Shown: one piece after another, positions 1-64,000 of the stretch | Position numbering within the stretch: position 1 is the first letter of the stretch | Layout of the letters: every line of letters begins with the position of its first letter | Assembly (NCBI RefSeq): GCF_015550425.1 | Contig: NZ_JADNAT010000008.1 | Location: 101,631 to 165,630, forward strand | Direction of reading: 5' to 3' | Origin: Clostridium sp. 1001275B_160808_H3 | GTDB taxonomy: Bacteria; Bacillota; Clostridia; Clostridiales; Clostridiaceae | DNA length: 64,000 nt | Made by a program: the position numbers and the translations under genes | Notes under the pieces: model-generated | What the model was told of the DNA's origin: nothing | What the model saw: only the letters and a program-made list of their open reading frames with translations | Database searches by the model: none

Positions 1-2043
1 ACTTCTGGTAATCCAGATGATCAAGATTTAGCTGAACCTAGAAGAGGCAAGCTAAATGAAAGATATAACCTATTAATGAAGACATTAAGAGAAAAGCTTG
101 ATGCTGCTGGAAAGCAAGATGGTAAGAAATATCTTGAAACAGCTGCAGTAACTGCATCTTCATGGGTTCTTGGTGGACTGACTGATAATTCTTATGCTCA
201 ATATTTAGATTTTCTTAGTGTAATGTCTTATGATTTTCACGGTGGTTGGAATGAGTTTGTTGAAAACTTAGCTAATATCTATCCTGATCCAGCTGATAGA
301 GAAACTATACAAATGGCCATGCCTACATTAAATATGGATTGGGCTTATAAATACTATAGAGGAGTCTTGCCTCCTGAAAAAATAATTATGGGAATCCCTT
401 ACTATACAAGAGGATGGGAAAATGTACAAGGTGGGACTAATGGATTGCACGGCTCTAGTAAAACTCCTGCCACAGGAATATATAATGTTTGGGGCGATGA
501 CGTAGATAATAATGGTGTCTTAGATCCTGCAGGAGCAAACCCATTGTGGCATGTACTAAACTTAATGGAAAATGATCCAAATCTAAAAGTTTATTTTGAT
601 GAAGTTGGTGGAGTTCCATACGTTTGGCAAAATGAAAAGAAAGTATTCCTATCTTTTGAAAATGAAAAGTCCATAGATAAAAGAGTAGAATATATTAAAA
701 ATAAAAACTTGGGTGGAGCATTAATATGGGTAATGAATGGAGACTTTGGACCAAACCCTAATTATAAACCAGGCTCTACTAATATAAATGAAGGAAAATA
801 TACTTTTGGAGATACACTAACAAGTAGACTAAAATCTGGCTTAGATGCAATAGGAAATTGTAAAGTAACAGATGATTCTATTCCAGGATTATCTCAAACT
901 GATGTAGACGTTGTATTTGGAGGAAAATATGATCATCCAAATTACACTTATGATATTAAAGTTACAAATAAAACAGATAAAGCAATAGATAAAGGCTGGA
1001 CGGTAAGTTTTGATTTACCTAAATCAGCAATATTCGCTCAACCACAAGGTGGAACTGCAACAATTGAAGATATTGGAGATTTTAATAGAGTTACAATAAC
1101 ATCATCAGGATGGCAAAACCTCGGAGTCGGAGAAACAGCTTCATTAGCAGGATCAATTAAACTATGCTTTGGAGGAGTTAAGAATTTAACGTTTAATGGA
1201 ATGAGACCATCCAATGTTCCTGCAAATGGAAACTACGCTCCAACATTAAAAGGCATTTCAAATACTTCAATTAGTTTAGGTGATTCATTTAACCCTCTAA
1301 CAGGAGTTACTGCTTCTGACAAAGAAGATGGTGATTTAACTAGCAAAATAACTGTTTCTGGATCAGTTAACACATCCAAAGCTGGTGATTATACTCTTAA
1401 ATATACAGTTGCAGATAGCAAGGGATTAACTACAACTAAAGAAAGAATAATAACTGTTCTCAGAGCATTAGAACCTGGACAACAATTCTATGATCCAAGT
1501 AAAACTTACAAATATGGAGATCAAGTTGTCTATAAAGATGCTTTATATGAATGTATTTCTTGGTATATAGCTCCTACAGATGATGGCTCCCCTGCCAACA
1601 CAAAATATTGGAAATTAATAAGAGTACTTCCTGATGGATCAACTCCTACTGAAAATACTGCTCCTGTAATTAATGGAGTTGCTAATAAACAAATTAATAT
1701 CGGTACAAGCTTTAACCCTCTAACCGGTGTTACTGCTTCTGATAAAGAAGATGGTGATTTAACTAGTAAAATAGTTGTTACTGGCACTGTTGATACAACT
1801 AAAGCTGGTGCTTACAATTTAACTTACTCAGTTACTGATAGTAAAGGATTAATAACTACTGCTAAAGCAACAATTACTGTTGTTAATGATACAACACCAG
1901 AGATTCCAGCCTATAGTCCTACTAAAGCTTATGTAGCTGGTGATATTGTTATGTATAACGGTGTTAAATATAAAGCTAAATGGTGGACTCAAGGTGAAAC
2001 CCCTGGCTCAAATCAATTTGGTGCTTGGGAAAAAATCAGCTAA
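1..2043 (+). CDS. Secreted modular chitinase, GH18 (5' end outside window)
   Basis: The reading frame is open from base 1, so the gene starts upstream; the ATG at 76 is internal. Numbering from that Met, residues 1-260 are the back half of a GH18 catalytic barrel: the SVMSYDFHGGW strand (about 48-58) carries the Met-Tyr-Asp substrate-assisted residues, and GGALIWVMNGD (213-223) is the last barrel strand with its substrate-stacking Trp. The DxxDxDxE catalytic motif must lie upstream. Then come a CBM2-like beta domain (about 274-378), an Ig-like DUF5011-type module (388-461), a CBM5/12 chitin-binding module (470-515, aromatic YECISWY), a second near-identical Ig-like module (528-603) and a second CBM5/12 module (612-655, KAKWWTQG). 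It should hydrolyse extracellular chitin, as in Clostridium paraputrificum chitinases. A hairpin terminator follows. The class is secure; exact specificity is inferred. Confidence 0.93.
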   Translation, partial: TSGNPDDQDLAEPRRGKLNERYNLLMKTLREKLDAAGKQDGKKYLETAAVTASSWVLGGLTDNSYAQYLDFLSVMSYDFHGGWNEFVENLANIYPDPADRETIQMAMPTLNMDWAYKYYRGVLPPEKIIMGIPYYTRGWENVQGGTNGLHGSSKTPATGIYNVWGDDVDNNGVLDPAGANPLWHVLNLMENDPNLKVYFDEVGGVPYVWQNEKKVFLSFENEKSIDKRVEYIKNKNLGGALIWVMNGDFGPNPNYKPGSTNINEGKYTFGDTLTSRLKSGLDAIGNCKVTDDSIPGLSQTDVDVVFGGKYDHPNYTYDIKVTNKTDKAIDKGWTVSFDLPKSAIFAQPQGGTATIEDIGDFNRVTITSSGWQNLGVGETASLAGSIKLCFGGVKNLTFNGMRPSNVPANGNYAPTLKGISNTSISLGDSFNPLTGVTASDKEDGDLTSKITVSGSVNTSKAGDYTLKYTVADSKGLTTTKERIITVLRALEPGQQFYDPSKTYKYGDQVVYKDALYECISWYIAPTDDGSPANTKYWKLIRVLPDGSTPTENTAPVINGVANKQINIGTSFNPLTGVTASDKEDGDLTSKIVVTGTVDTTKAGAYNLTYSVTDSKGLITTAKATITVVNDTTPEIPAYSPTKAYVAGDIVMYNGVKYKAKWWTQGETPGSNQFGAWEKIS

Positions 2044-2087
2044 ATTAATATAGTTTATCTCTCCTTTAAATACTAACTAATCTATAA

Positions 2088-2133
2088 AAAGACAGTATAG
2101 AATTTTATTAATTAAAACTCTATACTGTCTTCT
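2088..2133. terminator. Bidirectional terminator between chitinase and pentapeptide gene
   Basis: Arms AAGACAGTATAG and CTATACTGTCTT are complementary and extended by A/T-rich flanks, with one mismatch. The hairpin sits between convergent genes and has T/A runs on both sides. Confidence 0.85.
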
Positions 2134-2159
2134 TTATAGAAAATATAATTATATTTTCA

Positions 2160-2801
2160 TTATTTAATAACTATGTTCATTAATCTAGTTAAATCTAATG
2201 CCTGCATACTAGTAACAATTGCACCTGATAAATCATTTATTTCAACATCTATTCCAGTAATATCACATGTAGTCAAATCTATTTTATTTAGTGATGTTTT
2301 ATTAAAATATGCAGAAGTTAAATCTGCATTATTAAAATTAACTTTATCAAGTTTAACTTGCTGAAACATGCTTTCTTTAAAATTACAATCTTCTATACAT
2401 ACATTTTTTAACTTTGAATAAGATAAATTTATATATTTGCCAAGGGCGTCGCGAAACGCGACGTCCTTTATATTACATTCATCTAATTTTGCTCCAAGTA
2501 GTTTACAGTTAATAAATTCTACTCTATGTATGCTTCCATCTCCTAAATCGACATTAGATAAATCACAGTTTTCAAATCTTGTGTCTAATAAATCTACATT
2601 TCTAAGTGATGAATTTTCAAATACAACATTCTTAAATATACAAGAGTCTATTGTAACTCCTTTATTATTCATATTATTTATTTCTATATTTTCTACTATC
2701 TTATTTTGAATTTTATCAGCTTCAATTATTTCTTCTATGATATCTTCTACTTCTTCAAAATCATCTAGAAATTTTGGCTTTTGAATCTTATTACCTTTCA
2801 T
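2160..2801 (-). CDS. Pentapeptide-repeat protein, Qnr-like
   Basis: 213 residues. After a charged, acidic N-terminal stretch (about 1-45) the protein is a run of pentapeptide repeats of the A(D/N)LXX type (for example NVDLL, NCDLS, NVDLG, NADLT, KIDLT), which fold as a right-handed four-sided beta helix. The C-terminus (DLSGAIVTSMQALDLTRLM) resembles the dimerisation helix of Qnr/MfpA proteins, and the length matches Qnr (about 215). Such proteins mimic DNA and bind gyrase, which can give quinolone protection; whether this one does is inference. The start follows a GGTGGTG-like ribosome site. Codons near residues 112-118 (GTC GCG TTT CGC GAC GCC) are GC-rich and rare here, because a palindrome at 2444-2466 lies inside the gene. 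Confidence 0.85.
   Translation of the reverse strand: MKGNKIQKPKFLDDFEEVEDIIEEIIEADKIQNKIVENIEINNMNNKGVTIDSCIFKNVVFENSSLRNVDLLDTRFENCDLSNVDLGDGSIHRVEFINCKLLGAKLDECNIKDVAFRDALGKYINLSYSKLKNVCIEDCNFKESMFQQVKLDKVNFNNADLTSAYFNKTSLNKIDLTTCDITGIDVEINDLSGAIVTSMQALDLTRLMNIVIK
2444..2466. repeat. GC-rich palindrome inside the pentapeptide gene
   Basis: Arms GGGCGTCGCG and CGCGACGTCC around an AAA loop (10-bp stem, one G/T pair). It is strikingly GC-rich for this genome and matches the architecture of the palindrome at 17591-17613, which has the same 10-bp stem and AAA loop with only transition differences. Confidence 0.75.
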
Positions 2802-2941
2802 AAAAATTTACTCACCACACCTTTATTAATTTTATATATAGATATTATATATTATTAACCTATATATACCTAGAGTAAATTTGTAATGTTAATCTAAAAA
2901 GTGTCATGTGCAAGTTTATCCCTTATAGCTCTTAATTAGAC

Positions 2942-4120
2942 TTAGTCAACTAAATTCATTTTATTAACCCTTAAAACACTTAATGCTATAAATGTAATTG
3001 AAAATGCCAGCATTAAAAGTACAACCAAATAAATTTTTAAGCTTGGGTTATATAATGTTTTTATTCCTGTAACAAATTCATAAGAATTAGCATACACTAT
3101 TGGATTTAACAAATCACTAACTCCAATCATATCTGGAAAAATATATAATGATGTAATTCCAAGTCCTAGTATTGCTAATGGTGCAATTTTATTTTTAAAT
3201 AATGATGAAATAAGTATACCAATAGCTGTAAAAAATAAAGCTACAATAAAATTATATAAGAACATTTTTATTACTATCCGTAGCATTGGTTCTATACTAG
3301 TGTAATCTATTATAAAGGTTTCTTGTGCTGGAAGAAGTGTATTATTATTAAATATAGCTACTGGATAATTTATATCACCAAGTTTAGTAATTTTGGTTCC
3401 AACTATTAATGGAATTATAAATGATAAAATAACTATGAATGATGATATAATAAAACTACTTAAAAACTTTGATAATAATATTTTCGTCTTTTTTATTGGA
3501 TAAGAAAATAATATCTTATAAGTCTTTTCTTCAAACTCTCCTGAAATACTCATACTTGAAAATAAAACAAAAACTAGTGGTAACAAAATAATATATATTT
3601 TATTAGATATCTGCATAAATAAATTTAATCCACTTGGATAAAATTCATCTCCTTGAATTAATTTTATATTATTTTCATACATATATTCGTACTTTAGAAG
3701 GGATATTCTTTCCCTATCATACGTATACTTTGATCCCTCATCCGATCCAAAGCCTTTATTTTTGGTAGATTCCTTTAAGGCATCTATTTCACTTGCTAAT
3801 ATTCTTTTATTATCACCCTTTATTAGGGCTTCCTTCTTTTCTATTTGACTTTCCATCCTCTTCTCATACATATTAACTAAATTTTTCTCATTTTCATCTA
3901 ACGGTCTTATAGTTTCTATTTCCTTAAAGTAATTTATTTGTCCTTGGAAAGCCTCTATATTATTATTAACTGGCCATAATACGTTACTTTTCACATCCTT
4001 ATATAAATCATTATATTTCATAGCAAATGCTATATTAACAGCAACTAGTAAAATTAATACACCATAGGTTAATTTATTTTTAAAAGCCCTTCTTAAATCC
4101 CAATATATTATCTTCCCCAT
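2942..4120 (-). CDS. ABC-2 type exporter permease
   Basis: 392 residues: one N-terminal membrane helix (about 17-35), a large hydrophilic domain (about 36-165), then about five hydrophobic helices in the C-terminal half (for example IYIILLPLVFVLFSSMSISG, FIISSFIVILSFIIPLIVG). This is the ABC-2 permease layout of drug, lantibiotic or Na+ exporters with a large first loop. Its ATG overlaps the stop of the upstream ATPase gene as TAATG, with GGAGAT inside the upstream gene serving as ribosome site, so the two are translationally coupled and form one exporter. The cargo is unknown. Confidence 0.85.
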   Translation of the reverse strand: MGKIIYWDLRRAFKNKLTYGVLILLVAVNIAFAMKYNDLYKDVKSNVLWPVNNNIEAFQGQINYFKEIETIRPLDENEKNLVNMYEKRMESQIEKKEALIKGDNKRILASEIDALKESTKNKGFGSDEGSKYTYDRERISLLKYEYMYENNIKLIQGDEFYPSGLNLFMQISNKIYIILLPLVFVLFSSMSISGEFEEKTYKILFSYPIKKTKILLSKFLSSFIISSFIVILSFIIPLIVGTKITKLGDINYPVAIFNNNTLLPAQETFIIDYTSIEPMLRIVIKMFLYNFIVALFFTAIGILISSLFKNKIAPLAILGLGITSLYIFPDMIGVSDLLNPIVYANSYEFVTGIKTLYNPSLKIYLVVLLMLAFSITFIALSVLRVNKMNLVD

Positions 4121-4992
4121 TATTTATCTCCTTCAAAATAATCCAAATATATTTTTTTCAAATTATTATTTGTTCTTTCAACTGAATTAATCTTTATATT
4201 ATTTGTAATTAACTTGTTGATTGTATTACTTAAGGTTTCTTCAGTTGATACTATAAGATTATTTTCTTCATCATAATTTCCTTCAAATAATTTTAAATGG
4301 GATTCATTTAAAGATTCTCTAATATTGAAATTATAAGTATCTATATTAATTTCATCTCTATTTAATTCATTAATTATATTCCCATTATCTAAAAATATAA
4401 ATCTATCACAAAGTTCTTCTAAATCTGCTAAAGTATGTGATGATATTAATATTGAATATCCTTTTTCTTTATACTTCTTTAAAAGCTTAATTAAACGAAT
4501 GATACTTTTTTGGTCTAATCCATTAGTTGGTTCATCCAAAACCAAGATTTCTTTAGCTGATAAAAGCGCTATTGCTACTGCAAGTCTTTGCTTCATGCCT
4601 AAAGAATAAGTTGAGGTACGCCTTTTAAACGCTTTTCCTATATCAACAAACTCCAGGATTTCATTAAAATCCTCATCAGATATTCCTCTAATACTCTTAA
4701 TCATTTTTAAATGCTCATATCCTGTTAACTCCTTATAAAATCCCATATTCTCAATTACCGCTGCAGATTTATCCAATAAAATCTCACGATTTTTAAATAC
4801 ATTTACTCCATCCAACAAAATTTCTCCACTATCAACCTTTAAAAATGTCATTAAGGCTTTCATTAAAGTAGATTTTCCCGCTCCATTATTCCCAACTAGC
4901 CCTAGTATTTCTCCATTATTTAATTTAAAAGATATCCCTTTTAATCCTTTTGAATTATTATAAATCTTAAATAAATCTTTGATTTCAAGCAT
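4120..4992 (-). CDS. ABC exporter ATP-binding protein (BcrA/CcmA-like)
   Basis: About 290 residues. Walker A GNNGAGKST (about 34-42), ABC signature YSLGMKQR (about 130), Walker B LVLDEPTNGLD (about 150) and H-loop SSH (about 184) are all intact. A C-terminal 80-residue tail is typical of bacitracin or antimicrobial-peptide exporters. I chose the ATG at 4992, preceded by GGGGGAG seven bases upstream, over the TTG one codon earlier. It is the first gene of a two-gene exporter operon with the permease at 2942-4120; no regulator or kinase pair is adjacent. Substrate is unknown; peptide or antibiotic export is a family-based guess. Confidence 0.9.
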   Translation of the reverse strand: MLEIKDLFKIYNNSKGLKGISFKLNNGEILGLVGNNGAGKSTLMKALMTFLKVDSGEILLDGVNVFKNREILLDKSAAVIENMGFYKELTGYEHLKMIKSIRGISDEDFNEILEFVDIGKAFKRRTSTYSLGMKQRLAVAIALLSAKEILVLDEPTNGLDQKSIIRLIKLLKKYKEKGYSILISSHTLADLEELCDRFIFLDNGNIINELNRDEINIDTYNFNIRESLNESHLKLFEGNYDEENNLIVSTEETLSNTINKLITNNIKINSVERTNNNLKKIYLDYFEGDK

Positions 4993-5020
4993 CAAGCTAC
5001 TCCCCCAATTATTTTCGATT

Positions 5021-5060
5021 ATATAAAAGAAACATAGTAAAAACTATGTTTCTTTTATAT
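5021..5060. terminator. Hairpin terminator upstream of ABC exporter
   Basis: Perfect inverted repeat with arms AAAAGAAACATAG and CTATGTTTCTTTT around a short A-rich loop. It ends transcripts of the small secreted-protein remnant and lies just upstream of the ABC exporter start, so it could also act as an attenuator. Confidence 0.75.
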
Positions 5061-5072
5061 TTATTCCTTTAA

Positions 5073-5381
5073 TTAATGAGCATGTTCCCATTTATATTCT
5101 GTAGAACTTTGATTATATGCTGCTCCTCACCTATTGCATCTATAAGTTGTTGTCTTTGTTATTGAATATTTTTTACAAATATAATATGAATTATCTTGAT
5201 ATGTTGCTTGTCCTATATAAGCCCAAGATGTGTAACTTGTTGTCTGACCAGAAAAAGTTCCTCCACAATCACATATTAAAGCTCTAGGTTGAACTTCATT
5301 AGTTGCCGCTGAACTTTCAATCCTACTCACCCCAATTAATAAAACTACAGCACATAGTAATACCGTTAAAAAAATTTTATT
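5073..5381 (-). pseudogene. Decayed small secreted Cys-rich protein (no start codon, in-frame TGA)
   Basis: A GTG at 5330 opens a 67-codon frame to a TGA at 5129-5127, but the coding signal extends both ways. Upstream, the frame reads IFLTVLLCAVVLLIG then SRIESSAA, a clear signal peptide, yet there is no ATG/GTG/TTG where one should be: only AAT AAA ATT follows the GGGG ribosome site (5388-5391). Downstream of the TGA the same frame continues with GAAYNQSSTEYKWEHAH and a TAA at 5075-5073. The Cys pattern CDCGG ... YYICKK ... YRCNR(TGA)G suggests the TGA replaced the second Cys of a CNRC zinc-type motif. Two defects argue for a pseudogene; a UGA-coded selenocysteine is a less likely alternative. 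I do not recognise a named family with certainty. Confidence 0.6.
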
Positions 5382-5626
5382 TTATAACCCCTATATATAA
5401 ATTGTATATTATATTTACTTTTTTTGTAAATACCTTAAAAATATATAGTAGAATAGAAATTTTTATGTATTTTTATCATCAACTTAACAACATTTTATGT
5501 TTATATTATATATATTTTATTAAACTTACAATATTTTATCATGGGGTAATTTTATCTTAATGTATTTACATTATAGCCAGAAACATAAAAAACTTATAAA
5601 TATATCCCTATATAATTAATAAAAAT
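5382..5626. other. Gene-free AT-rich spacer
   Basis: About 245 bases, very AT-rich, containing only the promoter region and ribosome site of the small secreted-protein remnant. I see no convincing gene or structured RNA. Confidence 0.5.
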
Positions 5627-5660
5627 AAAAGTACAACCATTTCAAACTGATTGTACTTTT
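5627..5660. terminator. Terminator of the sigma/anti-sigma operon
   Basis: Arms AAAAGTACAA and TTGTACTTTT flank a 14-base loop just downstream of the DUF4179 gene stop. Confidence 0.8.
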
Positions 5661-5666
5661 ATAAAA

Positions 5667-7100
5667 CTATCTATTCAAATCAACAGTAAATGTACTATTG
5701 TTATATACAGTTACCTTTTCTGATATATCGTAATATTTTATCTCGTAATTTTCTCCAGTTAATTCACCATTAAATTCTACTATAACCTCTCCTGTTTCAG
5801 CTAAATATCTTGTAGTATTATACTCCTTAGACTCCAAATTATCCACAGCTTTTATTACTTCATCAGTATCTTTATCCACAATTTCTTTTAGTTCTGCTAA
5901 TAACCCATAATCAGATTTATAATATAACTTAGTTTTCCCATTATTAACTTCTATTCTTGTAATTGTTGCGTAATCATTTCCCGCCTTATTTTTCAGATTT
6001 GTTTCTCCATTAATATTTAATTCTTCACTCAAGCTAAAATCCTCTATTATACCGTTATCTTCTCCTATATTTTCCTTTTTAATTCTTGCATAATTTCTCT
6101 CATAAGGTATAAATGTTAACCATTTAGTATCTTCAACTGCCTGCTCAAAGCTAGTGTTAAAATAAAACTTATAATTACTATCATCATCAGTACTACCAAA
6201 TCCACTTCCATCTTTCTGGCTTATATACCTACCCTTATCGTCAATAACCATGAAATATAAATCCATATCTTCTAAGCCTATATATCCTTGAATTGTTGTA
6301 TTTATAGGAGTTAATATAAGTTTACTAATTGCAGAATTTTGATAAATATTACTTAAATCAATATTCAAATCATATTCTTTAACCATTCCTTTTAACTTTT
6401 CATTACTAACTGGTATATCAAAAGTCCACTCCCCATTAGTAATTTCAGTTTCTTTAATATCTCCTACTTTGTTAATATTTATAGAAAGCATAAATTCATC
6501 TGGTATCTCTATATCTCCTCCATAAAAATACTTTTCTTGCTCTTCCTTAGAAATCATAGACCTTATGCCTACATGATAACTTCTAATTCCTGCATATACT
6601 TTATTATCATCTAAAAACTTTCCACTTTCTCCATATCCAAATGAAGTAACTTTATCATCTATTTTAACTTCATTCACTAATAAAATAGGCACATATTTCA
6701 TTGATGTTTCGCTTTCTATTGTATAAAAAATAGATAACTCTGATCCATCATAAATAACATTATTTATAGTTACCTTTAGACCATTACTCTCCTTAGTTAT
6801 ATTTAACTCAGATGAGTATTTATCATAATCCTCATATCTACTTGTCTTAAACAATTCTAATACATTTGATATAATAGGCATCTTATTTGCATAAGTAGTT
6901 ATGGTTTCTCCAAAAAACATAGTTATTATAAGTAATGCTGCACATATACCTACAACATTTCTAAATTTATTTTTTCTTTTATTTTTTGCCTTATTTATTG
7001 CTTTATCAAAAACCTCATTGATATTTTGTGGAAGATATAAATTCTCAGAACTTATTTTATCTCTAATTTTTTTATCTAAAATATCATCAGACATTTTCAC
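5667..7100 (-). CDS. DUF4179 domain anti-sigma factor-like membrane protein
   Basis: 477 residues: a cytoplasmic N-terminus (about 1-44) that would bind the sigma factor, one transmembrane helix (VVGICAALLIITMFFG, about 48-64), and a large beta-rich extracellular domain. This is the standard DUF4179 architecture found directly after ECF sigma genes in Firmicutes. The gene overlaps the end of the sigma gene by 14 bases. The GTG at 7100 is favoured because AGGAGG lies eight bases upstream; an ATG two codons on is the alternative. Inferred role: membrane-anchored inhibitor of the adjacent sigma factor, released on an envelope signal that the sequence does not identify. Confidence 0.82.
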   Translation of the reverse strand: MKMSDDILDKKIRDKISSENLYLPQNINEVFDKAINKAKNKRKNKFRNVVGICAALLIITMFFGETITTYANKMPIISNVLELFKTSRYEDYDKYSSELNITKESNGLKVTINNVIYDGSELSIFYTIESETSMKYVPILLVNEVKIDDKVTSFGYGESGKFLDDNKVYAGIRSYHVGIRSMISKEEQEKYFYGGDIEIPDEFMLSININKVGDIKETEITNGEWTFDIPVSNEKLKGMVKEYDLNIDLSNIYQNSAISKLILTPINTTIQGYIGLEDMDLYFMVIDDKGRYISQKDGSGFGSTDDDSNYKFYFNTSFEQAVEDTKWLTFIPYERNYARIKKENIGEDNGIIEDFSLSEELNINGETNLKNKAGNDYATITRIEVNNGKTKLYYKSDYGLLAELKEIVDKDTDEVIKAVDNLESKEYNTTRYLAETGEVIVEFNGELTGENYEIKYYDISEKVTVYNNSTFTVDLNR

Positions 7101-7632
7101 TTAAATCTACCTCCTCAACAACTTTCCTTAATTGTTGCCTAGCTCTTGAAAGTCTTGATCTAACAGTACCCTCTGGTATATCTAAAATTATTGCTATATC
7201 TTTACTTGACATGTCCTCAAAATAAAATAGCACTGTCACTGTTCTTAACTCCTCACATAGCATACTTATAGCTCTCGTTAAATCTATATCTTCATATACA
7301 TCGTTATATGTTGCTTGATTTATACCTTCATCTAATGATATTACTCTTTTATTTTTTCTTATTATTTCATTGCATTCGTTTATTAAAATTCTAATTATCC
7401 AAGTTTTAAATAAATCATTATTTTTTAGAGTATTTATTTTTTCATAAGCTCTTATAATAGTATTTTGTATTGCATCCTCTATATCGTATTTATTGTTAAG
7501 AATGCCTTTTGCAACTTTATAAATACTCAATTTATTTTCATTTATTAGTGCTAAAAACTCATCCTTATTTCCTTTTTTAGCCCTTTCTACACTAGCTTTC
7601 TTTTTAAAATTTAATATTGAAATAAGTTCCAT
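7087..7632 (-). CDS. ECF RNA polymerase sigma factor (SigV/SigW-like)
   Basis: 181 residues. Region 2 (about 25-95) includes KYDIEDAIQNTIIRAYEKI and the WIIRILINEC segment; region 4 (about 125-172) holds the helix-turn-helix SSKDIAIILDIPEGTVRSRL that reads the -35 element. The start follows an AGGAGGAGG ribosome site. It is the first gene of a pair with the DUF4179 membrane protein, the usual sigma/anti-sigma arrangement. The operon may be self-activated, but no ECF-type promoter could be pinned down by eye in 7633-7755. Confidence 0.93.
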   Translation of the reverse strand: MELISILNFKKKASVERAKKGNKDEFLALINENKLSIYKVAKGILNNKYDIEDAIQNTIIRAYEKINTLKNNDLFKTWIIRILINECNEIIRKNKRVISLDEGINQATYNDVYEDIDLTRAISMLCEELRTVTVLFYFEDMSSKDIAIILDIPEGTVRSRLSRARQQLRKVVEEVDLSENV

Positions 7633-7755
7633 CTTCCTCCTCCTAATTTTTACTTAGCTAAGTATTTCACTTATTAGATGGATATCAATACTATAATGTT
7701 CATATATTTCGTCATTTTATAAATCTAAATATGTATACACATCAATAAAGCTAAT

Positions 7756-9210
7756 TTAAATATTATAAATATCCGAGAACTCCTTATCGCATTTATTAAT
7801 AAGATCCCCTAATTCTTCATTAATTTCTTCACCATTTTCTATTTCATTTGAATACAGTCTTATTGTCACTTCAGTGCCCAATCCAACTTCACTCTCTATG
7901 CTAATAGCTCCACCATGCATTTCTACTAATGATTTAACTATAAATAAGCCTAATCCACTACCCTCATGTTTTCTTGACAAGCCTTTATCAGCTTGTCCAA
8001 ATTTGTTAAAAATATTTTCTATGTATTCTTGTGGAATTCCTTGCCCATTGTCCTTTACAGTTATATCTACACAATCTTCATATGCATTAATATTAACTAA
8101 TATATTTCCCTTTCCATTAATATTCTTTATTGAGTTAGATAATAAATTCAATACTATCCTTTCAATACTATCCTTATTGCACTTTACAAATTTTTCTTCC
8201 TCACTCGTATCAAATATTATTGATATGTCTTCAGAGCTAATATAATCTATTACTGCTAAGACTACATTTTCTATTACTGATATAATATTATAATTGTGCA
8301 TAGATATTTTATAATCTCCAGAATCAATTTTCGTTATATCTATTAAATTATTTACTAATCGTTCTAATCTAAAAGAATTTTTTTCTATTGAAGTAACATA
8401 TTTTTTAAGAATTATATCATTTAAGTTTTCTTTAAATTCATTTTCCAAGTATGTTTTAATTAATTTATTTGCAGTAATTATTACATTCAATGGAGTTTTA
8501 AACTCATGTGATATATTCGTAAAAAACTCATTTTTTAAAGTTTCCATTTGAATTTCATGTTCTAAAAGCTTTTTCTTTTCACTTAAAGTAACTTCATCAG
8601 TTATGTTGTCTGCAAGTCCTATAATGATCTTTACTTTTTCACATTCATCTAAAATTGCAAACTTTATTATATTAAACCACACATCTTCATTTCTTATACT
8701 AACCTTTTGCTTATCAACAAAATACCCCTTGTTTTCAATTATCCTTAAATCTTCATTTCTACAGATATTAGATTGATACATATTCCAAAAATGAGTATCA
8801 TCTTTTCCTATTATCTGAGATTTATCTAGCTTCAAGAGTTCTGCATACCTTCTGTTAGTATATACATACTTACCATCTATATCTTTGGCCCATGCAGATA
8901 CAGGTATGTTGTCTAATATCAACTCTAAATCAAATATATTATATGATTTGTTTTTTAACTCCTTTAAAGTTATCAATCTTAATTCTGTTCCATCTATAGT
9001 AATGTCTTTAATAATAGGTTCAACTGTAATTTTATTATTATATTTATCATTTATAGTTATGTATCTATTTGATTTAGCCTGCTCCTTAATCAATTCTAAC
9101 ATCTCTAAATTATGTCCTAACAAATCTTTTAGTGCCTTATTATGGAATTTTATTTTACTATCTTCTATAACCAAGATGTAATCTTGCAATATATTTAGAA
9201 ATTCCTCCAT
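7756..9210 (-). CDS. PAS sensor histidine kinase (orphan)
   Basis: About 484 residues from the ATG at 9210, preceded by AAAGGGG nine bases away (in-frame upstream codons lack a ribosome site). A PAS domain (about 85-195) is followed by HisKA with the H-box NISHEFKTP (phospho-His near 235), an N-box NLLSNSIKN, G1 DNGQGIP and G2 GSGLGLFIV. There is no transmembrane helix, so it is cytosolic. No response regulator is adjacent. Orphan clostridial kinases of this kind often feed Spo0A; that link is inference. Its extreme C-terminus EFSDIYN is shared with the second orphan kinase at 38953-39855. Confidence 0.9.
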   Translation of the reverse strand: MEEFLNILQDYILVIEDSKIKFHNKALKDLLGHNLEMLELIKEQAKSNRYITINDKYNNKITVEPIIKDITIDGTELRLITLKELKNKSYNIFDLELILDNIPVSAWAKDIDGKYVYTNRRYAELLKLDKSQIIGKDDTHFWNMYQSNICRNEDLRIIENKGYFVDKQKVSIRNEDVWFNIIKFAILDECEKVKIIIGLADNITDEVTLSEKKKLLEHEIQMETLKNEFFTNISHEFKTPLNVIITANKLIKTYLENEFKENLNDIILKKYVTSIEKNSFRLERLVNNLIDITKIDSGDYKISMHNYNIISVIENVVLAVIDYISSEDISIIFDTSEEEKFVKCNKDSIERIVLNLLSNSIKNINGKGNILVNINAYEDCVDITVKDNGQGIPQEYIENIFNKFGQADKGLSRKHEGSGLGLFIVKSLVEMHGGAISIESEVGLGTEVTIRLYSNEIENGEEINEELGDLINKCDKEFSDIYNI

Positions 9211-9314
9211 AAATAGTACCCCTTTCATACATATTTCAACCAATAAAATATTATCATTTTAAATTTTTCAATTCAACCTATTAATGCTGTTTAATAATAA
9301 TCTAATTATTTGCA

Positions 9315-9346
9315 CAAAAAAAGTGGCACCTAAGTTAGATACCACT
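9315..9346 (-). terminator. Terminator of the flavoenzyme gene
   Basis: On the minus strand AGTGGTATCTAA pairs with TTAGGTGCCACT (two G-U pairs) followed by a run of seven T. Confidence 0.85.
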
Positions 9347-9360
9347 ACATATTTAATATA

Positions 9361-11301
9361 TTAAATTTTTCTTGCTACTTCAGATGCCTCTTCTATACAA
9401 TTAAGTGCTCTACGAGCTCTTACTGCATCACCAATTACATGATATGGTATATTATTTTCCTTACAGTAGTCAGATATTTCTTCAAAGTTACGAGATCTTG
9501 CTCCTATTGCAACTATAACTGAATCACATGGGACCTCTTTAATCTCTCCATTTTTATCTATAACTATTGATTTTTCCTTTATTTCAATACATTTTGCTTC
9601 TGTTATAGTTTTAATTCCTTCATGATATAGATTTTCTATAACACAAATCTTTCTTAATTGCCCTAAATCTTTTGCTACTTCATTAAGCATTTCTACTACG
9701 GTTATGTTATCAATATTTCCTGATAAGTATTCAGCAACCTCTAAGCCAACAAGCCCTCCCCCAATAACAACTGCATCTCCATTTACTTTTGATTTACCTG
9801 CAAGTATATCATGTGAGTTAGTTACATGAGGTAAATCTGCTCCTGGTACATTTAATTTTATTGGTTCTGCACCAGCTGCTATTATAACTTCGTCTGGATT
9901 TATTTCCTTAATTACCTCAGTAGTTACAGGTGTGGATAATCTTATTTCAACACCCTTTCTCTTAGCCATTTCTCCCATTGCAATAGCAGCTTCCTTCATT
10001 TCTTCTTTCCTTGGTGCTGCGCCAGCAAGAACAAATTGTCCACCTAATGAATTAGATGCTTCACATAAAATTGGATTATGTCCTCTATCTTTTAACTCTA
10101 TAGCTGCTTCTAGTCCAGCTACTCCTCCACCAACTATTAATACGTTTTTAGGGTTTTCTGCTTTTTTAATAACGAATTCAGCTTCTCTGCCTAAAGCTGG
10201 GTTTCTCATACAAGTTATAAATGGTACATTTGGATCTGTAAATCCATCATAACAACCTTGGTTACACCCTACACAACGTATTATATCATCAACATTTCCA
10301 TTTTTAGCTTTATTACAGAATTCTGGATCAGCTAATTGAGCTCGTCCCATAACAACCATATCTGCTTTTCCACTTCTAATTATTTCATCTGCTTGCTCAG
10401 GATCATTAATTCTTCCAACAGCAACAGTAATCATTCCAGTTTCTTTCTTAATTCTTGCTGCATTTTCAACATTAAATCCTCTTGGTAGGTCAACTGGTGG
10501 CACTTCGTATTTTACAGCTGCGCTTGAAAAGTTTCCACGAGATACATCAAGTACATCTACTCCAGCCTCTTTAGCCCATTTACAAAATTGAATAACTTCT
10601 TCTATAGTAAGTCCATCTTCTACGCAATCATCATGAGCATCTATTCTCATAAATAAAGGCATATCTTCTGGTATGTTTTCTCTAATGGATTTTATGCATT
10701 CTAATAAAAATCTAGCACGATTTTCTAAGCTTCCACCATATTCATCAGTTCTTTTATTAAAAGCCTTACTTAAGAATGAGTGTGGTGTATAATTATGCCC
10801 AGCATGAAATTCCACTGTATCATACCCTGCTTCAACAGCACGTCTAGCACCTTCTCCAAATGCCTTGACAGCTTCATTTATTATTTCTTTACTTGCAGCC
10901 TTAATAACATAATCTGTTCCATCTACTTTAAAATCACTTGGTACAACTACCATTGCAGTTTGATCCCCAAATAATACAGCTGAACCGCCAAGCCATAATT
11001 GAACCCCAGCCATTGCTCCACCTTCATGTATTGCATCAGCAAGCTTTTTCAAACCTGGAATATATTTATCATCTGATATTGATAAAAAGTTCTTTGGTGC
11101 AGCTTTATCATATACAGAACATACTTCTGTGAAGTTTAATCCATTTCCTCCTATAGCTCTTGCAACATGATAATTTATAAGCTGATCAGTAACTTCCTTC
11201 TCATCCTTTACCATCTTTGTTCCCATTGCAGGAAATTCAATTCTATTTTTTATTTCCATTCCTCTGATTTTTATTGGACTAAAAAGATTATTAAATGCCA
11301 T
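9361..11301 (-). CDS. Old-yellow-enzyme/enoate-reductase-type NADH:flavin oxidoreductase
   Basis: 646 residues. Residues 1-330 form an FMN-binding TIM barrel with VEFHAGHNYTPHSFLS around the active-site His and SRGNFSS later. Cys343, Cys346, Cys350 and Cys364 (CVGCNQGC ... C) bind a [4Fe-4S] cluster. Residues 386-646 contain an FAD/NAD(P) module with GGGVAG (391-396) and a second dinucleotide motif VVIGGGLVGLEV. This is the three-cofactor layout of 2-enoate reductase, FldZ cinnamate reductase, BaiCD/BaiH and 2,4-dienoyl-CoA reductase. It likely reduces an alpha,beta-unsaturated acid or ketone with NADH; the substrate cannot be read from sequence. The TetR gene just upstream is its probable regulator. 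Confidence 0.9.
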   Translation of the reverse strand: MAFNNLFSPIKIRGMEIKNRIEFPAMGTKMVKDEKEVTDQLINYHVARAIGGNGLNFTEVCSVYDKAAPKNFLSISDDKYIPGLKKLADAIHEGGAMAGVQLWLGGSAVLFGDQTAMVVVPSDFKVDGTDYVIKAASKEIINEAVKAFGEGARRAVEAGYDTVEFHAGHNYTPHSFLSKAFNKRTDEYGGSLENRARFLLECIKSIRENIPEDMPLFMRIDAHDDCVEDGLTIEEVIQFCKWAKEAGVDVLDVSRGNFSSAAVKYEVPPVDLPRGFNVENAARIKKETGMITVAVGRINDPEQADEIIRSGKADMVVMGRAQLADPEFCNKAKNGNVDDIIRCVGCNQGCYDGFTDPNVPFITCMRNPALGREAEFVIKKAENPKNVLIVGGGVAGLEAAIELKDRGHNPILCEASNSLGGQFVLAGAAPRKEEMKEAAIAMGEMAKRKGVEIRLSTPVTTEVIKEINPDEVIIAAGAEPIKLNVPGADLPHVTNSHDILAGKSKVNGDAVVIGGGLVGLEVAEYLSGNIDNITVVEMLNEVAKDLGQLRKICVIENLYHEGIKTITEAKCIEIKEKSIVIDKNGEIKEVPCDSVIVAIGARSRNFEEISDYCKENNIPYHVIGDAVRARRALNCIEEASEVARKI

Positions 11302-11345
11302 TTCACTACCTCCAAAATTTAAATTTCAATATTTCTCCCACCTTC

Positions 11346-11374
11346 ATTATATGACTTTGTTAAATTTAAATCAA
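11346..11374 (-). promoter_or_regulatory. Promoter of the enoate-reductase-type gene
   Basis: TTGATT (11374-11369) and a perfect TATAAT (11351-11346) with 17-base spacing, about 45 bases upstream of the start codon. Confidence 0.75.
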
Positions 11375-11405
11375 TATGTTTCAAACATTTTGTTTTAAAT
11401 TTAAC
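11359..11405. promoter_or_regulatory. Nested inverted repeats, candidate TetR operator
   Basis: Outer arms GTTAAATTTAAA (11359-11370) and TTTAAATTTAAC (11394-11405) enclose a perfect inner palindrome ATGTTTCAAACAT (11376-11388) that abuts the -35 box. The position suits a TetR-family repressor encoded by the next gene upstream. Confidence 0.5.
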
Positions 11406-11407
11406 AA

Positions 11408-11441
11408 AAAAATTATCTCATTTCATCAATGAGATAATTTC
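11408..11441 (-). terminator. Terminator of the TetR gene
   Basis: Arms AAATTATCTCA and TGAGATAATTT form an 11-bp stem with T/A runs at both ends, separating the TetR and flavoenzyme transcripts. Confidence 0.8.
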
Positions 11442-11456
11442 CCCTATGTCTATAGT

Positions 11457-12044
11457 TTACTTATGTTCTTTTAACATTCTAATTATGTACTTTATATATT
11501 TAAACCTTGATTCTATATTATCTGATATTTCTTTATCAAAAAGTTCATGGCTTTCACTCATAAATGGATATATAATAGACGAAATAAATATAGCCCTTTT
11601 ATATTTAACTTCCTCACCCTTGCAATTTAAAACTTCTATCAATATACTATCTAATTTTTTATTTGCTTCTCTTGTATTTTCAATTATTTTTATATCCATC
11701 TCATCTTTTTCTTTTGAATCAGTTGCCTCTTTATTCATAACAAGCACACCTGGGTATCTTAATGAATATTCTATAATTTCATTAGCACATCTAATAATTC
11801 TCTCTTCATTACTTAACTCTTCATCATCTAAGGGTGAATATGCCTGAGTAATATTATCTATATAAAATTGTTTAACATATTTCAGCATATTATCCTTACT
11901 ACCAAAATAATAATTTATTGCACTTACATTTACTCCAGCTTCCTTCACTATTGTTCTAATTGAAACATTCGTTGATCCATTTTTTCCAAAAAGATATAAT
12001 GCCTTATCAAGAATTTTTTCTTCTATCCCCTTTAGTTCCTTCAT
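11457..12044 (-). CDS. TetR/AcrR-family transcriptional regulator
   Basis: 195 residues. The N-terminal helix-turn-helix is clear: ILDKALYLFGKNGSTNVSIRTIVKEAGVN followed by VSAINYYFGSKDNMLKYV (about 10-60), the TetR signature. The C-terminal two thirds are helical and diverged, as expected for the ligand pocket. It has its own terminator and is read toward the enoate-reductase-type gene, whose promoter carries nested palindromes. It is most simply a substrate-responsive repressor of that gene; this pairing rests on position and operator-like sequence. Confidence 0.9.
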   Translation of the reverse strand: MKELKGIEEKILDKALYLFGKNGSTNVSIRTIVKEAGVNVSAINYYFGSKDNMLKYVKQFYIDNITQAYSPLDDEELSNEERIIRCANEIIEYSLRYPGVLVMNKEATDSKEKDEMDIKIIENTREANKKLDSILIEVLNCKGEEVKYKRAIFISSIIYPFMSESHELFDKEISDNIESRFKYIKYIIRMLKEHK

Positions 12045-12164
12045 ATCTTCACTCCCAATCCATTTTAATTTTATACTTTTATTTAAAATATAAAATTCTT
12101 ATATTATATAAATCAAATTAAAAATATTATATCAATTAACTATTTATATATCAAAATTTTTAAG

Positions 12165-12216
12165 TGCTTTCTCGATGAATAATTTTTATAAATTATTCAT
12201 CTCTTACTTGAAAGCA
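12165..12216. repeat. Long interrupted hairpin
   Basis: Inner arms GATGAATAATTT (12174-12185) and AAATTATTCATC (12190-12201) plus outer arms TGCTTTC (12165-12171) and GAAAGCA (12210-12216). It lacks the usual adjacent T-run, so it may be a structured RNA or an operator rather than a simple terminator. Confidence 0.5.
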
Positions 12217-12318
12217 AGCCAAATAGATTAAGTTATTTCATTTGTATCGCAACTGAAAACTATGCTTCAATTTAAAATTACTACGGTACTTTTACAATTC
12301 TAAATTAAATAATATAGC

Positions 12319-12359
12319 ACAAGAAAAACTTGATATTCTTATTACTAAGCTTTTCTTGT
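12319..12359 (-). terminator. Terminator of the Crp/Fnr gene
   Basis: ACAAGAAAAACTT pairs with AAGCTTTTCTTGT (one mismatch), about 50 bases past the stop of the regulator gene. Confidence 0.75.
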
Positions 12360-12411
12360 TTATATATTTAAGCTTATACCCTAAATACAATTAAACTTAC
12401 TTTATAAAGTA

Positions 12412-13101
12412 TTATAATGATTTTATAAACATACTCTTTGATAATTCTCTAAGCCTTTTTTCATCTAAAATGTATATTTTTTTATTATCACATCTTATAA
12501 TCGATTTTAATTCTAACTCTTTAAAAGTCCTATTTAAATGTCTATAAGTTGTACCCAAGAACTGTGAAATTTCTAGAAAAGATGAATTTAAAATTATATA
12601 ATCTTTATCTTTAATATGCTCAACTAAATATGTTGCCAGTCTATTTATAAGTGGATATACAAAATTATATGAACTATTATTGATAGTTGCATAAAGTTTG
12701 TCACTTAAAGAATCTGCTAGATGCCTTACAAATTTAATATTTCCCATAAACTTCTTTCTAAGTATATCTGCTGGTACTGCTATTAAATATGCATGATCTA
12801 TAGCATTAATATTACAAAGTATCTTAGTATTTTTTAATAATTCTATGTCTCCTATTGAATTAAAGCTACTATAAAATTTTAAAAACATTGATTTACCATT
12901 TTCAAAAAGATAAGATACCTTTATCTTACCATCTACAAGTAAATAATAATATTCAAGATCATCTTCTGCTCGCAATATATATTCTTCATTCTCAAAAAGA
13001 TGAAGCTGAACGTATTCTATAATTTCTTCATCTAATATATTTTTTATACTATGTTTGTTTATATAATATTTCAAAAGATTTTTATCTGATATTTTTCTCA
13101 T
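12412..13101 (-). CDS. Crp/Fnr-family transcriptional regulator
   Basis: About 229 residues from the ATG at 13101, which has AGGAG five to nine bases upstream; an in-frame ATG at 13128 lies within a palindrome and is unlikely. Residues about 15-125 form a cyclic-nucleotide-binding-type beta roll (for example YYYLLVDGKIKVSYLFENGKSMFLKFY); the C-terminal winged helix contains SFLEISQFLGTTYRHLNRTFKELE (about 175-200). No Fe-S cysteines of the FNR type are visible. It resembles YeiL-like members. It is a single gene; a palindrome covers its leader and may mediate autoregulation. Confidence 0.88.
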   Translation of the reverse strand: MRKISDKNLLKYYINKHSIKNILDEEIIEYVQLHLFENEEYILRAEDDLEYYYLLVDGKIKVSYLFENGKSMFLKFYSSFNSIGDIELLKNTKILCNINAIDHAYLIAVPADILRKKFMGNIKFVRHLADSLSDKLYATINNSSYNFVYPLINRLATYLVEHIKDKDYIILNSSFLEISQFLGTTYRHLNRTFKELELKSIIRCDNKKIYILDEKRLRELSKSMFIKSL

Positions 13102-13114
13102 AATTTCTCCTATA

Positions 13115-13128
13115 ATGACATATGTCAT
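13115..13128. promoter_or_regulatory. Perfect 14-bp palindrome upstream of the Crp/Fnr gene
   Basis: ATGACATATGTCAT is self-complementary and ends about 14 bases before the start codon. Its TGACA/TGTCA halves are Crp/Fnr-like, so it is a plausible autoregulatory operator. Confidence 0.45.
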
Positions 13129-13329
13129 GTCGTAACCAATATAAATATTGTAGTTTAATTATAAAAGATTGTAAATTTTAAAATTATATTATATATACTT
13201 TAATTAATAACCAAAATAATTAGTATTAGTGGTATATTATTAAATATTATCTTTATTTAAATTGAATGGCGTAATTATAAAATTATATGCTATATTTTAA
13301 TTATGTAAATGAATACTTGGAGGATTTTT

Positions 13330-14019
13330 ATGAAATATGAAGTTATATTATTCGATGCAGATGAAACATTATTTGATTTTAAAAAGTCTGAAAAATATGC
13401 TTTTGAACAAGCAATTTTAGAATTTAATATAGATTATAGAGAAGATTATCACCTAAAAATTTATTCTGATATCAACGCTGCTATTTGGAAGGAATTTGAG
13501 TGTGGTCTTATTACCCAAGAAAAGTTAAAGGTTGAGAGATTTAGAAGATTATCTAACAAACTAAAAATAAAATTTGATGAAATTGCATTTTCTAAATCGT
13601 ATTTAAAACATTTATCTCATTCATCATTCCTATATGGTAAAAGTGCCAACATTATAGAAACATTAAGCAAAAATTATAAACTAGCCATTATCACTAATGG
13701 TCTTTCTGATGTTCAAAGTAATAGAATAAGAAAATCTAGTATAGCTAAATACTTTGATGACATTGTAATATCAGAAGAAGTAGGTATATCAAAACCAACT
13801 CCTAAAATATTTGAAATTACTTTGAATAATTTAAATTATAATGATAAAAGTAAAGTCTTAATGGTAGGTGATAGTCTAACATCAGATATTCAAGGTGGAG
13901 TGAACTTTGGAATAGATACATGTTGGTACAACCCTAATAAAATTTTAAACAAAACTACACTTAAACCTACTTATGAAATCTCTGAATTATTAGACCTTTA
14001 TGAAGTTTTAGGAAAATAA
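13330..14019 (+). CDS. YjjG-family HAD pyrimidine nucleotidase
   Basis: About 229 residues from the ATG at 13330, placed six bases after GGAGG; the ATG at 13309 precedes that ribosome site. HAD motifs are complete: ILFDADETLFDF (nucleophile Asp9 and Asp11), motif II IITNGLSDVQ, motif III Lys in SKPTPKIFE, motif IV VLMVGDSLTSDIQGG. The DADETLFDF form and the all-alpha C1 cap fit YjjG/YfnB, house-cleaning 5'-nucleotidases that remove non-canonical pyrimidine nucleotides. It is monocistronic. The exact substrate is family-level inference. Confidence 0.88.
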   Translation: MKYEVILFDADETLFDFKKSEKYAFEQAILEFNIDYREDYHLKIYSDINAAIWKEFECGLITQEKLKVERFRRLSNKLKIKFDEIAFSKSYLKHLSHSSFLYGKSANIIETLSKNYKLAIITNGLSDVQSNRIRKSSIAKYFDDIVISEEVGISKPTPKIFEITLNNLNYNDKSKVLMVGDSLTSDIQGGVNFGIDTCWYNPNKILNKTTLKPTYEISELLDLYEVLGK

Positions 14020-14020
14020 A

Positions 14021-14046
14021 AACATATAAAAGTCTTATATTTTTAT
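14021..14046 (+). terminator. Weak terminator after the YjjG-like gene
   Basis: ACATATAAAA and TTTTTATGT form a short AT-only stem directly after the stop. Support is modest. Confidence 0.4.
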
Positions 14047-14158
14047 GTATATATCAAATCTCATTTAAGTTAGTGTACTATGATGACTAATGTTACTCTT
14101 AGTATATATTTATTTTTTTATGAAATAATAACTAGGAATAAATCTTAGGAGGATATTT

Positions 14159-14809
14159 ATGAAAATTTTACTTTTATCACTATTAATATCAACATCACTT
14201 ACAAACGCTAGCTTAGTTTCACCAATTCAATATGTTTCTAGTGCTATTAATAGTTCCAACACTATTGAAGTAAAACAAGGATATAATGAAGAATATCAAA
14301 CTATATTTAAAAATATGATGAATGCTATGAATGCTGCTCCTAATACTGGGAATGTTAATTTAGACTTTGTCTTAGAAATGATACCTCATCATGAGGGTGG
14401 CATAAATATGGCAAAAGCAATCGTTAAATTTAGTTCTAACCCAGAAGTTAAGAAAATTGCTGAAAATATCATTACTTCTCAAGAAGCTCAAATTCCAATT
14501 ATGCAAGAGCTAAAAGCTAAATTTGAAAAAGAGAAACCTTCAAGCAAAGCGAACTCTGAGAAATATCTAGAAGAATATAATAAAGTGAAGGATAAGATGT
14601 TTAAGGAAATGCAAGATGTTGAAATAACCAACGATATTAATGCTAACTTTCTTCAAGAAATGATATATCACCATGAAGGGGCTATTGGCATTGCAAAAGA
14701 TGTTTTAAAATATACAAAAGATCCTGAACTTAGAAAACTAGCTGAAAATATTGTAACTACACAAAGTAAAGGTGTTGAAGAAATGACAGCACTATTAAAA
14801 AAGTTTTAG
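14159..14809 (+). CDS. Secreted DUF305 protein (two half-repeats)
   Basis: 216 residues with an N-terminal signal peptide (ILLLSLLISTSLTNA then SLVS). The mature part contains two DUF305 units, each with the hallmark Met-x-x-His-His-x-Gly motif: EMIPHHEGGINMAK (His77/His78) and EMIYHHEGAIGIAK (His171/His172). Each is followed by a helix with AENI(I/V)T(S/T)Q. DUF305 is a ferritin-like helical fold often linked to metal, especially copper, handling at the cell surface; function here is unproven. A strong ribosome site GGAGGAT precedes the ATG, and a long terminator follows the stop. Confidence 0.88.
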   Translation: MKILLLSLLISTSLTNASLVSPIQYVSSAINSSNTIEVKQGYNEEYQTIFKNMMNAMNAAPNTGNVNLDFVLEMIPHHEGGINMAKAIVKFSSNPEVKKIAENIITSQEAQIPIMQELKAKFEKEKPSSKANSEKYLEEYNKVKDKMFKEMQDVEITNDINANFLQEMIYHHEGAIGIAKDVLKYTKDPELRKLAENIVTTQSKGVEEMTALLKKF

Positions 14810-14825
14810 GAATATTTGTTTTAAG

Positions 14826-14869
14826 AAATAGTAGATAAAATTGTGTTTAAACAATTTTATCTACTATTT
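14826..14869. terminator. Bidirectional terminator, convergent genes
   Basis: A perfect 19-bp stem, arms AAATAGTAGATAAAATTGT and its complement, with a six-base loop. It serves the DUF305 gene and the convergent serine hydrolase gene. Confidence 0.9.
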
Positions 14870-14871
14870 TG

Positions 14872-16044
14872 TTATTCTAAAGTTGCATAAGTAGCCATTC
14901 TAAGCTTTCTAACAACTGGGGTAACTCCTGAATCACATCTTTGAATAAAATACATAAACACTATATTTTCCTTTTGATCCATAATAACATAGTTACCTGT
15001 CCATCCATCCCATCCAAATTCACCAAGACTTGCATTAGTAGCCGCTTCCTCTTTATCTATTAAAATACGCATTAAGGAACCATAACCATATCCCCTTACC
15101 CCATCACCTTGATAATTAACCTTTTGCTCTGAAGTCAATTTATCTTGTGCCATAAACTCTATTGTTTTACGTCCTAATATACGTTTTCCGTTATATACAC
15201 CTTTATTAACCATCATCATAGCAAAATGGCTGTAATCATCAATAGTTGATACAAGTCCTGCTCCACCAGATTCAAATTCTACATCTTCTCCATAATACTC
15301 ACCTAAATGACTAATATTAAATACGGAAAGTTCTCCTACTTCTTCATCCCATTTATAATTTTTTGCAAAACGATTTAGCTTATCTTTTGGTACAAAGAAA
15401 CCTGTGTCCATCATATCTAATGGATTAAATAATTCTTCCTTCAAAAACTGTCCGTATTTCTTACCTGATACTACTTCTATTATTCCTCCTAATATATCCG
15501 CAGATAATCCATACATCCACTTTTCTCCTGGATGAAATAATAAAGGAACCTTTGCAATAGCTTTTATATATTCCATAGTATCAGGAGAATCTCCTCTTTT
15601 TCTTCTTTCTATGAAACCAGTAAATAATTTTTTCATTTGCCTTCCTGGTTCATGATTTTCATCTGGATATGGAATTCCAGAAGTCATATTAAGTAAGTCT
15701 TGAATGTTAACCTCTCTTTTTACAGGAACTAATTTCCCATCTGAAGTATATACCACTTGATTTAAAAACTCAGGTATGTACTTGCTTACAGGGTCCCACA
15801 AATCAATTTCTCCTCGTTCTACTAAAATCATTGTAGCTACTGCAGTAATTGGCTTAGTCATAGAATACATTCTAAAAATTGTATCTCTCTTCATTTGAAT
15901 TTTATTTTCCTTATCAGCATATCCAAATGTGTTATGATACATCTCATTGCCATTATGTATAACCAATACATTTGCTCCAACAACATTTCCACTATCTACT
16001 TCATCTTTGATTAACTTATCCATGGTATCTTTATATGAAAACAT
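14872..16044 (-). CDS. Serine hydrolase of the class C beta-lactamase/EstB family
   Basis: 390 residues with no signal peptide. The nucleophile motif SMTK (Ser61, Lys64) follows FRMY, and Tyr178 in WMYGLSADILGG is the YxS-type general base of family VIII esterases and DD-peptidase-like proteins. A late GWDGWTGNYVI segment occupies the third-motif region. The family includes esterases, D-aminopeptidases and peptidoglycan hydrolases; true beta-lactamase activity is unlikely for a cytosolic, unsecreted protein. GGGAGAG lies just upstream of the ATG. It is monocistronic. Confidence 0.85.
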   Translation of the reverse strand: MFSYKDTMDKLIKDEVDSGNVVGANVLVIHNGNEMYHNTFGYADKENKIQMKRDTIFRMYSMTKPITAVATMILVERGEIDLWDPVSKYIPEFLNQVVYTSDGKLVPVKREVNIQDLLNMTSGIPYPDENHEPGRQMKKLFTGFIERRKRGDSPDTMEYIKAIAKVPLLFHPGEKWMYGLSADILGGIIEVVSGKKYGQFLKEELFNPLDMMDTGFFVPKDKLNRFAKNYKWDEEVGELSVFNISHLGEYYGEDVEFESGGAGLVSTIDDYSHFAMMMVNKGVYNGKRILGRKTIEFMAQDKLTSEQKVNYQGDGVRGYGYGSLMRILIDKEEAATNASLGEFGWDGWTGNYVIMDQKENIVFMYFIQRCDSGVTPVVRKLRMATYATLE

Positions 16045-16100
16045 AAAATCTCTCCCTTTATAGCATTTATTAATCTATCTTTTATTAAGTTAAAAATAAA

Positions 16101-16133
16101 TATCCTATAGACCATTTTATAATCTATAGGATA
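16101..16133 (-). terminator. Terminator of the PH-like/sigma operon
   Basis: TATCCTATAG and CTATAGGATA form a 10-bp stem about 30 bases past the sigma gene stop. Confidence 0.75.
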
Positions 16134-16164
16134 AGTTATTAACCTAAAATATTTAACTACTTTA

Positions 16165-16707
16165 TCATAAATTTTTATACTCTTTATCAATATTATTTCT
16201 AATTTTTTCTCTTCCTCTAGCTATTCTTTTATAAATTAAATCTTTACTTAACCCCAAATCTCCTGATATTTTTTCCACTGTCTCATCAAGTAAATATCTT
16301 TTTATAAAGATATTTTTATCTTCTTCTTTTAAACTCTTTAATAAATGAAAAAATCCATCATTATCTAGTTCTAAGCTATCTTCAAAAGAACCCTCTACTA
16401 ACTCTTCTTTAATTTCTAATGATATATTGCTTTTCTTAATTATTCTTTTATAATCAATAGCCTTATATTTAGCTACTGATATTAAAAAATTTCTTAAACT
16501 TCCCTTTTCACTATCATAGCAATCTAAATTTCTCCAAAGACTTATTAAAATATCATTAAAGCATTCATCTATTTCATTCATTTCTACATAACTATTTAAT
16601 ATCTTATTTATTACTCCATAAATTAATTTTCCATAAGTGTTTATTAGCTCAGTTAAGGCTTTTTCATCTTTGTTTATTATACCTAAAACAATATCTGTAT
16701 CATTCAA
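16165..16707 (-). CDS. ECF-type RNA polymerase sigma factor
   Basis: 180 residues. Region 2 spans about 20-90 (LINTYGKLIYGVINKIL, then ISLWRNLDCYD and LISVAKYKAIDYKR), and region 4 about 125-172 (DETVEKISGDLGLSKDLIYKRIARGREKI), typical of ECF factors. It is the second gene after a PH-like membrane protein, 22 bases downstream, an order opposite to most sigma/anti-sigma pairs. A GGAGGAC ribosome site is slightly far from the ATG (about 12 bases). Targets are unknown. Confidence 0.88.
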   Translation of the reverse strand: MNDTDIVLGIINKDEKALTELINTYGKLIYGVINKILNSYVEMNEIDECFNDILISLWRNLDCYDSEKGSLRNFLISVAKYKAIDYKRIIKKSNISLEIKEELVEGSFEDSLELDNDGFFHLLKSLKEEDKNIFIKRYLLDETVEKISGDLGLSKDLIYKRIARGREKIRNNIDKEYKNL

Positions 16708-16729
16708 ACTAATGTCCTCCTACCAAAAA

Positions 16730-17494
16730 TTAATTTATACTCGAAAGATATTCGTGTATTTCTTTATAATCCGTATTTCTAATTAATAAATCATAAAATT
16801 TTCCATCACTTAATTCGATTAATAATTCTGTGTTAAGACTTCGCCTTGTAGTAAAGAAATATAAAAAAGCTATAATAGAAATCATGAATATAGTTATCCT
16901 TATAAAGTTAGATTTATCTGAAAGTATATAAGCAAATTTGGAAAATACATTTGATATTAAATATGCACAAAATACTTGGAATAGAAATTTTAGAACAACT
17001 TTAAATCGCTTTGATTTATATCTCTTTAAGTCTAAAAGTATTTTAAATCTATATTTTTTCTTTATCTCTTCTCCCATATCTATCTGTTTAATATCTTCTC
17101 TATTATATATCTTAACTCCTTGCATACTATTATGATAATTTGCATTCACTATTATAATTCTTTTGTTTGTACAAAAAATTAATCTATTAAAAGAGTAGCC
17201 ATCACCAGTCATAAATGGAATTGGCATAACAACATTAACCGCTGTTGCTGCCATAAGCATATCAATATCCGTTCCCTTTATCACTTTTTCTACAACTTCA
17301 TCTTTCTCTAAAATATTTTCCTCAACATAAATCCCAACTTCTCTAAGCTTATTCTTAGCAAGTTTTGTTCTAATATCACTCGTTATTTTACTTAATTTCC
17401 CATTTTCTATATCTGCAAAATTCATATACTCATTAATTTCTTCTTCTTTATAGTTAATTCCATTAAACTCCCTAAATATTTCCTTTTCCCTCAT
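16730..17494 (-). CDS. PH-like domain membrane protein, possible sigma-factor regulator
   Basis: 254 residues from the ATG at 17494, preceded by AGGAG eight bases upstream; an earlier in-frame Met lies before any ribosome site. The N-terminal 90 residues are charged and helical. Residues about 100-165 (NRLIFCTNKRIIIVNA ... VKIYNREDIKQIDMG) resemble a bacterial PH-like beta domain. Two hydrophobic segments follow (about 173-192 and 200-217, FIRITIFMISIIAFLYFF). It probably sits in the membrane and, from its gene order, may control the sigma factor encoded just after it. I do not recognise a named family. Confidence 0.65.
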   Translation of the reverse strand: MREKEIFREFNGINYKEEEINEYMNFADIENGKLSKITSDIRTKLAKNKLREVGIYVEENILEKDEVVEKVIKGTDIDMLMAATAVNVVMPIPFMTGDGYSFNRLIFCTNKRIIIVNANYHNSMQGVKIYNREDIKQIDMGEEIKKKYRFKILLDLKRYKSKRFKVVLKFLFQVFCAYLISNVFSKFAYILSDKSNFIRITIFMISIIAFLYFFTTRRSLNTELLIELSDGKFYDLLIRNTDYKEIHEYLSSIN

Positions 17495-17590
17495 AAGAAA
17501 CACTCCTATTTTTTTATTTATACTATATACGCAATTTAAGTGTTCATTTTGGACAAAATTTACAAAAACTCCTCTATTAAATTTTCTAAA

Positions 17591-17613
17591 GGGTATCACG
17601 AAACGTGATACCC
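17591..17613. repeat. Palindrome related to the one at 2444-2466
   Basis: A perfect 10-bp stem GGGTATCACG / CGTGATACCC around an AAA loop. It has the same stem length, loop and CGAAACG core as the palindrome at 2444-2466. It starts a run of five hairpins ending at 17796. Confidence 0.8.
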
Positions 17614-17804
17614 TATCAAACCATTGATTTTACTTACTTAAATAAATTTCCAAAATTAAATGGAAATTTTTATCTATTATATATATGCCAAAAGTGAAGT
17701 TTTAATTAAAACTTCACTTTTCATCGGCTAATATCAAAATCTATTTTGATACAGCTTATTCTTATATGAGTATATAAATAGCATTTATATACTCATGATT
17801 CCTC
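17614..17804. other. Gene-free hairpin-rich spacer
   Basis: Four further inverted repeats follow the palindrome at 17591: AAATTTCCA/TGGAAATTT (17644-17669), a perfect 32-base palindrome (17690-17721), TATCAAAAT/ATTTTGATA (17732-17751) and ATGAGTATATAAAT/ATTTATATACTCAT (17766-17796). The region lies between the ABC-class ATPase stop and the PH-like gene. Confidence 0.7.
17690..17721. terminator. Perfect palindrome, likely terminator
   Basis: AAAAGTGAAGTTTTAA is followed by its exact complement; A and T runs at the ends suit termination of the ABC-class ATPase transcript. Confidence 0.6.
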
Positions 17805-19505
17805 TTATAATATAAGCTTTCTATATCTATTATACGCAGCCATAACTTCTTGTTTTCTTGGCATTGATAAGCTACCAGATCCCCCATATATCTTATCTAT
17901 AGAAATTAATCCTTTTTTATTTATCTCTTCATATATATAATCAATCATTTCTTCAAAAGGTAATGATTTCTTCATCATATTATCTTCTGCCCACTTCATA
18001 ATAGCACCAATTGAATTTAGTTGCTCATTATCTACTATTTGCTCAACAGATCTTAAATCTATATTTTCCTTATTTATAATAATTGAGCTTAGTCCCATAG
18101 TTTTGATTTTTACACCTTTATAAGTACTTTCTATAGTTCCTCTTTGTACTTTCCTATCAAAACTTATATTTATTTTTATATCTTTTTCTTCTATTCTTTT
18201 ATTTATTTCGCCTCTCATTAATGACTTTGCTTCTTTAGTTACATCTTTTGCTTCATAATTATCCATTTGAATAACACAATCTGCTACATCAAAATAATCT
18301 CCAGAACTTCCTATTACTAAAACCGTAGAAATATCTTTTTGTTTATATAATGGCTTAACTATTTCTATAAATGGAGTTATAGGCTCCTTTTCTTTTGAAA
18401 CTAATCTTTGCATTAAGTCATCTCTAATCATAAAATTAGTTGCAGATGTATCTTCATCAATTAATAATGTATTTGAACCACTTTCAATTGCTTCTATTAT
18501 ATTTGCTGCCTGTGATGTGCTTCCACTAGCATTTTCAGTTGTAAACTTTATTGTGTCTTTTCCATTTGGCAGATTATCTATAAACAATGATATATCTGTA
18601 TTTTTAATACTTCTTCCATCTTCTGCTCTAACTTTAACAGATGTATTATCAGTTATAACAAATTCTCTTCCATCACCCTCGATATGATTATATACTCCAA
18701 GTTCTAATGAATTTAAAATGGTAGATTTCCCATGATATCCTCCACCCACTATTAGTGTTATTCCTTCTTTTATTCCCATCCCCTTTATTGAGCCTCTATT
18801 TGGCAAATTAAATTCTACCTCTAGGCCTTTAGGGGATTCAAATTTTTTAGCATTTTTTAATGGCTTTGAAGAAACTCCACTTTCTCTTGGAAGTATAGAG
18901 CCATTTGCTACAAAAGCAATTAATTTATTTTTCTTAAGGTTAGCTCTAATGTATTCTTGATCTTCTATTAATTTAACTCTATCCATAAGCTTATTTTTAT
19001 TAATATTTGTGTATATTAATGTGCTTTCTACTATACTAGGAACAATATTGTATAATATCTTTTCTAATTCCTTAGCCAATACACTTCTTCCTCTAGCTGG
19101 GAATCCAACATAAAATCTTGCTTCTATATTATCTTTATTTATTATTATTGAAGTTCTTTCTAATATCTCTTGAGGACACTTGCTTATTGTAATTAACCCA
19201 CTTTTTCCTGATCCAAATATCTTTTCACTATACTTGTTTATGTTTGAATAAAATAATCTAGTTATAAAATCCGAAACTGCAATTCTCTTATATTTTTTAT
19301 CTAATAAATTTTCTGGGAAATTAGCTGTTTTTTTATCAATGATAACCCTAACTCTTGATGGAGATGCAAATGGATCTCCTTGAACATGGTCAATACATAA
19401 AATATAATTTTTAAAATCATATTCTCCTTGTAAATCCTTATATGCTTTATATCCTTTGCCATCTATTTTTCTTAATTCTTCTTTTAAAATGCTATAATCT
19501 CTCAT
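17805..19505 (-). CDS. ABC-class predicted ATPase (PF09818/COG3044)
   Basis: 566 residues. An N-terminal domain (about 1-225) contains FKNYILCIDHVQGDPFASPS and FPARGRSVLAKELEKIL, both typical of this family. The ATPase part has Walker A GGGYHGKSTIL (about 251-261), an ENASGSTSQAANIIEAIE signature region and Walker B NTLLIDEDTSATNF. A C-terminal domain follows. The family is conserved in bacteria, archaea and protists, is cytosolic with no transport partner, and its role (nucleic-acid binding has been proposed for a trypanosome relative) is unsettled. Its ribosome site AGAGGT lies close before the ATG. It is co-transcribed with the helical gene at 19516-20100, ten bases upstream. Confidence 0.88.
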   Translation of the reverse strand: MRDYSILKEELRKIDGKGYKAYKDLQGEYDFKNYILCIDHVQGDPFASPSRVRVIIDKKTANFPENLLDKKYKRIAVSDFITRLFYSNINKYSEKIFGSGKSGLITISKCPQEILERTSIIINKDNIEARFYVGFPARGRSVLAKELEKILYNIVPSIVESTLIYTNINKNKLMDRVKLIEDQEYIRANLKKNKLIAFVANGSILPRESGVSSKPLKNAKKFESPKGLEVEFNLPNRGSIKGMGIKEGITLIVGGGYHGKSTILNSLELGVYNHIEGDGREFVITDNTSVKVRAEDGRSIKNTDISLFIDNLPNGKDTIKFTTENASGSTSQAANIIEAIESGSNTLLIDEDTSATNFMIRDDLMQRLVSKEKEPITPFIEIVKPLYKQKDISTVLVIGSSGDYFDVADCVIQMDNYEAKDVTKEAKSLMRGEINKRIEEKDIKINISFDRKVQRGTIESTYKGVKIKTMGLSSIIINKENIDLRSVEQIVDNEQLNSIGAIMKWAEDNMMKKSLPFEEMIDYIYEEINKKGLISIDKIYGGSGSLSMPRKQEVMAAYNRYRKLIL

Positions 19506-19515
19506 AAACTACCTC

Positions 19516-20100
19516 TTATAACTTATTAAAATAATCATCTATTAACTTTTCACCCATTCTTCTATACATATTGCTCATATTAATAAATGAACTAAGCAGT
19601 AAAAAGTTTTTTTCAAATTCATCAGAATTTAACTTTCCTTCTTTTTCTATCATATTTTCAATGCTATTATATTTTATTTCAATGGAATTTTCTACGTCCT
19701 TTAAATCCTCACCATATTGCTTTAAATATACCTTATATAAATCTCTTATTGGATAATCTTCTTCATTTTCTAATGATGTAACTATCTTATTTAATGAACT
19801 CTTTATATCACTTATTGATAATGCTCCTTTTAAATTATAAATAAGACTCATCAAAACTAAATGTTCTTTACTATATTTTTTATTTTTTACAGACATTAAA
19901 AGTTTACCCTTAGCATAATTGTTAACCATAGTTTTAGTTAACGCCTTATCATCTTCATTTCTTTTAGTTTCATTAAACTTACTATCAAAAAGCTGCGTTA
20001 CTTGATCCATATATAAATCTATCTCAGGTATCTCATCTAATGTTAATTGATTTTGCAAATTTAGTTCAGTAAACTTTTCTTTTAATTCATTAATATCCAT
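19516..20100 (-). CDS. Helical protein of unknown function, partner of ABC-class ATPase
   Basis: 194 residues from the ATG at 20100, four bases after GGAGGT. It is almost entirely alpha-helical, charged and lacks Cys, with no membrane segments or catalytic motif that I recognise. It ends ten bases before the start of the PF09818 ATPase, so the two are an operon and may form a complex. The divergent hemolysin III gene shares its upstream region, and both leaders carry the same 17-bp palindrome. Confidence 0.7.
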   Translation of the reverse strand: MDINELKEKFTELNLQNQLTLDEIPEIDLYMDQVTQLFDSKFNETKRNEDDKALTKTMVNNYAKGKLLMSVKNKKYSKEHLVLMSLIYNLKGALSISDIKSSLNKIVTSLENEEDYPIRDLYKVYLKQYGEDLKDVENSIEIKYNSIENMIEKEGKLNSDEFEKNFLLLSSFINMSNMYRRMGEKLIDDYFNKL

Positions 20101-20112
20101 ATGTACCTCCAT

Positions 20113-20129
20113 GTAGTTTTATAAACTAC
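20113..20129. promoter_or_regulatory. 17-bp palindrome A in the leader of the minus-strand operon
   Basis: GTAGTTT-TAT-AAACTAC sits directly upstream of the ribosome site at 20105-20110. A twin with identical arms lies at 20275-20291 before the divergent gene. Confidence 0.65.
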
Positions 20130-20150
20130 CTATTAATATATCTATATTTA

Positions 20151-20179
20151 AATATACTAGTATCAGCTAGATATTTCAA
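20151..20179 (-). promoter_or_regulatory. Promoter of the helical/ABC-class ATPase operon
   Basis: TTGAAA (20179-20174), 17-base spacer, TATATT (20156-20151); palindrome A would lie a few bases downstream of the start of transcription. Confidence 0.6.
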
Positions 20180-20231
20180 GGAATTTAATAAAATATATAA
20201 ATTTTTCTAAAAATTTAAGGTATTATAGACT

Positions 20232-20260
20232 TTGACTTTTTTAATCTATATTATTAATAT
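20232..20260 (+). promoter_or_regulatory. Promoter of the hemolysin III gene
   Basis: TTGACT (20232-20237), 17-base spacer, TAATAT (20255-20260); palindrome B follows just downstream. Confidence 0.6.
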
Positions 20261-20274
20261 AATAATAACAATAC

Positions 20275-20291
20275 GTAGTTTTTAAAACTAC
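20275..20291. promoter_or_regulatory. 17-bp palindrome B in the leader of the hemolysin III gene
   Basis: GTAGTTT-TTA-AAACTAC has the same 7-base arms and 3-base spacer length as palindrome A, and likewise lies immediately before the ribosome site (AAAGGGG at 20296-20302). Confidence 0.65.
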
Positions 20292-20310
20292 ATATAAAGG
20301 GGTGTTTGTT

Positions 20311-20958
20311 TTGGAAAGGCATTTAAGAGAACCTATAAATAGCTTAACTCATTGGGTTGGCGCAATTTTATCACTATTTGCATTAATTGCAATGTTAACA
20401 AAAGGATTAATTAATAATGCATCTAATGTAGCAATTGTTTCTGTAGTTATATTTGGTATAAGCTTAATTTTACTATATAGTGTTTCAGCAACTTATCATG
20501 GCGTAATAACAAGTGAAAAAGTAATATTTAGACTTAGAAAATTAGATCATTCTATGATATTTATTTTAATAGCTGGCTCTTATGCACCATTTTGCTTAAT
20601 TGCTCTTGGTGGTTCAAAAGGAACTGTATTTTTTACAACTATAGCGTCTATAGCTTTAGCTGGCATATTATTTAGAATGTTATGGTTTAATTGTCCAAGA
20701 TGGTTACAAACATCTCTTTATATTGGCCTAGGATGGGCCGCTATATTTATGATTAAACCATTATCACAAGTACTTAGTCCAATAAGCTTATTTTTATTAG
20801 TACTTGGAGGCGTTCTTTACACTGTTGGTGGTGTTATATATGGAATAAAGCCTAAAAAACTTCAATTAGGTAAGTTTGGTTTTCATGAAATATTCCATAT
20901 ATTTATTATCTTAGGAAGCTTAAGTCACTTCATATGTGTTTTCACATATCTCATATAA
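20311..20958 (+). CDS. Hemolysin III/TrhA family (PAQR-like) membrane protein
   Basis: 215 residues starting at TTG 20311, eight bases after AAAGGGG; an upstream GTG abuts the ribosome site and is unlikely. Seven transmembrane helices are visible, the first near ILSLFALIAMLTKG. Family signatures are present: SATYHGV, LRKLDHSMIFILIAGSYAPF and, near the end, FHEIFHIFIILGSLSHF with the paired metal-binding His. Bacterial members are PAQR homologues, probably Zn-dependent hydrolases or regulators of membrane energetics, rather than true hemolysins. Palindrome B in the leader suggests shared control with the divergent operon. Confidence 0.88.
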   Translation: MERHLREPINSLTHWVGAILSLFALIAMLTKGLINNASNVAIVSVVIFGISLILLYSVSATYHGVITSEKVIFRLRKLDHSMIFILIAGSYAPFCLIALGGSKGTVFFTTIASIALAGILFRMLWFNCPRWLQTSLYIGLGWAAIFMIKPLSQVLSPISLFLLVLGGVLYTVGGVIYGIKPKKLQLGKFGFHEIFHIFIILGSLSHFICVFTYLI

Positions 20959-20960
20959 AT

Positions 20961-20999
20961 AAAAAAATGAAATCCTATTAATTAGGATTTCATTTTTTT
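20961..20999. terminator. Bidirectional terminator
   Basis: AAATGAAATCCTA and TAGGATTTCATTT with A7/T7 runs, between convergent hemolysin III and ABC permease genes. Confidence 0.9.
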
Positions 21000-21006
21000 A
21001 TTTATA

Positions 21007-21771
21007 CTATTTTTCTTTTATTCTCATTTTTCTTATTAATAAATATGCCACTGTAGCTAATACTACAGATATAATGCTAAAGGTTGAGATAGTCATATAT
21101 ACATTTCTAGGTAAAATCCCCAAAATATAAAATACCCATTCTCCAATTTTTCCTGTTAAATATGGAAAATTTAAGGCCATTATATAAAATCCCATATTAA
21201 ATATTATAATTAGTAATATTGGGATAATTGATATTACAGTCTTCATTAATTTATTGCATTTATAATAAAGCATAGTTATTACAAACCCTAAAATAAATGC
21301 CATTAAATATACAGATGCTTGAAATAAAAACGTATTAAAAAGCGTTTCTATACTATTACTTTGAATCCAACCATTATTAGCATAATTAGAAATATTAATA
21401 TAATCAGTGTATATCATGTCATAATTAGTTGGACAATTAACAAAAATGTTATATATTCTATTTAGAATTATATCTATAAATGACATCCCTATAGATATTG
21501 GAACCATTGATAATACTGTTCCATAAAAGTAACTCTTTCTAGATAAGTTATTTCCCTTTATAAAATAAAAATTTTCCTTAAACATATTTAATCCCACAAC
21601 AAATATAAATATTGCAGAAGAAAGCTCTATTCCTGATGATGATACCGCTCCATCACTATTATAAGAAAGTATTGTAAGGAGAACGCATATCGAAATGAAT
21701 ACAAAATAAAACATTAATATTGAATTTTTTAAAGAGCTTAAATTATATTTAACTACTGATTTCACCTTCAT
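21007..21771 (-). CDS. ABC transporter permease (YtrC/ABC-2 type)
   Basis: 254 residues with about six hydrophobic helices (for example ILMFYFVFISICVLLTIL, ISIIPILLIIIFNMGFYIM). It has no signal peptide and ends in a short basic tail. Its ATG overlaps the ATPase stop as TAATG, so translation is coupled. It is the last gene of a GntR-ATPase-permease operon, the layout of the B. subtilis ytr locus and related cell-envelope-stress exporters. The exported or imported compound is unknown. Confidence 0.82.
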   Translation of the reverse strand: MKVKSVVKYNLSSLKNSILMFYFVFISICVLLTILSYNSDGAVSSSGIELSSAIFIFVVGLNMFKENFYFIKGNNLSRKSYFYGTVLSMVPISIGMSFIDIILNRIYNIFVNCPTNYDMIYTDYINISNYANNGWIQSNSIETLFNTFLFQASVYLMAFILGFVITMLYYKCNKLMKTVISIIPILLIIIFNMGFYIMALNFPYLTGKIGEWVFYILGILPRNVYMTISTFSIISVVLATVAYLLIRKMRIKEK

Positions 21772-22646
21772 TATTTAACTTCCTCCTCTCCTGTTAAATG
21801 AATAAACAATTTTTGAAGTTCAACTTTTGAAATTTCTAATCCTAATTCTACTATTTCCTTTTTACTTTCTTTAGTTAATCCTCCAATGATTGTAGCTTCC
21901 TTAAATCCAGCTATAGTTTCTATATTAATACAATTCTTGCCTGCTAAATATTTATCAACTTTATCAGCGGCACCCGATACTAAGTAAGCTTCTCCTAGTA
22001 AGCCTTCTACTTCTCTATCACCTAAAACTTTCCCATCTTTAATTATTATTACTTTTTCCAAAATCTCTGAAACTTCTTCTATAATATGAGTCGAAAGCAC
22101 TATAGTCTTTGGCTTATCTATATAATTTGCAACTAGTTCTTTATAAAACATATCTCTATGATTTGCATCCAATCCTAAGACTGGCTCATCAAAAAGTAAT
22201 ATTTCAGCTCCTGATGATAAAGTTATTATTATTTTGCATATTGAAGAATATCCAGTAGATAAATCTTTAAATTTTTTATCAACATTAAGTCCAAACTTTT
22301 TGCTTAAATTTAATGCATATTCCATATCAAAATTATTATAAAACTCTTTTGTCCATTTAAATAAATCCTTAATTTTTAAACTTGGCGGGTATAAATCTTG
22401 CTCTGTCATAAAATAAATCTTATCATTCAACTTATCATTTTCTATAACATTCTCACCATCTATTGTAATTTTACCTTCAGTCGGAAATATTCTATTAGTT
22501 ATAAGATTTAGTAAAGTTGTTTTTCCTGCACCATTTCTTCCTAATAATCCATATATCTTATTTTCCTCTATTGTTAATGAAATATTGTCTAAAACTCTAT
22601 GATTTCCATACTCCTTAGTTAAATTAGATATTTTTATTAATGACAT
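21771..22646 (-). CDS. ABC transporter ATP-binding protein
   Basis: 291 residues. Walker A GRNGAGKTTLL (about 36-46), a shortened signature region LSTGYSSICKI in place of the canonical LSGGQ, Walker B ILLFDEPVLGLD and the H-loop LSTH are visible, followed by a helical C-terminal extension. The degenerate LSTGYSS signature is usual in this YtrB-like group. It begins three bases after the GntR gene stop and overlaps the permease start, so the three genes form one operon. Confidence 0.9.
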   Translation of the reverse strand: MSLIKISNLTKEYGNHRVLDNISLTIEENKIYGLLGRNGAGKTTLLNLITNRIFPTEGKITIDGENVIENDKLNDKIYFMTEQDLYPPSLKIKDLFKWTKEFYNNFDMEYALNLSKKFGLNVDKKFKDLSTGYSSICKIIITLSSGAEILLFDEPVLGLDANHRDMFYKELVANYIDKPKTIVLSTHIIEEVSEILEKVIIIKDGKVLGDREVEGLLGEAYLVSGAADKVDKYLAGKNCINIETIAGFKEATIIGGLTKESKKEIVELGLEISKVELQKLFIHLTGEEEVK

Positions 22647-22649
22647 TAG

Positions 22650-23012
22650 CTACTCCCCCTTTTTAATCATTTCTATAATATCTGTAGTGGAAATATTAAG
22701 CTTTTTTGCTTCTTCAATTAATGAAACTATATAATTAGAATAAAACTTATCTTTTCTCTTTTGTATTAACTTTTCTTTGCTTCCACTTGAAACAAACATT
22801 CCAACACCTCTTCTTTTATAAATAATTCCTTCATCTACTAATAAATTAAAGCCTTTCGCTACAGTTGCTGGATTAATTTTGAATTTTACAGATATCTCTG
22901 TTGTTGATGGTATTACTTCATCTTCATTAAAAACTCCATTTAAAATTCCATCTTCTATTGATTGTGCTATTTGAATATATATAGGTATTTCACTAGAAAA
23001 ATCTAAATTCAT
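22650..23012 (-). CDS. GntR-family (YtrA subfamily) repressor
   Basis: 120 residues: an N-terminal winged helix (IYIQIAQSIEDGIL ... IPSTTEISVKFKINPATVAKGFNLLVDEGIIYKRRGVGMFV, about 11-77) and a short helical tail of some 40 residues, the compact YtrA form. AAAAGGAGGT precedes the ATG. It probably represses its own operon with the ATPase and permease and is relieved by a cell-wall-targeting compound, as in YtrA; the inducer is not known. Confidence 0.92.
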   Translation of the reverse strand: MNLDFSSEIPIYIQIAQSIEDGILNGVFNEDEVIPSTTEISVKFKINPATVAKGFNLLVDEGIIYKRRGVGMFVSSGSKEKLIQKRKDKFYSNYIVSLIEEAKKLNISTTDIIEMIKKGE

Positions 23013-23132
23013 AGCTACCTCCTTTTAACTTTCTAATATAATATATGTGAATTATGTTATTTGGTTCATTACTCATGTAATTAACTATATATCTTTCGAG
23101 ACCTGTTGTCAATACTTGGAAACTAAAAAAAA

Positions 23133-23178
23133 ACCCTATAAATAGACTCTCTTTTATCAGTGTCTATTTATATAGGGT
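23133..23178 (-). terminator. Terminator of the NSS transporter gene
   Basis: ACCCTATAAATAGAC pairs with GTCTATTTATATAGGGT (two-base bulge) about 50 bases after the transporter stop. Confidence 0.8.
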
Positions 23179-23229
23179 CCATTTTAATAAACATCATCTT
23201 CTTTATTGGATTTAAAATTTAATAATCTA

Positions 23230-24540
23230 CTATATACCACCATACATTATTCCAAGTATTATAACTAATGCTGTTATAGTCGTAAAACCATACTTAGCAA
23301 ATAATAAAAATTTATTTCCAACCTTCTTACTTGCCCCCATGTTTATTTCTTCTAAAACTTCTTCTTTATCTCTCATAAAATAGAAGACTATAAGTACTAT
23401 CAAAGCTCCAAGTGGAGATATAACTATTGTTATAAAATCTGCAAAATTATTAAATAAATTCATATTTAAATTTAATGGTATTGCTAGTATAAATAATATA
23501 ATTGATATTAAAATTGTAGCCTTTTTTCTACTTAATTTTGTTTGGGACATTAAAGCTTCTACTGGTCCTTCCAACATATTTATGGATGAGCTTACAGCTG
23601 CAAATATTACACTTAAGAAAAATAACATTGATAGTATTTGACCTGCTGGCATTGATTTAAATATAGTTGGTAGTGTTATAAATAACAATGGTGGTCCTGA
23701 CATAGGATCTAAGCCAAATGCAAATACTGCTGGCATTATAACAAATGAAGCTAATAATGCAGATATAGTATCTAATATTGCTGTACTAATTGCTGATCTT
23801 GGTATATCCATATCCTTTTCTATATAACTACCATATACAACCATACCACATCCATTTAGTGATACTGTAAAAAATGCTTGTCCAAGAGCCATTACCCACG
23901 TATTAACTTTAAATAAGTATTCCCACTTAGGTGTTAATAAGTATTTAACTCCTTTCATAGCTCCTGGTAAAGTTAATGATCTAAAAGCTAATAATATAAA
24001 AATTATAAAAAGTAATGGCATTATTATCTTATTTGCCTTTTCTATTCCTTTTGTGATCCCTATAATTACTATAATTAGAGCTATAAATATAGCAATTGCA
24101 TTCCATAATATAGTTTCCTTACTTCCTGCAAAATTATTAAAGAAGCTATCTATCTGTATCTTATTTATTTCTCCTGTTGTACTTAAAGTAAAATATTTAA
24201 TAATCCAGCCTACAACTACGTTATAAAACATAAAAACTCCTGCCAATCCTACTGCTGGTATTGCTCCTATTAATATTCCACCTTTTTTGCCCTTTTTTTC
24301 AAATGCATATTTTATTCCTGTTAATGATCCTCCATGAGCTGATCTTCCAAAAGTAAATTCTGTAATAAGACCTATAGAACCAAGTAATAATACAAATATA
24401 AAGTATGGTATTAAAAATACTGCTCCTCCATTTTGTCCTAGCCTATATGGAAACATCCAAATGTTACCTAGCCCTACAGCTGCTCCAATGCAAGATATTA
24501 TAAATCCTGCCCTACTTGTAAAATGTTCTCTTTTCTCCAT
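23230..24540 (-). CDS. Na+-dependent amino-acid transporter, NSS/SNF family, probably tyrosine
   Basis: 436 residues and about 11 transmembrane helices, the size of bacterial NSS proteins such as Fusobacterium Tyt1. The TM1 signature GLGNIWMFPYRLGQNGG (about 23-39) contains the unwound Na+/substrate segment; Met29 stands where many members have the extracellular-gate Arg. Later helices such as GQAFFTVSLNGCGMVVYGSY (TM6) are clear. The protein imports an amino acid with Na+. The substrate is suggested not by the protein but by its leader, which encodes a peptide with a YYYSYY run in a trp-type attenuator, so tyrosine is the best inference. AAGGAGG lies ten bases before the ATG. Confidence 0.88.
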   Translation of the reverse strand: MEKREHFTSRAGFIISCIGAAVGLGNIWMFPYRLGQNGGAVFLIPYFIFVLLLGSIGLITEFTFGRSAHGGSLTGIKYAFEKKGKKGGILIGAIPAVGLAGVFMFYNVVVGWIIKYFTLSTTGEINKIQIDSFFNNFAGSKETILWNAIAIFIALIIVIIGITKGIEKANKIIMPLLFIIFILLAFRSLTLPGAMKGVKYLLTPKWEYLFKVNTWVMALGQAFFTVSLNGCGMVVYGSYIEKDMDIPRSAISTAILDTISALLASFVIMPAVFAFGLDPMSGPPLLFITLPTIFKSMPAGQILSMLFFLSVIFAAVSSSINMLEGPVEALMSQTKLSRKKATILISIILFILAIPLNLNMNLFNNFADFITIVISPLGALIVLIVFYFMRDKEEVLEEINMGASKKVGNKFLLFAKYGFTTITALVIILGIMYGGI

Positions 24541-24567
24541 AACCTACATTCCTCCTTATTTATATAT

Positions 24568-24597
24568 AAAAAAACCACATAGTCTCTACTATGTGGT
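24568..24597 (-). terminator. Second leader terminator of the NSS gene
   Basis: ACCACATAG, loop TAGAGA, CTATGTGGT, then a run of T. Its arms are identical to those of the first terminator 22 bases upstream. Confidence 0.85.
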
Positions 24598-24611
24598 AAA
24601 TAAACAGGAAT

Positions 24612-24643
24612 AAAAAATACCACATAGCATTTATCTATGTGGT
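24612..24643 (-). terminator. First leader terminator of the NSS gene (regions 3 and 4)
   Basis: ACCACATAG (24643-24635), loop ATAAATG, CTATGTGGT (24627-24619), then A and six T. It competes with the antiterminator formed by region 2. Confidence 0.85.
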
Positions 24644-24752
24644 TAAATTATCTCTATAAATCTGAGCATAATTAATATTTATAACCATCATAGACACAAA
24701 CCTTAAATCTTGCTTACGGCTTGCATCTATAATTACTTTATAAATACAAGTC

Positions 24753-24821
24753 CTATCTATAATAGCTATAATAATAATTCATATTAACTTTTATTTCTTT
24801 AAAGTTAATTCTTTTGCTCAT
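24753..24821 (-). CDS. Tyrosine-rich leader peptide (22 residues)
   Basis: An ATG at 24821 with GGGAGA six bases upstream opens 22 codons ending at TAG (24755-24753). The peptide starts MSKRINFKEIK and ends with MNYYYSYYR: five Tyr codons, all TAT, within six positions, directly over pairing region 1. Too short for a stable protein, it is placed exactly as the trp and his leader peptides are. Its role would be to report charged tRNA-Tyr supply by ribosome stalling. Confidence 0.8.
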   Translation of the reverse strand: MSKRINFKEIKVNMNYYYSYYR

Positions 24822-24850
24822 TCTTATTCTCCCAAACTACATTTTAGTAA

Positions 24851-24879
24851 ATATTAGCACCCTATTATATAAGTGTCAA
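24851..24879 (-). promoter_or_regulatory. Promoter of the NSS leader
   Basis: A perfect TTGACA (24879-24874), 17-base spacer, TAATAT (24856-24851). Transcription would start about 20 bases before the leader-peptide ATG. Confidence 0.7.
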
Positions 24880-25019
24880 CCCCTATAAAGTACAATATTT
24901 AAATAATTTACTATGTTTCCATTAAATTTTCTAAATATTATTTGAGCATTAAATGAAAATATGTTGAGTTTATGATATAATAACGAAATGAATAATATTA
25001 GAAATGAGGTCGGTTTTTA

Positions 25020-26630
25020 GTGATAACTGTATCAAACGTAAGCTTAAGATTTGGTGGACGTAAGCTTTTTGAAGATGTAAATATAAAATTTACTCCTGGT
25101 AACTGTTATGGTGTTATCGGTGCCAATGGTGCTGGTAAAAGTACATTCTTAAAAATACTTTCTGGAGAAATTGAACCAAACACTGGTGATGTTTCTATCG
25201 CTCCAAATACAAGAATGTCTGTTTTAAAACAAGATCATTATGCATATGATGAGTTCGAAGTTTTACAAACAGTAATAATGGGAAATAAAAGATTATATGA
25301 AATAATGGAAGAAAAAGATGCTTTATATGCAAAACCTGATTTTTCTGATGAAGATGGTATAAGAGCTTCTGAATTAGAAGGTGAATTTGCTGATATGAAC
25401 GGTTGGGAAGCTGAATCAGATGCTTCTTCATTACTTCAAGGCTTAGGAATCGGAACTGACATGCACTACAAAAAGATGTCAGAGCTAGTAGGTGGAGAAA
25501 AAGTTAAAGTTCTTTTAGCTCAAGCCTTATTCGGTAATCCTGGAATTCTAATTCTGGATGAGCCTACAAACCACTTAGATATACAATCAATTAACTGGTT
25601 AGAAGACTTCCTTTTAAGATTCGAAGGAACTGTTATCGTTGTATCCCACGATAGACACTTCTTAAATACAGTATGTACTGTAATGGCAGATGTTGATTTT
25701 GGCAAAATTAAATTATATGTTGGTAACTATGACTTCTGGTATGAATCAAGCCAATTAGCATTACAAATGGCTAAGGATCAAAACAAGAAGAAGGAAGAAA
25801 AAATTAAAGAATTACAAGACTTTATTGCAAGATTTAGTGCTAATGCTTCTAAGTCTAAGCAAGCAACTTCACGTAAGAAGTTATTAGATAAAATAACTTT
25901 AGATGATATTCAACCTTCAAGCAGAAGATATCCTTTCGTTGGATTTAAGCCTGAAAGAGAAGTTGGTAATGAAATTTTAACAGTTGAAGGCTTAACTAAG
26001 ACTATTGACGGAGTTAAAGTTTTAGATAATGTTAGCTTTAGAGTTAATAAAGATGATAAAATAGCATTCATTGGAGACAATGATATCGCTATAACAACTT
26101 TATTTAAAATAATAAATGGCGAAATGGAACCAGATAGTGGAGAATTTAAATGGGGAATTACTATAACAAAATCTTACTTCCCTAAAGATAACAACGAATT
26201 CTTCGATAACTGTGACTTAAGCCTTGTAGATTGGTTAAGACAATACTCAGGTAACACTGTTGAAGAACAATCCGAATCTTATTTAAGAGGATTCTTAGGT
26301 AGAATGTTATTCTCTGGCGAAGAAGCATTAAAGAAGGCTAGCGTATTATCAGGGGGAGAAAAGGTTAGATGTATGTTATCTAGAATGATGCTTACAAATG
26401 CTAATGTATTAATGCTAGATCAACCTACAAACCACTTAGACCTTGAATCTATAACTGCTGTTAATAACGGACTTAAAGATTATAAGAGTGTTATAATGTT
26501 TGCTTCTCATGACCATCAATTTATTCAAACTATTGCTAATAGAATAATAGATATTAAAGAAGATGGATCAATAGTAGATAGAGCTATGACATATGATGAA
26601 TACTTAGAGTTCTCAGGTAAGACTAAATAA
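25020..26630 (+). CDS. ABC-F family ATPase (YkpA/YbiT-like)
   Basis: 536 residues beginning at GTG 25020, nine bases after GAGGT. Domain 1 has an intact Walker A GANGAGKST (about 36-44), signature VGGEKVK and Walker B LILDEPTNHLD; a linker with charged helices (about 245-300) follows. Domain 2 has a degraded Walker A, GDNDIAITTLF (no GK), a good signature VLSGGEKVRC, and Walker B LMLDQPTNHLD with Gln for the catalytic Glu. ABC-F proteins act on the ribosome (translation factors or antibiotic protection) and have no membrane part. Degeneracy of site 2 seems characteristic of this Firmicutes subgroup, but I state that from memory. Confidence 0.9.
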   Translation: MITVSNVSLRFGGRKLFEDVNIKFTPGNCYGVIGANGAGKSTFLKILSGEIEPNTGDVSIAPNTRMSVLKQDHYAYDEFEVLQTVIMGNKRLYEIMEEKDALYAKPDFSDEDGIRASELEGEFADMNGWEAESDASSLLQGLGIGTDMHYKKMSELVGGEKVKVLLAQALFGNPGILILDEPTNHLDIQSINWLEDFLLRFEGTVIVVSHDRHFLNTVCTVMADVDFGKIKLYVGNYDFWYESSQLALQMAKDQNKKKEEKIKELQDFIARFSANASKSKQATSRKKLLDKITLDDIQPSSRRYPFVGFKPEREVGNEILTVEGLTKTIDGVKVLDNVSFRVNKDDKIAFIGDNDIAITTLFKIINGEMEPDSGEFKWGITITKSYFPKDNNEFFDNCDLSLVDWLRQYSGNTVEEQSESYLRGFLGRMLFSGEEALKKASVLSGGEKVRCMLSRMMLTNANVLMLDQPTNHLDLESITAVNNGLKDYKSVIMFASHDHQFIQTIANRIIDIKEDGSIVDRAMTYDEYLEFSGKTK

Positions 26631-26640
26631 AGATTTATAT

Positions 26641-26678
26641 AAAAATAAGGGGCTGTTGAAAACAGCTCCTTATTTTTT
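26641..26678. terminator. Bidirectional terminator
   Basis: AAAAATAAGGGGCTGTT and AACAGCTCCTTATTTTT around a short loop, between the ABC-F gene and the convergent acetyltransferase gene. Confidence 0.88.
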
Positions 26679-27135
26679 ATAGATTATTTATCATTCTAAT
26701 TTCTCTATATTTTACTCCTGAAAATTCATATTCAAATACTTCTTTCTTCTCAAATCCATTTTTTTCATATAAATCTATTGCGATAATATTATCAACCTCA
26801 GCACTTGTGTAAAGATTCTGATGTCCATATTTATCTACAAAGAACTCTAAAAATTTCTGTACTGCTACTTTTCCTATTCCATTATTTTGATACTTAATAT
26901 CTATCATAAATCTGCTCATTGACCATCCATTAAGTTCATCATCAAAATCATATAAAATAAAGCCTACAATATTATTATCTTTATAAATACCTAATGGATA
27001 TAAATTAGGCTCATATGCTGCTTGCACTAAATAATACATATTGGAAGCAACAAATCTTTTCTGTTCTTCACTAATTTTTAATTCTATACATTCATTATAA
27101 TTACTTCTATCAATTTCTCTAAATTCTATATTCAT
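26677..27135 (-). CDS. GNAT acetyltransferase (BltD/spermidine acetyltransferase-like)
   Basis: 152 residues with the GNAT fold. Motif A reads FMIDIKYQNNGIGKVAVQKFLEF (about 76-98; the NNGIGK turn binds the CoA pyrophosphate) and motif B AEVDNIIAIDLYEKNGFEK (about 113-131). The overall pattern, including EPNLYPLGIYKDNNIVGFILYDF, resembles BltD and PaiA-type polyamine acetyltransferases. It lies 26 bases after the MATE gene in the same direction; BltD too is encoded next to a drug pump (Blt), so coupled detoxification is a reasonable inference. Confidence 0.85.
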   Translation of the reverse strand: MNIEFREIDRSNYNECIELKISEEQKRFVASNMYYLVQAAYEPNLYPLGIYKDNNIVGFILYDFDDELNGWSMSRFMIDIKYQNNGIGKVAVQKFLEFFVDKYGHQNLYTSAEVDNIIAIDLYEKNGFEKKEVFEYEFSGVKYREIRMINNL

Positions 27136-27161
27136 CTCTAATCTCTCCCTTAATACTATAT

Positions 27162-28493
27162 TTATTTTTCTTCCTTAAACCCTCGTGCGTATTTTAAATA
27201 TAACACAATACCAATTAATAAAGTACTAACTTCTGCTACGGGAATAGTAATCCAAACTCCTATTATTCCAAATAATCTCGGTAATAATAATATCAATGGA
27301 GTAACTATAATTAAGCCTCTCATAATAGAAATTATAAAGGATTCTTTTGCTTCATTAATTGATGCAAAAAATGATGTAGTTACAATATTTAATCCCATTA
27401 TAAAGAAAGCAGTAAAATAAATTTTAATACCTTCATTTGCTATAGATAACAACTCTTGATTTCTCTCTTTGTTAAAAATATTAATTATCTCCTCAGAAAA
27501 TACTATCCCTGATAGATAACAAAGAAGTCCAATACCTGTAGCTGTAATTAAAGCATACTTATATATAATTTTAATGTTCTTAGTTTTACCTTCTCCATAA
27601 TTATTGCTTATTATAGGTTGTATTCCTTGTGCTATGCCAGTAAATATTGCAACTACTATCAAAGCAAGATTCGCTATTATTCCATAAGCGGCTACCCCTA
27701 TATTATTAGCAATATTTAAAATTGTAAAATTAAATACTAGCATTATTACTCCTGACGAAAACTCTGTTATAAATGATGGAATTCCTAATGAAACTATATT
27801 TTTTATATAACCCATATTAATTTTGCATTTTACAAACTTAAAATTATTTGCCCTTTTAATAAAATGCATTGATAACACTATTAAACTGATTATTGGAGCA
27901 AGTCCTGTTGCAAATGCAGCTCCAAACATTCCAAGTTTAAAAGGAAATATAAATATATAATCTAAAATTATATTACTAAAACTTCCTAGAAGCATTGCTA
28001 TCATAGATAGATTTGGATTATCGTCGTTTCTTACAAAGCATATTACTATATTATTTATTATAAACGCGCATGAAAACATTAAGATTGTTTTTAAATACAT
28101 TCCAGCTAAAGGATTAACAAGATTATCAGCTCCAAGTATACTAGCAATATCATATGAAAAGAGTATCCCAACACCTGTTAAAATTAATCCGACCAACACT
28201 CCTAAAATAATTGCATGAGTAAAAATTTTATTTGCTTTTTTCTCATTATTCCTACCTCTATAAATAGAATATTTTGTTGCTGCCCCCATTCCAATCATTA
28301 ATCCAAGTCCACTAACTAAACTATATACAGGTAAAACTAAGTTTAATGCAGTTAATCCAATGCTTCCTACTCCATTTGCTACAAAAAATGTATCTGCTAA
28401 TATATAACATGAAAGTCCTATCATACTAATAACATTGAAAGATACATATTTTATAAAATCCTTTAAAATATCATTACTTAATTCTTTTCTCAT
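27162..28493 (-). CDS. MATE-family multidrug/cation efflux pump (MepA-like)
   Basis: 443 residues, 12 predicted membrane helices in two six-helix halves, with the MATE hallmarks GLGLMIGMGAATKYSIYRG (first half) and GIAQGIQPIISNNYGEG (second half). Na+- or H+-driven export is expected. GGGGG lies ten bases before the ATG. The leader holds a candidate guanidine-IV (mepA motif) riboswitch and terminator, so guanidinium or a related cation is a likely inducer, possibly the substrate. An acetyltransferase gene follows in the same operon. Confidence 0.9.
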   Translation of the reverse strand: MRKELSNDILKDFIKYVSFNVISMIGLSCYILADTFFVANGVGSIGLTALNLVLPVYSLVSGLGLMIGMGAATKYSIYRGRNNEKKANKIFTHAIILGVLVGLILTGVGILFSYDIASILGADNLVNPLAGMYLKTILMFSCAFIINNIVICFVRNDDNPNLSMIAMLLGSFSNIILDYIFIFPFKLGMFGAAFATGLAPIISLIVLSMHFIKRANNFKFVKCKINMGYIKNIVSLGIPSFITEFSSGVIMLVFNFTILNIANNIGVAAYGIIANLALIVVAIFTGIAQGIQPIISNNYGEGKTKNIKIIYKYALITATGIGLLCYLSGIVFSEEIINIFNKERNQELLSIANEGIKIYFTAFFIMGLNIVTTSFFASINEAKESFIISIMRGLIIVTPLILLLPRLFGIIGVWITIPVAEVSTLLIGIVLYLKYARGFKEEK

Positions 28494-28512
28494 AACTCTT
28501 CCCCCTATAAAT

Positions 28513-28612
28513 AAAAAAGCATTAGGTGGTTCATACCCAAAGGCCTAATGGCATGAATCCCTAATGCTTGCTATGCGAATATTATGTCCGGCGACATAAC
28601 TACTCAAGACTA
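28513..28612 (-). promoter_or_regulatory. Candidate guanidine-IV riboswitch (mepA motif) with terminator
   Basis: Read on the minus strand. A hairpin TTATGTC-GCCG-GACATAA (28599-28582) is followed by ATATTCGCATAGC and a long terminator: GCATTAG (28567-28561) with GATTCAT pairs to ATGAAC with CTAATGC, then a T-run (28518-28513). Several copies of CATTAGG/CCTAATG in the leader allow alternative pairings. Position before a MATE gene, a GCCGGA-bearing hairpin and an overlapping terminator match the published mepA/guanidine-IV class as I remember it. No covariance search was possible, so class assignment is tentative; that it is a regulated leader is much firmer. Confidence 0.6.
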
Positions 28613-28712
28613 TTTAATTGAAACAATATTATTACAATTTACTGTTATTGTCAATATTTAAAAATTCTAAAATAGTTTAATTATAATATTATACCTTGTA
28701 TTATCTAATATT

Positions 28713-29501
28713 CTATTTCTCAATCATCATTTCTATACATTCACTAACGCTCGAAACATGATTATTTGCATAACCTTTTAATTCTTCTTCTACGTGATGA
28801 AAAGTGAAGCTATTCTTAGTTAATTTAAACATAGATAAATCATTATATGAATCTCCAATTGCATAAAGCTTTTCTATATCTAATTTATTAAGTTCTAATA
28901 ATTTTTTTAGTCCATTTCCTTTTGAACAATCCTTAGGAGCTATATCAACAAAGTATTGATTTCTAAAAGCTTCTAAAGCATGTCCGTATTTCTTTATTAA
29001 TAATTCTTTTGCTTCTTCAGCTTTATTTATATTCATATTTTTTGCAAATAAGCTTATAATTGAGTAATTTCTTTTTTCCGAAAATACATCTTCCTTTGAT
29101 ATTACACCTTTGAAGTAATCCATTAAATGTTCTATTCCACTAAAGTCTTCTGGTTCTATAAGATAATTGCTTCCTTCATGTTCAAAATGAACACAAATAT
29201 CTTCCTCACCTATAAAATCTCTAAATACCTCTTCTGCAACTTCATTACCGATATAATTATCATAAATTACATTATCATTACTATCTATTATTATAGATCC
29301 ATTGCATGCAACTATATAATCATATTTTATTTCAGGATATTCATTAAATATTTTATGTATTCCTTCTAGGCTTCTTCCAGTTGATATTATGAACTTATGT
29401 CCCTCTTCTTTAAGTTTTAATATAGCATTTATATCTTCTTCCTTAATAGTATTATCATGTTGTACTAAAGTTCCATCTAAATCACAAGCTAAGTATTTCA
29501 T
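28713..29501 (-). CDS. Cof-type HAD-IIB phosphatase
   Basis: 262 residues with HAD motif I CDLDGTLVQ (nucleophile Asp7, Asp9), motif II STGRSLEG, a type IIB cap in the middle, the Lys motif KGNGLKKLLE and motif IV IGDSYNDLSMF. The family (YwpJ, YkrA, Cof) dephosphorylates sugar phosphates, pyridoxal phosphate or FMN. GGGGAG precedes the ATG; it is monocistronic. The substrate is not predictable. Confidence 0.9.
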   Translation of the reverse strand: MKYLACDLDGTLVQHDNTIKEEDINAILKLKEEGHKFIISTGRSLEGIHKIFNEYPEIKYDYIVACNGSIIIDSNDNVIYDNYIGNEVAEEVFRDFIGEEDICVHFEHEGSNYLIEPEDFSGIEHLMDYFKGVISKEDVFSEKRNYSIISLFAKNMNINKAEEAKELLIKKYGHALEAFRNQYFVDIAPKDCSKGNGLKKLLELNKLDIEKLYAIGDSYNDLSMFKLTKNSFTFHHVEEELKGYANNHVSSVSECIEMMIEK

Positions 29502-29691
29502 CTATATACACTCCCCTAATATTTTCTACTTTCAAATTATAACATATAGTACTAATTTTAATTTTTAAGATATGAAATTTTGCACTTAATTATATTTTTC
29601 TTATTATGCTTAACATTAATTATTTTCACTACACCATTCTTTGTGAAATATAAATAATTATTTTCAAATTATATATAAGAAAATCTAAAAT

Positions 29692-29733
29692 AAAAAGCAA
29701 AATAACACTGATATCATGTTATTTTGCTTTTTT
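29692..29733 (-). terminator. Terminator of the hydrogenase gene
   Basis: AAAAGCAAAATAACA and TGTTATTTTGCTTTT form a strong stem with T-run, 14 bases past the stop. Confidence 0.9.
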
Positions 29734-29746
29734 ATTTTAACTTATT

Positions 29747-31474
29747 TTATTTGTTATATTTTATATGAAGTAATTCGTGAGCCTTTCCATGTCCTGGTTC
29801 CCCCATAAATGTTTCATACATTTTATTTAAAGCACCATTTTCATGTGATTTTCTCTTCTTTAATACATTTTTATCTTGGTTATATAATACTGATGCTCTT
29901 ACGCTTCTGATATCCATAGTTAATCTATCTGAAGCATTTACATGAGGTTGTCCACCACCATTTACACATCCACCTGGGCATGCCATTACTTCTATAAAGT
30001 GATAGTTTTTCTCATTAATTTTTCCACTCTTCATAAAATCAAATAGACTTGAAGCTCCATTTATAACTGCAACATTATAATTTTCTCCACCAATTTCAAC
30101 TGTAGATTCTTTTATTCCAGCTAAGCCTCTTACTTGCTCATATTCTATATTTTCTAAATCTTTACCTTCAACAAAGTCTTTCGCTGTTCTTAGTGCAGCT
30201 TCCATAACACCACCTGTTGCTCCAAATATAGCACCTGCTCCAGTGTATTCACCCATTGCTGGATCTGCTTCACTATCCTCAAGTTTAGCAAAATCTATTT
30301 TTGCATCTTTAATCATCTTTGCTAATTCTCTTGTTGTTATTACAGCATCTATATTTCTTATACCGTCATTTTCCATTTCAGGTCTATCAGCTTCATATTT
30401 CTTAGCAGTACAAGGCATTATTGTTACTGTAAATATTCTCTTTGGATCTATATCAACAACTTGTGGGTAATAGGTTTTACTAGCTGTTCCAAATATTTGT
30501 TGTGGTGACTTAGCACTAGATAAATGATCTATAAAGTTTGGATAATAATTTTCAACTTGTCTAACCCATGCAGGACAACAAGATGTAAACATAGGGAATG
30601 GCCCACCAGTTTTAATTCTTTGAATTAACTCTGTAGCTTCTTCCATTATTGTCATATCTGCTCCAAAGTTTATATCAAATATCTTATCAAATCCAAGCTG
30701 TCTTAAAGCTGTATATACCTTACCTGTAACATCTATCCCATAACCCATCTTAAATAGTTCTCCCATAGCAGTTCTAACTGATGGTGCCATTGCGACTATA
30801 ACATGTTTTTCCTCATCTGCTAATGCATCTTTTACTCTATCCATATGAGATTTTTCTGATAAAGCATCTACAGGACATGCTGCTACACATTGTCCACATA
30901 ATAAACAATTAGTATCATCAAAGCACTTTAAATTTTCTGGTCCAACTATTTTTTGTCCATCTACTTCTATGAACTTTATTGATTCAGTTCCTGTCTTTGT
31001 TCTACATGCAGCTACACATCTTCCACATGTAACACACTTTGTTCTATCTAAAACTATTGATTTACTTCTATCATCTACATATTCAGATTTATCCGCAACA
31101 ACAAAAGGCTTAGAAGCTCTTGCTTTAGTTTTTATTACTAATTTTAAAAATTCACAGTTTTCTCTTCTTTTGCATGGTCCACATTTGAATTCATGCTTAT
31201 CTAATAATGATGAAACTGTACTTTTAACTTCTTCTTGAACTCTTTCTGTATTAGTGTTAATAACCATTCCATCTTCTGGAACAAGGCAACACGCTTTAAC
31301 TAAATCTTCTTGTCCTTCAACTTCAACTAAACATACTCCACATTGTCCAACATTGCTACAATCCTCTAAAAAACATAAAGCTGGAATATCTATTCCGTTC
31401 TCTTTAGCTATTTTCATTAAGTTTTTATCATCACTCACTAGAATTTTATTTCCATTAATAGTTATGTTTTTCAT
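29747..31474 (-). CDS. hydA: [FeFe] hydrogenase, monomeric CpI type
   Basis: 575 residues, collinear with C. pasteurianum CpI. [2Fe-2S] ligands Cys34, 46, 49 and 62; distal [4Fe-4S] His94, Cys98, 101 and 107; two further [4Fe-4S] clusters from CVTCGRCVAAC (147-157) and CLLCGQCVAAC (190-200). The H-cluster ligands are Cys300 (TSCCP), Cys355 (MPCTAKK), Cys499 and Cys503 (MACPGGC), with the proton-relay Cys299 present. The C-terminal small-subunit-like helix is complete. It evolves H2 from reduced ferredoxin during fermentation and needs HydEFG, which are not in the window. It is a single gene with a Rex-type site at its promoter. Confidence 0.97.
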   Translation of the reverse strand: MKNITINGNKILVSDDKNLMKIAKENGIDIPALCFLEDCSNVGQCGVCLVEVEGQEDLVKACCLVPEDGMVINTNTERVQEEVKSTVSSLLDKHEFKCGPCKRRENCEFLKLVIKTKARASKPFVVADKSEYVDDRSKSIVLDRTKCVTCGRCVAACRTKTGTESIKFIEVDGQKIVGPENLKCFDDTNCLLCGQCVAACPVDALSEKSHMDRVKDALADEEKHVIVAMAPSVRTAMGELFKMGYGIDVTGKVYTALRQLGFDKIFDINFGADMTIMEEATELIQRIKTGGPFPMFTSCCPAWVRQVENYYPNFIDHLSSAKSPQQIFGTASKTYYPQVVDIDPKRIFTVTIMPCTAKKYEADRPEMENDGIRNIDAVITTRELAKMIKDAKIDFAKLEDSEADPAMGEYTGAGAIFGATGGVMEAALRTAKDFVEGKDLENIEYEQVRGLAGIKESTVEIGGENYNVAVINGASSLFDFMKSGKINEKNYHFIEVMACPGGCVNGGGQPHVNASDRLTMDIRSVRASVLYNQDKNVLKKRKSHENGALNKMYETFMGEPGHGKAHELLHIKYNK

Positions 31475-31513
31475 TATAATTCCCCCTATAATTGAATGGT
31501 AAGTAAATTTCTT

Positions 31514-31531
31514 TTGTTACAATATTAACAA
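31514..31531. promoter_or_regulatory. Rex (NADH/NAD+) operator at the hydrogenase promoter
   Basis: TTGTTAC-AATA-TTAACAA matches the clostridial Rex consensus TTGTTAA-N4-TTAACAA at 13 of 14 fixed positions. It lies just downstream of a TAAAAT -10 box (31541-31536), a repressing position. Confidence 0.7.
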
Positions 31532-31737
31532 TTTCATTTTACACCATATTTACAATAATTACTATCCTTTAATTATTATTGTTTTCTTCAACTTTCCCAC
31601 TTATGATTTTACGCTAAAAATTGCACATGGACAATGTAAAATTATAACCAAAGGTGTATTCTTTTAGTTCTTTTTATTAAAATACAAATTAAATACTTAA
31701 ATTTATATCATTTGATATTAATGTTTAGTATCTACTT

Positions 31738-32061
31738 TTAACTATGCGTATCTGCTTTCATTTCCCAATGTATAACAAAAGCTAGTATAGCTCTTAAAAT
31801 TATTATTGCCGCTAATATATACATCTCATCTAAAGACCTTACAATTACTGTTTTTAATATTTCTGCCCCTAACTTAAATTCAAGTGCAAGTGTTAATGAC
31901 TGCGCAAATTCTACTTTTATAGGATAATTATTTCTAGTGATTATATTTAGTATAAATTTATAAAAAGCCTTAACCGCACCAACTATTATTATCAATATTC
32001 CCATTGATTCTAAAAGATGTATGGCAAATGGAGTTACCAACTCAACAAAATGCTCTATCAA
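31738..32061 (-). CDS. DUF1622 small membrane protein
   Basis: 107 residues from TTG 32061, which has GGAGGGG six bases upstream; an earlier in-frame TTG lies before that site. Three hydrophobic helices (FAIHLLESMGILIIIVGAVKAF, a middle LTLALEFKLGAEILKTVIV with a conserved Glu, and MYILAAIIILRAILAFVIH) give the DUF1622 pattern. Function is unknown. It is monocistronic, between hydA and the divergent psd gene. Confidence 0.85.
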   Translation of the reverse strand: MIEHFVELVTPFAIHLLESMGILIIIVGAVKAFYKFILNIITRNNYPIKVEFAQSLTLALEFKLGAEILKTVIVRSLDEMYILAAIIILRAILAFVIHWEMKADTHS

Positions 32062-32203
32062 ACCTATCCCCTCCAAACTTGTCTTTATTACCAATTATCT
32101 TTTATAATAAAAAATAAGTAAAGTGAATTTAAACAAATTTAGAATTTTTATTGCATTTTTATGTTAATATAATACTATAAAATATATTTATTTGAGGTAC
32201 CAT

Positions 32204-33091
32204 ATGATACAAGTGTATAATAGAAAAACAAACAATTATGAAGTAGAAAAGGTCGCAGGAGGAAATTATATAAAATGGTCTTATGATTCACCTGTTGGAA
32301 AAAGCATAACAGAGCTTTTAGTTAAGAAAAAGTTATTTTCAAAGCTTTACGGAGCTTATTGCGATACTTCATTAAGCAAGAGGAAAATATCTAATTTTAT
32401 AAAAGATTTTGATATAGATATGAATATAAGTTCAAGTACGATTGATGATTTTAATAATTTCAATGATTTCTTTGTGAGATCATTAAAAAAAGATGCAAGA
32501 CCTATTGCATCTGATAATAACCTTCTTATTTCTCCTGGAGATGGAAGATTATTTGCATATGAAAATATTTCTATTGATAAATTAGTTCAAGTTAAAGGAA
32601 TTCACTATAGTTTATCTGAGTTAATTGGAGATAATGATATTGCTAAAGAATATGAAGGCGGAGTATGTCTAGTTTTAAGACTTTGTCCAACAGACTATCA
32701 TAGATTCCATTTTATTGATAATGGAATCCCTATGCAAAGCAATTTCATAAATGGTAACTATTATTCTGTTAATCCAGTTGCTCTCGAAAGAATTCCTAAA
32801 CTTTATTGTCAAAACAAAAGGGAATGGAGCATATTTAAATCTGATAACTTCAACGATATTATTCATATTGAAGTTGGCGCTACTTGTGTTGGAACAATAA
32901 TCCAAACATATACTCCTGGTAATAGGGTTTTAAAAGGTGAAGAAAAAGGCTATTTTAAATTTGGTGGCTCAACTACAATTCTTCTATTTAAAAAGGATAC
33001 AGTTAAAATTGATGAAGATATACTAAATCAAACAGAGCTTGGATTTGAATGTAAAGTATTAATGGGAGAAGTAATAGGAAAAAGAAACTAA
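32204..33091 (+). CDS. psd: Phosphatidylserine decarboxylase proenzyme
   Basis: 295 residues from ATG 32204 (GAGGT eight bases upstream). Diagnostic blocks: [35 protein letters not shown] and [12 protein letters not shown]. The self-cleavage site reads FGGST, a GGST variant of the usual LGST; the Ser becomes the pyruvoyl group. The enzyme makes phosphatidylethanolamine from phosphatidylserine at the membrane. No phosphatidylserine synthase gene is adjacent. An unnamed MurR/RpiR gene follows on the same strand after 120 bases. Confidence 0.93.
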
Positions 33092-33212
33092 TATATTCGT
33101 ATTTTTAATAGTTTCTTATGAACTATCGAAGTAAATATTAAGGTATAAATTATAACAGGTAACTAAAGTAAAATTTCTTATATAATAAAATATATTATAG
33201 GAGTAAGTATTT

Positions 33213-34016
33213 ATGGGGGATTTAATATATAGATTATTATTATTTTTAAATAGCAGTAAAGAAAATGATATTAATTATAATATTGCAATAACGATGCTTA
33301 GAAATATACGTTCTATTCCTGATATGTCCATAAATAAGCTAGCTGATCTTTGTTTTACATCTCCAGCTGCTATTACAAGGTTTTGTCACAAATTAGGGTA
33401 TTCTAATTTGATAGAATTTAAAGAAAATATAAAAATAAATATAGGTCATTATAATGAAGGTCTTATGAAGCCTAAAGCATTGTATTATGATCTTTCAAGA
33501 GAAGATATATTAAATAATATGTCTTTAGAAATCATAAATGAAATAGAAACCTTTAAATCATTTATAGATTTAAAGGTTGTTGATAGAGTAGTTGAACTTA
33601 TTTTTAATAGTAATAATGTTTGTATATTCGGAACACAATTTTCACAATTAATGGCTCAGGACCTACAGCGTAAATTAGCTAATTTGTCTAAACTTATATA
33701 TCATGCTAATGATGTTCAAGAGCAGGAAAGATTAGCTGATGATTTGGATGAAAGTTCCTTAGCAATTCTAATTTCTCCTACTGGTAGATTTACTCTATAT
33801 CATGAAAGACTTTGGGAAAAGATAGAGAAAAGTCCCACTACAGTAGTTGTTATTACCGAGCAACATAAACCTGAATATATAAAAAGAAGTGATTATATAA
33901 TTTATCTGCCACCTAGAAATGATTCAAATGAATATGTTCAAAGTCACAGATATGACTTAAGCTATCTAATTGAATATATTTATGTTAGATACGGAAGCAT
34001 GTATAAAAACATTTAA
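33213..34016 (+). CDS. MurR/RpiR-family transcriptional regulator
   Basis: 267 residues. N-terminal HTH_6 domain (about 1-75) with SINKLADLCFTSPAAITRFCHKLGYSNLIEFK, followed by a SIS sugar-isomerase-type domain (about 105-240) containing NVCIFGTQFSQLMAQDLQRKL and SLAILISPTGRF. Such proteins sense phosphosugars. The convergent neighbour is a GH4 phospho-glycosidase, so control of a phospho-beta-glucoside pathway is plausible, although the genes are not in one operon. Confidence 0.9.
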   Translation: MGDLIYRLLLFLNSSKENDINYNIAITMLRNIRSIPDMSINKLADLCFTSPAAITRFCHKLGYSNLIEFKENIKINIGHYNEGLMKPKALYYDLSREDILNNMSLEIINEIETFKSFIDLKVVDRVVELIFNSNNVCIFGTQFSQLMAQDLQRKLANLSKLIYHANDVQEQERLADDLDESSLAILISPTGRFTLYHERLWEKIEKSPTTVVVITEQHKPEYIKRSDYIIYLPPRNDSNEYVQSHRYDLSYLIEYIYVRYGSMYKNI

Positions 34017-34076
34017 TAGTAAAAAAGTAAAGGTAAAAAACTTAAGGAAATCTATTTCAGGCTAGCTTCAGTAACT

Positions 34077-34112
34077 AAAAAGGAACTCAATTTTTAAATT
34101 GAGTTCCTTTTT
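34077..34112. terminator. Bidirectional terminator
   Basis: A perfect 17-bp stem, arms AAAAAGGAACTCAATTT and AAATTGAGTTCCTTTTT, between the RpiR regulator and GH4 gene. A smaller hairpin AACTCAT/ATGAGTT follows at 34121-34138. Confidence 0.92.
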
Positions 34113-34181
34113 CATTACATAACTCATCAAGATGAGTTATTTCCTTAATTATTCATTATGCATTGTCCATTATAAATTGCA

Positions 34182-35546
34182 TTAAAACTCTGCTCTTTCT
34201 ACCTTTTCAATTTTTTCTATAACATCTTTAAATTGTGGTAAATAATCTTTATGAGCTAATAACATTTCATTTAATAACTTTCTTCCTCTAACATCATCAG
34301 CTACTAAAGGATTAGTTACCATAGCTAATAATGCGGTATTGTAATCTCCTGTATAAGCTGCTTCTGCTGCTAATCTTTCAAATGATTTTATTTGTGCAAC
34401 TAAGCCTTGTGCAAATATTGGTAAGTCAGTAACTGTTTCTACTGGGACTGGACCATTCTTTCCTACATAACAACTTACTTCTACAGCTGACTCATCTTCG
34501 AATTGCTTTAAAGTTCCATTATTTCTAGTATTAACAGCAATTATAGTATTTTTATCATTATATATTCCATTTATAACATTACATGCGACATCTGAATAAT
34601 GGGCTCCACCACGTTTAGCTAATTCTTCTGGTTTTTCTTGTAGATTAACATCTTTATACATTTCAAATAATTTCTTTTCTACTTCCATTACTACTTCTGC
34701 TCTAGTCTTTCCCTTTTTAAATTCTTCTAATTCACTATTTATCATATCTCTTGTTTTGTAATAATATCTGTGATAAGGACAAGGAATTACTCCAAATGCC
34801 TTCATTGTTGCAACATCCCAATCGAATCCCTTTATATTTGCCATTGTTTGTGTCTTTGAATCAGGTGCTGTTAATTCTTTTATAACTTCTGCTGTAACAT
34901 CATTACCATCTAAATAAACTTTTTCTGCATAAACCATATGGTTTAATCCAGCAAAATCTACTGTTACTCTATCACTATTTACACCTAATATATCAGCAAA
35001 TGAATATTGTAACCCAATAGGAACATTACAAACTCCTACTACCTTTTTATGAACTCCATATCTTAATAAAGCTTCAGTAACTATTCCAGCTGGATTTGTA
35101 AAGTTTATTAACCATGCATCTGGACATAATTCACTTATATCCTTAGCTATATCTAATATTACTGGTACTGTTCTTAATGCTTTAAATAATCCACCAGCCC
35201 CATTAGTTTCTTGTCCTAAAAATCCATGACTTAGTGGAATTCTTTCATCTTTAACTCTTGCAGGTAGTAACCCTACTCTTAGTTGTGTTGTTACAAAATC
35301 TGCATCTTTTAAAGCTTCTCTTCTATCTAAAGTTAAATGAATATTCATTGGCACTCCTGCTTTTTCTACCATTCTCTTTGCTAGTGCACCAACTATTTCT
35401 AACTTTTCTTTACCTTCTTCAATATCTACTAGCCAATAATCACTTACAGGCATTTCGTCATATCTCTTAATTAATCCCTCTACTAATTCAGGTGTATAAC
35501 TTGATCCTCCACCTATTGTAACTATCTTTAAGCCTTTTCTATCCAT
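34182..35546 (-). CDS. Glycoside hydrolase family 4, 6-phospho-beta-glucosidase
   Basis: 454 residues from ATG 35546, preceded by GGGGGTTGGG. GH4 is the NAD+- and Mn2+-dependent redox glycosidase family; seen here are the NAD loop IGGGSSYTPE, LINFTNPAGIVTEA, the metal-binding VCNVPIG Cys and the LNHMVY His. The GQETNGAGGLFKALRTVP block and overall sequence match CelF/LicH-type 6-phospho-beta-glucosidases. It hydrolyses PTS-imported cellobiose-, chitobiose- or beta-glucoside-6-phosphates in the cytosol. No PTS genes adjoin. Confidence 0.92.
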   Translation of the reverse strand: MDRKGLKIVTIGGGSSYTPELVEGLIKRYDEMPVSDYWLVDIEEGKEKLEIVGALAKRMVEKAGVPMNIHLTLDRREALKDADFVTTQLRVGLLPARVKDERIPLSHGFLGQETNGAGGLFKALRTVPVILDIAKDISELCPDAWLINFTNPAGIVTEALLRYGVHKKVVGVCNVPIGLQYSFADILGVNSDRVTVDFAGLNHMVYAEKVYLDGNDVTAEVIKELTAPDSKTQTMANIKGFDWDVATMKAFGVIPCPYHRYYYKTRDMINSELEEFKKGKTRAEVVMEVEKKLFEMYKDVNLQEKPEELAKRGGAHYSDVACNVINGIYNDKNTIIAVNTRNNGTLKQFEDESAVEVSCYVGKNGPVPVETVTDLPIFAQGLVAQIKSFERLAAEAAYTGDYNTALLAMVTNPLVADDVRGRKLLNEMLLAHKDYLPQFKDVIEKIEKVERAEF

Positions 35547-35646
35547 GTGCCCAACCCCCATAACATTTAATATTCTTTTTTCTATATCTTAATTATATCT
35601 GCACATTTCAGAAAACAATTTCAAAATTTGAAAATCTAATTTAATT

Positions 35647-36789
35647 TTAATTTTTTATAACTATATTTTTTATTTCAGTTTTAAACTTTTCTTCGTTACC
35701 ATTGAAAATAATAAGATTTATCCCCATTTCTTTAGCCCTTTCTTTAACTGCAGCTTTCACAGGTTCTTTTGTTGCAACTAAAATCTTATATACCTTTTCT
35801 CCACCAATTTGCTTACTATAAACATCTAGCTCATTTAGAGCATCTTCATTATATTTATCACTATCCTTACATGATATACAAATAGGAACTGAATCCTTTA
35901 CTGCAACTACATCTACTTCATTTCTAACAATTTTACTCTTATCATTCCATAAGAACATAACTCCACTTCTCACTTCATCTATTTCTTTAATTTCACTAAT
36001 CATAATATTAGTTGCCATCTCAAGCCAAGTTCCACTTTTAAATATAAATGATTTTAAATATTCATTTTTAAAATTAACATGAATCTCATTATTAGAATCC
36101 TTAATATAATCTATCCCATTAATTTCCTCTAACTTGTTTAATATTTTATTTAATATGCTTTTTTCCTCTTGTTCTAAAAATTCAGCTTTTATAGTAACCT
36201 TTTTAGCGTCCTGATAATCATGTATGAAAATATTTGAATCATATAACTTTTGCTTATATTTATGCCATAGCCCTAAATTTTCATATATCTTTTTAGTTAA
36301 ATAAATTAAATCCTCTTTATCACAAAGACTACTTGCATCATTTAAAAGTTCTCCTCCAGATGCCTTGATAAGATTATCTAATTGCATATCTTCATATTCT
36401 TCCTTAATAACTTCAATACTCTTACCAAATGTATATAAAAATTTATTTTTTATATCTACATATATTGAATTCAATAAATTATCTTTACTTATATTCAATA
36501 ATGCCAAAGAGTTTACTCTGCTACCGCCGGTTAAATTAACTAATATATTTCTATTTTTATTTTCATTTATTATTTTAATTAATTTATCAATTTCGCCTTC
36601 ATTGATAATTGCCTTATTAAATTTCACATTTGGAATATAGTTTTCATAATACCTTTTTACAGAATCCATTAGAATTTCGTTATTTTTATCATATATAAAC
36701 AATACTTCCTTTGGATTAAATTTTTTAGTTGCTAATATATTTGCTTGATTATGCTCATCTAATTGGTTTATTAATATATCTACATTCAT
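35647..36789 (-). CDS. DUF1887 CARF-nuclease, Card1/Can2-like, without CRISPR locus
   Basis: 380 residues. The N-terminal Rossmann-like domain has a CARF-type nucleotide loop NLTGGSRVNSLAL (85-97), and the middle is helical and winged-helix-like. The C-terminal PD-(D/E)XK nuclease domain has SGTWLEM (252-258), NEVDVVAV (290-297, Asp293) and ICISCKDS (303-310, Lys308). The usual Glu two residues before the Lys is Ser306 here. Relatives Card1 and Can2 are activated by cyclic tetra-adenylate from type III CRISPR and cut DNA or RNA. No CRISPR array or cas gene is present in the 64 kb. Function outside CRISPR is unknown. Confidence 0.8.
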   Translation of the reverse strand: MNVDILINQLDEHNQANILATKKFNPKEVLFIYDKNNEILMDSVKRYYENYIPNVKFNKAIINEGEIDKLIKIINENKNRNILVNLTGGSRVNSLALLNISKDNLLNSIYVDIKNKFLYTFGKSIEVIKEEYEDMQLDNLIKASGGELLNDASSLCDKEDLIYLTKKIYENLGLWHKYKQKLYDSNIFIHDYQDAKKVTIKAEFLEQEEKSILNKILNKLEEINGIDYIKDSNNEIHVNFKNEYLKSFIFKSGTWLEMATNIMISEIKEIDEVRSGVMFLWNDKSKIVRNEVDVVAVKDSVPICISCKDSDKYNEDALNELDVYSKQIGGEKVYKILVATKEPVKAAVKERAKEMGINLIIFNGNEEKFKTEIKNIVIKN

Positions 36790-36886
36790 ATCTCTAATCC
36801 TTCTTTTTTAATTTATATATTTCTAATTTATCCAAAGGGGATAATTTTATCCTAAATAAACATATATATATTATATTCCTACAATA

Positions 36887-36921
36887 CAAAAAGAGAGATC
36901 TCATCAAGAAACCTCTCCTTT
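36887..36921 (-). terminator. Terminator of the COG2509 gene
   Basis: On the minus strand AAAAGGAGAG pairs with CTCTCTTTT (one bulge), followed by T-rich sequence, five bases after the stop. Confidence 0.7.
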
Positions 36922-36925
36922 TGTG

Positions 36926-38341
36926 TTAGTTAAATAAATGTCTCGCTAAATGCACTCCTGAACATGATGCCATCATTAATCCTCTCGTTAATCCTGCTCC
37001 ATCTCCAATAGCATATAAATTTTTAATATTTGTTTCTAAATTCTCATTAAGTTTAACAGAATTTGAGTAAAACTTTATTTCAGGTCCATATAGTAAATTA
37101 TCAGGATTCGCAAATCCCTTTACTACTTTATCCATCTCTAATATAAAATTAACTATATTAGTCATTGTTCTATATGGAATTCCCAATGTTATGTCTCCAG
37201 GCATTGCAGTTTTTAATGTTGCCTCTACTGAATTATTTTCAAGTTCTTCCTTCCAAGTTCTCTTACCATTTAATATATCTCCAAATCTTTGAACAACAAC
37301 TTCTCCATTGGATAGTAGATTTGTAAGCTCAGCAACTTTATTTGCATATTCTATTGGTTTTTTAAATGGTTCAGTAAATTTATGTGAAGAAAGTATTGCA
37401 AAGTTTGTATTTATACTTTTCTTTTCCTTATAAGCGTGCCCATTTGCTAATGAAACACCATTATCATAAACTTCTGCTGCTACAAATCCATCAGGATTTT
37501 GACAGAAAGTTCTAACCTTATCTCTAAATGGAGCTACATTTCCAATAAATTTACCTTCATACATGAGTTCATTTACCTTTTGTATATCTCCTTCTGATTT
37601 CATTTCAAATCTTACACCAATGTCTACTACTCCAACTTCCTTATCTATCTTATGCTTATCGCATAAGGCAGATAAGAAATCAGCACCATTTCTTCCAACT
37701 GATATAACTACTTTATCAGCATAGTAATCTCCATTTTCAGTTACCACGCCTTTAGCCTCACCATTTTCGATTATAATATCCTTAACTATAGTTCCAAATA
37801 TTATTTGCACACCGTTTTCCAATAAATAATCTTCTAATTTTCCATAAAGCTCTCTCGATTTTTCCGTTCCTAAATGTCTAATAGGAATATCCACCAAATT
37901 TATATTTTCTTTTTTTGCTTTATCCTTTATCTTCTTTATTTCATCTTTATGCTCTATTCCCGCTATATTCTTTTCTCCCCCAAATTCTAAATATATCTCA
38001 TCACAATAATCAATTAAATCCTTTGTACTTTGATGTCCAATTATTTCTGGTAGATTTCCTCCAACTAAAACTTCTTCTGAATCTTTATCATATAAAGATA
38101 GCTTTGCATCAGAAAATGCTCCTGCTCCTGCAAATCCAGTAGTTATATTACAATATGGCTTACACTTAACACATTTATTTAATTTTGGTATTGGACAATA
38201 TCTTTTATAAACAGATTTTCCCTTTTCAATAATTAAAATTTTCTTTTCTGGATTAATTTTTGAAAGCTCATAGGCAGTAAATATACCACTAGGTCCTGCA
38301 CCCACAATTACAACATCATATTTATTTTTAATAAAATTCAT
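36926..38341 (-). CDS. FAD-dependent dehydrogenase, COG2509 family
   Basis: 471 residues. N-terminal dinucleotide motif VVIVGAGPSGIFTAYEL (about 10-26), then a Cys-rich segment CPIPKLNKCVKCKPYC (about 49-64) unusual for simple flavoproteins, and GFAGAGAFSDAKLSLY. A late LYAIGDGAGLTRGLMMASCSGVHLA block closes the FAD site. COG2509 proteins are widespread in anaerobes but uncharacterised; the cysteines might bind Fe-S or be redox-active. GGGGG precedes the ATG. The upstream 450 bases contain two inverted repeats and tRNA-Arg. Confidence 0.85.
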   Translation of the reverse strand: MNFIKNKYDVVIVGAGPSGIFTAYELSKINPEKKILIIEKGKSVYKRYCPIPKLNKCVKCKPYCNITTGFAGAGAFSDAKLSLYDKDSEEVLVGGNLPEIIGHQSTKDLIDYCDEIYLEFGGEKNIAGIEHKDEIKKIKDKAKKENINLVDIPIRHLGTEKSRELYGKLEDYLLENGVQIIFGTIVKDIIIENGEAKGVVTENGDYYADKVVISVGRNGADFLSALCDKHKIDKEVGVVDIGVRFEMKSEGDIQKVNELMYEGKFIGNVAPFRDKVRTFCQNPDGFVAAEVYDNGVSLANGHAYKEKKSINTNFAILSSHKFTEPFKKPIEYANKVAELTNLLSNGEVVVQRFGDILNGKRTWKEELENNSVEATLKTAMPGDITLGIPYRTMTNIVNFILEMDKVVKGFANPDNLLYGPEIKFYSNSVKLNENLETNIKNLYAIGDGAGLTRGLMMASCSGVHLARHLFN

Positions 38342-38757
38342 TTGATAGCCCCCTTATATTGCGAACATTATTGTAAATCCATAAACAATTATACGCCATT
38401 TTATAGGAATATCAATGCTTTTTTATAATTTTAATATTTAATTTTCATATTTTTAGTAAAATTTTCTTAAAAAAATAAAAAATTGTAGTTACTACACTTA
38501 TTTTTCTGATAACTACAATCTTGACTATACAAAATGTAGTTACTTTTTAAATTTTATAATAACTACATTAATCTTATTTAACTAATTCATTCTACTCTTT
38601 ACTCTATATAATCATATAACATTTATCTAAATGCTAAAGAAAAATGATTTATATAATAAAGCGGATATTAAATAACTCACTTCTTTTTTGCTTATAAAAA
38701 GCTCTAAAGGGCAAAACATTTGGCAAAATTCATATTTTAATTTATTTTAAGCAAAAT
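38342..38757. other. Gene-free spacer with paired inverted repeats
   Basis: About 415 AT-rich bases between the COG2509 gene and tRNA-Arg. The only evident structure is the two TGTAGTTA inverted pairs at 38482-38569; I see no ORF or known RNA. Confidence 0.55.
38482..38569. repeat. Two tandem inverted repeats with TGTAGTTA arms
   Basis: ATTGTAGTTA ... TAACTACAAT (38482-38519) and AATGTAGTTA ... TAACTACATT (38533-38569). Four copies of the same octamer, as two inverted pairs, 140-230 bases upstream of the COG2509 gene. Confidence 0.65.
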
Positions 38758-38792
38758 AAAAACCCTGTAAATATGCTATTTACAAGGCTTTT
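38758..38792 (-). terminator. Terminator of tRNA-Arg
   Basis: TGTAAAT/ATTTACA stem with T-rich tail on the minus strand, directly after the tRNA. Confidence 0.75.
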
Positions 38793-38793
38793 C

Positions 38794-38870
38794 TGGTACG
38801 GCGGAGAGGATTCGAACCCCCGACCAACTGGTTCGTAGCCAGCTACTCTATCCAACTGAGCTACCACCGC
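38794..38870 (-). tRNA. tRNA-Arg (anticodon ACG)
   Basis: Complete cloverleaf on the minus strand: acceptor GCGGTGG with its partner, D arm GCTCAGTTGGATAGAGT, anticodon loop CTACGAA, T loop TTCGAAT, encoded CCA, 77 bases. Inosine modification would let it read CGU, CGC and CGA. Confidence 0.97.
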
Positions 38871-38892
38871 ATATAAATTTTTAACAATATTT

Positions 38893-38921
38893 ATATTATC
38901 ATAACTACCTAAATAAATCAA
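38893..38921 (-). promoter_or_regulatory. Promoter of tRNA-Arg
   Basis: TTGATT (38921-38916), 17 bases, TAATAT (38898-38893), about 23 bases before the tRNA. Confidence 0.6.
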
Positions 38922-38952
38922 GCAACTAATTTTTATAAAATATTATACTTTA

Positions 38953-39855
38953 TTAATTATTATATATATCTGAAAATTCCACTTCTAGCATTTGTATTTT
39001 ACTACTTTCGTCTCTTATGCAAAAATCATCTTGTTCATCTACAATCGTTATAGGTAGAGTTATTATGAACTCACAACCATATCCCTCTTCACTTTTAAGC
39101 TCAATATTTCCATCCATAGATTTTACCAAGTAATTCACTAAATCCAATCCTATCCCACTTCCTGAATTCTCTCTATCTTTTTTATTAGATAGTTGATAGA
39201 ATCTATTAAAAACCTTTTCTTGATATTCCCTTGATATTCCTGGACCCTCATCTCTTATAGATATAGTGATTTTATCTCCCATAACCATTATATTTATATA
39301 CACATTTGTATTAGTATATGAAAACTTAATAGAATTTGATAATAAATTCATTATAATTCTATCTATAACATCTGGATCTACTGCCATTATGCATTCTTCT
39401 TCATTCGTATCGAATATAAGTTGTATATTTTTTTGTTTAGCATATTTATCTATACAACTTATAGTACTTTCAATCATAGATATAATATCTATATTTTTTT
39501 TATGTAAAATATAGTAATTATTCTCTAGTTTTGTTGTGTCAATTAGGTTATTTACTAACTTTAACATCTTCAGACTATTTCTTTTTACTATTTTCATATA
39601 TTCTAGTGCTTTTTTATCATTAAGAGAAATGCTACCATAATCTATACATTGCATAATACTTAATATTACATTTAAATGTCCTCTTAAATCATGCGAAATA
39701 TTAAGCAAAAAATTTTCTTGCTTACTATTTTTATCTATTAATCCTGTTATGATACTTACTGACTCTTCATTTGTAAAATTAAAATTTCCATTTAATATAA
39801 TTTCACTTATATCCATTTTATTATCTAATTTCCCCATAAATTCATTATTAATCAT
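38953..39855 (-). CDS. Sensor histidine kinase without PAS domain (orphan)
   Basis: About 300 residues from ATG 39855 (AAAGGA nine bases upstream). It is essentially only the kinase core: H-box NISHDLRGHLNVI, N-box NLLSNSIKF, G1 DEGPGIS and G2 GSGIGLDLV. There is no membrane helix and no recognisable sensor. The C-terminus EVEFSDIYNN matches the end of the first orphan kinase (EFSDIYNI). No response regulator gene adjoins, so it probably phosphorylates a distant partner; Spo0A is a possible but unproven target. Confidence 0.9.
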   Translation of the reverse strand: MINNEFMGKLDNKMDISEIILNGNFNFTNEESVSIITGLIDKNSKQENFLLNISHDLRGHLNVILSIMQCIDYGSISLNDKKALEYMKIVKRNSLKMLKLVNNLIDTTKLENNYYILHKKNIDIISMIESTISCIDKYAKQKNIQLIFDTNEEECIMAVDPDVIDRIIMNLLSNSIKFSYTNTNVYINIMVMGDKITISIRDEGPGISREYQEKVFNRFYQLSNKKDRENSGSGIGLDLVNYLVKSMDGNIELKSEEGYGCEFIITLPITIVDEQDDFCIRDESSKIQMLEVEFSDIYNN

Positions 39856-40078
39856 GATAATAGTTCCTTTCATAACAGTTTTAGACTTTGTTTAAAGATT
39901 ATATACATAGTTTACCATATGCGTATTTCTCCAACAAGTGATTTTGATTTTATTTTCCAAAATATTGAATATAACGTTAACTTTACATATTTTATATAAA
40001 ATTATTATTATATTAATCCATAATTAACTCTTATATTTTATAAATATTATCATTACTTAAATATTACTTATATTAAAA

Positions 40079-40121
40079 AAAAATCTTAACAAACAATTTA
40101 AATTTATCTGTTAAGATTTTA
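40079..40121 (-). terminator. Terminator of the DUF1189 gene
   Basis: AAAATCTTAACA pairs with TGTTAAGATTTT just past the DUF1189 stop. Confidence 0.8.
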
Positions 40122-40132
40122 TCATTTTCAAG

Positions 40133-40894
40133 CTAAATTATAATATTTCTTATTTTATTCATCGCAAGTATTAAATAAATACCTGAAATTAATATACTAA
40201 ATGATCCTAATGGATAAACTAAATTAATTAACGTTGGCAATGTCATTGCATAAATACATAATTTAAAAACATCTCCATAATTTATGTTAATATTATTCAT
40301 TTTACTTAGAATTACTCCTACTAATGATAGTATAAATGAATTAAATAAAAGAACTACATAAGTATATAGAAGACTAAATATAAAAATACCATATTTTAAT
40401 ATCCCCATAATACTTGTCGCCATTAAAATTGTTTCATTATCCATATTATTAGAAAATAATGGAATATCTCTATATTTAAATGAAAGTACTTCATCATAAG
40501 CTCTATATGATATTCCGTCTTTCAGTATGGATACTGAAACATCCTTGTGAATTACAATCTTTCTTATAGTCTCAATTTCTTCAAGTGATATATTAGTGTT
40601 AATTAAAACAAGGAACTTCCCCTTTTCTCTTTTTATAGGAGAATTTTTAAAATCTAATATTCCATCCTTCATTTCGAATTCAAATTCATCACTAGTCATC
40701 ATTTGCTCAATAGAATTTTGTATTGTTGTCACACTAACAAAATTCATAATTCCTGATATACCTCCAACTAGCACACTTAATAATATAGAATATATTATTG
40801 CATGAGAAAATCTTAATCTTAATAATTCTTTATATTTTCCTACTTTAAAAATACTAATTTTAACTTTATTTATAAAGCCTATATTATCTTTCAT
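40133..40894 (-). CDS. DUF1189 membrane protein
   Basis: 254 residues from ATG 40894 (GGAGG five bases upstream). One helix near the N-terminus (AIIYSILLSVLVGGISGIM), an extracellular region of about 110 residues, then three or four helices in the C-terminal half (LLYTYVVLLFNSFILSLVG and others). This is the DUF1189 layout. Family members are of unknown function; in some Firmicutes they lie near maltodextrin genes, which is not the case here. It is monocistronic. Confidence 0.78.
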   Translation of the reverse strand: MKDNIGFINKVKISIFKVGKYKELLRLRFSHAIIYSILLSVLVGGISGIMNFVSVTTIQNSIEQMMTSDEFEFEMKDGILDFKNSPIKREKGKFLVLINTNISLEEIETIRKIVIHKDVSVSILKDGISYRAYDEVLSFKYRDIPLFSNNMDNETILMATSIMGILKYGIFIFSLLYTYVVLLFNSFILSLVGVILSKMNNININYGDVFKLCIYAMTLPTLINLVYPLGSFSILISGIYLILAMNKIRNIII

Positions 40895-41053
40895 AATTAC
40901 CTCCAATTATATGGAATTTAATGCTTAATAAATATTCTATCATATGTATTCGCTTTTATAAACAGATCTTATTTTCATAAAAATTTATTTTTAAGATTAA
41001 AGTTTGAGCTTTTTGTTAATGATTAATAGTATAAGTTGTAAGGAGGTATAAGG

Positions 41054-42334
41054 ATGTATAATACTAAATCCAAACCCAAGAATAAAATTTCTATCTTTAT
41101 GATTCTATCTTTTATCGCTTTATTTATTTTATTAGGATTTGGAGCAAATATTTACTTAAGCTCTCAATATAATGAGGTAACTTCTAGCTTTTATAGAGCC
41201 TTTAATAATTGTGAGTTTTCTGATGCAAAAACTACTTTAAATAGTAAAGTTTTATCTTTAAAGAAAAAACAACTTAATTCCGATTTAAATAATTACTTTA
41301 CAGATATAGTTGATAAAATATGTACTTCTTTATCTAAAAATGAAATTAGTACTAATCAAGCCTTAAGTGTACTAAATGAAATTAAAAGCTATAATGTATT
41401 AAGTTCATCTTTAGATAAATTAATTTCAGCATTAGATGATAAAGATAGTGACGGCATAACCTCAACTACTGAAGATAATTCTAATAATGAAATATCTTCT
41501 AAAAATGATGATTTTAATACCTTAAATCCAAGTAATGATGCTAATGATATTTCAGCAGATACGGATAATTATTTAAATTTAGGTATTTCAGCCTTTAATT
41601 CAAAGGATTATTCAAGAGCAATGAAATATTTTAGTCTAATCCCTAGTTCATCAGATAATGATTATGAACTAGCTCAAGAATACATAGAAAAATGTAAGTC
41701 AAATTATAAAGATTACTTACTTGAATCAGCTGATGAATTAGTTGCAAATAAATATTATACTAAAGCAATTGATTTTTTATCTGAATATGATTCAAAATTA
41801 TTAGCTAAAAATGATATAACTGAAATAAAAAATAAAATTAGTTCTATAAAGTTATTTAGAGAAGAATATCAAGGAGATGATTCTGAATATACTTCGAACG
41901 CGATTCTCCAATCTATAACACTTAATAATGTAAATACCTTATCTATAAGTAGTAAAACTAATTATTTTGTTTACTTAAATTTAGATGAACAAAAAACTTA
42001 CGTTTATGAAGGCTCAACTAATAACTGGGATTTAGTTAAAGAATTTGATTGTTCTACAGGGCTTCCTGGTAAGGAAACACCTAAGGGAATATTTGCAGTT
42101 ACTAATAGGGGGGAATGGTTCTTCTCTGACGAGTTTGGTCAAGGCGGTAAGTATTGGGTCCAATTTATGGGTGATTATTTGTTCCACTCTCTTCCTTTTG
42201 ATGAAACACAAAGTGTTATTTTAGATGATACTCTTGGTACTCCTGCCTCTCATGGATGTATAAGATTAAATGTAGAAGATGCTAAGTGGTTATATGATAA
42301 TGTTGCAAATGATACCAAGATAATCATTAATTAA
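41054..42334 (+). CDS. L,D-transpeptidase (YkuD domain), membrane-anchored
   Basis: 426 residues. An N-terminal membrane anchor (about 13-33) is followed by a helical region with possible TPR-like repeats (about 45-260, acidic Ser/Asp/Asn linker near 130-175). The C-terminal YkuD domain (about 290-426) carries SHGCIRLNVEDAKWLY with His400 and nucleophile Cys402. These enzymes make 3-3 cross-links in peptidoglycan or modify it outside the membrane. AAGGAGGT precedes the ATG, and a strong terminator follows the stop. Confidence 0.92.
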   Translation: MYNTKSKPKNKISIFMILSFIALFILLGFGANIYLSSQYNEVTSSFYRAFNNCEFSDAKTTLNSKVLSLKKKQLNSDLNNYFTDIVDKICTSLSKNEISTNQALSVLNEIKSYNVLSSSLDKLISALDDKDSDGITSTTEDNSNNEISSKNDDFNTLNPSNDANDISADTDNYLNLGISAFNSKDYSRAMKYFSLIPSSSDNDYELAQEYIEKCKSNYKDYLLESADELVANKYYTKAIDFLSEYDSKLLAKNDITEIKNKISSIKLFREEYQGDDSEYTSNAILQSITLNNVNTLSISSKTNYFVYLNLDEQKTYVYEGSTNNWDLVKEFDCSTGLPGKETPKGIFAVTNRGEWFFSDEFGQGGKYWVQFMGDYLFHSLPFDETQSVILDDTLGTPASHGCIRLNVEDAKWLYDNVANDTKIIIN

Positions 42335-42350
42335 TCTATATAAATATTTT

Positions 42351-42403
42351 TAAATAAGCCATATAAAAAGAGATAATTTCTCACTTTATATGGCTTATTT
42401 TAT
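42351..42403 (+). terminator. Terminator of the L,D-transpeptidase gene
   Basis: AAATAAGCCATATAAA pairs with TTTATATGGCTTATTT around a 17-base loop, then T-rich sequence. Confidence 0.88.
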
Positions 42404-42500
42404 ACTATTATAAATCACATAAATTATATACTTAATTTATTTATCAATTATATGATATTATGTTTATAATAATATTATCGATTTTAAAGGTAGGGTAATA

Positions 42501-43847
42501 ATGAATATATATATTCCAAATGAAGTTAAATTTATTATAGATACTTTTTATAAAAATAATTTTGAAGCCTTTATGGTTGGCGGTTGTGTTAGAGATTCAA
42601 TTTTAAATAATTCACCTAAAGACTATGATATTACCACATCTGCAAAACCAGAAGATACATTATATCTTTTTGAAAAGACAATTCCAACTGGCATAAAACA
42701 TGGTACGGTAACTGTGCTTATAAACAATAATCCATATGAAGTTACAACTTATAGAACTGAAGGAAAGTACATAGATAATAGACATCCTTCATCTGTAAAT
42801 TTTGTTACGGATATAAGAGAAGATTTATCTAGAAGGGATTTTACCATAAATGCCTTAGCTTATAACAAATCAGCTGGTCTTATTGATTACTTTAATGGTC
42901 TCTCTGATATTGAAAGTAAGATTATTCGTTGTGTCGGAGAAGCAGATAAAAGATTTAAAGAAGATGCGCTTAGAATGCTTCGTGCAATTAGGTTTAGCTG
43001 TCAACTAGGCTTCGATATAGAAGAAGAAACTTATAATGCCATATTAAATAATCATGAACTAATTAGTAATATAAGTTTTGAAAGAATAAGAGATGAACTT
43101 TGTAAGATATTAATTTCTGAGAATGCTTCTAAAGGATTAAGATTATTAAAAGATACAGGCCTATTAGAAATAATTCTGCCTGAAATATATAAACTAAATA
43201 ACTTTACTCCAAAGTGCACAAATCATAACAATAATATATTTCAACATACTCTTAATGTAATTGATAATACATATGATAACTTAATATTAAGATTATCTGC
43301 ATTATTTCATGATGTGGGGAAACTAAATACTCTTACTCGCAATGAAAATGGATTTTATTATTTTCCTAATCATAATATTGAAAGTTCAGTAATGACTAAA
43401 AAGATATTATCTAAATTAAGATTTGATAACAGTACTATAAATATAGTTTGTAAGCTAATAGAACACCATTTAGTATTGAATGTTAATTATCTACCATCAA
43501 AACCTGAAGTAAAAAAATTATTAAACATTATTGGAAATGAAAATATAGCCCTTTTATTTGATTTGCAAAGAGCTGATATTAATTCCTTAGATAATCCTAA
43601 AATATTTTTAGCTAAAGTAGACTATATAGCTAACTTAGTATCTGAAATAATAGATAATAATGAGCCTCTTAAAATTAAAGATCTTAACATAAGTGGTGAA
43701 ATATTAATAAAATCCTTCAATTTAAAACCTGGTAAGCTAATTGGAGATACTTTAAACTTTTTATTGAATAAAGTCTTAGAAAATCCAGATTTAAATACTA
43801 AGGAATCATTATTAAAACTCTCTCATGATTTTATAAGCATCTTATAA
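42501..43847 (+). CDS. cca: CCA tRNA nucleotidyltransferase
   Basis: 448 residues. The nucleotidyltransferase head has MVGGCVRDSIL (25-35) and the metal-binding DYD (41-43); TVTVLINNNPYEVTTYRTEG and the RRDFTINALAYN block (about 113-124) follow; EDALRMLRAIRFSCQLGF is the nucleotide-recognition helix. The C-terminal half contains an HD domain (LFHDVGK near 268). It is a class II enzyme that adds or repairs the 3' CCA of tRNAs in the cytosol. AAAGGTAGGG precedes the ATG. Confidence 0.95.
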   Translation: MNIYIPNEVKFIIDTFYKNNFEAFMVGGCVRDSILNNSPKDYDITTSAKPEDTLYLFEKTIPTGIKHGTVTVLINNNPYEVTTYRTEGKYIDNRHPSSVNFVTDIREDLSRRDFTINALAYNKSAGLIDYFNGLSDIESKIIRCVGEADKRFKEDALRMLRAIRFSCQLGFDIEEETYNAILNNHELISNISFERIRDELCKILISENASKGLRLLKDTGLLEIILPEIYKLNNFTPKCTNHNNNIFQHTLNVIDNTYDNLILRLSALFHDVGKLNTLTRNENGFYYFPNHNIESSVMTKKILSKLRFDNSTINIVCKLIEHHLVLNVNYLPSKPEVKKLLNIIGNENIALLFDLQRADINSLDNPKIFLAKVDYIANLVSEIIDNNEPLKIKDLNISGEILIKSFNLKPGKLIGDTLNFLLNKVLENPDLNTKESLLKLSHDFISIL

Positions 43848-43925
43848 ACCCGTTATTTATCTTTAAGTACTATTAACTAAAACTTTTTAAGCTATGTATT
43901 TAAGAGTATATTTAACTAAAAAATA

Positions 43926-43990
43926 CAAAAGTGGATGTATTGAATTTTCCTAGCATACTTAGCGAAGGATAGTTGGTACATCCACCTTTA
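43926..43990. terminator. Large-loop terminator between cca and addA
   Basis: GTGGATGTA (43931-43939) pairs with TACATCCAC (43977-43985); the 37-base loop contains short internal pairings (CCTAG). A/T runs flank both sides, suiting convergent genes. Confidence 0.7.
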
Positions 43991-44008
43991 TAATTTTATA
44001 TTACAAAT

Positions 44009-47000
44009 TTACAAATTCATTTTTTCTTCTTTATTTAAGCCAAATAAATAAAGATAGCATTCCTTAACTTCTTTTCCTGTAATCTTTTCTACAGCATCTT
44101 TATAATATTTAATTTGTATTTTATACTTGTCTAAAATTTCACTTTCTTTTCCATGCTCAACGTAATCAGTTTTATAGTCTAATAAAATAATTTTATCTTC
44201 TTCTTCAAATATACAATCTATTATACCCTGCAACCTAACATTTTCATTCCTATACAGATCTTTTGGCAAAGTACTATCAATATTTAAGCTACTTATTTCA
44301 GTATAAAAAGGTAATTCTCGTTTAACTAATTTTCCTGCATTAAATGATCTTAAAAGTCTTTTTCCCAAATTACTCTTAAAAAAGCTTATAAAACTAATTT
44401 TTTGCACAGCTTTTATTTCTTCTTCAGTAAGTAAATTCTTATCTTTCATAGAATATATTTGAGTCTCTATTTCTTCTTTTGTATTGACTTTATTCAAATC
44501 TAGCTTTTGCATTATAAAGTGCGCTATTGTACCTCTTTCTGATGCTGATAAACCTTTTTTCTCTTGTAGGAATTTTGGTTTTAATACTTCTTTATCACTA
44601 AAAATATTTACTGTAATAACATCATCATTTTCATTATTATAAAGAGATCTTTTCAAATCAGAAACAGAAACATTACTAGGCAACTTACCTGCTAAATCAT
44701 ATTTATATTTATAATTTAATCTTCTTTCAATTTCTTTATCTATATGATCCACATCCGAATTAATAAACAAATCTGTTTCTTCATTTTCATCCACAGCTAC
44801 TTCATTTTTTTCCACAGTTAATAAATTTTTAGTCCACATTTGTGTCTTCCATGTTGAAAAGTCATTAACTATTGAACTATTATTTGCTCCAATATATTTT
44901 TTTAGTTCTTCTCCATCTCTGTGCTTACATATAGCCATTCCAATCCAATCTAAATAACTTTTCCCCTTTAATACCTCTGATGCCGGAACAATTTCATCAT
45001 CTAAAGCTGCTGACGAAGCCCATCTTGAGATTGATTTTTCTAAGTTTCTTGTAGCCCCTGTAATAATTAGTTTTTCTTTTGCTCTTGTAAATGCAACATA
45101 TAGTATTCTCATTTCTTCTGAAAGAGTCTCAAATAATATTTTTTTCTTTATTGCTTCTTTAGCTAATGTACTATAAGAGTTTCTTCTTTCTAAATCAACA
45201 TAGTCTGGACCTAATCCAAGATCATCATGATATAAAATAGATTTATTTAAATCCATTAAGTTAAATTGCTTACCAAAACCACATGTAAATACTACTGGAA
45301 ATTCTAGTCCTTTACTCTTATGAATACTCATTATTCTAACAACATCTTCATTTTCACCCAGTATTTTTGCACTTCCCATATCCCCTGATGAATTCCTAAG
45401 CTTATTTATAAAATTAATGAAGTTAAATAATCCCTTAAAGCTAGTTTGTTCAAATTGTTTTGCTCTTTGGAATAATATTTTTAAATTTGCCTGCCTTAGC
45501 TTACCATTTGGCATAGCTCCAACATACCCATAATAAGCTGTATCCATATAAAGATACCAAATGAATTCATCTATTGGAGTATAAATTGATTTATTTCTCC
45601 ATTTTCCTAAATTATTTATAAATATCTTGCATTTATTTTTAAGTTCTTCATTTACTTCATATATGTCATCAGAAACACCTTTTATTATTTCATAGAAGTA
45701 TTTTTCCTTATCTAATAATCTTATATCTCCAAGCTCTTCTGCACTAAAACTTACTAAAGGTGATCTTAATACAGAAATCATAGGAACATCTTGCATTGGA
45801 TTATCTATAACTTTTAATAATGACATCATTGTTCTTATTTCTATAGTTTCAAAATAACCTGTTCCTGTATCAGCATAAACAGGTATTCCTTCAGATCCAA
45901 TCTCTTCTAAAAATATTTCAGACCAATTTCTAGTTGCTCTTAATAATATAACTATATCCTTATATTTTAAAGGTCTATATTCTCCAGTCTCCTTATTCAA
46001 TACTTTAAATACTTTACCTGTTTTAGGATCTGGATTTAATAATTCTTTTATCCTTCTAGCAACTATCCTTGCCTCTAGTCCTATTGAATCAATATCTTCT
46101 TCCTCTTCTACTAAACCTTCACCATCATATTCTTCTACTTCAGTAGTATATTCTCCTGACTTATCAAGAATATGAAGTTCTATTGGTCCTGCTATCATTG
46201 TATTTTCATCATTATTTTCTTTGTAGCTGGCTCCAAGATTAAGAGCTTCCTCATCATTATATTCAAGTTCACCTACAGTCTTAGACATTACTTCTTTAAA
46301 TACATAATTTACTCCACTAATTACTTCTTCTCTACTTCTAAAGTTCTTATATAATTGTATTTTTCTATTTAAATCACCATCTTCTAGTGGATATCTGTTA
46401 TATTTATCTAAAAACAATTCAGGTTTTGCTTGCCTAAATCTATAAATACTTTGCTTAACATCTCCAACCATAAAAACATTCGGATTTTCTAATGTTTTTC
46501 TAGAAACTAAATCTATTATTGCTTCTTGAACATTATTAGAATCTTGATATTCATCAACTAAGACTTCATCAAAGTATTCTCTAAAGCCTTTTGCAACGCT
46601 AGATGGATGTATATTATCTTCTTCACCATTTTCTATAAGTATCTTTAAACATAAATGCTCTAAGTCATTAAAATCTAGAAGATTTCTTTCTCTTTTCTTT
46701 TCTTTAAATCTATTTATAAATTCTAATGTCAATTGACTTATCATTTTCATATAAGGGTATGAATTTTTTATTCCATTTAAGGCATCTTCTACTGTCATTG
46801 AAAAACTATCTTCAATCAACTTTGATGTTTTCTTTTTGATGCTATCTCTTATACCCTTGACTATTTCTAAACTTTCTTCATCTGAAACTTTATCTTTTTT
46901 AACTGATTTTAATCTAGAAAAACTTATATTATTGATAGAAGAATATAGTTCCTCTATTCCTAAACTTAGTGATTCTTCAATCGACTTAAACATATCTAAA

Positions 47001-47764
47001 TCATCTAAGAATGTTGCTTCATATGGCTCTAAACCTTCAGTATCTCTTATTATACCTATAGCCTTTTCTAACATCTTAATATATCCATTTACTTCAATAT
47101 TTATAGTTTCTTTCAATATATCTATCCATATAGTTTTATTTAAATCATCTATAGTTTCTATATTAAACTTTTCAGCATTATTGATTAACCATTTTTCTGG
47201 CCAAGGCCCACTCATTGAAAATCTATATAAATCTAGTATTATATCTTTTAATCTTTGATCATCTCTTGAGCCACTGTATGCTTCTATTAGATTTCTAAAT
47301 TCTGTATTTTCACTTTCATAGTAATCCTCAAACATATCATTTATAACTTCTAATTTTAGCAATGTATTTTCTGTTTCATCAGCAATTCTAAATGTAGGAT
47401 CTAAATCTATAACATGATAATAGTTTTTTATAACATCTAAACAAAATGAATGCATCGTAGTTATATTAGCTCTACTCAAAAGAGTTAATTGCCTTTGCAA
47501 TACTTTTGAATTTGGATTTACCTCTAAAGCCTTTGATATTGCAGCTGCTATTCTTTCTCTCATTTCTGCTGCTGCTGCAGATGTGAATGTAACAACTAAT
47601 AATCTATCTATGTCTACTGGATTGTTTTCATTAGTTATTATTCTTATTATTCTTTCTACTAAAACTGCTGTCTTTCCTGAACCAGCTGCAGCAGCTACAA
47701 GTAAGTTAGATCCTCTAGTTGTTATTGCCTTAAGCTGATCATCAGTCCACTTTGTATCTCCCAT
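44009..47764 (-). CDS. addA: ATP-dependent helicase/nuclease subunit A
   Basis: 1251 residues, UvrD/Rep superfamily 1 helicase. Q-motif and Walker [10 protein letters not shown] ... [13 protein letters not shown] (6-36), DEYQDSN helicase motif II, motif [16 protein letters not shown], motif [18 protein letters not shown] and [12 protein letters not shown]. The C-terminal RecB-type nuclease shows GIIDCIFEE and [10 protein letters not shown]. With AddB it resects double-strand ends and responds to Chi for recombinational repair. It starts three bases after the addB stop. Confidence 0.97.
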
Positions 47765-47766
47765 AA

Positions 47767-50700
47767 TTAATTGCTACCTCCCTTCTCTACCTCATCTTTT
47801 ATTAGTTTCCATGCCTCATCATTACTCTTCTTTAAAACTACTCTATACTTATTATTTTCTATTGATGTATCGAACTGACATACTGATGAATAATCACAAT
47901 AACTACAATATGCAGTGTTATTATTTTTACAAGGCTCTATTTTTATTTCTCCACTTAACATTTCCTCGCATATTTCAGACATCTTATCATTAACATATTT
48001 TCTTAATGTATCAAATTGTTCCTCTGTTATTACTGAGCTACTTGATGTGAAGTTACCATCTTTCTTTATTGCAGCTGGTATTATTAATGAATATGAATCC
48101 ATATCATTATCCATAGCCTTAACAACATTTATATCTTTAAGAAGCAATCCACTCATCTTTAATTCCTTTAATATATTATCCTTTATTTCTTCTTCAGTAA
48201 GTTGCTTTTTAGACTTTATTATTGGATCATCAATTCTAAAATATAATATAGCACCTGGCATTGCTTGCTTTTGTAATATATATTTTGAGTTTTTTATAAG
48301 AGCATCTAAATAAACTAATAATTGTATTTGAAGACCATAATAAACTTCTGTTAAATTAAACTTTTTAGCTCCTGATTTATAGTCAACTATCTTTATATAT
48401 GTGTTTCCATCTAAATCTAAAGTATCAATTCTATCTACTCTACCAACTAGATATACTGTTTCATTTGATGGTAAATCTATTTTTATTGGCTCTCCATCGC
48501 TAAATCCTCCAAAGGCAAACTCATTCTTAAATACCTCAAACTTACCTTTTCTCATTTGTTCTGATATTACCATAACAGATTTAGTTATTGTTCTCTTGAA
48601 TCTATCTGCAAAATACTTATATTTCTTCGTACTATTTAATATTGAATTAGAGTCACTTTCTAACCTCTTATCAACTAGTTCATTAACTATTACCTTACAT
48701 CTTTCTCTATTTAAATCAGACCATGCTATTTTTTCATTTCTAACTGTATTTGTAAAATCATCTAGCACATTATGCATAAATGATCCTAAATCTGGAGCAG
48801 AGAATTCATATACTTTTCTATCCTTTGCCTTTAATCCATATTGAACATAATAAGAAAAAGGACATTGAGCATACTTTTCTATTCTAGATACATTAAATAT
48901 AAGCTTTTTATTTTCTGATTGATATAATCTCTTTATTTTTTCTCTAGGAACTTTTTCAACCAAATTAGTATATGTCAATCCCTTAAACATTCTATTCGAT
49001 TTATTTTTAAACTCATCATTATTTTCAAACCATTTAAAAGCTTGTGCCCAATATTCGTCTACCTTTTCCTTTTCAAATTCCATTCTAAGTGCTGAAATAA
49101 GTTCATTGAAGGTAGGTGTAGGGGCTGTTATTTTATTAAATTTATCTCTTCTATCTCTTACATTATAAATTTCACTTTCCTCTACTACATTTGGTAACAC
49201 CTTTTTAATCCTTGGAATAATTATAGATGGCCTTAATGATTTACCTTCAAAATCTGCCATAGGGAAAGTTACCATTAAATACTCTGAAGGAATAGTCAGT
49301 GCTGTATAAACAATAAATTGCTCTTCGAAAGCTCTACTTTTAGTATCTGAAGCTAATCTTATTCCTATATTCCTTAATAAGTCTCTTTCTCTATCACTTA
49401 TAATTCCTTCTTCTTTATTAGCAGCTGGTAATACACCATCATTTACTCCTACTAAATATAAAGCTTTTACTTCTCTACCTTTAACTCTTGATATATCACC
49501 TATATTTACTTGATCTAAAGACATAGGAATTACCCCTATCTCCTTTTCTTCAAATCCTGATATAAGTATTTTAGTAAATTCCTTTATATCTAATACTTCA
49601 TCTCCTAACACTTCCACAACTTGATCTAAAATTTCTATTACAATCTCAGGAACTTGTATATATTCCTTTATTTTATCTTGTAGCCCAAATGAATTAAATT
49701 CTTCTAACCATATTTCTAAGATTTTAAATACATTTAGTTCATTTAAAAATTCATATAGATTAGTTGCAAACTCTTTTACTTTATTCTTTCCCTTTATTTT
49801 ATTATGTAACTTCATTAAAGGAGCTCGTATTTCTTCCATAATTTCAAGAATTGAATTTTCTTCTTCTGAAATATCTTCTTTATCATAAAGATCTTTAGTC
49901 CACTTATAACCCTTTATTCCATTAGCTAATATATAGTTTTCTAATACATCAATATAATCTCTTTCAACATTTACTAATCCACTCTTTAAATATTTAAATA
50001 CACTTTCATATGACCAATTACTTGCTAATATTTCTAGAGATGAAATAATAACTACAACTAATGGATTATTAAGTATTTCTCTTTTTTTATCTATAAAAAA
50101 TGGAATGTTATATTCATTAAAAATAACTGTAGATATCTTTTCATACTCATCTATATTTCTGCATACAACAGCTATATCCTTAAATCTATACCCATTATCT
50201 CTAACCATTCTTAATATATCCTTAGCTACAACTTCAATTTCATCATAACTGTTATTTGCCTTATATATTCTTACATTATTAGCTTTTCCTTTATACTCTT
50301 TAAATGGATACGTAAAGAAATGACGTTCTAAATGTTGTAAATCTTCACTATTTAAAAATCTATATGACTGTCCCTTATTTAGATCAATCGGTTCTAAGTA
50401 TGATATATTTCCTTCTTTCATAATTCTTAATATAGAGTTCTCAGTATTTTTTATAGCATCAAATATATCTGTATAATCTATATCAGCACCACCACTTAAG
50501 GAATCGCTACATAAGGTTATATTTACAACCTTTGCTTTCTTTGCGAGTACTTTTATAACCTCCAATTGTTGAGGTGTAAAAGTAGTAAATTCATCTATCC
50601 ATATTTCTGCATCATCATATATATTACAATCCTTTAACCTTTTTGCTAAAAAAGTTAACTCATCATCCGAGTCAATAAATCTCCTATGAAGTACATCGTT

Positions 50701-51198
50701 AAAATTATTAAAAATTAATTTTAAATCATTTATTTTTTTCTTAAGCTCTTCATCATTTATTTCTTCTTCTTTTGCATTTAATATTTCCCCGGAAATATTA
50801 TATTTTTTAAACTCTGTTATTATTTTCGATATTATTGATGAGAATCCCTGTTGCTTAGACATTCTATTAAAGTATTGTAATTCCTCACCTTTATCTTTTA
50901 ATAACTTATAAATAAGCATATTCCTTCCTGAATCACTTATTCTAACTTCTGTTCGTCCACCACATTCTTCTGATACTCTATGAGCCATTCTCTTAAAACT
51001 TAGTACTTCGCCTCTTAGTAATCCCTTTTCTGTTACCGTATCAAGGAACTTCTTTTCTGTATCAAAAGTGTATTGCTCTGGAACTATTAAAACTAATTTA
51101 TTTTCACTATCATAATTTTGTATTTTCCTTTTTATTTGTTCAAGACAAAACGTACTTTTTCCTGTTCCTGCCCTTCCAAATATAAATCTTATTCCCAT
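47767..51198 (-). CDS. addB: ATP-dependent helicase/nuclease subunit B
   Basis: About 1143 residues from ATG 51198, with AGGAG eight bases upstream. N-terminal Walker [14 protein letters not shown] and inactive-helicase blocks; C-terminal nuclease with GRVDRID and [13 protein letters not shown]. Four Cys for the [4Fe-4S] staple are present, one near residue 795 ([11 protein letters not shown]) and [11 protein letters not shown] ... VCQF near the end. It is the Chi-recognition and second-strand nuclease partner of AddA. It follows an acetyltransferase gene by about 30 bases. Confidence 0.96.
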
Positions 51199-51229
51199 AA
51201 ACACACTCCTAAAAGTATTCTATCTTAAA

Positions 51230-51760
51230 TTATTCCCCTTTTGCTTGAATAAATTCTTCCTTAAGTAACCCCATAACTATAGTATCTAAATATCTACCAC
51301 CAATATAATATTTACTCCTTCTTATTCCTTCTTCCTTGAATCCACATTTCTTATAACAATTTATAGCTCTAATATTTTCTTTAACGACTTCTAATTCTAT
51401 CTTATGAGCTTTTCTCTTATTAAATAGATGCTCACATAATGTCCTTATTGAGTCCTTACCGTGACCTCTTCCCCAATATCCCTTACCAATAGTTATCCCT
51501 ATTGAGTATACATCTCTCGTATAACTATTTTCTTTATAATAGACGTATCCTATTAAATCAATATCTTTTGTTACTATAACTAATTCCTTTTTATTCGGTT
51601 TTGTAAAATGACGAAATTGACTTCTTATATATTCCTTAGTCATAATTCCCGTAGATAAACCATTATACTTAAGAACTTCTCTATCTGCACAAATGTCATA
51701 TAAGATCTCTATATCTTCTTTTACTGGATCCCTTAAGTATATATTTTCTCCATATATCAT
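51230..51760 (-). CDS. GNAT acetyltransferase (RimJ/RimL/SpeG-like)
   Basis: 176 residues. IYLRDPVKEDIEILYDICAD at the N-terminus is typical of the Acetyltransf_3 (RimJ/RimL) group; motif A reads IGITIGKGYWGRGHGKDSIRTL and motif B VVKENIRAINCYKKCGFKEEG. It transfers acetyl from acetyl-CoA to an amine, possibly a protein N-terminus, polyamine or antibiotic. It is directly upstream of addB on the same strand; co-transcription is likely but a functional link is not evident. Confidence 0.88.
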   Translation of the reverse strand: MIYGENIYLRDPVKEDIEILYDICADREVLKYNGLSTGIMTKEYIRSQFRHFTKPNKKELVIVTKDIDLIGYVYYKENSYTRDVYSIGITIGKGYWGRGHGKDSIRTLCEHLFNKRKAHKIELEVVKENIRAINCYKKCGFKEEGIRRSKYYIGGRYLDTIVMGLLKEEFIQAKGE

Positions 51761-51853
51761 ACTGCCATCTCCCTAAGTAAAGTTTATATCATATTTTTAA
51801 TTTTTGTATACTTTAATTATAAATCTATTTGTAAAAGCAAAAAAGAGAACAAT

Positions 51854-51890
51854 AAAAAAAGAGCCCAAATTTTAATATTGAGCTCTTTTT
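51854..51890 (-). terminator. Terminator of the alpha-glucoside operon
   Basis: On the minus strand AAAAAGAGC pairs with GCTCTTTTTT four bases after the EEP gene stop. Confidence 0.85.
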
Positions 51891-51893
51891 CTT

Positions 51894-52682
51894 CTACATT
51901 ATATCTATTTCCACTTCAACTCCGTAATGATCAGAGATAACTCTTTTATTTTCATTGTTAAATATCACGTTAGATCTTTTTACATTAACATTTTTGTTTG
52001 TAAATATTATATCTAGCCTTTTATTTTCCTTTTTACCTTCCCAGCCTGCAATTTCACCTTCAACCGTTATCCCATTATCTTTTTCAAGTGCAATACCATA
52101 AGTATCAATTAATCCTTTACTTAATAAATAATCATACCCCTGATTTCTAATTCTAGCATCATTATTAAAATCTCCCATAATAAAACTTAATCCATTGATT
52201 TTCTCTATAAGATTATCTGCTTGATATTTAAAATGTTCTGCTTCATCATTCCACCAACCTAAGTGACAACTAAAGAAATTAACTTTTTTATTATCTATAC
52301 TTATAGTGCACTTAATTATTTTCCTACTTTTATAAAAAGTTTTTTCACTACTTTTTGTTATATAAAATGACTCTACATCTTCAACTTCATGTCTGGTAAG
52401 TATAGATAAACCTTCCTCATATATATCATAACCTATATGTGATAAATCCCATAAGTACCTATATTTAAATTCTCCTAATTTCTCAAGCTCTTTATTTAAT
52501 AAGTAAACAAAATTATCTTCCTTTATAATTCCACTAACTATACTTTCTTCTATGCTTTGACTTACTTCTTGAAGTGCTATAACATCGTATTGCTTCTCTT
52601 TTATTACTTCTGCTAAATACTTTATTTTCTCTAATTGACTTTCTTCCATCCATGAATGGCAATTAAGTGTTAATAATTTCAT
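51894..52682 (-). CDS. Endonuclease/exonuclease/phosphatase-fold hydrolase
   Basis: 262 residues of the EEP (DNase I-like) fold: LTLNCHSW at the N-terminus, metal-binding VIALQEVSQS (Glu near 39), a central FFSCHLGWWN, the NMDND-like IMGDFNND and terminal ISDHYGVEVEI with catalytic Asp-His. Members act on nucleic acids, phosphoinositides or sphingolipids. It is translationally linked to the PTS gene (stop and start one base apart). Similar genes sit next to sugar PTS genes in other Firmicutes, but the role in sugar use is unknown. Confidence 0.85.
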   Translation of the reverse strand: MKLLTLNCHSWMEESQLEKIKYLAEVIKEKQYDVIALQEVSQSIEESIVSGIIKEDNFVYLLNKELEKLGEFKYRYLWDLSHIGYDIYEEGLSILTRHEVEDVESFYITKSSEKTFYKSRKIIKCTISIDNKKVNFFSCHLGWWNDEAEHFKYQADNLIEKINGLSFIMGDFNNDARIRNQGYDYLLSKGLIDTYGIALEKDNGITVEGEIAGWEGKKENKRLDIIFTNKNVNVKRSNVIFNNENKRVISDHYGVEVEIDIM

Positions 52683-52683
52683 T

Positions 52684-54354
52684 CTAAACTCCTAATATAT
52701 CTTGTATGTTTGATTTTAACACATCTGCCTTTGGACCGTATATCGCTTGAACACCTTTATCTCTTAATATAAGTCCTAAAGCTCCATTCTTTTTCCATTC
52801 CTTTTCATCAGCTACTAAACTTATATCCTTAACAGTAACTCTTAATCTTGTCATACATGCATCTATATCTTCTATGTTATCCTTTTCCCCTAATAATGAA
52901 ATTATTCTAACTGCTTGTAAATCATTTGCTGTATTTGGATCATTCTTAGTAGAAGATGTTGCTTCATCTTCATTTTCTGAATCTATATAGTTTCCGTTAC
53001 GTCCTGGTGTTGGAATGTTGAATTTTTTAATTAATATGCTAAATATTCCATAGTTTAATCCAAAGAATACTAAACATGCAATAACAAAGTTAATTATATC
53101 TCTTATTAATCCTGCATGAACCATCATTGGAGTTCTTGTTAAGAATTCTATAAACCCAAATGCATGAACTCTTAATTGGAAAATATCAGCTAAAGCAAAA
53201 CCTATACCTGTAATTAAAGCATATACTCCATATAATATAGGTGATATAAACATAAACATAAATTCTATTGGTTCTGTAACACCTGTTAAGAATACTGCTA
53301 GTCCAGCTGATAAAAATACTGTTTTATATTTGTTCTTTTTATCTGGCTCAACGTTTTTATACATTGCAAATGCTACTCCTAATAATGATGCACTTGAAAG
53401 AATTACTTGACCAGCTTTAAATCTTGCTGGAACTATGCTATTTAATACTGTATTATATTCTGAAATATTCCCTGCGTCTTTTAAATTTATTAAATCACCT
53501 ATCCACGCTAACCATAATGGATCTTGTCCTGCTACTAAAGTACCTGCTGATTGCCCTGTTAATATTTGATATACCCCACCAAGCTCTGTATAATTTACCG
53601 GCACTGTTAACATATGATGCAATCCAAATGGTAATAATAAACGTTCTAATGCTCCATATACAAAAGGTGCTAAAACTGGTGCTGTATCCTTTGATTCTGC
53701 TAACCAGATTCCAAAGCTATTTAAAGCTCCTTGTATAAATGGCCAAACAAGTGATAGTGCTATAGCTGTAACTGTTGATCCTAAAATAACTACAAAAGGA
53801 ACAAATCTTTTTCCATTAAAGAAATCCAACGCCTTAGGTAATTTATTATAATTATAATATTTATTATATAAGGCTGCTCCTAAGAAACCTGCAATTATAC
53901 CTACAAACACTCCCATATTTAATGCTGGAGCACCTAATATCTCTGTAAAATAGTTAGCTACGACAAGCTTTGAACCAAATATTGAGTTTACTGTTGCTGT
54001 AGCATCAGCTAACATATCTGAACTTACACCAAATATAGCTCCTGTAATACGATTAATTAATATGAATGATAACAATCCAGCAAAAGCACCACCAGCTCTT
54101 TCTTTAGCCCATGATCCACCTATAGCAACTGCAAACAATACATGAAGGTTTCCAATTATAGCCCAACCTATATCCTCCATAACTCTTCCTATTGTATCTA
54201 TCATTGCTATATCTGCTGACATTGCTATCAATTTTCCAATAGAAATCATAAGACCAGCTGCTGGCATAACCGCAACTACAACTAGTAGAGCCTTTCCAAA
54301 TTTTTGCCAAAAATCAAATGATATTAGTTTACCTCTCTTATTTGCTTTTCCCAT
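52684..54354 (-). CDS. PTS EIICB, alpha-glucoside/maltose type
   Basis: About 556 residues from ATG 54354 (AAGGAGAGG seven bases upstream). An N-terminal EIIC domain (about 10-440) has about ten helices and the LPFGLHHMLTVPVNYTELGG and GVTEPIEFMFMFISP signatures of the glucose/maltose superfamily. A linker rich in Ser/Asn/Asp leads to an EIIB domain (about 475-556) with the phospho-Cys in DIDACMTRLRV. There is no EIIA, so phosphate probably comes from a glucose-type EIIA elsewhere. With the GH13 gene, ROK kinase and LacI regulator this suggests uptake of maltose or another alpha-glucoside. Confidence 0.9.
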   Translation of the reverse strand: MGKANKRGKLISFDFWQKFGKALLVVVAVMPAAGLMISIGKLIAMSADIAMIDTIGRVMEDIGWAIIGNLHVLFAVAIGGSWAKERAGGAFAGLLSFILINRITGAIFGVSSDMLADATATVNSIFGSKLVVANYFTEILGAPALNMGVFVGIIAGFLGAALYNKYYNYNKLPKALDFFNGKRFVPFVVILGSTVTAIALSLVWPFIQGALNSFGIWLAESKDTAPVLAPFVYGALERLLLPFGLHHMLTVPVNYTELGGVYQILTGQSAGTLVAGQDPLWLAWIGDLINLKDAGNISEYNTVLNSIVPARFKAGQVILSSASLLGVAFAMYKNVEPDKKNKYKTVFLSAGLAVFLTGVTEPIEFMFMFISPILYGVYALITGIGFALADIFQLRVHAFGFIEFLTRTPMMVHAGLIRDIINFVIACLVFFGLNYGIFSILIKKFNIPTPGRNGNYIDSENEDEATSSTKNDPNTANDLQAVRIISLLGEKDNIEDIDACMTRLRVTVKDISLVADEKEWKKNGALGLILRDKGVQAIYGPKADVLKSNIQDILGV

Positions 54355-54377
54355 TATTATTCCTCTCCTTACTACTT

Positions 54378-56048
54378 TCAATTTAAATCTATTTTATACA
54401 TTCTTGCTTCATATGGTCTTAAATCTATACTATTTAAATCATGATGTTCAGAAACTTTGTAATTTGATATTAATAAGTTCTCATACTTTAATAATTCATC
54501 CTTATAAATATATCTAGCTGACTTATTTGTTAAATTTGTTACTATAATAAACTTTTTATCATTTAACTCTCTTATATAAGCATAAATACTTTCATCCTCT
54601 TTTAATATTAATTTGTATTCACCATATATAAGTGCATTGTTGCTTTTTCTTATCTTTATCATTTTTTTATAAAAATTCAATATTGAATACTCATCATCAA
54701 TTTGCTTTTAAACATTTATGTCTTTGAAATTATCATTAACTTCTATCCAAGGTTTATTATTAGAAAAGCCTGCATTCATAGAACTATTCCATTGCATTGG
54801 CGTTCTAGCATTATCTCTAGAAGTAGCCCATAAATGCTTCATACATTCTTCCTTAGTAAAACCGTTTTCTAACATTTCATTATAGGCATTTATACTTTTA
54901 ACATCATTGTACTTATCTACAGATGAATATTTTACATTTGTCATTCCAATTTCTTGTCCTTGATATATAAATGGAGTCCCTTGTTGCATAAAGTACATTA
55001 ATGCTAACGCTGTTGCACTTTCCATCCAATACGCCTTATCATTTCCCCAGGTGGACACTACCCTTGGTATATCATGATTTTCTATAAACAGTGCATTCCA
55101 ACCTCTATTATTTAGCCCTTCTTGCCATCTAGTTAGAACTTCTTTGCATTCCTTTACATTAAAGCTCTCATTATCTTCATTGTTCCATAAATCTAGATGC
55201 TCAAATTGAAATACCATGTTGAATTTTCCCTTTTCTTCTCCTACCCACTCTTCTGCTTCTTCAGCACTTACCCCATTTGCTTCTGCTACTGTCATAACAT
55301 CGTATTTTGAGAATGTATTTTCACTCAATTCCTCTAAAAAGTCATGTATTCCTTCAACATTCATATGCTTTTCAAAGCAGCTTACATATTGTTTATTTTC
55401 CATATTAGGCATGTCACTAAATTCTATATCTTTCTTAATATGACTTATGGCATCTATTCTAAATCCATCTACTCCTTTATCAAGCCACCAATTTATCATT
55501 TTATATATTTCTTTTCTTAAATTCTCATTTTCCCAATTTAAATCCGGCTGCTTTTTAGTGAATAAATGTAAGAAATATTCATCAGTCTTTTTATCATATT
55601 CCCAAGCTGATCCTTTAAAAATACTTTCCCAGTTATTAGGCTCTTTATTATTTTTTCCTTTTCTCCATATATACCAATCCCTCTTAGGATTATCTTTAGA
55701 TGACTTTGATTCTATAAACCATTCATGTTCGTCGCTAGTATGATTTATTACTAAATCTATTATCAACTTCATTTCTCTCTTATGAATTTCTACTAATAGC
55801 TCATTGAAATCCTCCATAGTTCCAAAATCCGTCATTATATCTTGATAATCACTTATATCATAACCATTATCATCATTAGGTGACTTGTACATAGGACAAA
55901 TCCAAATAACATCTATCCCTAAATCTTTTAAATAATCTAATTTTGATATTATTCCCTTTAAGTCACCTATTCCATCATTATTACTATCCATAAAACTTCT
56001 TGGATATATTTGATATGCCACTGCTTCTTTCCACCAAACTTGCTTCAT
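54378..56048 (-). pseudogene. malL: GH13 alpha-glucosidase/oligo-1,6-glucosidase with one in-frame stop
   Basis: The full frame from ATG 56048 (GGAGG upstream) to the TGA at 54380 encodes a MalL-type enzyme. Seen are WWKEAVAYQIYPRSF, DLVINHTSDEHEWF, nucleophile Asp in GFRIDAISH, acid Glu in MTVAEANG and ENHDIPRV, then NARTPMQWNSSMNAGFS. A TAA at 54710-54708 interrupts it between DNFKDINV and KQIDDEYSILNFYKK. The same frame then continues intact to LRPYEARMYKIDL. Close relatives have Glu at the stop position, so a single GAA to TAA change explains it. About 445 of 556 residues, with the whole catalytic barrel, remain upstream of the stop. It is a recent mutation, a sequencing error, or a truncated but perhaps partly active protein. 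Confidence 0.85.
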
Positions 56049-56079
56049 ATATTCCTCCAACTTAACTAAATCTAATTCA

Positions 56080-56093
56080 TGCAATCGTTTGCC
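56080..56093. promoter_or_regulatory. LacI-type operator upstream of the GH13 gene
   Basis: TGCAATCGTTTGCC, a near-palindrome sharing the TGCAA-n-CG-n-TTGC(A/C) pattern with 57246-57259. Confidence 0.6.
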
Positions 56094-56139
56094 CAAAATA
56101 GTGTAAAAGATGTGTACAGATATTTCTGTACACATTATC

Positions 56140-57084
56140 CTATTTGCTTTCTAAAATAGCTAATGCTGCTGCACCTAAAACCCCTGCTTGATTACCTAAT
56201 ACAGCTTTTTCAACTTTACAGTGATTATAAATTGTCTTTAAGCATCTTCTTTCCATTTCATTCTCTATTTTATCAAATACAATCCTTCCAGCTTCACTTA
56301 CACCGCCACCAATAACAATTTTATCTGGATCAAATGTATTTGCCAAATTAGCAACAGTTATTCCTAAATAAGATAACGCATCATTTAATATGTCTTGCGC
56401 AACCTTATCCCCTTTTTCTGCATCTAAGAATACTTCCTTAGCAGTTACTTGTTCATAATTCTTTAGCGAAGTTTCTACTTTACTATCTACAGCTTCTTTT
56501 GCTCTCTTCATAATTGCAGTTCCTGATGCAACTGCTTCTGCACATCCTGTATTACCACATCCACATCTTGGGCCACCCTTCATAACAGTAGTATGTCCAA
56601 CCTCTAATGCATTTGATGTGCTTCCTCTAAATAAATTACCATTTATTATGGCTCCTCCACCTATTCCTGTACTTACAGTAATGAAAACCATATTCTTGCT
56701 TCCCTTGCCTGCTCCAAACATAAATTCACTTAATGTTGCTACATTTGCATCATTATCTAAATAAGTATCTAATTTATATCTATCTTTTATAGGTTGAACT
56801 ATATTGAAATTCTTAAATGGTAAATTAGGAGTATATACTATTAATCCTTTCTCCACATCTAAAGGTCCTGGAGATCCTATTCCTATTGCTTTAACTTCAT
56901 TTAAATCTGTGCCTTCTAGTACATCATCTATTGTCTTTAATAATTTTTCTAAAACTACACTTTCTCCTTTATGAGCTTCAGTTTTAACAGTAACTTCTTT
57001 TACTATAGATCCTTTTAAATCAACTAGCGCAGTGTATATTTTAGTTCCACCTAAATCAACACCAACTACATACTTTTTTTCCAT
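56140..57084 (-). CDS. ROK-family glucokinase
   Basis: 314 residues from ATG 57084, preceded by GGGGGAT. Phosphate-binding motif VGVDLGGTKIYTALVDL at the N-terminus, sugar-binding YLDNDANVATLSE with the catalytic Asp, STGIGGGAI, and the ROK zinc site GHTTVMKGG then CGCGNTGCAE. It phosphorylates glucose released in the cytosol by the GH13 enzyme and thus joins the alpha-glucoside operon; another hexose or N-acetyl sugar is possible. It precedes the GH13 gene by about 90 bases containing an operator. Confidence 0.92.
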   Translation of the reverse strand: MEKKYVVGVDLGGTKIYTALVDLKGSIVKEVTVKTEAHKGESVVLEKLLKTIDDVLEGTDLNEVKAIGIGSPGPLDVEKGLIVYTPNLPFKNFNIVQPIKDRYKLDTYLDNDANVATLSEFMFGAGKGSKNMVFITVSTGIGGGAIINGNLFRGSTSNALEVGHTTVMKGGPRCGCGNTGCAEAVASGTAIMKRAKEAVDSKVETSLKNYEQVTAKEVFLDAEKGDKVAQDILNDALSYLGITVANLANTFDPDKIVIGGGVSEAGRIVFDKIENEMERRCLKTIYNHCKVEKAVLGNQAGVLGAAALAILESK

Positions 57085-57245
57085 TTCAATCCCCCTAGAT
57101 ATAAATTTTATTTTGCTTCTCTCATCACGATAGACATAGTATATCATTTTCAGAAATTGTTTACAATAATTTAATTGCTTATTTTCGTTCAAAATTTCTA
57201 ATTATTTAAAATTATCTTTATTTTTCTTTAACATTTAAAGTTTTG

Positions 57246-57259
57246 TGCAACCGATTGCA
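57246..57259. promoter_or_regulatory. LacI-type operator upstream of the ROK kinase gene
   Basis: TGCAACCGATTGCA has perfect 5-base arms TGCAA/TTGCA. It lies between the LacI-family gene and the kinase gene and pairs with the site at 56080-56093. Confidence 0.65.
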
Positions 57260-57271
57260 TATAATTTAAAT

Positions 57272-58279
57272 TTATATCTTTTTTATCGATTCTCTTTCTA
57301 TTAATTTAGTATCTATTATATATGAATTCTTATTATTACTTTTCTCTTCTAACTTATTTATAATTAGTTTTGTAGCATAAAATCCTAACTCTTCAGCATT
57401 AATATCTACAGATGCTAATGGAGGATTTTGATATTCTGACATTGGTATATTATTAAATCCCGCAATGGATACATCCCTTATCCCAATGTCATTTAAAGCT
57501 TCTTGAACTCCAAAAGCTAACAGATCATCTGTAGCTACTATAGCAGTTGGCTTATTGCCATCTAAAATTCTATTTATAGCATAACTCCCGTTAATTTGTG
57601 TAAATTCTTCAGCTTCATATATTAAACTACTTTTTATCTCTATTCCATTATCCATTAATGCTTGCTTATAACCTCTTAGTCTATCTCTAGAAACATTTAA
57701 ATTAGCCTTTGCACCAACAAAAGCTATTTTCTTATGTCCATAATCTATTAGCATTTGCACTAAATCATACATAGCTTTTACATTATCATTATCTACCCAT
57801 AATACATTTTTTACTTCATCTGGCCTTCCTATAACTACAAAAGGAAATTCTATATCATTTAGGTACTTTATTGTATCATCATTTTCCTTAGAATTTAATA
57901 GACATATTCCATCAACCAAATTGCTATCTATAAATTTTCTAAACCATTCCTTATCATCTTTTCCTTCTTGCTTGAAAGCATACATTATATAATAATTTTC
58001 TTTTTGAGCATATATGCTTATTCCCTTCATCGCTTGTACAAAGAATGGATTTGAAAATATATCCTCTGCTTCTTTTGGTAATATTACAGCTAAAATTCTT
58101 GTTCTATTATTAGCAAGTCCTCTTGCAATTATATTTGGAGTATAATTTAACTTCCTTATTGCTTCATTTACTTTTTCCTTCGTTTTATCACTTATTTTAT
58201 GGCTATTAGATAATACCCTAGAAACTGTTGATGTTGCGACATTTGCTTCTCTAGCTACATCTTTAATTGTAACTTTCAT
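57272..58279 (-). CDS. LacI-family transcriptional regulator (MalR-like)
   Basis: 335 residues. The N-terminal helix-turn-helix TIKDVAREANVATSTVSRVL with hinge helix NYTPNIIARGLAN (about 3-60) is canonical. The periplasmic-binding-type sugar domain includes DGICLLNS, AFVGAKANLNVSRDRLRGY, IVATDDLLAFGVQEAL and VSIAGFNNIPMSEY. It heads the alpha-glucoside gene cluster, and two TGCAA-n-CG-n-TTGC operators lie downstream of it before the kinase and GH13 genes. It is most likely a maltose- or glucoside-relieved repressor of that cluster. Confidence 0.92.
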   Translation of the reverse strand: MKVTIKDVAREANVATSTVSRVLSNSHKISDKTKEKVNEAIRKLNYTPNIIARGLANNRTRILAVILPKEAEDIFSNPFFVQAMKGISIYAQKENYYIMYAFKQEGKDDKEWFRKFIDSNLVDGICLLNSKENDDTIKYLNDIEFPFVVIGRPDEVKNVLWVDNDNVKAMYDLVQMLIDYGHKKIAFVGAKANLNVSRDRLRGYKQALMDNGIEIKSSLIYEAEEFTQINGSYAINRILDGNKPTAIVATDDLLAFGVQEALNDIGIRDVSIAGFNNIPMSEYQNPPLASVDINAEELGFYATKLIINKLEEKSNNKNSYIIDTKLIERESIKKI

Positions 58280-58421
58280 CTTATCTTCCCCCTAACAAGT
58301 ACTTAATAAAATTATAGTATATTTTATATATAAAATAAATCTGATTCCCAATTATTATTTAATTAAAAATATTATACAACTCATTTTTTAAAGTTTAAGA
58401 ACTCTATATTTTTATAAAAAT

Positions 58422-58451
58422 AAAAAAGCACCTAACATTGTTAGATGCTTT
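58422..58451 (-). terminator. Terminator of the tRNA-Ser pair
   Basis: On the minus strand AAGCATCTAAC pairs with GTTAGGTGCTT (one mismatch), then T6. Confidence 0.82.
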
Positions 58452-58452
58452 C

Positions 58453-58543
58453 TGGCGGAGAAACCGGGATTTGAACCCGGGCGCCAGTTGCCCGACCTAC
58501 GCCCTTAGCAGGGGCGCCTCTTCAGCCACTTGAGTATTTCTCC
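58453..58543 (-). tRNA. tRNA-Ser (anticodon GCT)
   Basis: 91 bases on the minus strand, with the long variable arm typical of tRNA-Ser, anticodon loop CTGCTAA, T loop TTCAAAT, discriminator G and encoded CCA. It reads AGC and AGU. It follows a tRNA-Ser(TGA) by 24 bases and appears co-transcribed with it. Confidence 0.97.
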
Positions 58544-58567
58544 ACGTGCCTTCTATTGAAGTTTTTA

Positions 58568-58658
58568 TGGCGGAGAGAGTGGGATTTGAACCCACGGTAC
58601 CCGCAAAGGTACGCCGGTTTTCAAGACCGGTGCCTTAAGCCAGCTCGACCATCTCTCC
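58568..58658 (-). tRNA. tRNA-Ser (anticodon TGA), copy 1
   Basis: 91 bases on the minus strand, anticodon loop CTTGAAA, long variable arm, discriminator G and encoded CCA. Identical over its length to the copy at 58832-58922. Confidence 0.97.
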
Positions 58659-58682
58659 ATATTATGTCTTGCGACAAGTATT

Positions 58683-58711
58683 ATTATAGCAACCACTCTA
58701 TATATTGTCAA
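58683..58711 (-). promoter_or_regulatory. Consensus promoter of tRNA-Ser copy 1
   Basis: A perfect TTGACA (58711-58706), 17 bases, TATAAT (58688-58683). Confidence 0.85.
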
Positions 58712-58800
58712 TTATTATTTTAAACTTTTTTATTATTTTTATTATATAATAAATATTTAGTAAAATAATTTTTTAATGAGTTTCGCCTATATTTAATTTA

Positions 58801-58831
58801 AAATGCATCTAAGAAAACTTAGATGCATCTT
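58801..58831 (-). terminator. Terminator of tRNA-Ser copy 2
   Basis: AGATGCATCTAAG/CTTAGATGCAT stem with T-run on the minus strand, abutting the CCA end. Confidence 0.85.
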
Positions 58832-58922
58832 TGGCGGAGAGAGTGGGATTTGAACCCACGGTACCCGCAAAGGTACGCCGGTTTTCAAGACCGGTGCCTT
58901 AAGCCAGCTCGACCATCTCTCC
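58832..58922 (-). tRNA. tRNA-Ser (anticodon TGA), copy 2
   Basis: Identical to the copy at 58568-58658. It has its own promoter and terminator, 173 bases away. Confidence 0.97.
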
Positions 58923-58945
58923 ATATCTGTCTGACGACAAATATT

Positions 58946-58974
58946 ATTATAGCAATGAGATTGCTTGTTGTCAA
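58946..58974 (-). promoter_or_regulatory. Consensus promoter of tRNA-Ser copy 2
   Basis: A perfect TTGACA (58974-58969), 17 bases, TATAAT (58951-58946). The sequence after the -10 box also matches copy 1, so the duplication includes the promoter. Confidence 0.85.
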
Positions 58975-59166
58975 TTATAAATTTATATATTTTTTAATTA
59001 AATAATGAATCTAATAAAAAATAAACTCTTCTTTCTTCACTATCCACTAAAATTACTCTTAATTAGCCTAATAATAATTTAAGTATCTAATAGAATTAGA
59101 AAAATTAAATATATTATAAATAAAAATAATATATTTTAGATAATTTAATCTACCTTTAGAATAAAT

Positions 59167-59200
59167 AAAGGCTAAATACAAAATTATATATTTAGCCTTT
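59167..59200 (-). terminator. Terminator of serS
   Basis: AAAGGCTAAATA pairs with TATTTAGCCTTT, ten bases after the serS stop. Confidence 0.85.
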
Positions 59201-59210
59201 AAAATTAAAA

Positions 59211-60488
59211 CTATTTAATTACTTTCATGTTTCCCATGTAAGGTTGAAGTGCAGTTGGAATATTTATTGATCCATCCTCATTTAAGTTATTTTCTAAAAA
59301 TGCTATTAACATTCTTGGTGGTGCAACAACTGTATTATTTAATGTATGAGCAAAATATTTTCCATCTTTAGAATTTACACGTATCTTTAAACGACGGGCT
59401 TGTGCATCGCCTAGATTTGAACAACTTCCGACTTCAAAATATTTCTTTTGTCTTGGTGACCAAGCTTCAACATCTACTGACTTAACTTTAAGGTCTGCTA
59501 AATCTCCAGAGCAACATTCTAAAGTTCTAACTGGTATATCTAAAGAGCGGAATAAATCTACAGTATTTCTCCATAACTTTTCATACCACTCCATACTTTC
59601 TTCTGGTTTACATACAACTATCATCTCTTGCTTTTCAAATTGATGAATTCTATATACTCCTCTTTCTTCTATTCCATGAGCTCCCTTTTCTTTTCTAAAA
59701 CAAGGAGAATAACTTGTTAAAGTATGTGGTAATGAATCTTCAGGTAATATAGTATCTATGTACTTACCTATCATAGAATGTTCACTTGTTCCAATTAGAT
59801 ATAGATCTTCACCTTCAATTTTATACATCATAGCATCCATTTCAGCAAAACTCATAACACCTGTTACAACTTCACTACGAATCATGTATGGAGGAATACA
59901 ATAAGTAAATCCACGATCTATCATAAAATCTCTAGCATATGAAATTATTGCTGAATGAAGTCTTGCAACATTACCCATTAAATAATAGAATCCACTTCCT
60001 GCTACTTTTCTAGCACTATCTAAATCTAATCCACTTAACTTTTCCATTATCTCTGTATGATATGGAACTTCAAAATCTGGAACATTTGGTTCTCCAAAGC
60101 GTTCAACCTCTACATTTTCACTATCATCCTTACCAATTGGAACACTTGGATCAATTATATTTGGTAAAGTTAGCATTATTGTATTAACTCTTTCAGATAA
60201 TTCTGTTTCCTTAACTTCTAGCTCAAATAAGCTCTCTGAGTTTTCAGTTACCTTCTTTTTCATTTCTTCTGCTTCTTCTCTTTTTCCTTGAGCCATTAAA
60301 GCTCCAATTTGCTTTGAAAACTTATTTCTGTCAGCTCTTAAAGCTTCAGCTTGTTGTTTAGCTTCCCTAAGCTTTTTATCTAATTCTATTACCTCATCTA
60401 CTAATGGAAGTTTACTATCTTGGAACTTATTTTTTATATTCTTCTTAACTATCTCTGGATTTTCTCTTACAAATTTTAAATCTAACAT
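59211..60488 (-). CDS. serS: Seryl-tRNA synthetase
   Basis: 425 residues, class IIa synthetase. An N-terminal coiled-coil arm (about 30-105) contacts the long variable arm of tRNA-Ser. The catalytic core has LYLIGTSEHSMIGKY, motif 2 CFRKEKGAHGIEERGVYRIHQ and the late motif 3 region VVAPPRMLIAFLEN. AGGAGGT precedes the ATG. It is controlled by a T-box leader directly upstream, and three tRNA-Ser genes lie just downstream. Confidence 0.97.
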   Translation of the reverse strand: MLDLKFVRENPEIVKKNIKNKFQDSKLPLVDEVIELDKKLREAKQQAEALRADRNKFSKQIGALMAQGKREEAEEMKKKVTENSESLFELEVKETELSERVNTIMLTLPNIIDPSVPIGKDDSENVEVERFGEPNVPDFEVPYHTEIMEKLSGLDLDSARKVAGSGFYYLMGNVARLHSAIISYARDFMIDRGFTYCIPPYMIRSEVVTGVMSFAEMDAMMYKIEGEDLYLIGTSEHSMIGKYIDTILPEDSLPHTLTSYSPCFRKEKGAHGIEERGVYRIHQFEKQEMIVVCKPEESMEWYEKLWRNTVDLFRSLDIPVRTLECCSGDLADLKVKSVDVEAWSPRQKKYFEVGSCSNLGDAQARRLKIRVNSKDGKYFAHTLNNTVVAPPRMLIAFLENNLNEDGSINIPTALQPYMGNMKVIK

Positions 60489-60532
60489 TATGTATACCTC
60501 CTAATAATTTATATTTATTAATTTTTTTCATA

Positions 60533-60758
60533 AAAAAAGAACCTTTCCCCAAAATAAGGGACGAAAGATTCCGCGTTGCCACCCTAATTAATAGCAAAAT
60601 ATGCTATTCTCTTAAATAAATTTAACGGTTTAAGCCGTACTGCTCATCACAGTCCCTCCAAGGTGGATTCATAACATTTTACTATCGATTTACACCAACC
60701 ACCGACTCTCTTAAAATAAATATTGTTATTACTAGCCTCTTCAACAGTTTTATTTTAT
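60533..60758 (-). promoter_or_regulatory. T-box leader of serS
   Basis: On the minus strand: stem I starts with AAGAGAGTCGGTGGTTGGTG, a specifier region ATGAATCCACC (TCC would be a Ser codon), and the T-box/antiterminator core AGGGTGGCAACGCGG. The TGGC bulge matches the G-CCA end of tRNA-Ser. A terminator follows (TCTTTCGTCCCTT ... GGGGAAAGG then T7). Uncharged tRNA-Ser would turn serS on. Confidence 0.93.
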
Positions 60759-60842
60759 TATTCTTAATATATTATAAAAATATATATATGTCAATATTTT
60801 ACTAAGATGATTTATATATATTATTATACTTTTATATTTTAT

Positions 60843-61097
60843 TTATTCATCATATAAGTCCCTTGTACAAATTATATCAATTCCAGTATTAAGTATATTT
60901 TTACATATTAAACTTCCAGACTTAATTGGAACGCTAACATATATTCTTGCTAATACCTTAGATAATTCTATCCAGACTCCTTTATCAACTTTTTCGCTAG
61001 ACTTAACAGGAACAACTCTATATTTGTCACTTCCTTTTACCCTAACTATAGATGTAAATATATCCTTATTATCATCTTTATTTTGCAAATTAGACAT
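60843..61097 (-). CDS. DUF1667 protein, short form
   Basis: About 84 residues from ATG 61097 (AAGGAG eight bases upstream), overlapping the end of the FAD enzyme gene. The sequence RVVPVKSSEKVDKGVWIELSKVL and SGSLICKNILNTGIDIICTRDL matches the C-terminal part of DUF1667, but the usual N-terminal Cys-rich (CxxCPxGC) part is missing. Full-length relatives sit in operons with GlpA-like and NAD-dependent flavoproteins and may carry Fe-S; this short one cannot in the same way. Confidence 0.75.
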   Translation of the reverse strand: MSNLQNKDDNKDIFTSIVRVKGSDKYRVVPVKSSEKVDKGVWIELSKVLARIYVSVPIKSGSLICKNILNTGIDIICTRDLYDE

Positions 61098-62502
61098 CTC
61101 CAAACTCCTTTATTCTGCTTGAAATTACTTTAGAATTTTTAGAATCATCTACTATATCAGTAACCTTCTTATCCAATTCCCTTGCAAGTATATTTACAAT
61201 TTTTTCATAGCAATAAGAACCATGGCAACTTCCAAATCCAGATCCAGTCCTTCTCTTAACACCTTCTACTGTTCTTGCACCTAATGGTCTTCTTATACAA
61301 TCTACTATTTCGCCTTCTGATATATTATTACATACGCATATAATCTTTCCATATCTATTATCTAGTGAAATTATCTCATTAGCTTCTTTCTTACCAAGCT
61401 CTCTAAACTTATAGACTTCTCTTCTCTTATCTATAAAATTCTTTTTTAATGTACAGCTTAAATTATTTGCAATTGTATCACAAAGCATTTTTGCAATTGC
61501 TGGAGCTATTGTAATCTTTCCATAGTGAGTACCTGTTACTCTTATATATCCCTTATCTATTTCACTATCATCTATTAACATTGAATCCTTATTATAACTT
61601 TCTCTAAATAAATTATTAATATTATTCTTTTCTAAGTTCTTTAAAAGGCTATTAGCATATATTAAATTATCCTCTAAACTAGTTTTTTCAGTACTCTTTA
61701 TTCCTATTAACGAACCTGTAGTAGTTGTTGGTGTGCTTAGCACAAATGTATTTTTATCAAAGGTCTCTATTACTATCTTATTTAATTTATTTCTATAGTT
61801 ATCATCTACCAATAAGTAACTCATATTCTTAAAGTACTCTTCTTCACTTTCTAACTCTTTATCTTCAACCTTTCCATTTTCCCTTATATATATCTCATGC
61901 GGAATTGTATTTATTACAACCTTACAGGTAAACTTATTCTTATTAGTTGTTACTCTAAAACCTTTAGCTAAGTTTTGTATATTTAAAACTTCTTCTTCTA
62001 ACCTAAAGTTAACACCATTATCTGCTGCTACTTCAGCATAGGCAATTGCCAAGTCATAAGGTGCAACTATCCCTATATTTTCTGAATATAGACCTTTTTT
62101 TATATTAGGATTTATATTAGGTTCGATATCATATACATCTTTATCATCTATTAAATATACACCATCTATTCCTCGCCTTTTAGCTCTTTCATACATTTCT
62201 TCTAATTTTTTAACTCCATTTTCATCACTTACAACTCTTAAAGCTCCAATTTTCTTAAAAGGAACCTTAAACTTTTCACAAGTATCAAGCATTATTGAGT
62301 TCCCTATATACTCAAGTCCTGCCATTACATCATCCGATGTTTCAGATCCGTCATATACTATTGATGTATTTACAAATGATATATCATCTGCTATGTCATA
62401 ATCCCTTTCTATTAAAGCAATATTAAAATTATACTTTGAAAGTTCATAAGCAACTGAACATCCTATTATTCCTCCACCCAATATAAGAATATCGTAATCC
62501 AT
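61090..62502 (-). CDS. FAD-dependent oxidoreductase with BFD [2Fe-2S] domain (GlpA/LhgO family)
   Basis: 470 residues. The N-terminal FAD motif ILILGGGIIGCSVAYELS, a DAO-type body, and a C-terminal BFD-like domain with CVCNNISEGEIVDCI and GSCHGSYC (four Cys for an Fe-S cluster near 375-425). The family covers anaerobic glycerol-3-phosphate dehydrogenase and hydroxyglutarate oxidase-like enzymes. It is in an operon after HD and NiaR-type genes and before DUF1667; the NAD(P)-binding flavoprotein usually encoded between this gene and DUF1667 is absent. Confidence 0.85.
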   Translation of the reverse strand: MDYDILILGGGIIGCSVAYELSKYNFNIALIERDYDIADDISFVNTSIVYDGSETSDDVMAGLEYIGNSIMLDTCEKFKVPFKKIGALRVVSDENGVKKLEEMYERAKRRGIDGVYLIDDKDVYDIEPNINPNIKKGLYSENIGIVAPYDLAIAYAEVAADNGVNFRLEEEVLNIQNLAKGFRVTTNKNKFTCKVVINTIPHEIYIRENGKVEDKELESEEEYFKNMSYLLVDDNYRNKLNKIVIETFDKNTFVLSTPTTTTGSLIGIKSTEKTSLEDNLIYANSLLKNLEKNNINNLFRESYNKDSMLIDDSEIDKGYIRVTGTHYGKITIAPAIAKMLCDTIANNLSCTLKKNFIDKRREVYKFRELGKKEANEIISLDNRYGKIICVCNNISEGEIVDCIRRPLGARTVEGVKRRTGSGFGSCHGSYCYEKIVNILARELDKKVTDIVDDSKNSKVISSRIKEFGDV

Positions 62503-62522
62503 AATCTATTTCCTCCCATAGT

Positions 62523-63029
62523 CTATAATAAAAATCCCTTTTCTAACAACTCTCTCTTTATTGCCTCAATATCTTCTTTACTATCTGCTGCTATTGTATG
62601 AAGATGAATACCATTTGTTAAATTTGAAAGTGGCTTTGCATTTTTTCTTTTAAATTCATTTTCAAATTTATTTAAGTCATTTAAGTTTTTTATCATCAAA
62701 TTCCCTCTTATTTCTCCATAAAGAGGATGCTCAATAATAACATCTTCTATTATTCCACCATATTTAACTACTATTTCTAATTCCCTAATAGTTTTACTAC
62801 TATCATGATTGACAGCAATAATAGACTTAACTTTATTAATATTTTTATTATAGATATATCCATCAGGAGTAGCTATAATATTTTTACCTGCTGCTCTTAA
62901 TATGGCAATGTCTTTAACTATTATCTGCCTAGTAACACCAAATAAAGAGGCAAGCTCCGTTCCCTTAATGGCCTTGTTGCTTTCCACTAACATTTTCATA
63001 ATTTCTTCTCTTCTTTCTATAGAACTCAT
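62523..63029 (-). CDS. NiaR/YrxA-type niacin-responsive repressor (HTH-3H)
   Basis: 168 residues. A DeoR-like winged helix (about 5-55, AIKGTELASLFGVTRQIIVKDIAILR) is joined to a 3H domain with the conserved His residues in IIEHPLYGEIRG and NGIHLHTI, which bind metal and nicotinate. NiaR represses NAD biosynthesis or niacin uptake genes. Here it lies 20 bases upstream of an FAD oxidoreductase gene, not a known NAD gene, so its targets may be elsewhere. Confidence 0.9.
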   Translation of the reverse strand: MSSIERREEIMKMLVESNKAIKGTELASLFGVTRQIIVKDIAILRAAGKNIIATPDGYIYNKNINKVKSIIAVNHDSSKTIRELEIVVKYGGIIEDVIIEHPLYGEIRGNLMIKNLNDLNKFENEFKRKNAKPLSNLTNGIHLHTIAADSKEDIEAIKRELLEKGFLL

Positions 63030-63044
63030 AAATTCACCTCTTTA

Positions 63045-63548
63045 TTAATTTTTATCATCACACCTACTTATTATATTAAGTATCTCATTTTCCTTGATTT
63101 TATCTTTATTATGATGATATCTAATAACCTGCAAAAATTCTTTATCATAATCAAACCCTTTAAGAATATCCAATCCTATCTTAGGATGATTATAATATAT
63201 ATCTATTTGCTTTATATTATCATATTTTTTTATTTTCCCTTTAGTAGCCTTATCTAATAATACCACTACAGATTTCTCCATCAAACTCAAATGCTTTTTA
63301 CTTTTTCCCACATCATGCAAAAGTGCAGCTTTTCCTAACTTATATACGTCTATATCTATATCCAAATCATATTTCATTTTAATTGAGTCCTTGCAAACTC
63401 TTATACAGTGATGTTTATCATTATGCTTTAATTTATTAAAAATTTTAATTTCATCTTCGTTTAAAAATTCACTTATATACTTATAGTCTATCTCCTTAAA
63501 TAATGATGTAAATCCCCATATAAATTGTTTTACTCTATATAAAGCCAT
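63045..63548 (-). CDS. HD-domain phosphohydrolase
   Basis: About 167 residues from ATG 63548, with AAGGTGAT upstream. The HD-superfamily metal site is formed by HCIRV, ALLHDVGKSKKH and YYNHPKIGLDIL, with a final YHHNKD. It resembles short HDIG proteins found near clostridial tRNA and cell-cycle genes; the substrate (nucleotide or phosphoester) is unknown. It is the first gene of an operon with the NiaR-type regulator, 15 bases downstream. Confidence 0.85.
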   Translation of the reverse strand: MALYRVKQFIWGFTSLFKEIDYKYISEFLNEDEIKIFNKLKHNDKHHCIRVCKDSIKMKYDLDIDIDVYKLGKAALLHDVGKSKKHLSLMEKSVVVLLDKATKGKIKKYDNIKQIDIYYNHPKIGLDILKGFDYDKEFLQVIRYHHNKDKIKENEILNIISRCDDKN

Positions 63549-63642
63549 TTCTATCACCTTACCGCTTTAATTAACTTTATTTTATATAAAAATAATAACA
63601 TTATATATTTTTATTATCAATTATATATAATTTTATTAAAAA

Positions 63643-63672
63643 CAAAAAAAGCTACGATTAATATCGTAGCTT
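63643..63672 (-). terminator. Terminator of the rRNA operon
   Basis: AAAGCTACGAT/ATCGTAGCTTT with T7 on the minus strand, directly after tRNA-Ala. Confidence 0.9.
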
Positions 63673-63748
63673 TGGTGGAGGTAAAGGGATTCGAACCCTT
63701 GACCCCTTGCGTGCAAGGCAAGTGCTCTCCCAACTGAGCTATACCCCC
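63673..63748 (-). tRNA. tRNA-Ala (anticodon TGC)
   Basis: 76 bases on the minus strand: acceptor GGGGGTA, D arm GCTCAGTTGGGAGAGC, anticodon loop CTTGCAC, T loop TTCGAAT, A73 and encoded CCA. It follows 5S rRNA by 12 bases at the end of the rRNA operon. Confidence 0.97.
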
Positions 63749-63760
63749 ATAAAAAAATAA

Positions 63761-63876
63761 CCTGGCAATGTTCTACTCTCCCACACAGTCTCCCATGCAG
63801 TACCATCGACGCTGTAGAGCTTAACTTTCCTGTTCGGAATGGAAAGGAGTGTTTCCTCTACGCCATCATCACCAGA
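63761..63876 (-). rRNA. rrf: 5S ribosomal RNA
   Basis: About 116 bases on the minus strand, beginning TCTGGTGATGATGGCG and ending ACATTGCCAGG, whose ends pair; the conserved CATTCCGAACAGGAA loop is present. Ends are estimated to within a few bases. Confidence 0.95.
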
Positions 63877-63930
63877 TTTCAGAGTGTTCTCTGAAAATTG
63901 CACATGAATTAATTTTAAGCCTGTTTTTAT

Positions 63931-64000
63931 TGGTCAAGCCCTCGACCTATTAGTATCAGTCAGCTAAATATGTTACCACACTTACACCTCTGACCTATCA
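63931..64000 (-). rRNA. rrl: 23S ribosomal RNA, 3' end only
   Basis: The last 70 bases of 23S on the minus strand, ending with the conserved GACTGATACTAATAGGTCG and GGGCTTGACC. The rest of the gene lies beyond the window; 54 bases separate it from 5S. Confidence 0.95.

Follow-up and report, generated by a model that had tools for sequence, protein, structure and literature searches.

T-boxes are the usual regulators of amino-acid genes in Firmicutes. Attenuation by leader peptides has been described in these bacteria as well. His leader peptides precede hisS* and hisZ in bacilli (Naville and Gautheret, 2010, PMC2965389), and His attenuators occur in the B. cereus group, in relatives of C. difficile and in Erysipelotrichales (Ashniev et al., 2022, PMC9413887). 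The ilv-leu operon of S. aureus has a Leu-rich attenuator peptide with experimental support (PMC5794164), and among reported upstream ORF (uORF) motifs, one with Phe is located before aroF in Acholeplasma (PMC8632094). Two Rfam families are also relevant. The E. faecium sRNA_2410, namesake of RF02863, was seen as two short transcripts (PMC5593968); the terms ‘leader’ and ‘attenuat’ are absent from the main text of that paper. For the trpB motif (RF04312), the authors left an attenuator possible (PMC11109978). We found no description of Tyr or Phe leader attenuation in Clostridium or other Firmicutes, nor of a shared scaffold, in the open-licence PubMed Central literature (without supplements). 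The original prediction regarded a tyrosine version in a Clostridium as undescribed, which agrees with this search, but His and branched-chain leader-peptide attenuation was already known in Firmicutes. The kind of regulation itself is known. Within the literature searched, what appears to be new is specificity for Tyr and Phe, transporter genes as targets, a scaffold common to all members, and the relay described below.

The window analyzed here is a stretch of 64,000 nucleotides from Clostridium sp. 1001275B_160808_H3. Between 24879 and 24540 on its minus strand, a promoter, a ribosome site, a leader ORF, a structured RNA, two terminators and an NSS gene follow each other in this order (Table 1). 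This RNA is very probably (roughly 0.88) a ribosome-mediated transcription attenuator that turns the NSS transporter up when charged tRNA-Tyr is scarce. A short ORF with a ribosome site lies ahead of the gene, as in known attenuators, and its peptide ends in N-YYY-S-YY-R-stop, with five Tyr codons inside 24776-24759. The NSS protein has 4us3 as its top PDB sequence match. NSS proteins near MhsT/LeuT import aromatic amino acids, and tyrosine would be the substrate in this case. The genes downstream of the NSS gene (21007-23012, minus strand) encode a GntR-type regulator, an ABC ATPase and a third protein, which matches no Pfam family.

Table 1. Features and pairings of the leader locus, in window coordinates.
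Feature	Position	Strand	Remarks
Sigma-70-type promoter	24851..24879	-	TTGACA - 17 nt - TAATAT
Leader ORF, 22 codons	24753..24821	-	MSKRINFKEIKVNMNYYYSYYR*; SD GGGAG at 24833-24829
Segment 1 (Tyr codons, Arg codon, stop)	24754..24770	-	pairs with segment 2
Segment A, adjoining the stop codon	24740..24752	-	pairs with B
Segment B	24718..24730	-	pairs with A or C
Segment C, overlapping segment 2	24690..24702	-	pairs with B
Segment 2	24680..24696	-	with segment 1, protector; with segment 3, antiterminator
Segment 3	24635..24645	-	pairs with segment 2 or segment 4
Segment 4 and U-run, terminator 1	24612..24627	-	segment 4 at 24627-24619
Tandem intrinsic terminator 2	24568..24597	-	24597-24589 with 24582-24574, then U-run
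NSS (PF00209) sodium-dependent amino-acid symporter, 436 aa	23230..24540	-	predicted target gene
Helix 1:2	24770-24754 with 24696-24680	-	
Helix A:B	24752-24740 with 24730-24718	-	
Helix B:C	24730-24718 with 24702-24690	-	
Helix 2:3	24693-24682 with 24645-24635	-	
Helix 3:4	24643-24635 with 24627-24619	-	

The elements named in the original prediction are all present on the minus strand where it had placed them, including the leader ORF with its ribosome site and Tyr-rich end, to which the promoter can now be added. Its four segments are real, but the pairings A:B and B:C and the second terminator had been overlooked. Helix 1:2, put at 14 pairs, in fact comprises 17 consecutive pairs. The 2:3 pairing (11 pairs and one bulged A) falls within the expected 10-14 pairs with one bulge, and 3:4 is the anticipated 9-bp terminator stem with its T6 tract (U6 in the RNA). 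A:B is paired at 12 of 13 positions and its alternative B:C at 13 of 13. The window leader and its relatives thereby show a hallmark of attenuators, pairings that exclude one another and lead up to an intrinsic terminator. The leader folds with a z of -7.36 (equally low in 0/200 shuffles), its longest unbroken helix of 18 bp was attained in 0/400 dinucleotide shuffles (maximum 17), and an SD-led ORF with five identical residues in the last nine codons arose in 3/1000 shuffles. From these controls, a chance origin of the leader is unlikely. The same ORF filter applied to the whole window passes three ORFs, the two besides the leader being Leu-rich.

A T-box (RF00230) was rejected for this leader, with no match there; the same search finds one at 60554-60753 (minus strand, 143.6 bits), so the window organism has T-boxes too. 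The gene following that T-box is presumably a seryl-tRNA synthetase gene, as the start of its product reads like one. Three 88-nt tRNA genes with near-equal scores are clustered at 58456-58922 of the window (minus strand).

Scanning genome contigs with the window transporter yielded 262 confirmed relatives, and the analysis continued with the best 80 of these 262. The scaffold is located ahead of the NSS gene in 24 of the 29 best relatives, 16 with Tyr codons (YY..YYR; L001-L013, L016, L022, L028) and eight with Phe codons (L015, L018, L020, L023, L024, L025, L027, L029). At 56 loci (L014, L017, L019, L021, L026, L030-L080) the broad model R2 (see below) finds no match at E <= 0.01. Leader L012 has a sense codon where the stop usually sits. 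The exchange of Tyr for Phe goes together with changes in segments 2 and 3 (GGTTATA to GGCTAAA and, in many leaders, AACC to AGCC). Duplexes of a Phe segment 1 with a Tyr segment 2 reach a mean of -9.3 kcal/mol versus -13.3 with their own partner, and those of a Tyr segment 1 with a Phe segment 2 -15.0 versus -16.6 kcal/mol. The alignment of orthologous leaders proposed along with the original prediction thus shows the Tyr codons and the alternative pairings kept, with compensatory changes. In a phylogeny of 60 NSS proteins, six changes of codon label are required (minimum 3; shuffle mean 26.3, 0/200 as low), with three Phe-labelled proteins inside a Tyr clade. Judged from these sequences, codon specificity is tracking the protein lineage, with several switches. 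In C. sartagoforme NM50 (G002), three NSS paralogues are preceded by a Tyr, a Phe and a Leu version (L003, L024, L213). In L024, L025, L027 and L029, the stretch between both terminators shares CCTAGG or CCTAGA, which could in some copies pair with a ribosome-site region reading CTAGGAGG; this may add a second layer of control, at translation.

The family was searched with two covariance models. R1 was built from 27 leaders, 26 before NSS genes and one before a BrnQ-type gene, and has matches in 20 of 68 genomes of the genus (E <= 0.001) and in 57 of 225 genomes of the order (E <= 0.01); for two of the latter (G088, G061), the match is a lone terminator or a decayed copy. Weaker R1 matches represent the same scaffold with other codon runs. 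R2, built from 80 leaders, was run against 247 genomes of a second order and matches 80 of them; a single genome holds as many as four distinct copies, as in G1137 (L248, L262, L263, L271). Its 148 matches comprise the 129 loci of set 2 (109 and 20 others), three of G227 that set 1 also contains, 13 antisense matches on terminators and three short ones, one of which is the sole match of G964. Of the 129 loci of set 2, 128 have a leader that includes a codon run; the exception (L354) is a bare terminator. The original reading as a Tyr-sensing attenuator is supported by this conservation, but the locus does not stand alone: it belongs to a codon-swappable family.

Set 1 holds 99 hand-listed leaders, omitting the same place under a second id, and some of its peptides were picked by eye (e.g., the Leu leaders L095, L199, L213). 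Five order-scan matches lie outside set 1: the Leu leaders L161 and L176, the Phe leader L177, L178 (terminator only) and the decayed L179. L179, at about 400-490, retains the ORF start and the terminator and lacks the codon run along with most of the switch. For set 2 and the order-scan matches, leader ORFs were picked by position and ribosome site, blind to residue content. Gene families were assigned by best BLASTP match among eleven references, all of which have a Pfam or NCBIfam match of their own, with the hisZ and TrpX-like references scoring under the NCBIfam cut-offs; ‘HisX-like’ denotes a family-3 binding protein (PF00497), named by family and not by substrate. Four leaders (L112, L251, L338, L343) have no downstream gene in the available stretch. 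In L112, the DNA from about 1660, after the first terminator, resembles what we take to be a group II intron between attenuator and gene.

The codon run follows the gene. Among 227 leaders read, 86 have His runs, 85 of them before a hisS, hisZ or HisX-like binding protein gene, as against 0 of 141 leaders with Tyr, Phe, Leu or Trp runs. By set, His runs precede these genes in 26/26 (set 1) and 59/60 cases (set 2), or 25/26 and 54/60 for hisS and hisZ alone, and non-His runs in 0/73 and 0/68; Fisher p values are 2e-24 (set 1) and 2e-36 (set 2), for leaders that are related and in part near-identical, so that the trials are not independent. L208, a tie, was counted as Tyr in the codon tally and as His in the codon-gene match. 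The His exception, L308, precedes a gene that is BLASTP-similar to an NhaC-type protein and matches no Pfam family. Tyr, Phe or mixed runs are found before NSS (42), BrnQ-type (9), PF02653 ABC permease (9) and TrpX-like binding protein genes (2) in set 1, and before ABC permease (31), BrnQ-type (16), NSS (7), TrpX-like (4), NhaC-type (1) and DAHP synthase genes (1) in set 2. Leu runs precede LeuT-like NSS genes nine times in set 1 and five times in set 2. The match of a codon run to its cognate gene is firm for hisS and hisZ, and for the transporters, including the window gene, the run would indicate the amino acid.

The sole Trp run (L190, NNWRNWSY*) lies before an NSS gene; in this leader, segment 2 (CTATGATGACCA) is complementary to TGGTCAT within the run, and segment 3 reads GGTCACATAG. 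The DAHP synthase leader (L333, G662:C3:48831-48976; GYYFYFYYDV*) is Tyr/Phe-rich and a marginal match (E 2.2e-4), its gene being assigned with Pfam, and may connect to the uORF motif reported before aroF in Acholeplasma (PMC8632094). BrnQ-type leaders mix Tyr and Phe codons, which makes their specificity ambiguous. Synonymous codons vary within the runs (TAT 108/TAC 12, TTT 107/TTC 23, CAT 64/CAC 15), and Leu runs use five Leu codons from both codon boxes. Across specificities, 71 of 185 distinct leaders have Asn, mostly AAT, at -3 of the codon run and 47 of 185 have Lys at -5. Doubled terminators occur in 47 of the 99 leaders of set 1 and in 0/25 of the His ones.

In the alignment of 27 leaders, the fold of 1:2, A:B and 3:4 (the termination fold) is 95.9% paired, and in the alignment of 80 leaders, covering five amino acids and 80 of 85 loci, 92.8%; slid controls for the 27 leaders give 30-48%. 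Slid controls (22-47% paired) retain relatedness but favor a structure drawn from the same sequences. Both sides have changed in 11 of 39 pairs among the 27 leaders, a number seen in 0/500 shuffles, with the proviso for this and all following shuffle tests that relatedness of the sequences inflates them. For the 80 leaders, 31 of 39 pairs are two-sided. In the 27 leaders, 2:3 is 93.6% paired, with three two-sided pairs (8/500 shuffles as high), and B:C is 95.7% paired, with two-sided cells and a covariation score attained in 0/500 shuffles; the two two-sided pairs of B:C are no better than shuffles (326/500 as high), nor are further pair types in 2:3 (498/500) and B:C (460/500). The 80-leader alignment was fitted to the termination fold, so that B:C and 2:3 lie outside that fit. 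There, B:C is 94.4% paired, with seven two-sided pairs (22/500 shuffles as high) and 45 two-sided cells (0/500), and 2:3 is 87.5% paired, with eight two-sided pairs (2/500).

Folding was done on 26 of the 27 leaders (L085 was left out) with the ribosome footprint masked. At equilibrium, the free window leader forms 1:2 at 0.96 and 3:4 at 0.98, and 1:2 forms in 17 of the 26 free leaders. A stalled ribosome favors B:C and 3:4, with 2:3 above 0.5 in at most four of 26. The equilibrium version of the trp model was rejected, as a stall yields B:C instead of 2:3, and we therefore turned to a relay model in which A:B persists. In the relay folding, A:B is kept once formed, a kinetic assumption that was imposed and not simulated. 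With A:B held, 1:2 forms in 20 of 26 leaders lacking a ribosome, with 2:3 above 0.5 in five of 26, and a stall at the first, middle or last run codon gives 2:3 in 22, 23 and 19 of 26. For leading edges from P+13 to P+16 these counts are 19-22, 23 and 16-23; at P+12 a first-codon stall gives 2:3 in just 13 of 26, and at P+18 a last-codon stall switches state (0/26). In each of the 26 leaders, the leading edge of a ribosome at the stop reaches 5-8 nt into A and blocks A:B; B:C then forms in 26/26 and 2:3 in 0/26, the latter at each edge tried (P+12 to P+18).

In the proposed relay, 1:2 with the nested A:B would form when no ribosome is translating, leaving segment 3 free for 3:4 to terminate transcription. 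A ribosome stalled on the Tyr codons would cover segment 1 and leave A free. A:B would then form first, before C is made, so that C and segment 2 remain free and 2:3 could form ahead of the synthesis of segment 4, allowing RNA polymerase to read through. A ribosome reaching the stop would cover A; B:C would form and lock the 5' half of segment 2, and 3:4 would terminate. Elsewhere, the scaffold is re-specified: a different codon run comes with matching changes in segments 2 and 3. The original prediction came with the caution that a ribosome at the stop codon cannot cover region 2. The gap is real, at 56 nt, and the A:B/B:C relay offers a plausible answer, with the signal of the stop-codon ribosome reaching segment 2 via A and B. 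The relay is a geometric and thermodynamic argument that includes the imposed kinetic assumption.

The helices A:B and B:C might instead just pause the polymerase or space the parts, with termination resulting solely from 1:2 after ribosome release, as in plain four-segment trp-type attenuation. The trp/his logic works without a relay, and 1:2 alone accounts for the OFF state in 20 of 26 ribosome-free leaders (17 of 26 at equilibrium). We nevertheless consider this unlikely, given that conservation of B:C equals that of the other helices (94.4% paired and 45 two-sided cells, 0/500 shuffles) and that the stop-codon ribosome projects into A in every leader folded. The physical principle of the attenuator would be identical in a sensor of general translation slowdown, like those before antibiotic-response genes, but the runs are amino-acid-specific and matched to amino-acid genes, which makes such a sensor highly improbable here.

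Nascent-peptide arrest, for which TnaC is the precedent, would reverse the sign of regulation: peptide and free amino acid would arrest the ribosome at the stop, and the gene would be induced when the amino acid is plentiful. Many leaders retain the stop, the Arg ahead of it and a K-x-N element upstream of the run, but no common motif beyond the run and K-x-N was seen across the Tyr, Phe, Leu, His and Trp versions, the codon run matches the gene, and a ribosome masked at the stop leads to B:C and no antiterminator. We regard arrest as very improbable. A riboswitch aptamer or trans-acting sRNA with an incidental ORF would fit the filing of RF02863 as sRNA in Rfam and the two short transcripts in E. 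faecium (PMC5593968). These transcripts would fit tandem terminators, and an ORF with a codon run that changes with the gene is found at 128 of 129 set 2 loci. With the leader ORF and run near-constant and the run following the gene, the riboswitch and sRNA readings were rejected as barely credible.

With regard to the Rfam families, RF02863 is part of the family described here: its consensus holds AGC UAC UUU AGA UAG, corresponding to the leader ORF end, as well as A:B and 1:2, although it is filed as sRNA. The window scores 39.0 bits (E 4.6e-5), below the cut-off of 61 bits, and the Phe leaders L020, L025 and L029 score above it. P1 and the terminator of RF04312 align with B:C and 3:4 of the present scaffold. 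Its cut-off of 59 bits lies above the window (38.1 bits) and its relatives, and no member above the cut-off was found in 68, 291, 4, 8 and 392 genomes (overlapping groups). We see about an even chance that codon-swappable relay attenuators, with RF02863 and possibly RF04312 as pieces, form a class widespread among Clostridia and in some neighboring lineages, a ribosome-reading counterpart of the T-box, in which the A:B/B:C exchange passes the ribosome position to a distant antiterminator and specificity for Tyr, Phe, Leu, His or Trp is switched by co-mutating the run and segments 2 and 3. The codon run would then predict the amino acid of uncharacterized transporters, the ‘sRNA’ RF02863 would be reassigned, and the re-specified switches would form a natural series for studying how ribosome position directs RNA folding. 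One scaffold is reused up to four times per genome in lineages where T-boxes are usual.

Compared with known systems, the T-box is likewise one scaffold re-specified by codon at amino-acid genes of Firmicutes, but the present switch would read a translating ribosome instead of uncharged tRNA. The Firmicutes His attenuators similarly have His runs before hisS*, hisZ and his operons, and the published Peptostreptococcaceae ones are probably His members of the present family; the accessible text of both papers describes His and contains no Tyr, Phe or Trp members, common scaffold or relay (PMC2965389, PMC9413887). The ilv-leu attenuator of S. aureus is another case of attenuation in Firmicutes, differing in its biosynthetic operon and branched-chain codons (PMC5794164). 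With the trp-, his- and phe-type attenuators of Proteobacteria, the present leaders have in common an ORF with cognate codons, exclusive hairpins and an intrinsic terminator, whereas here the stop lies inside segment 1, five helices would form a relay, terminators are often doubled, most target genes apart from the His class encode transporters, and a single scaffold is used for five amino acids.
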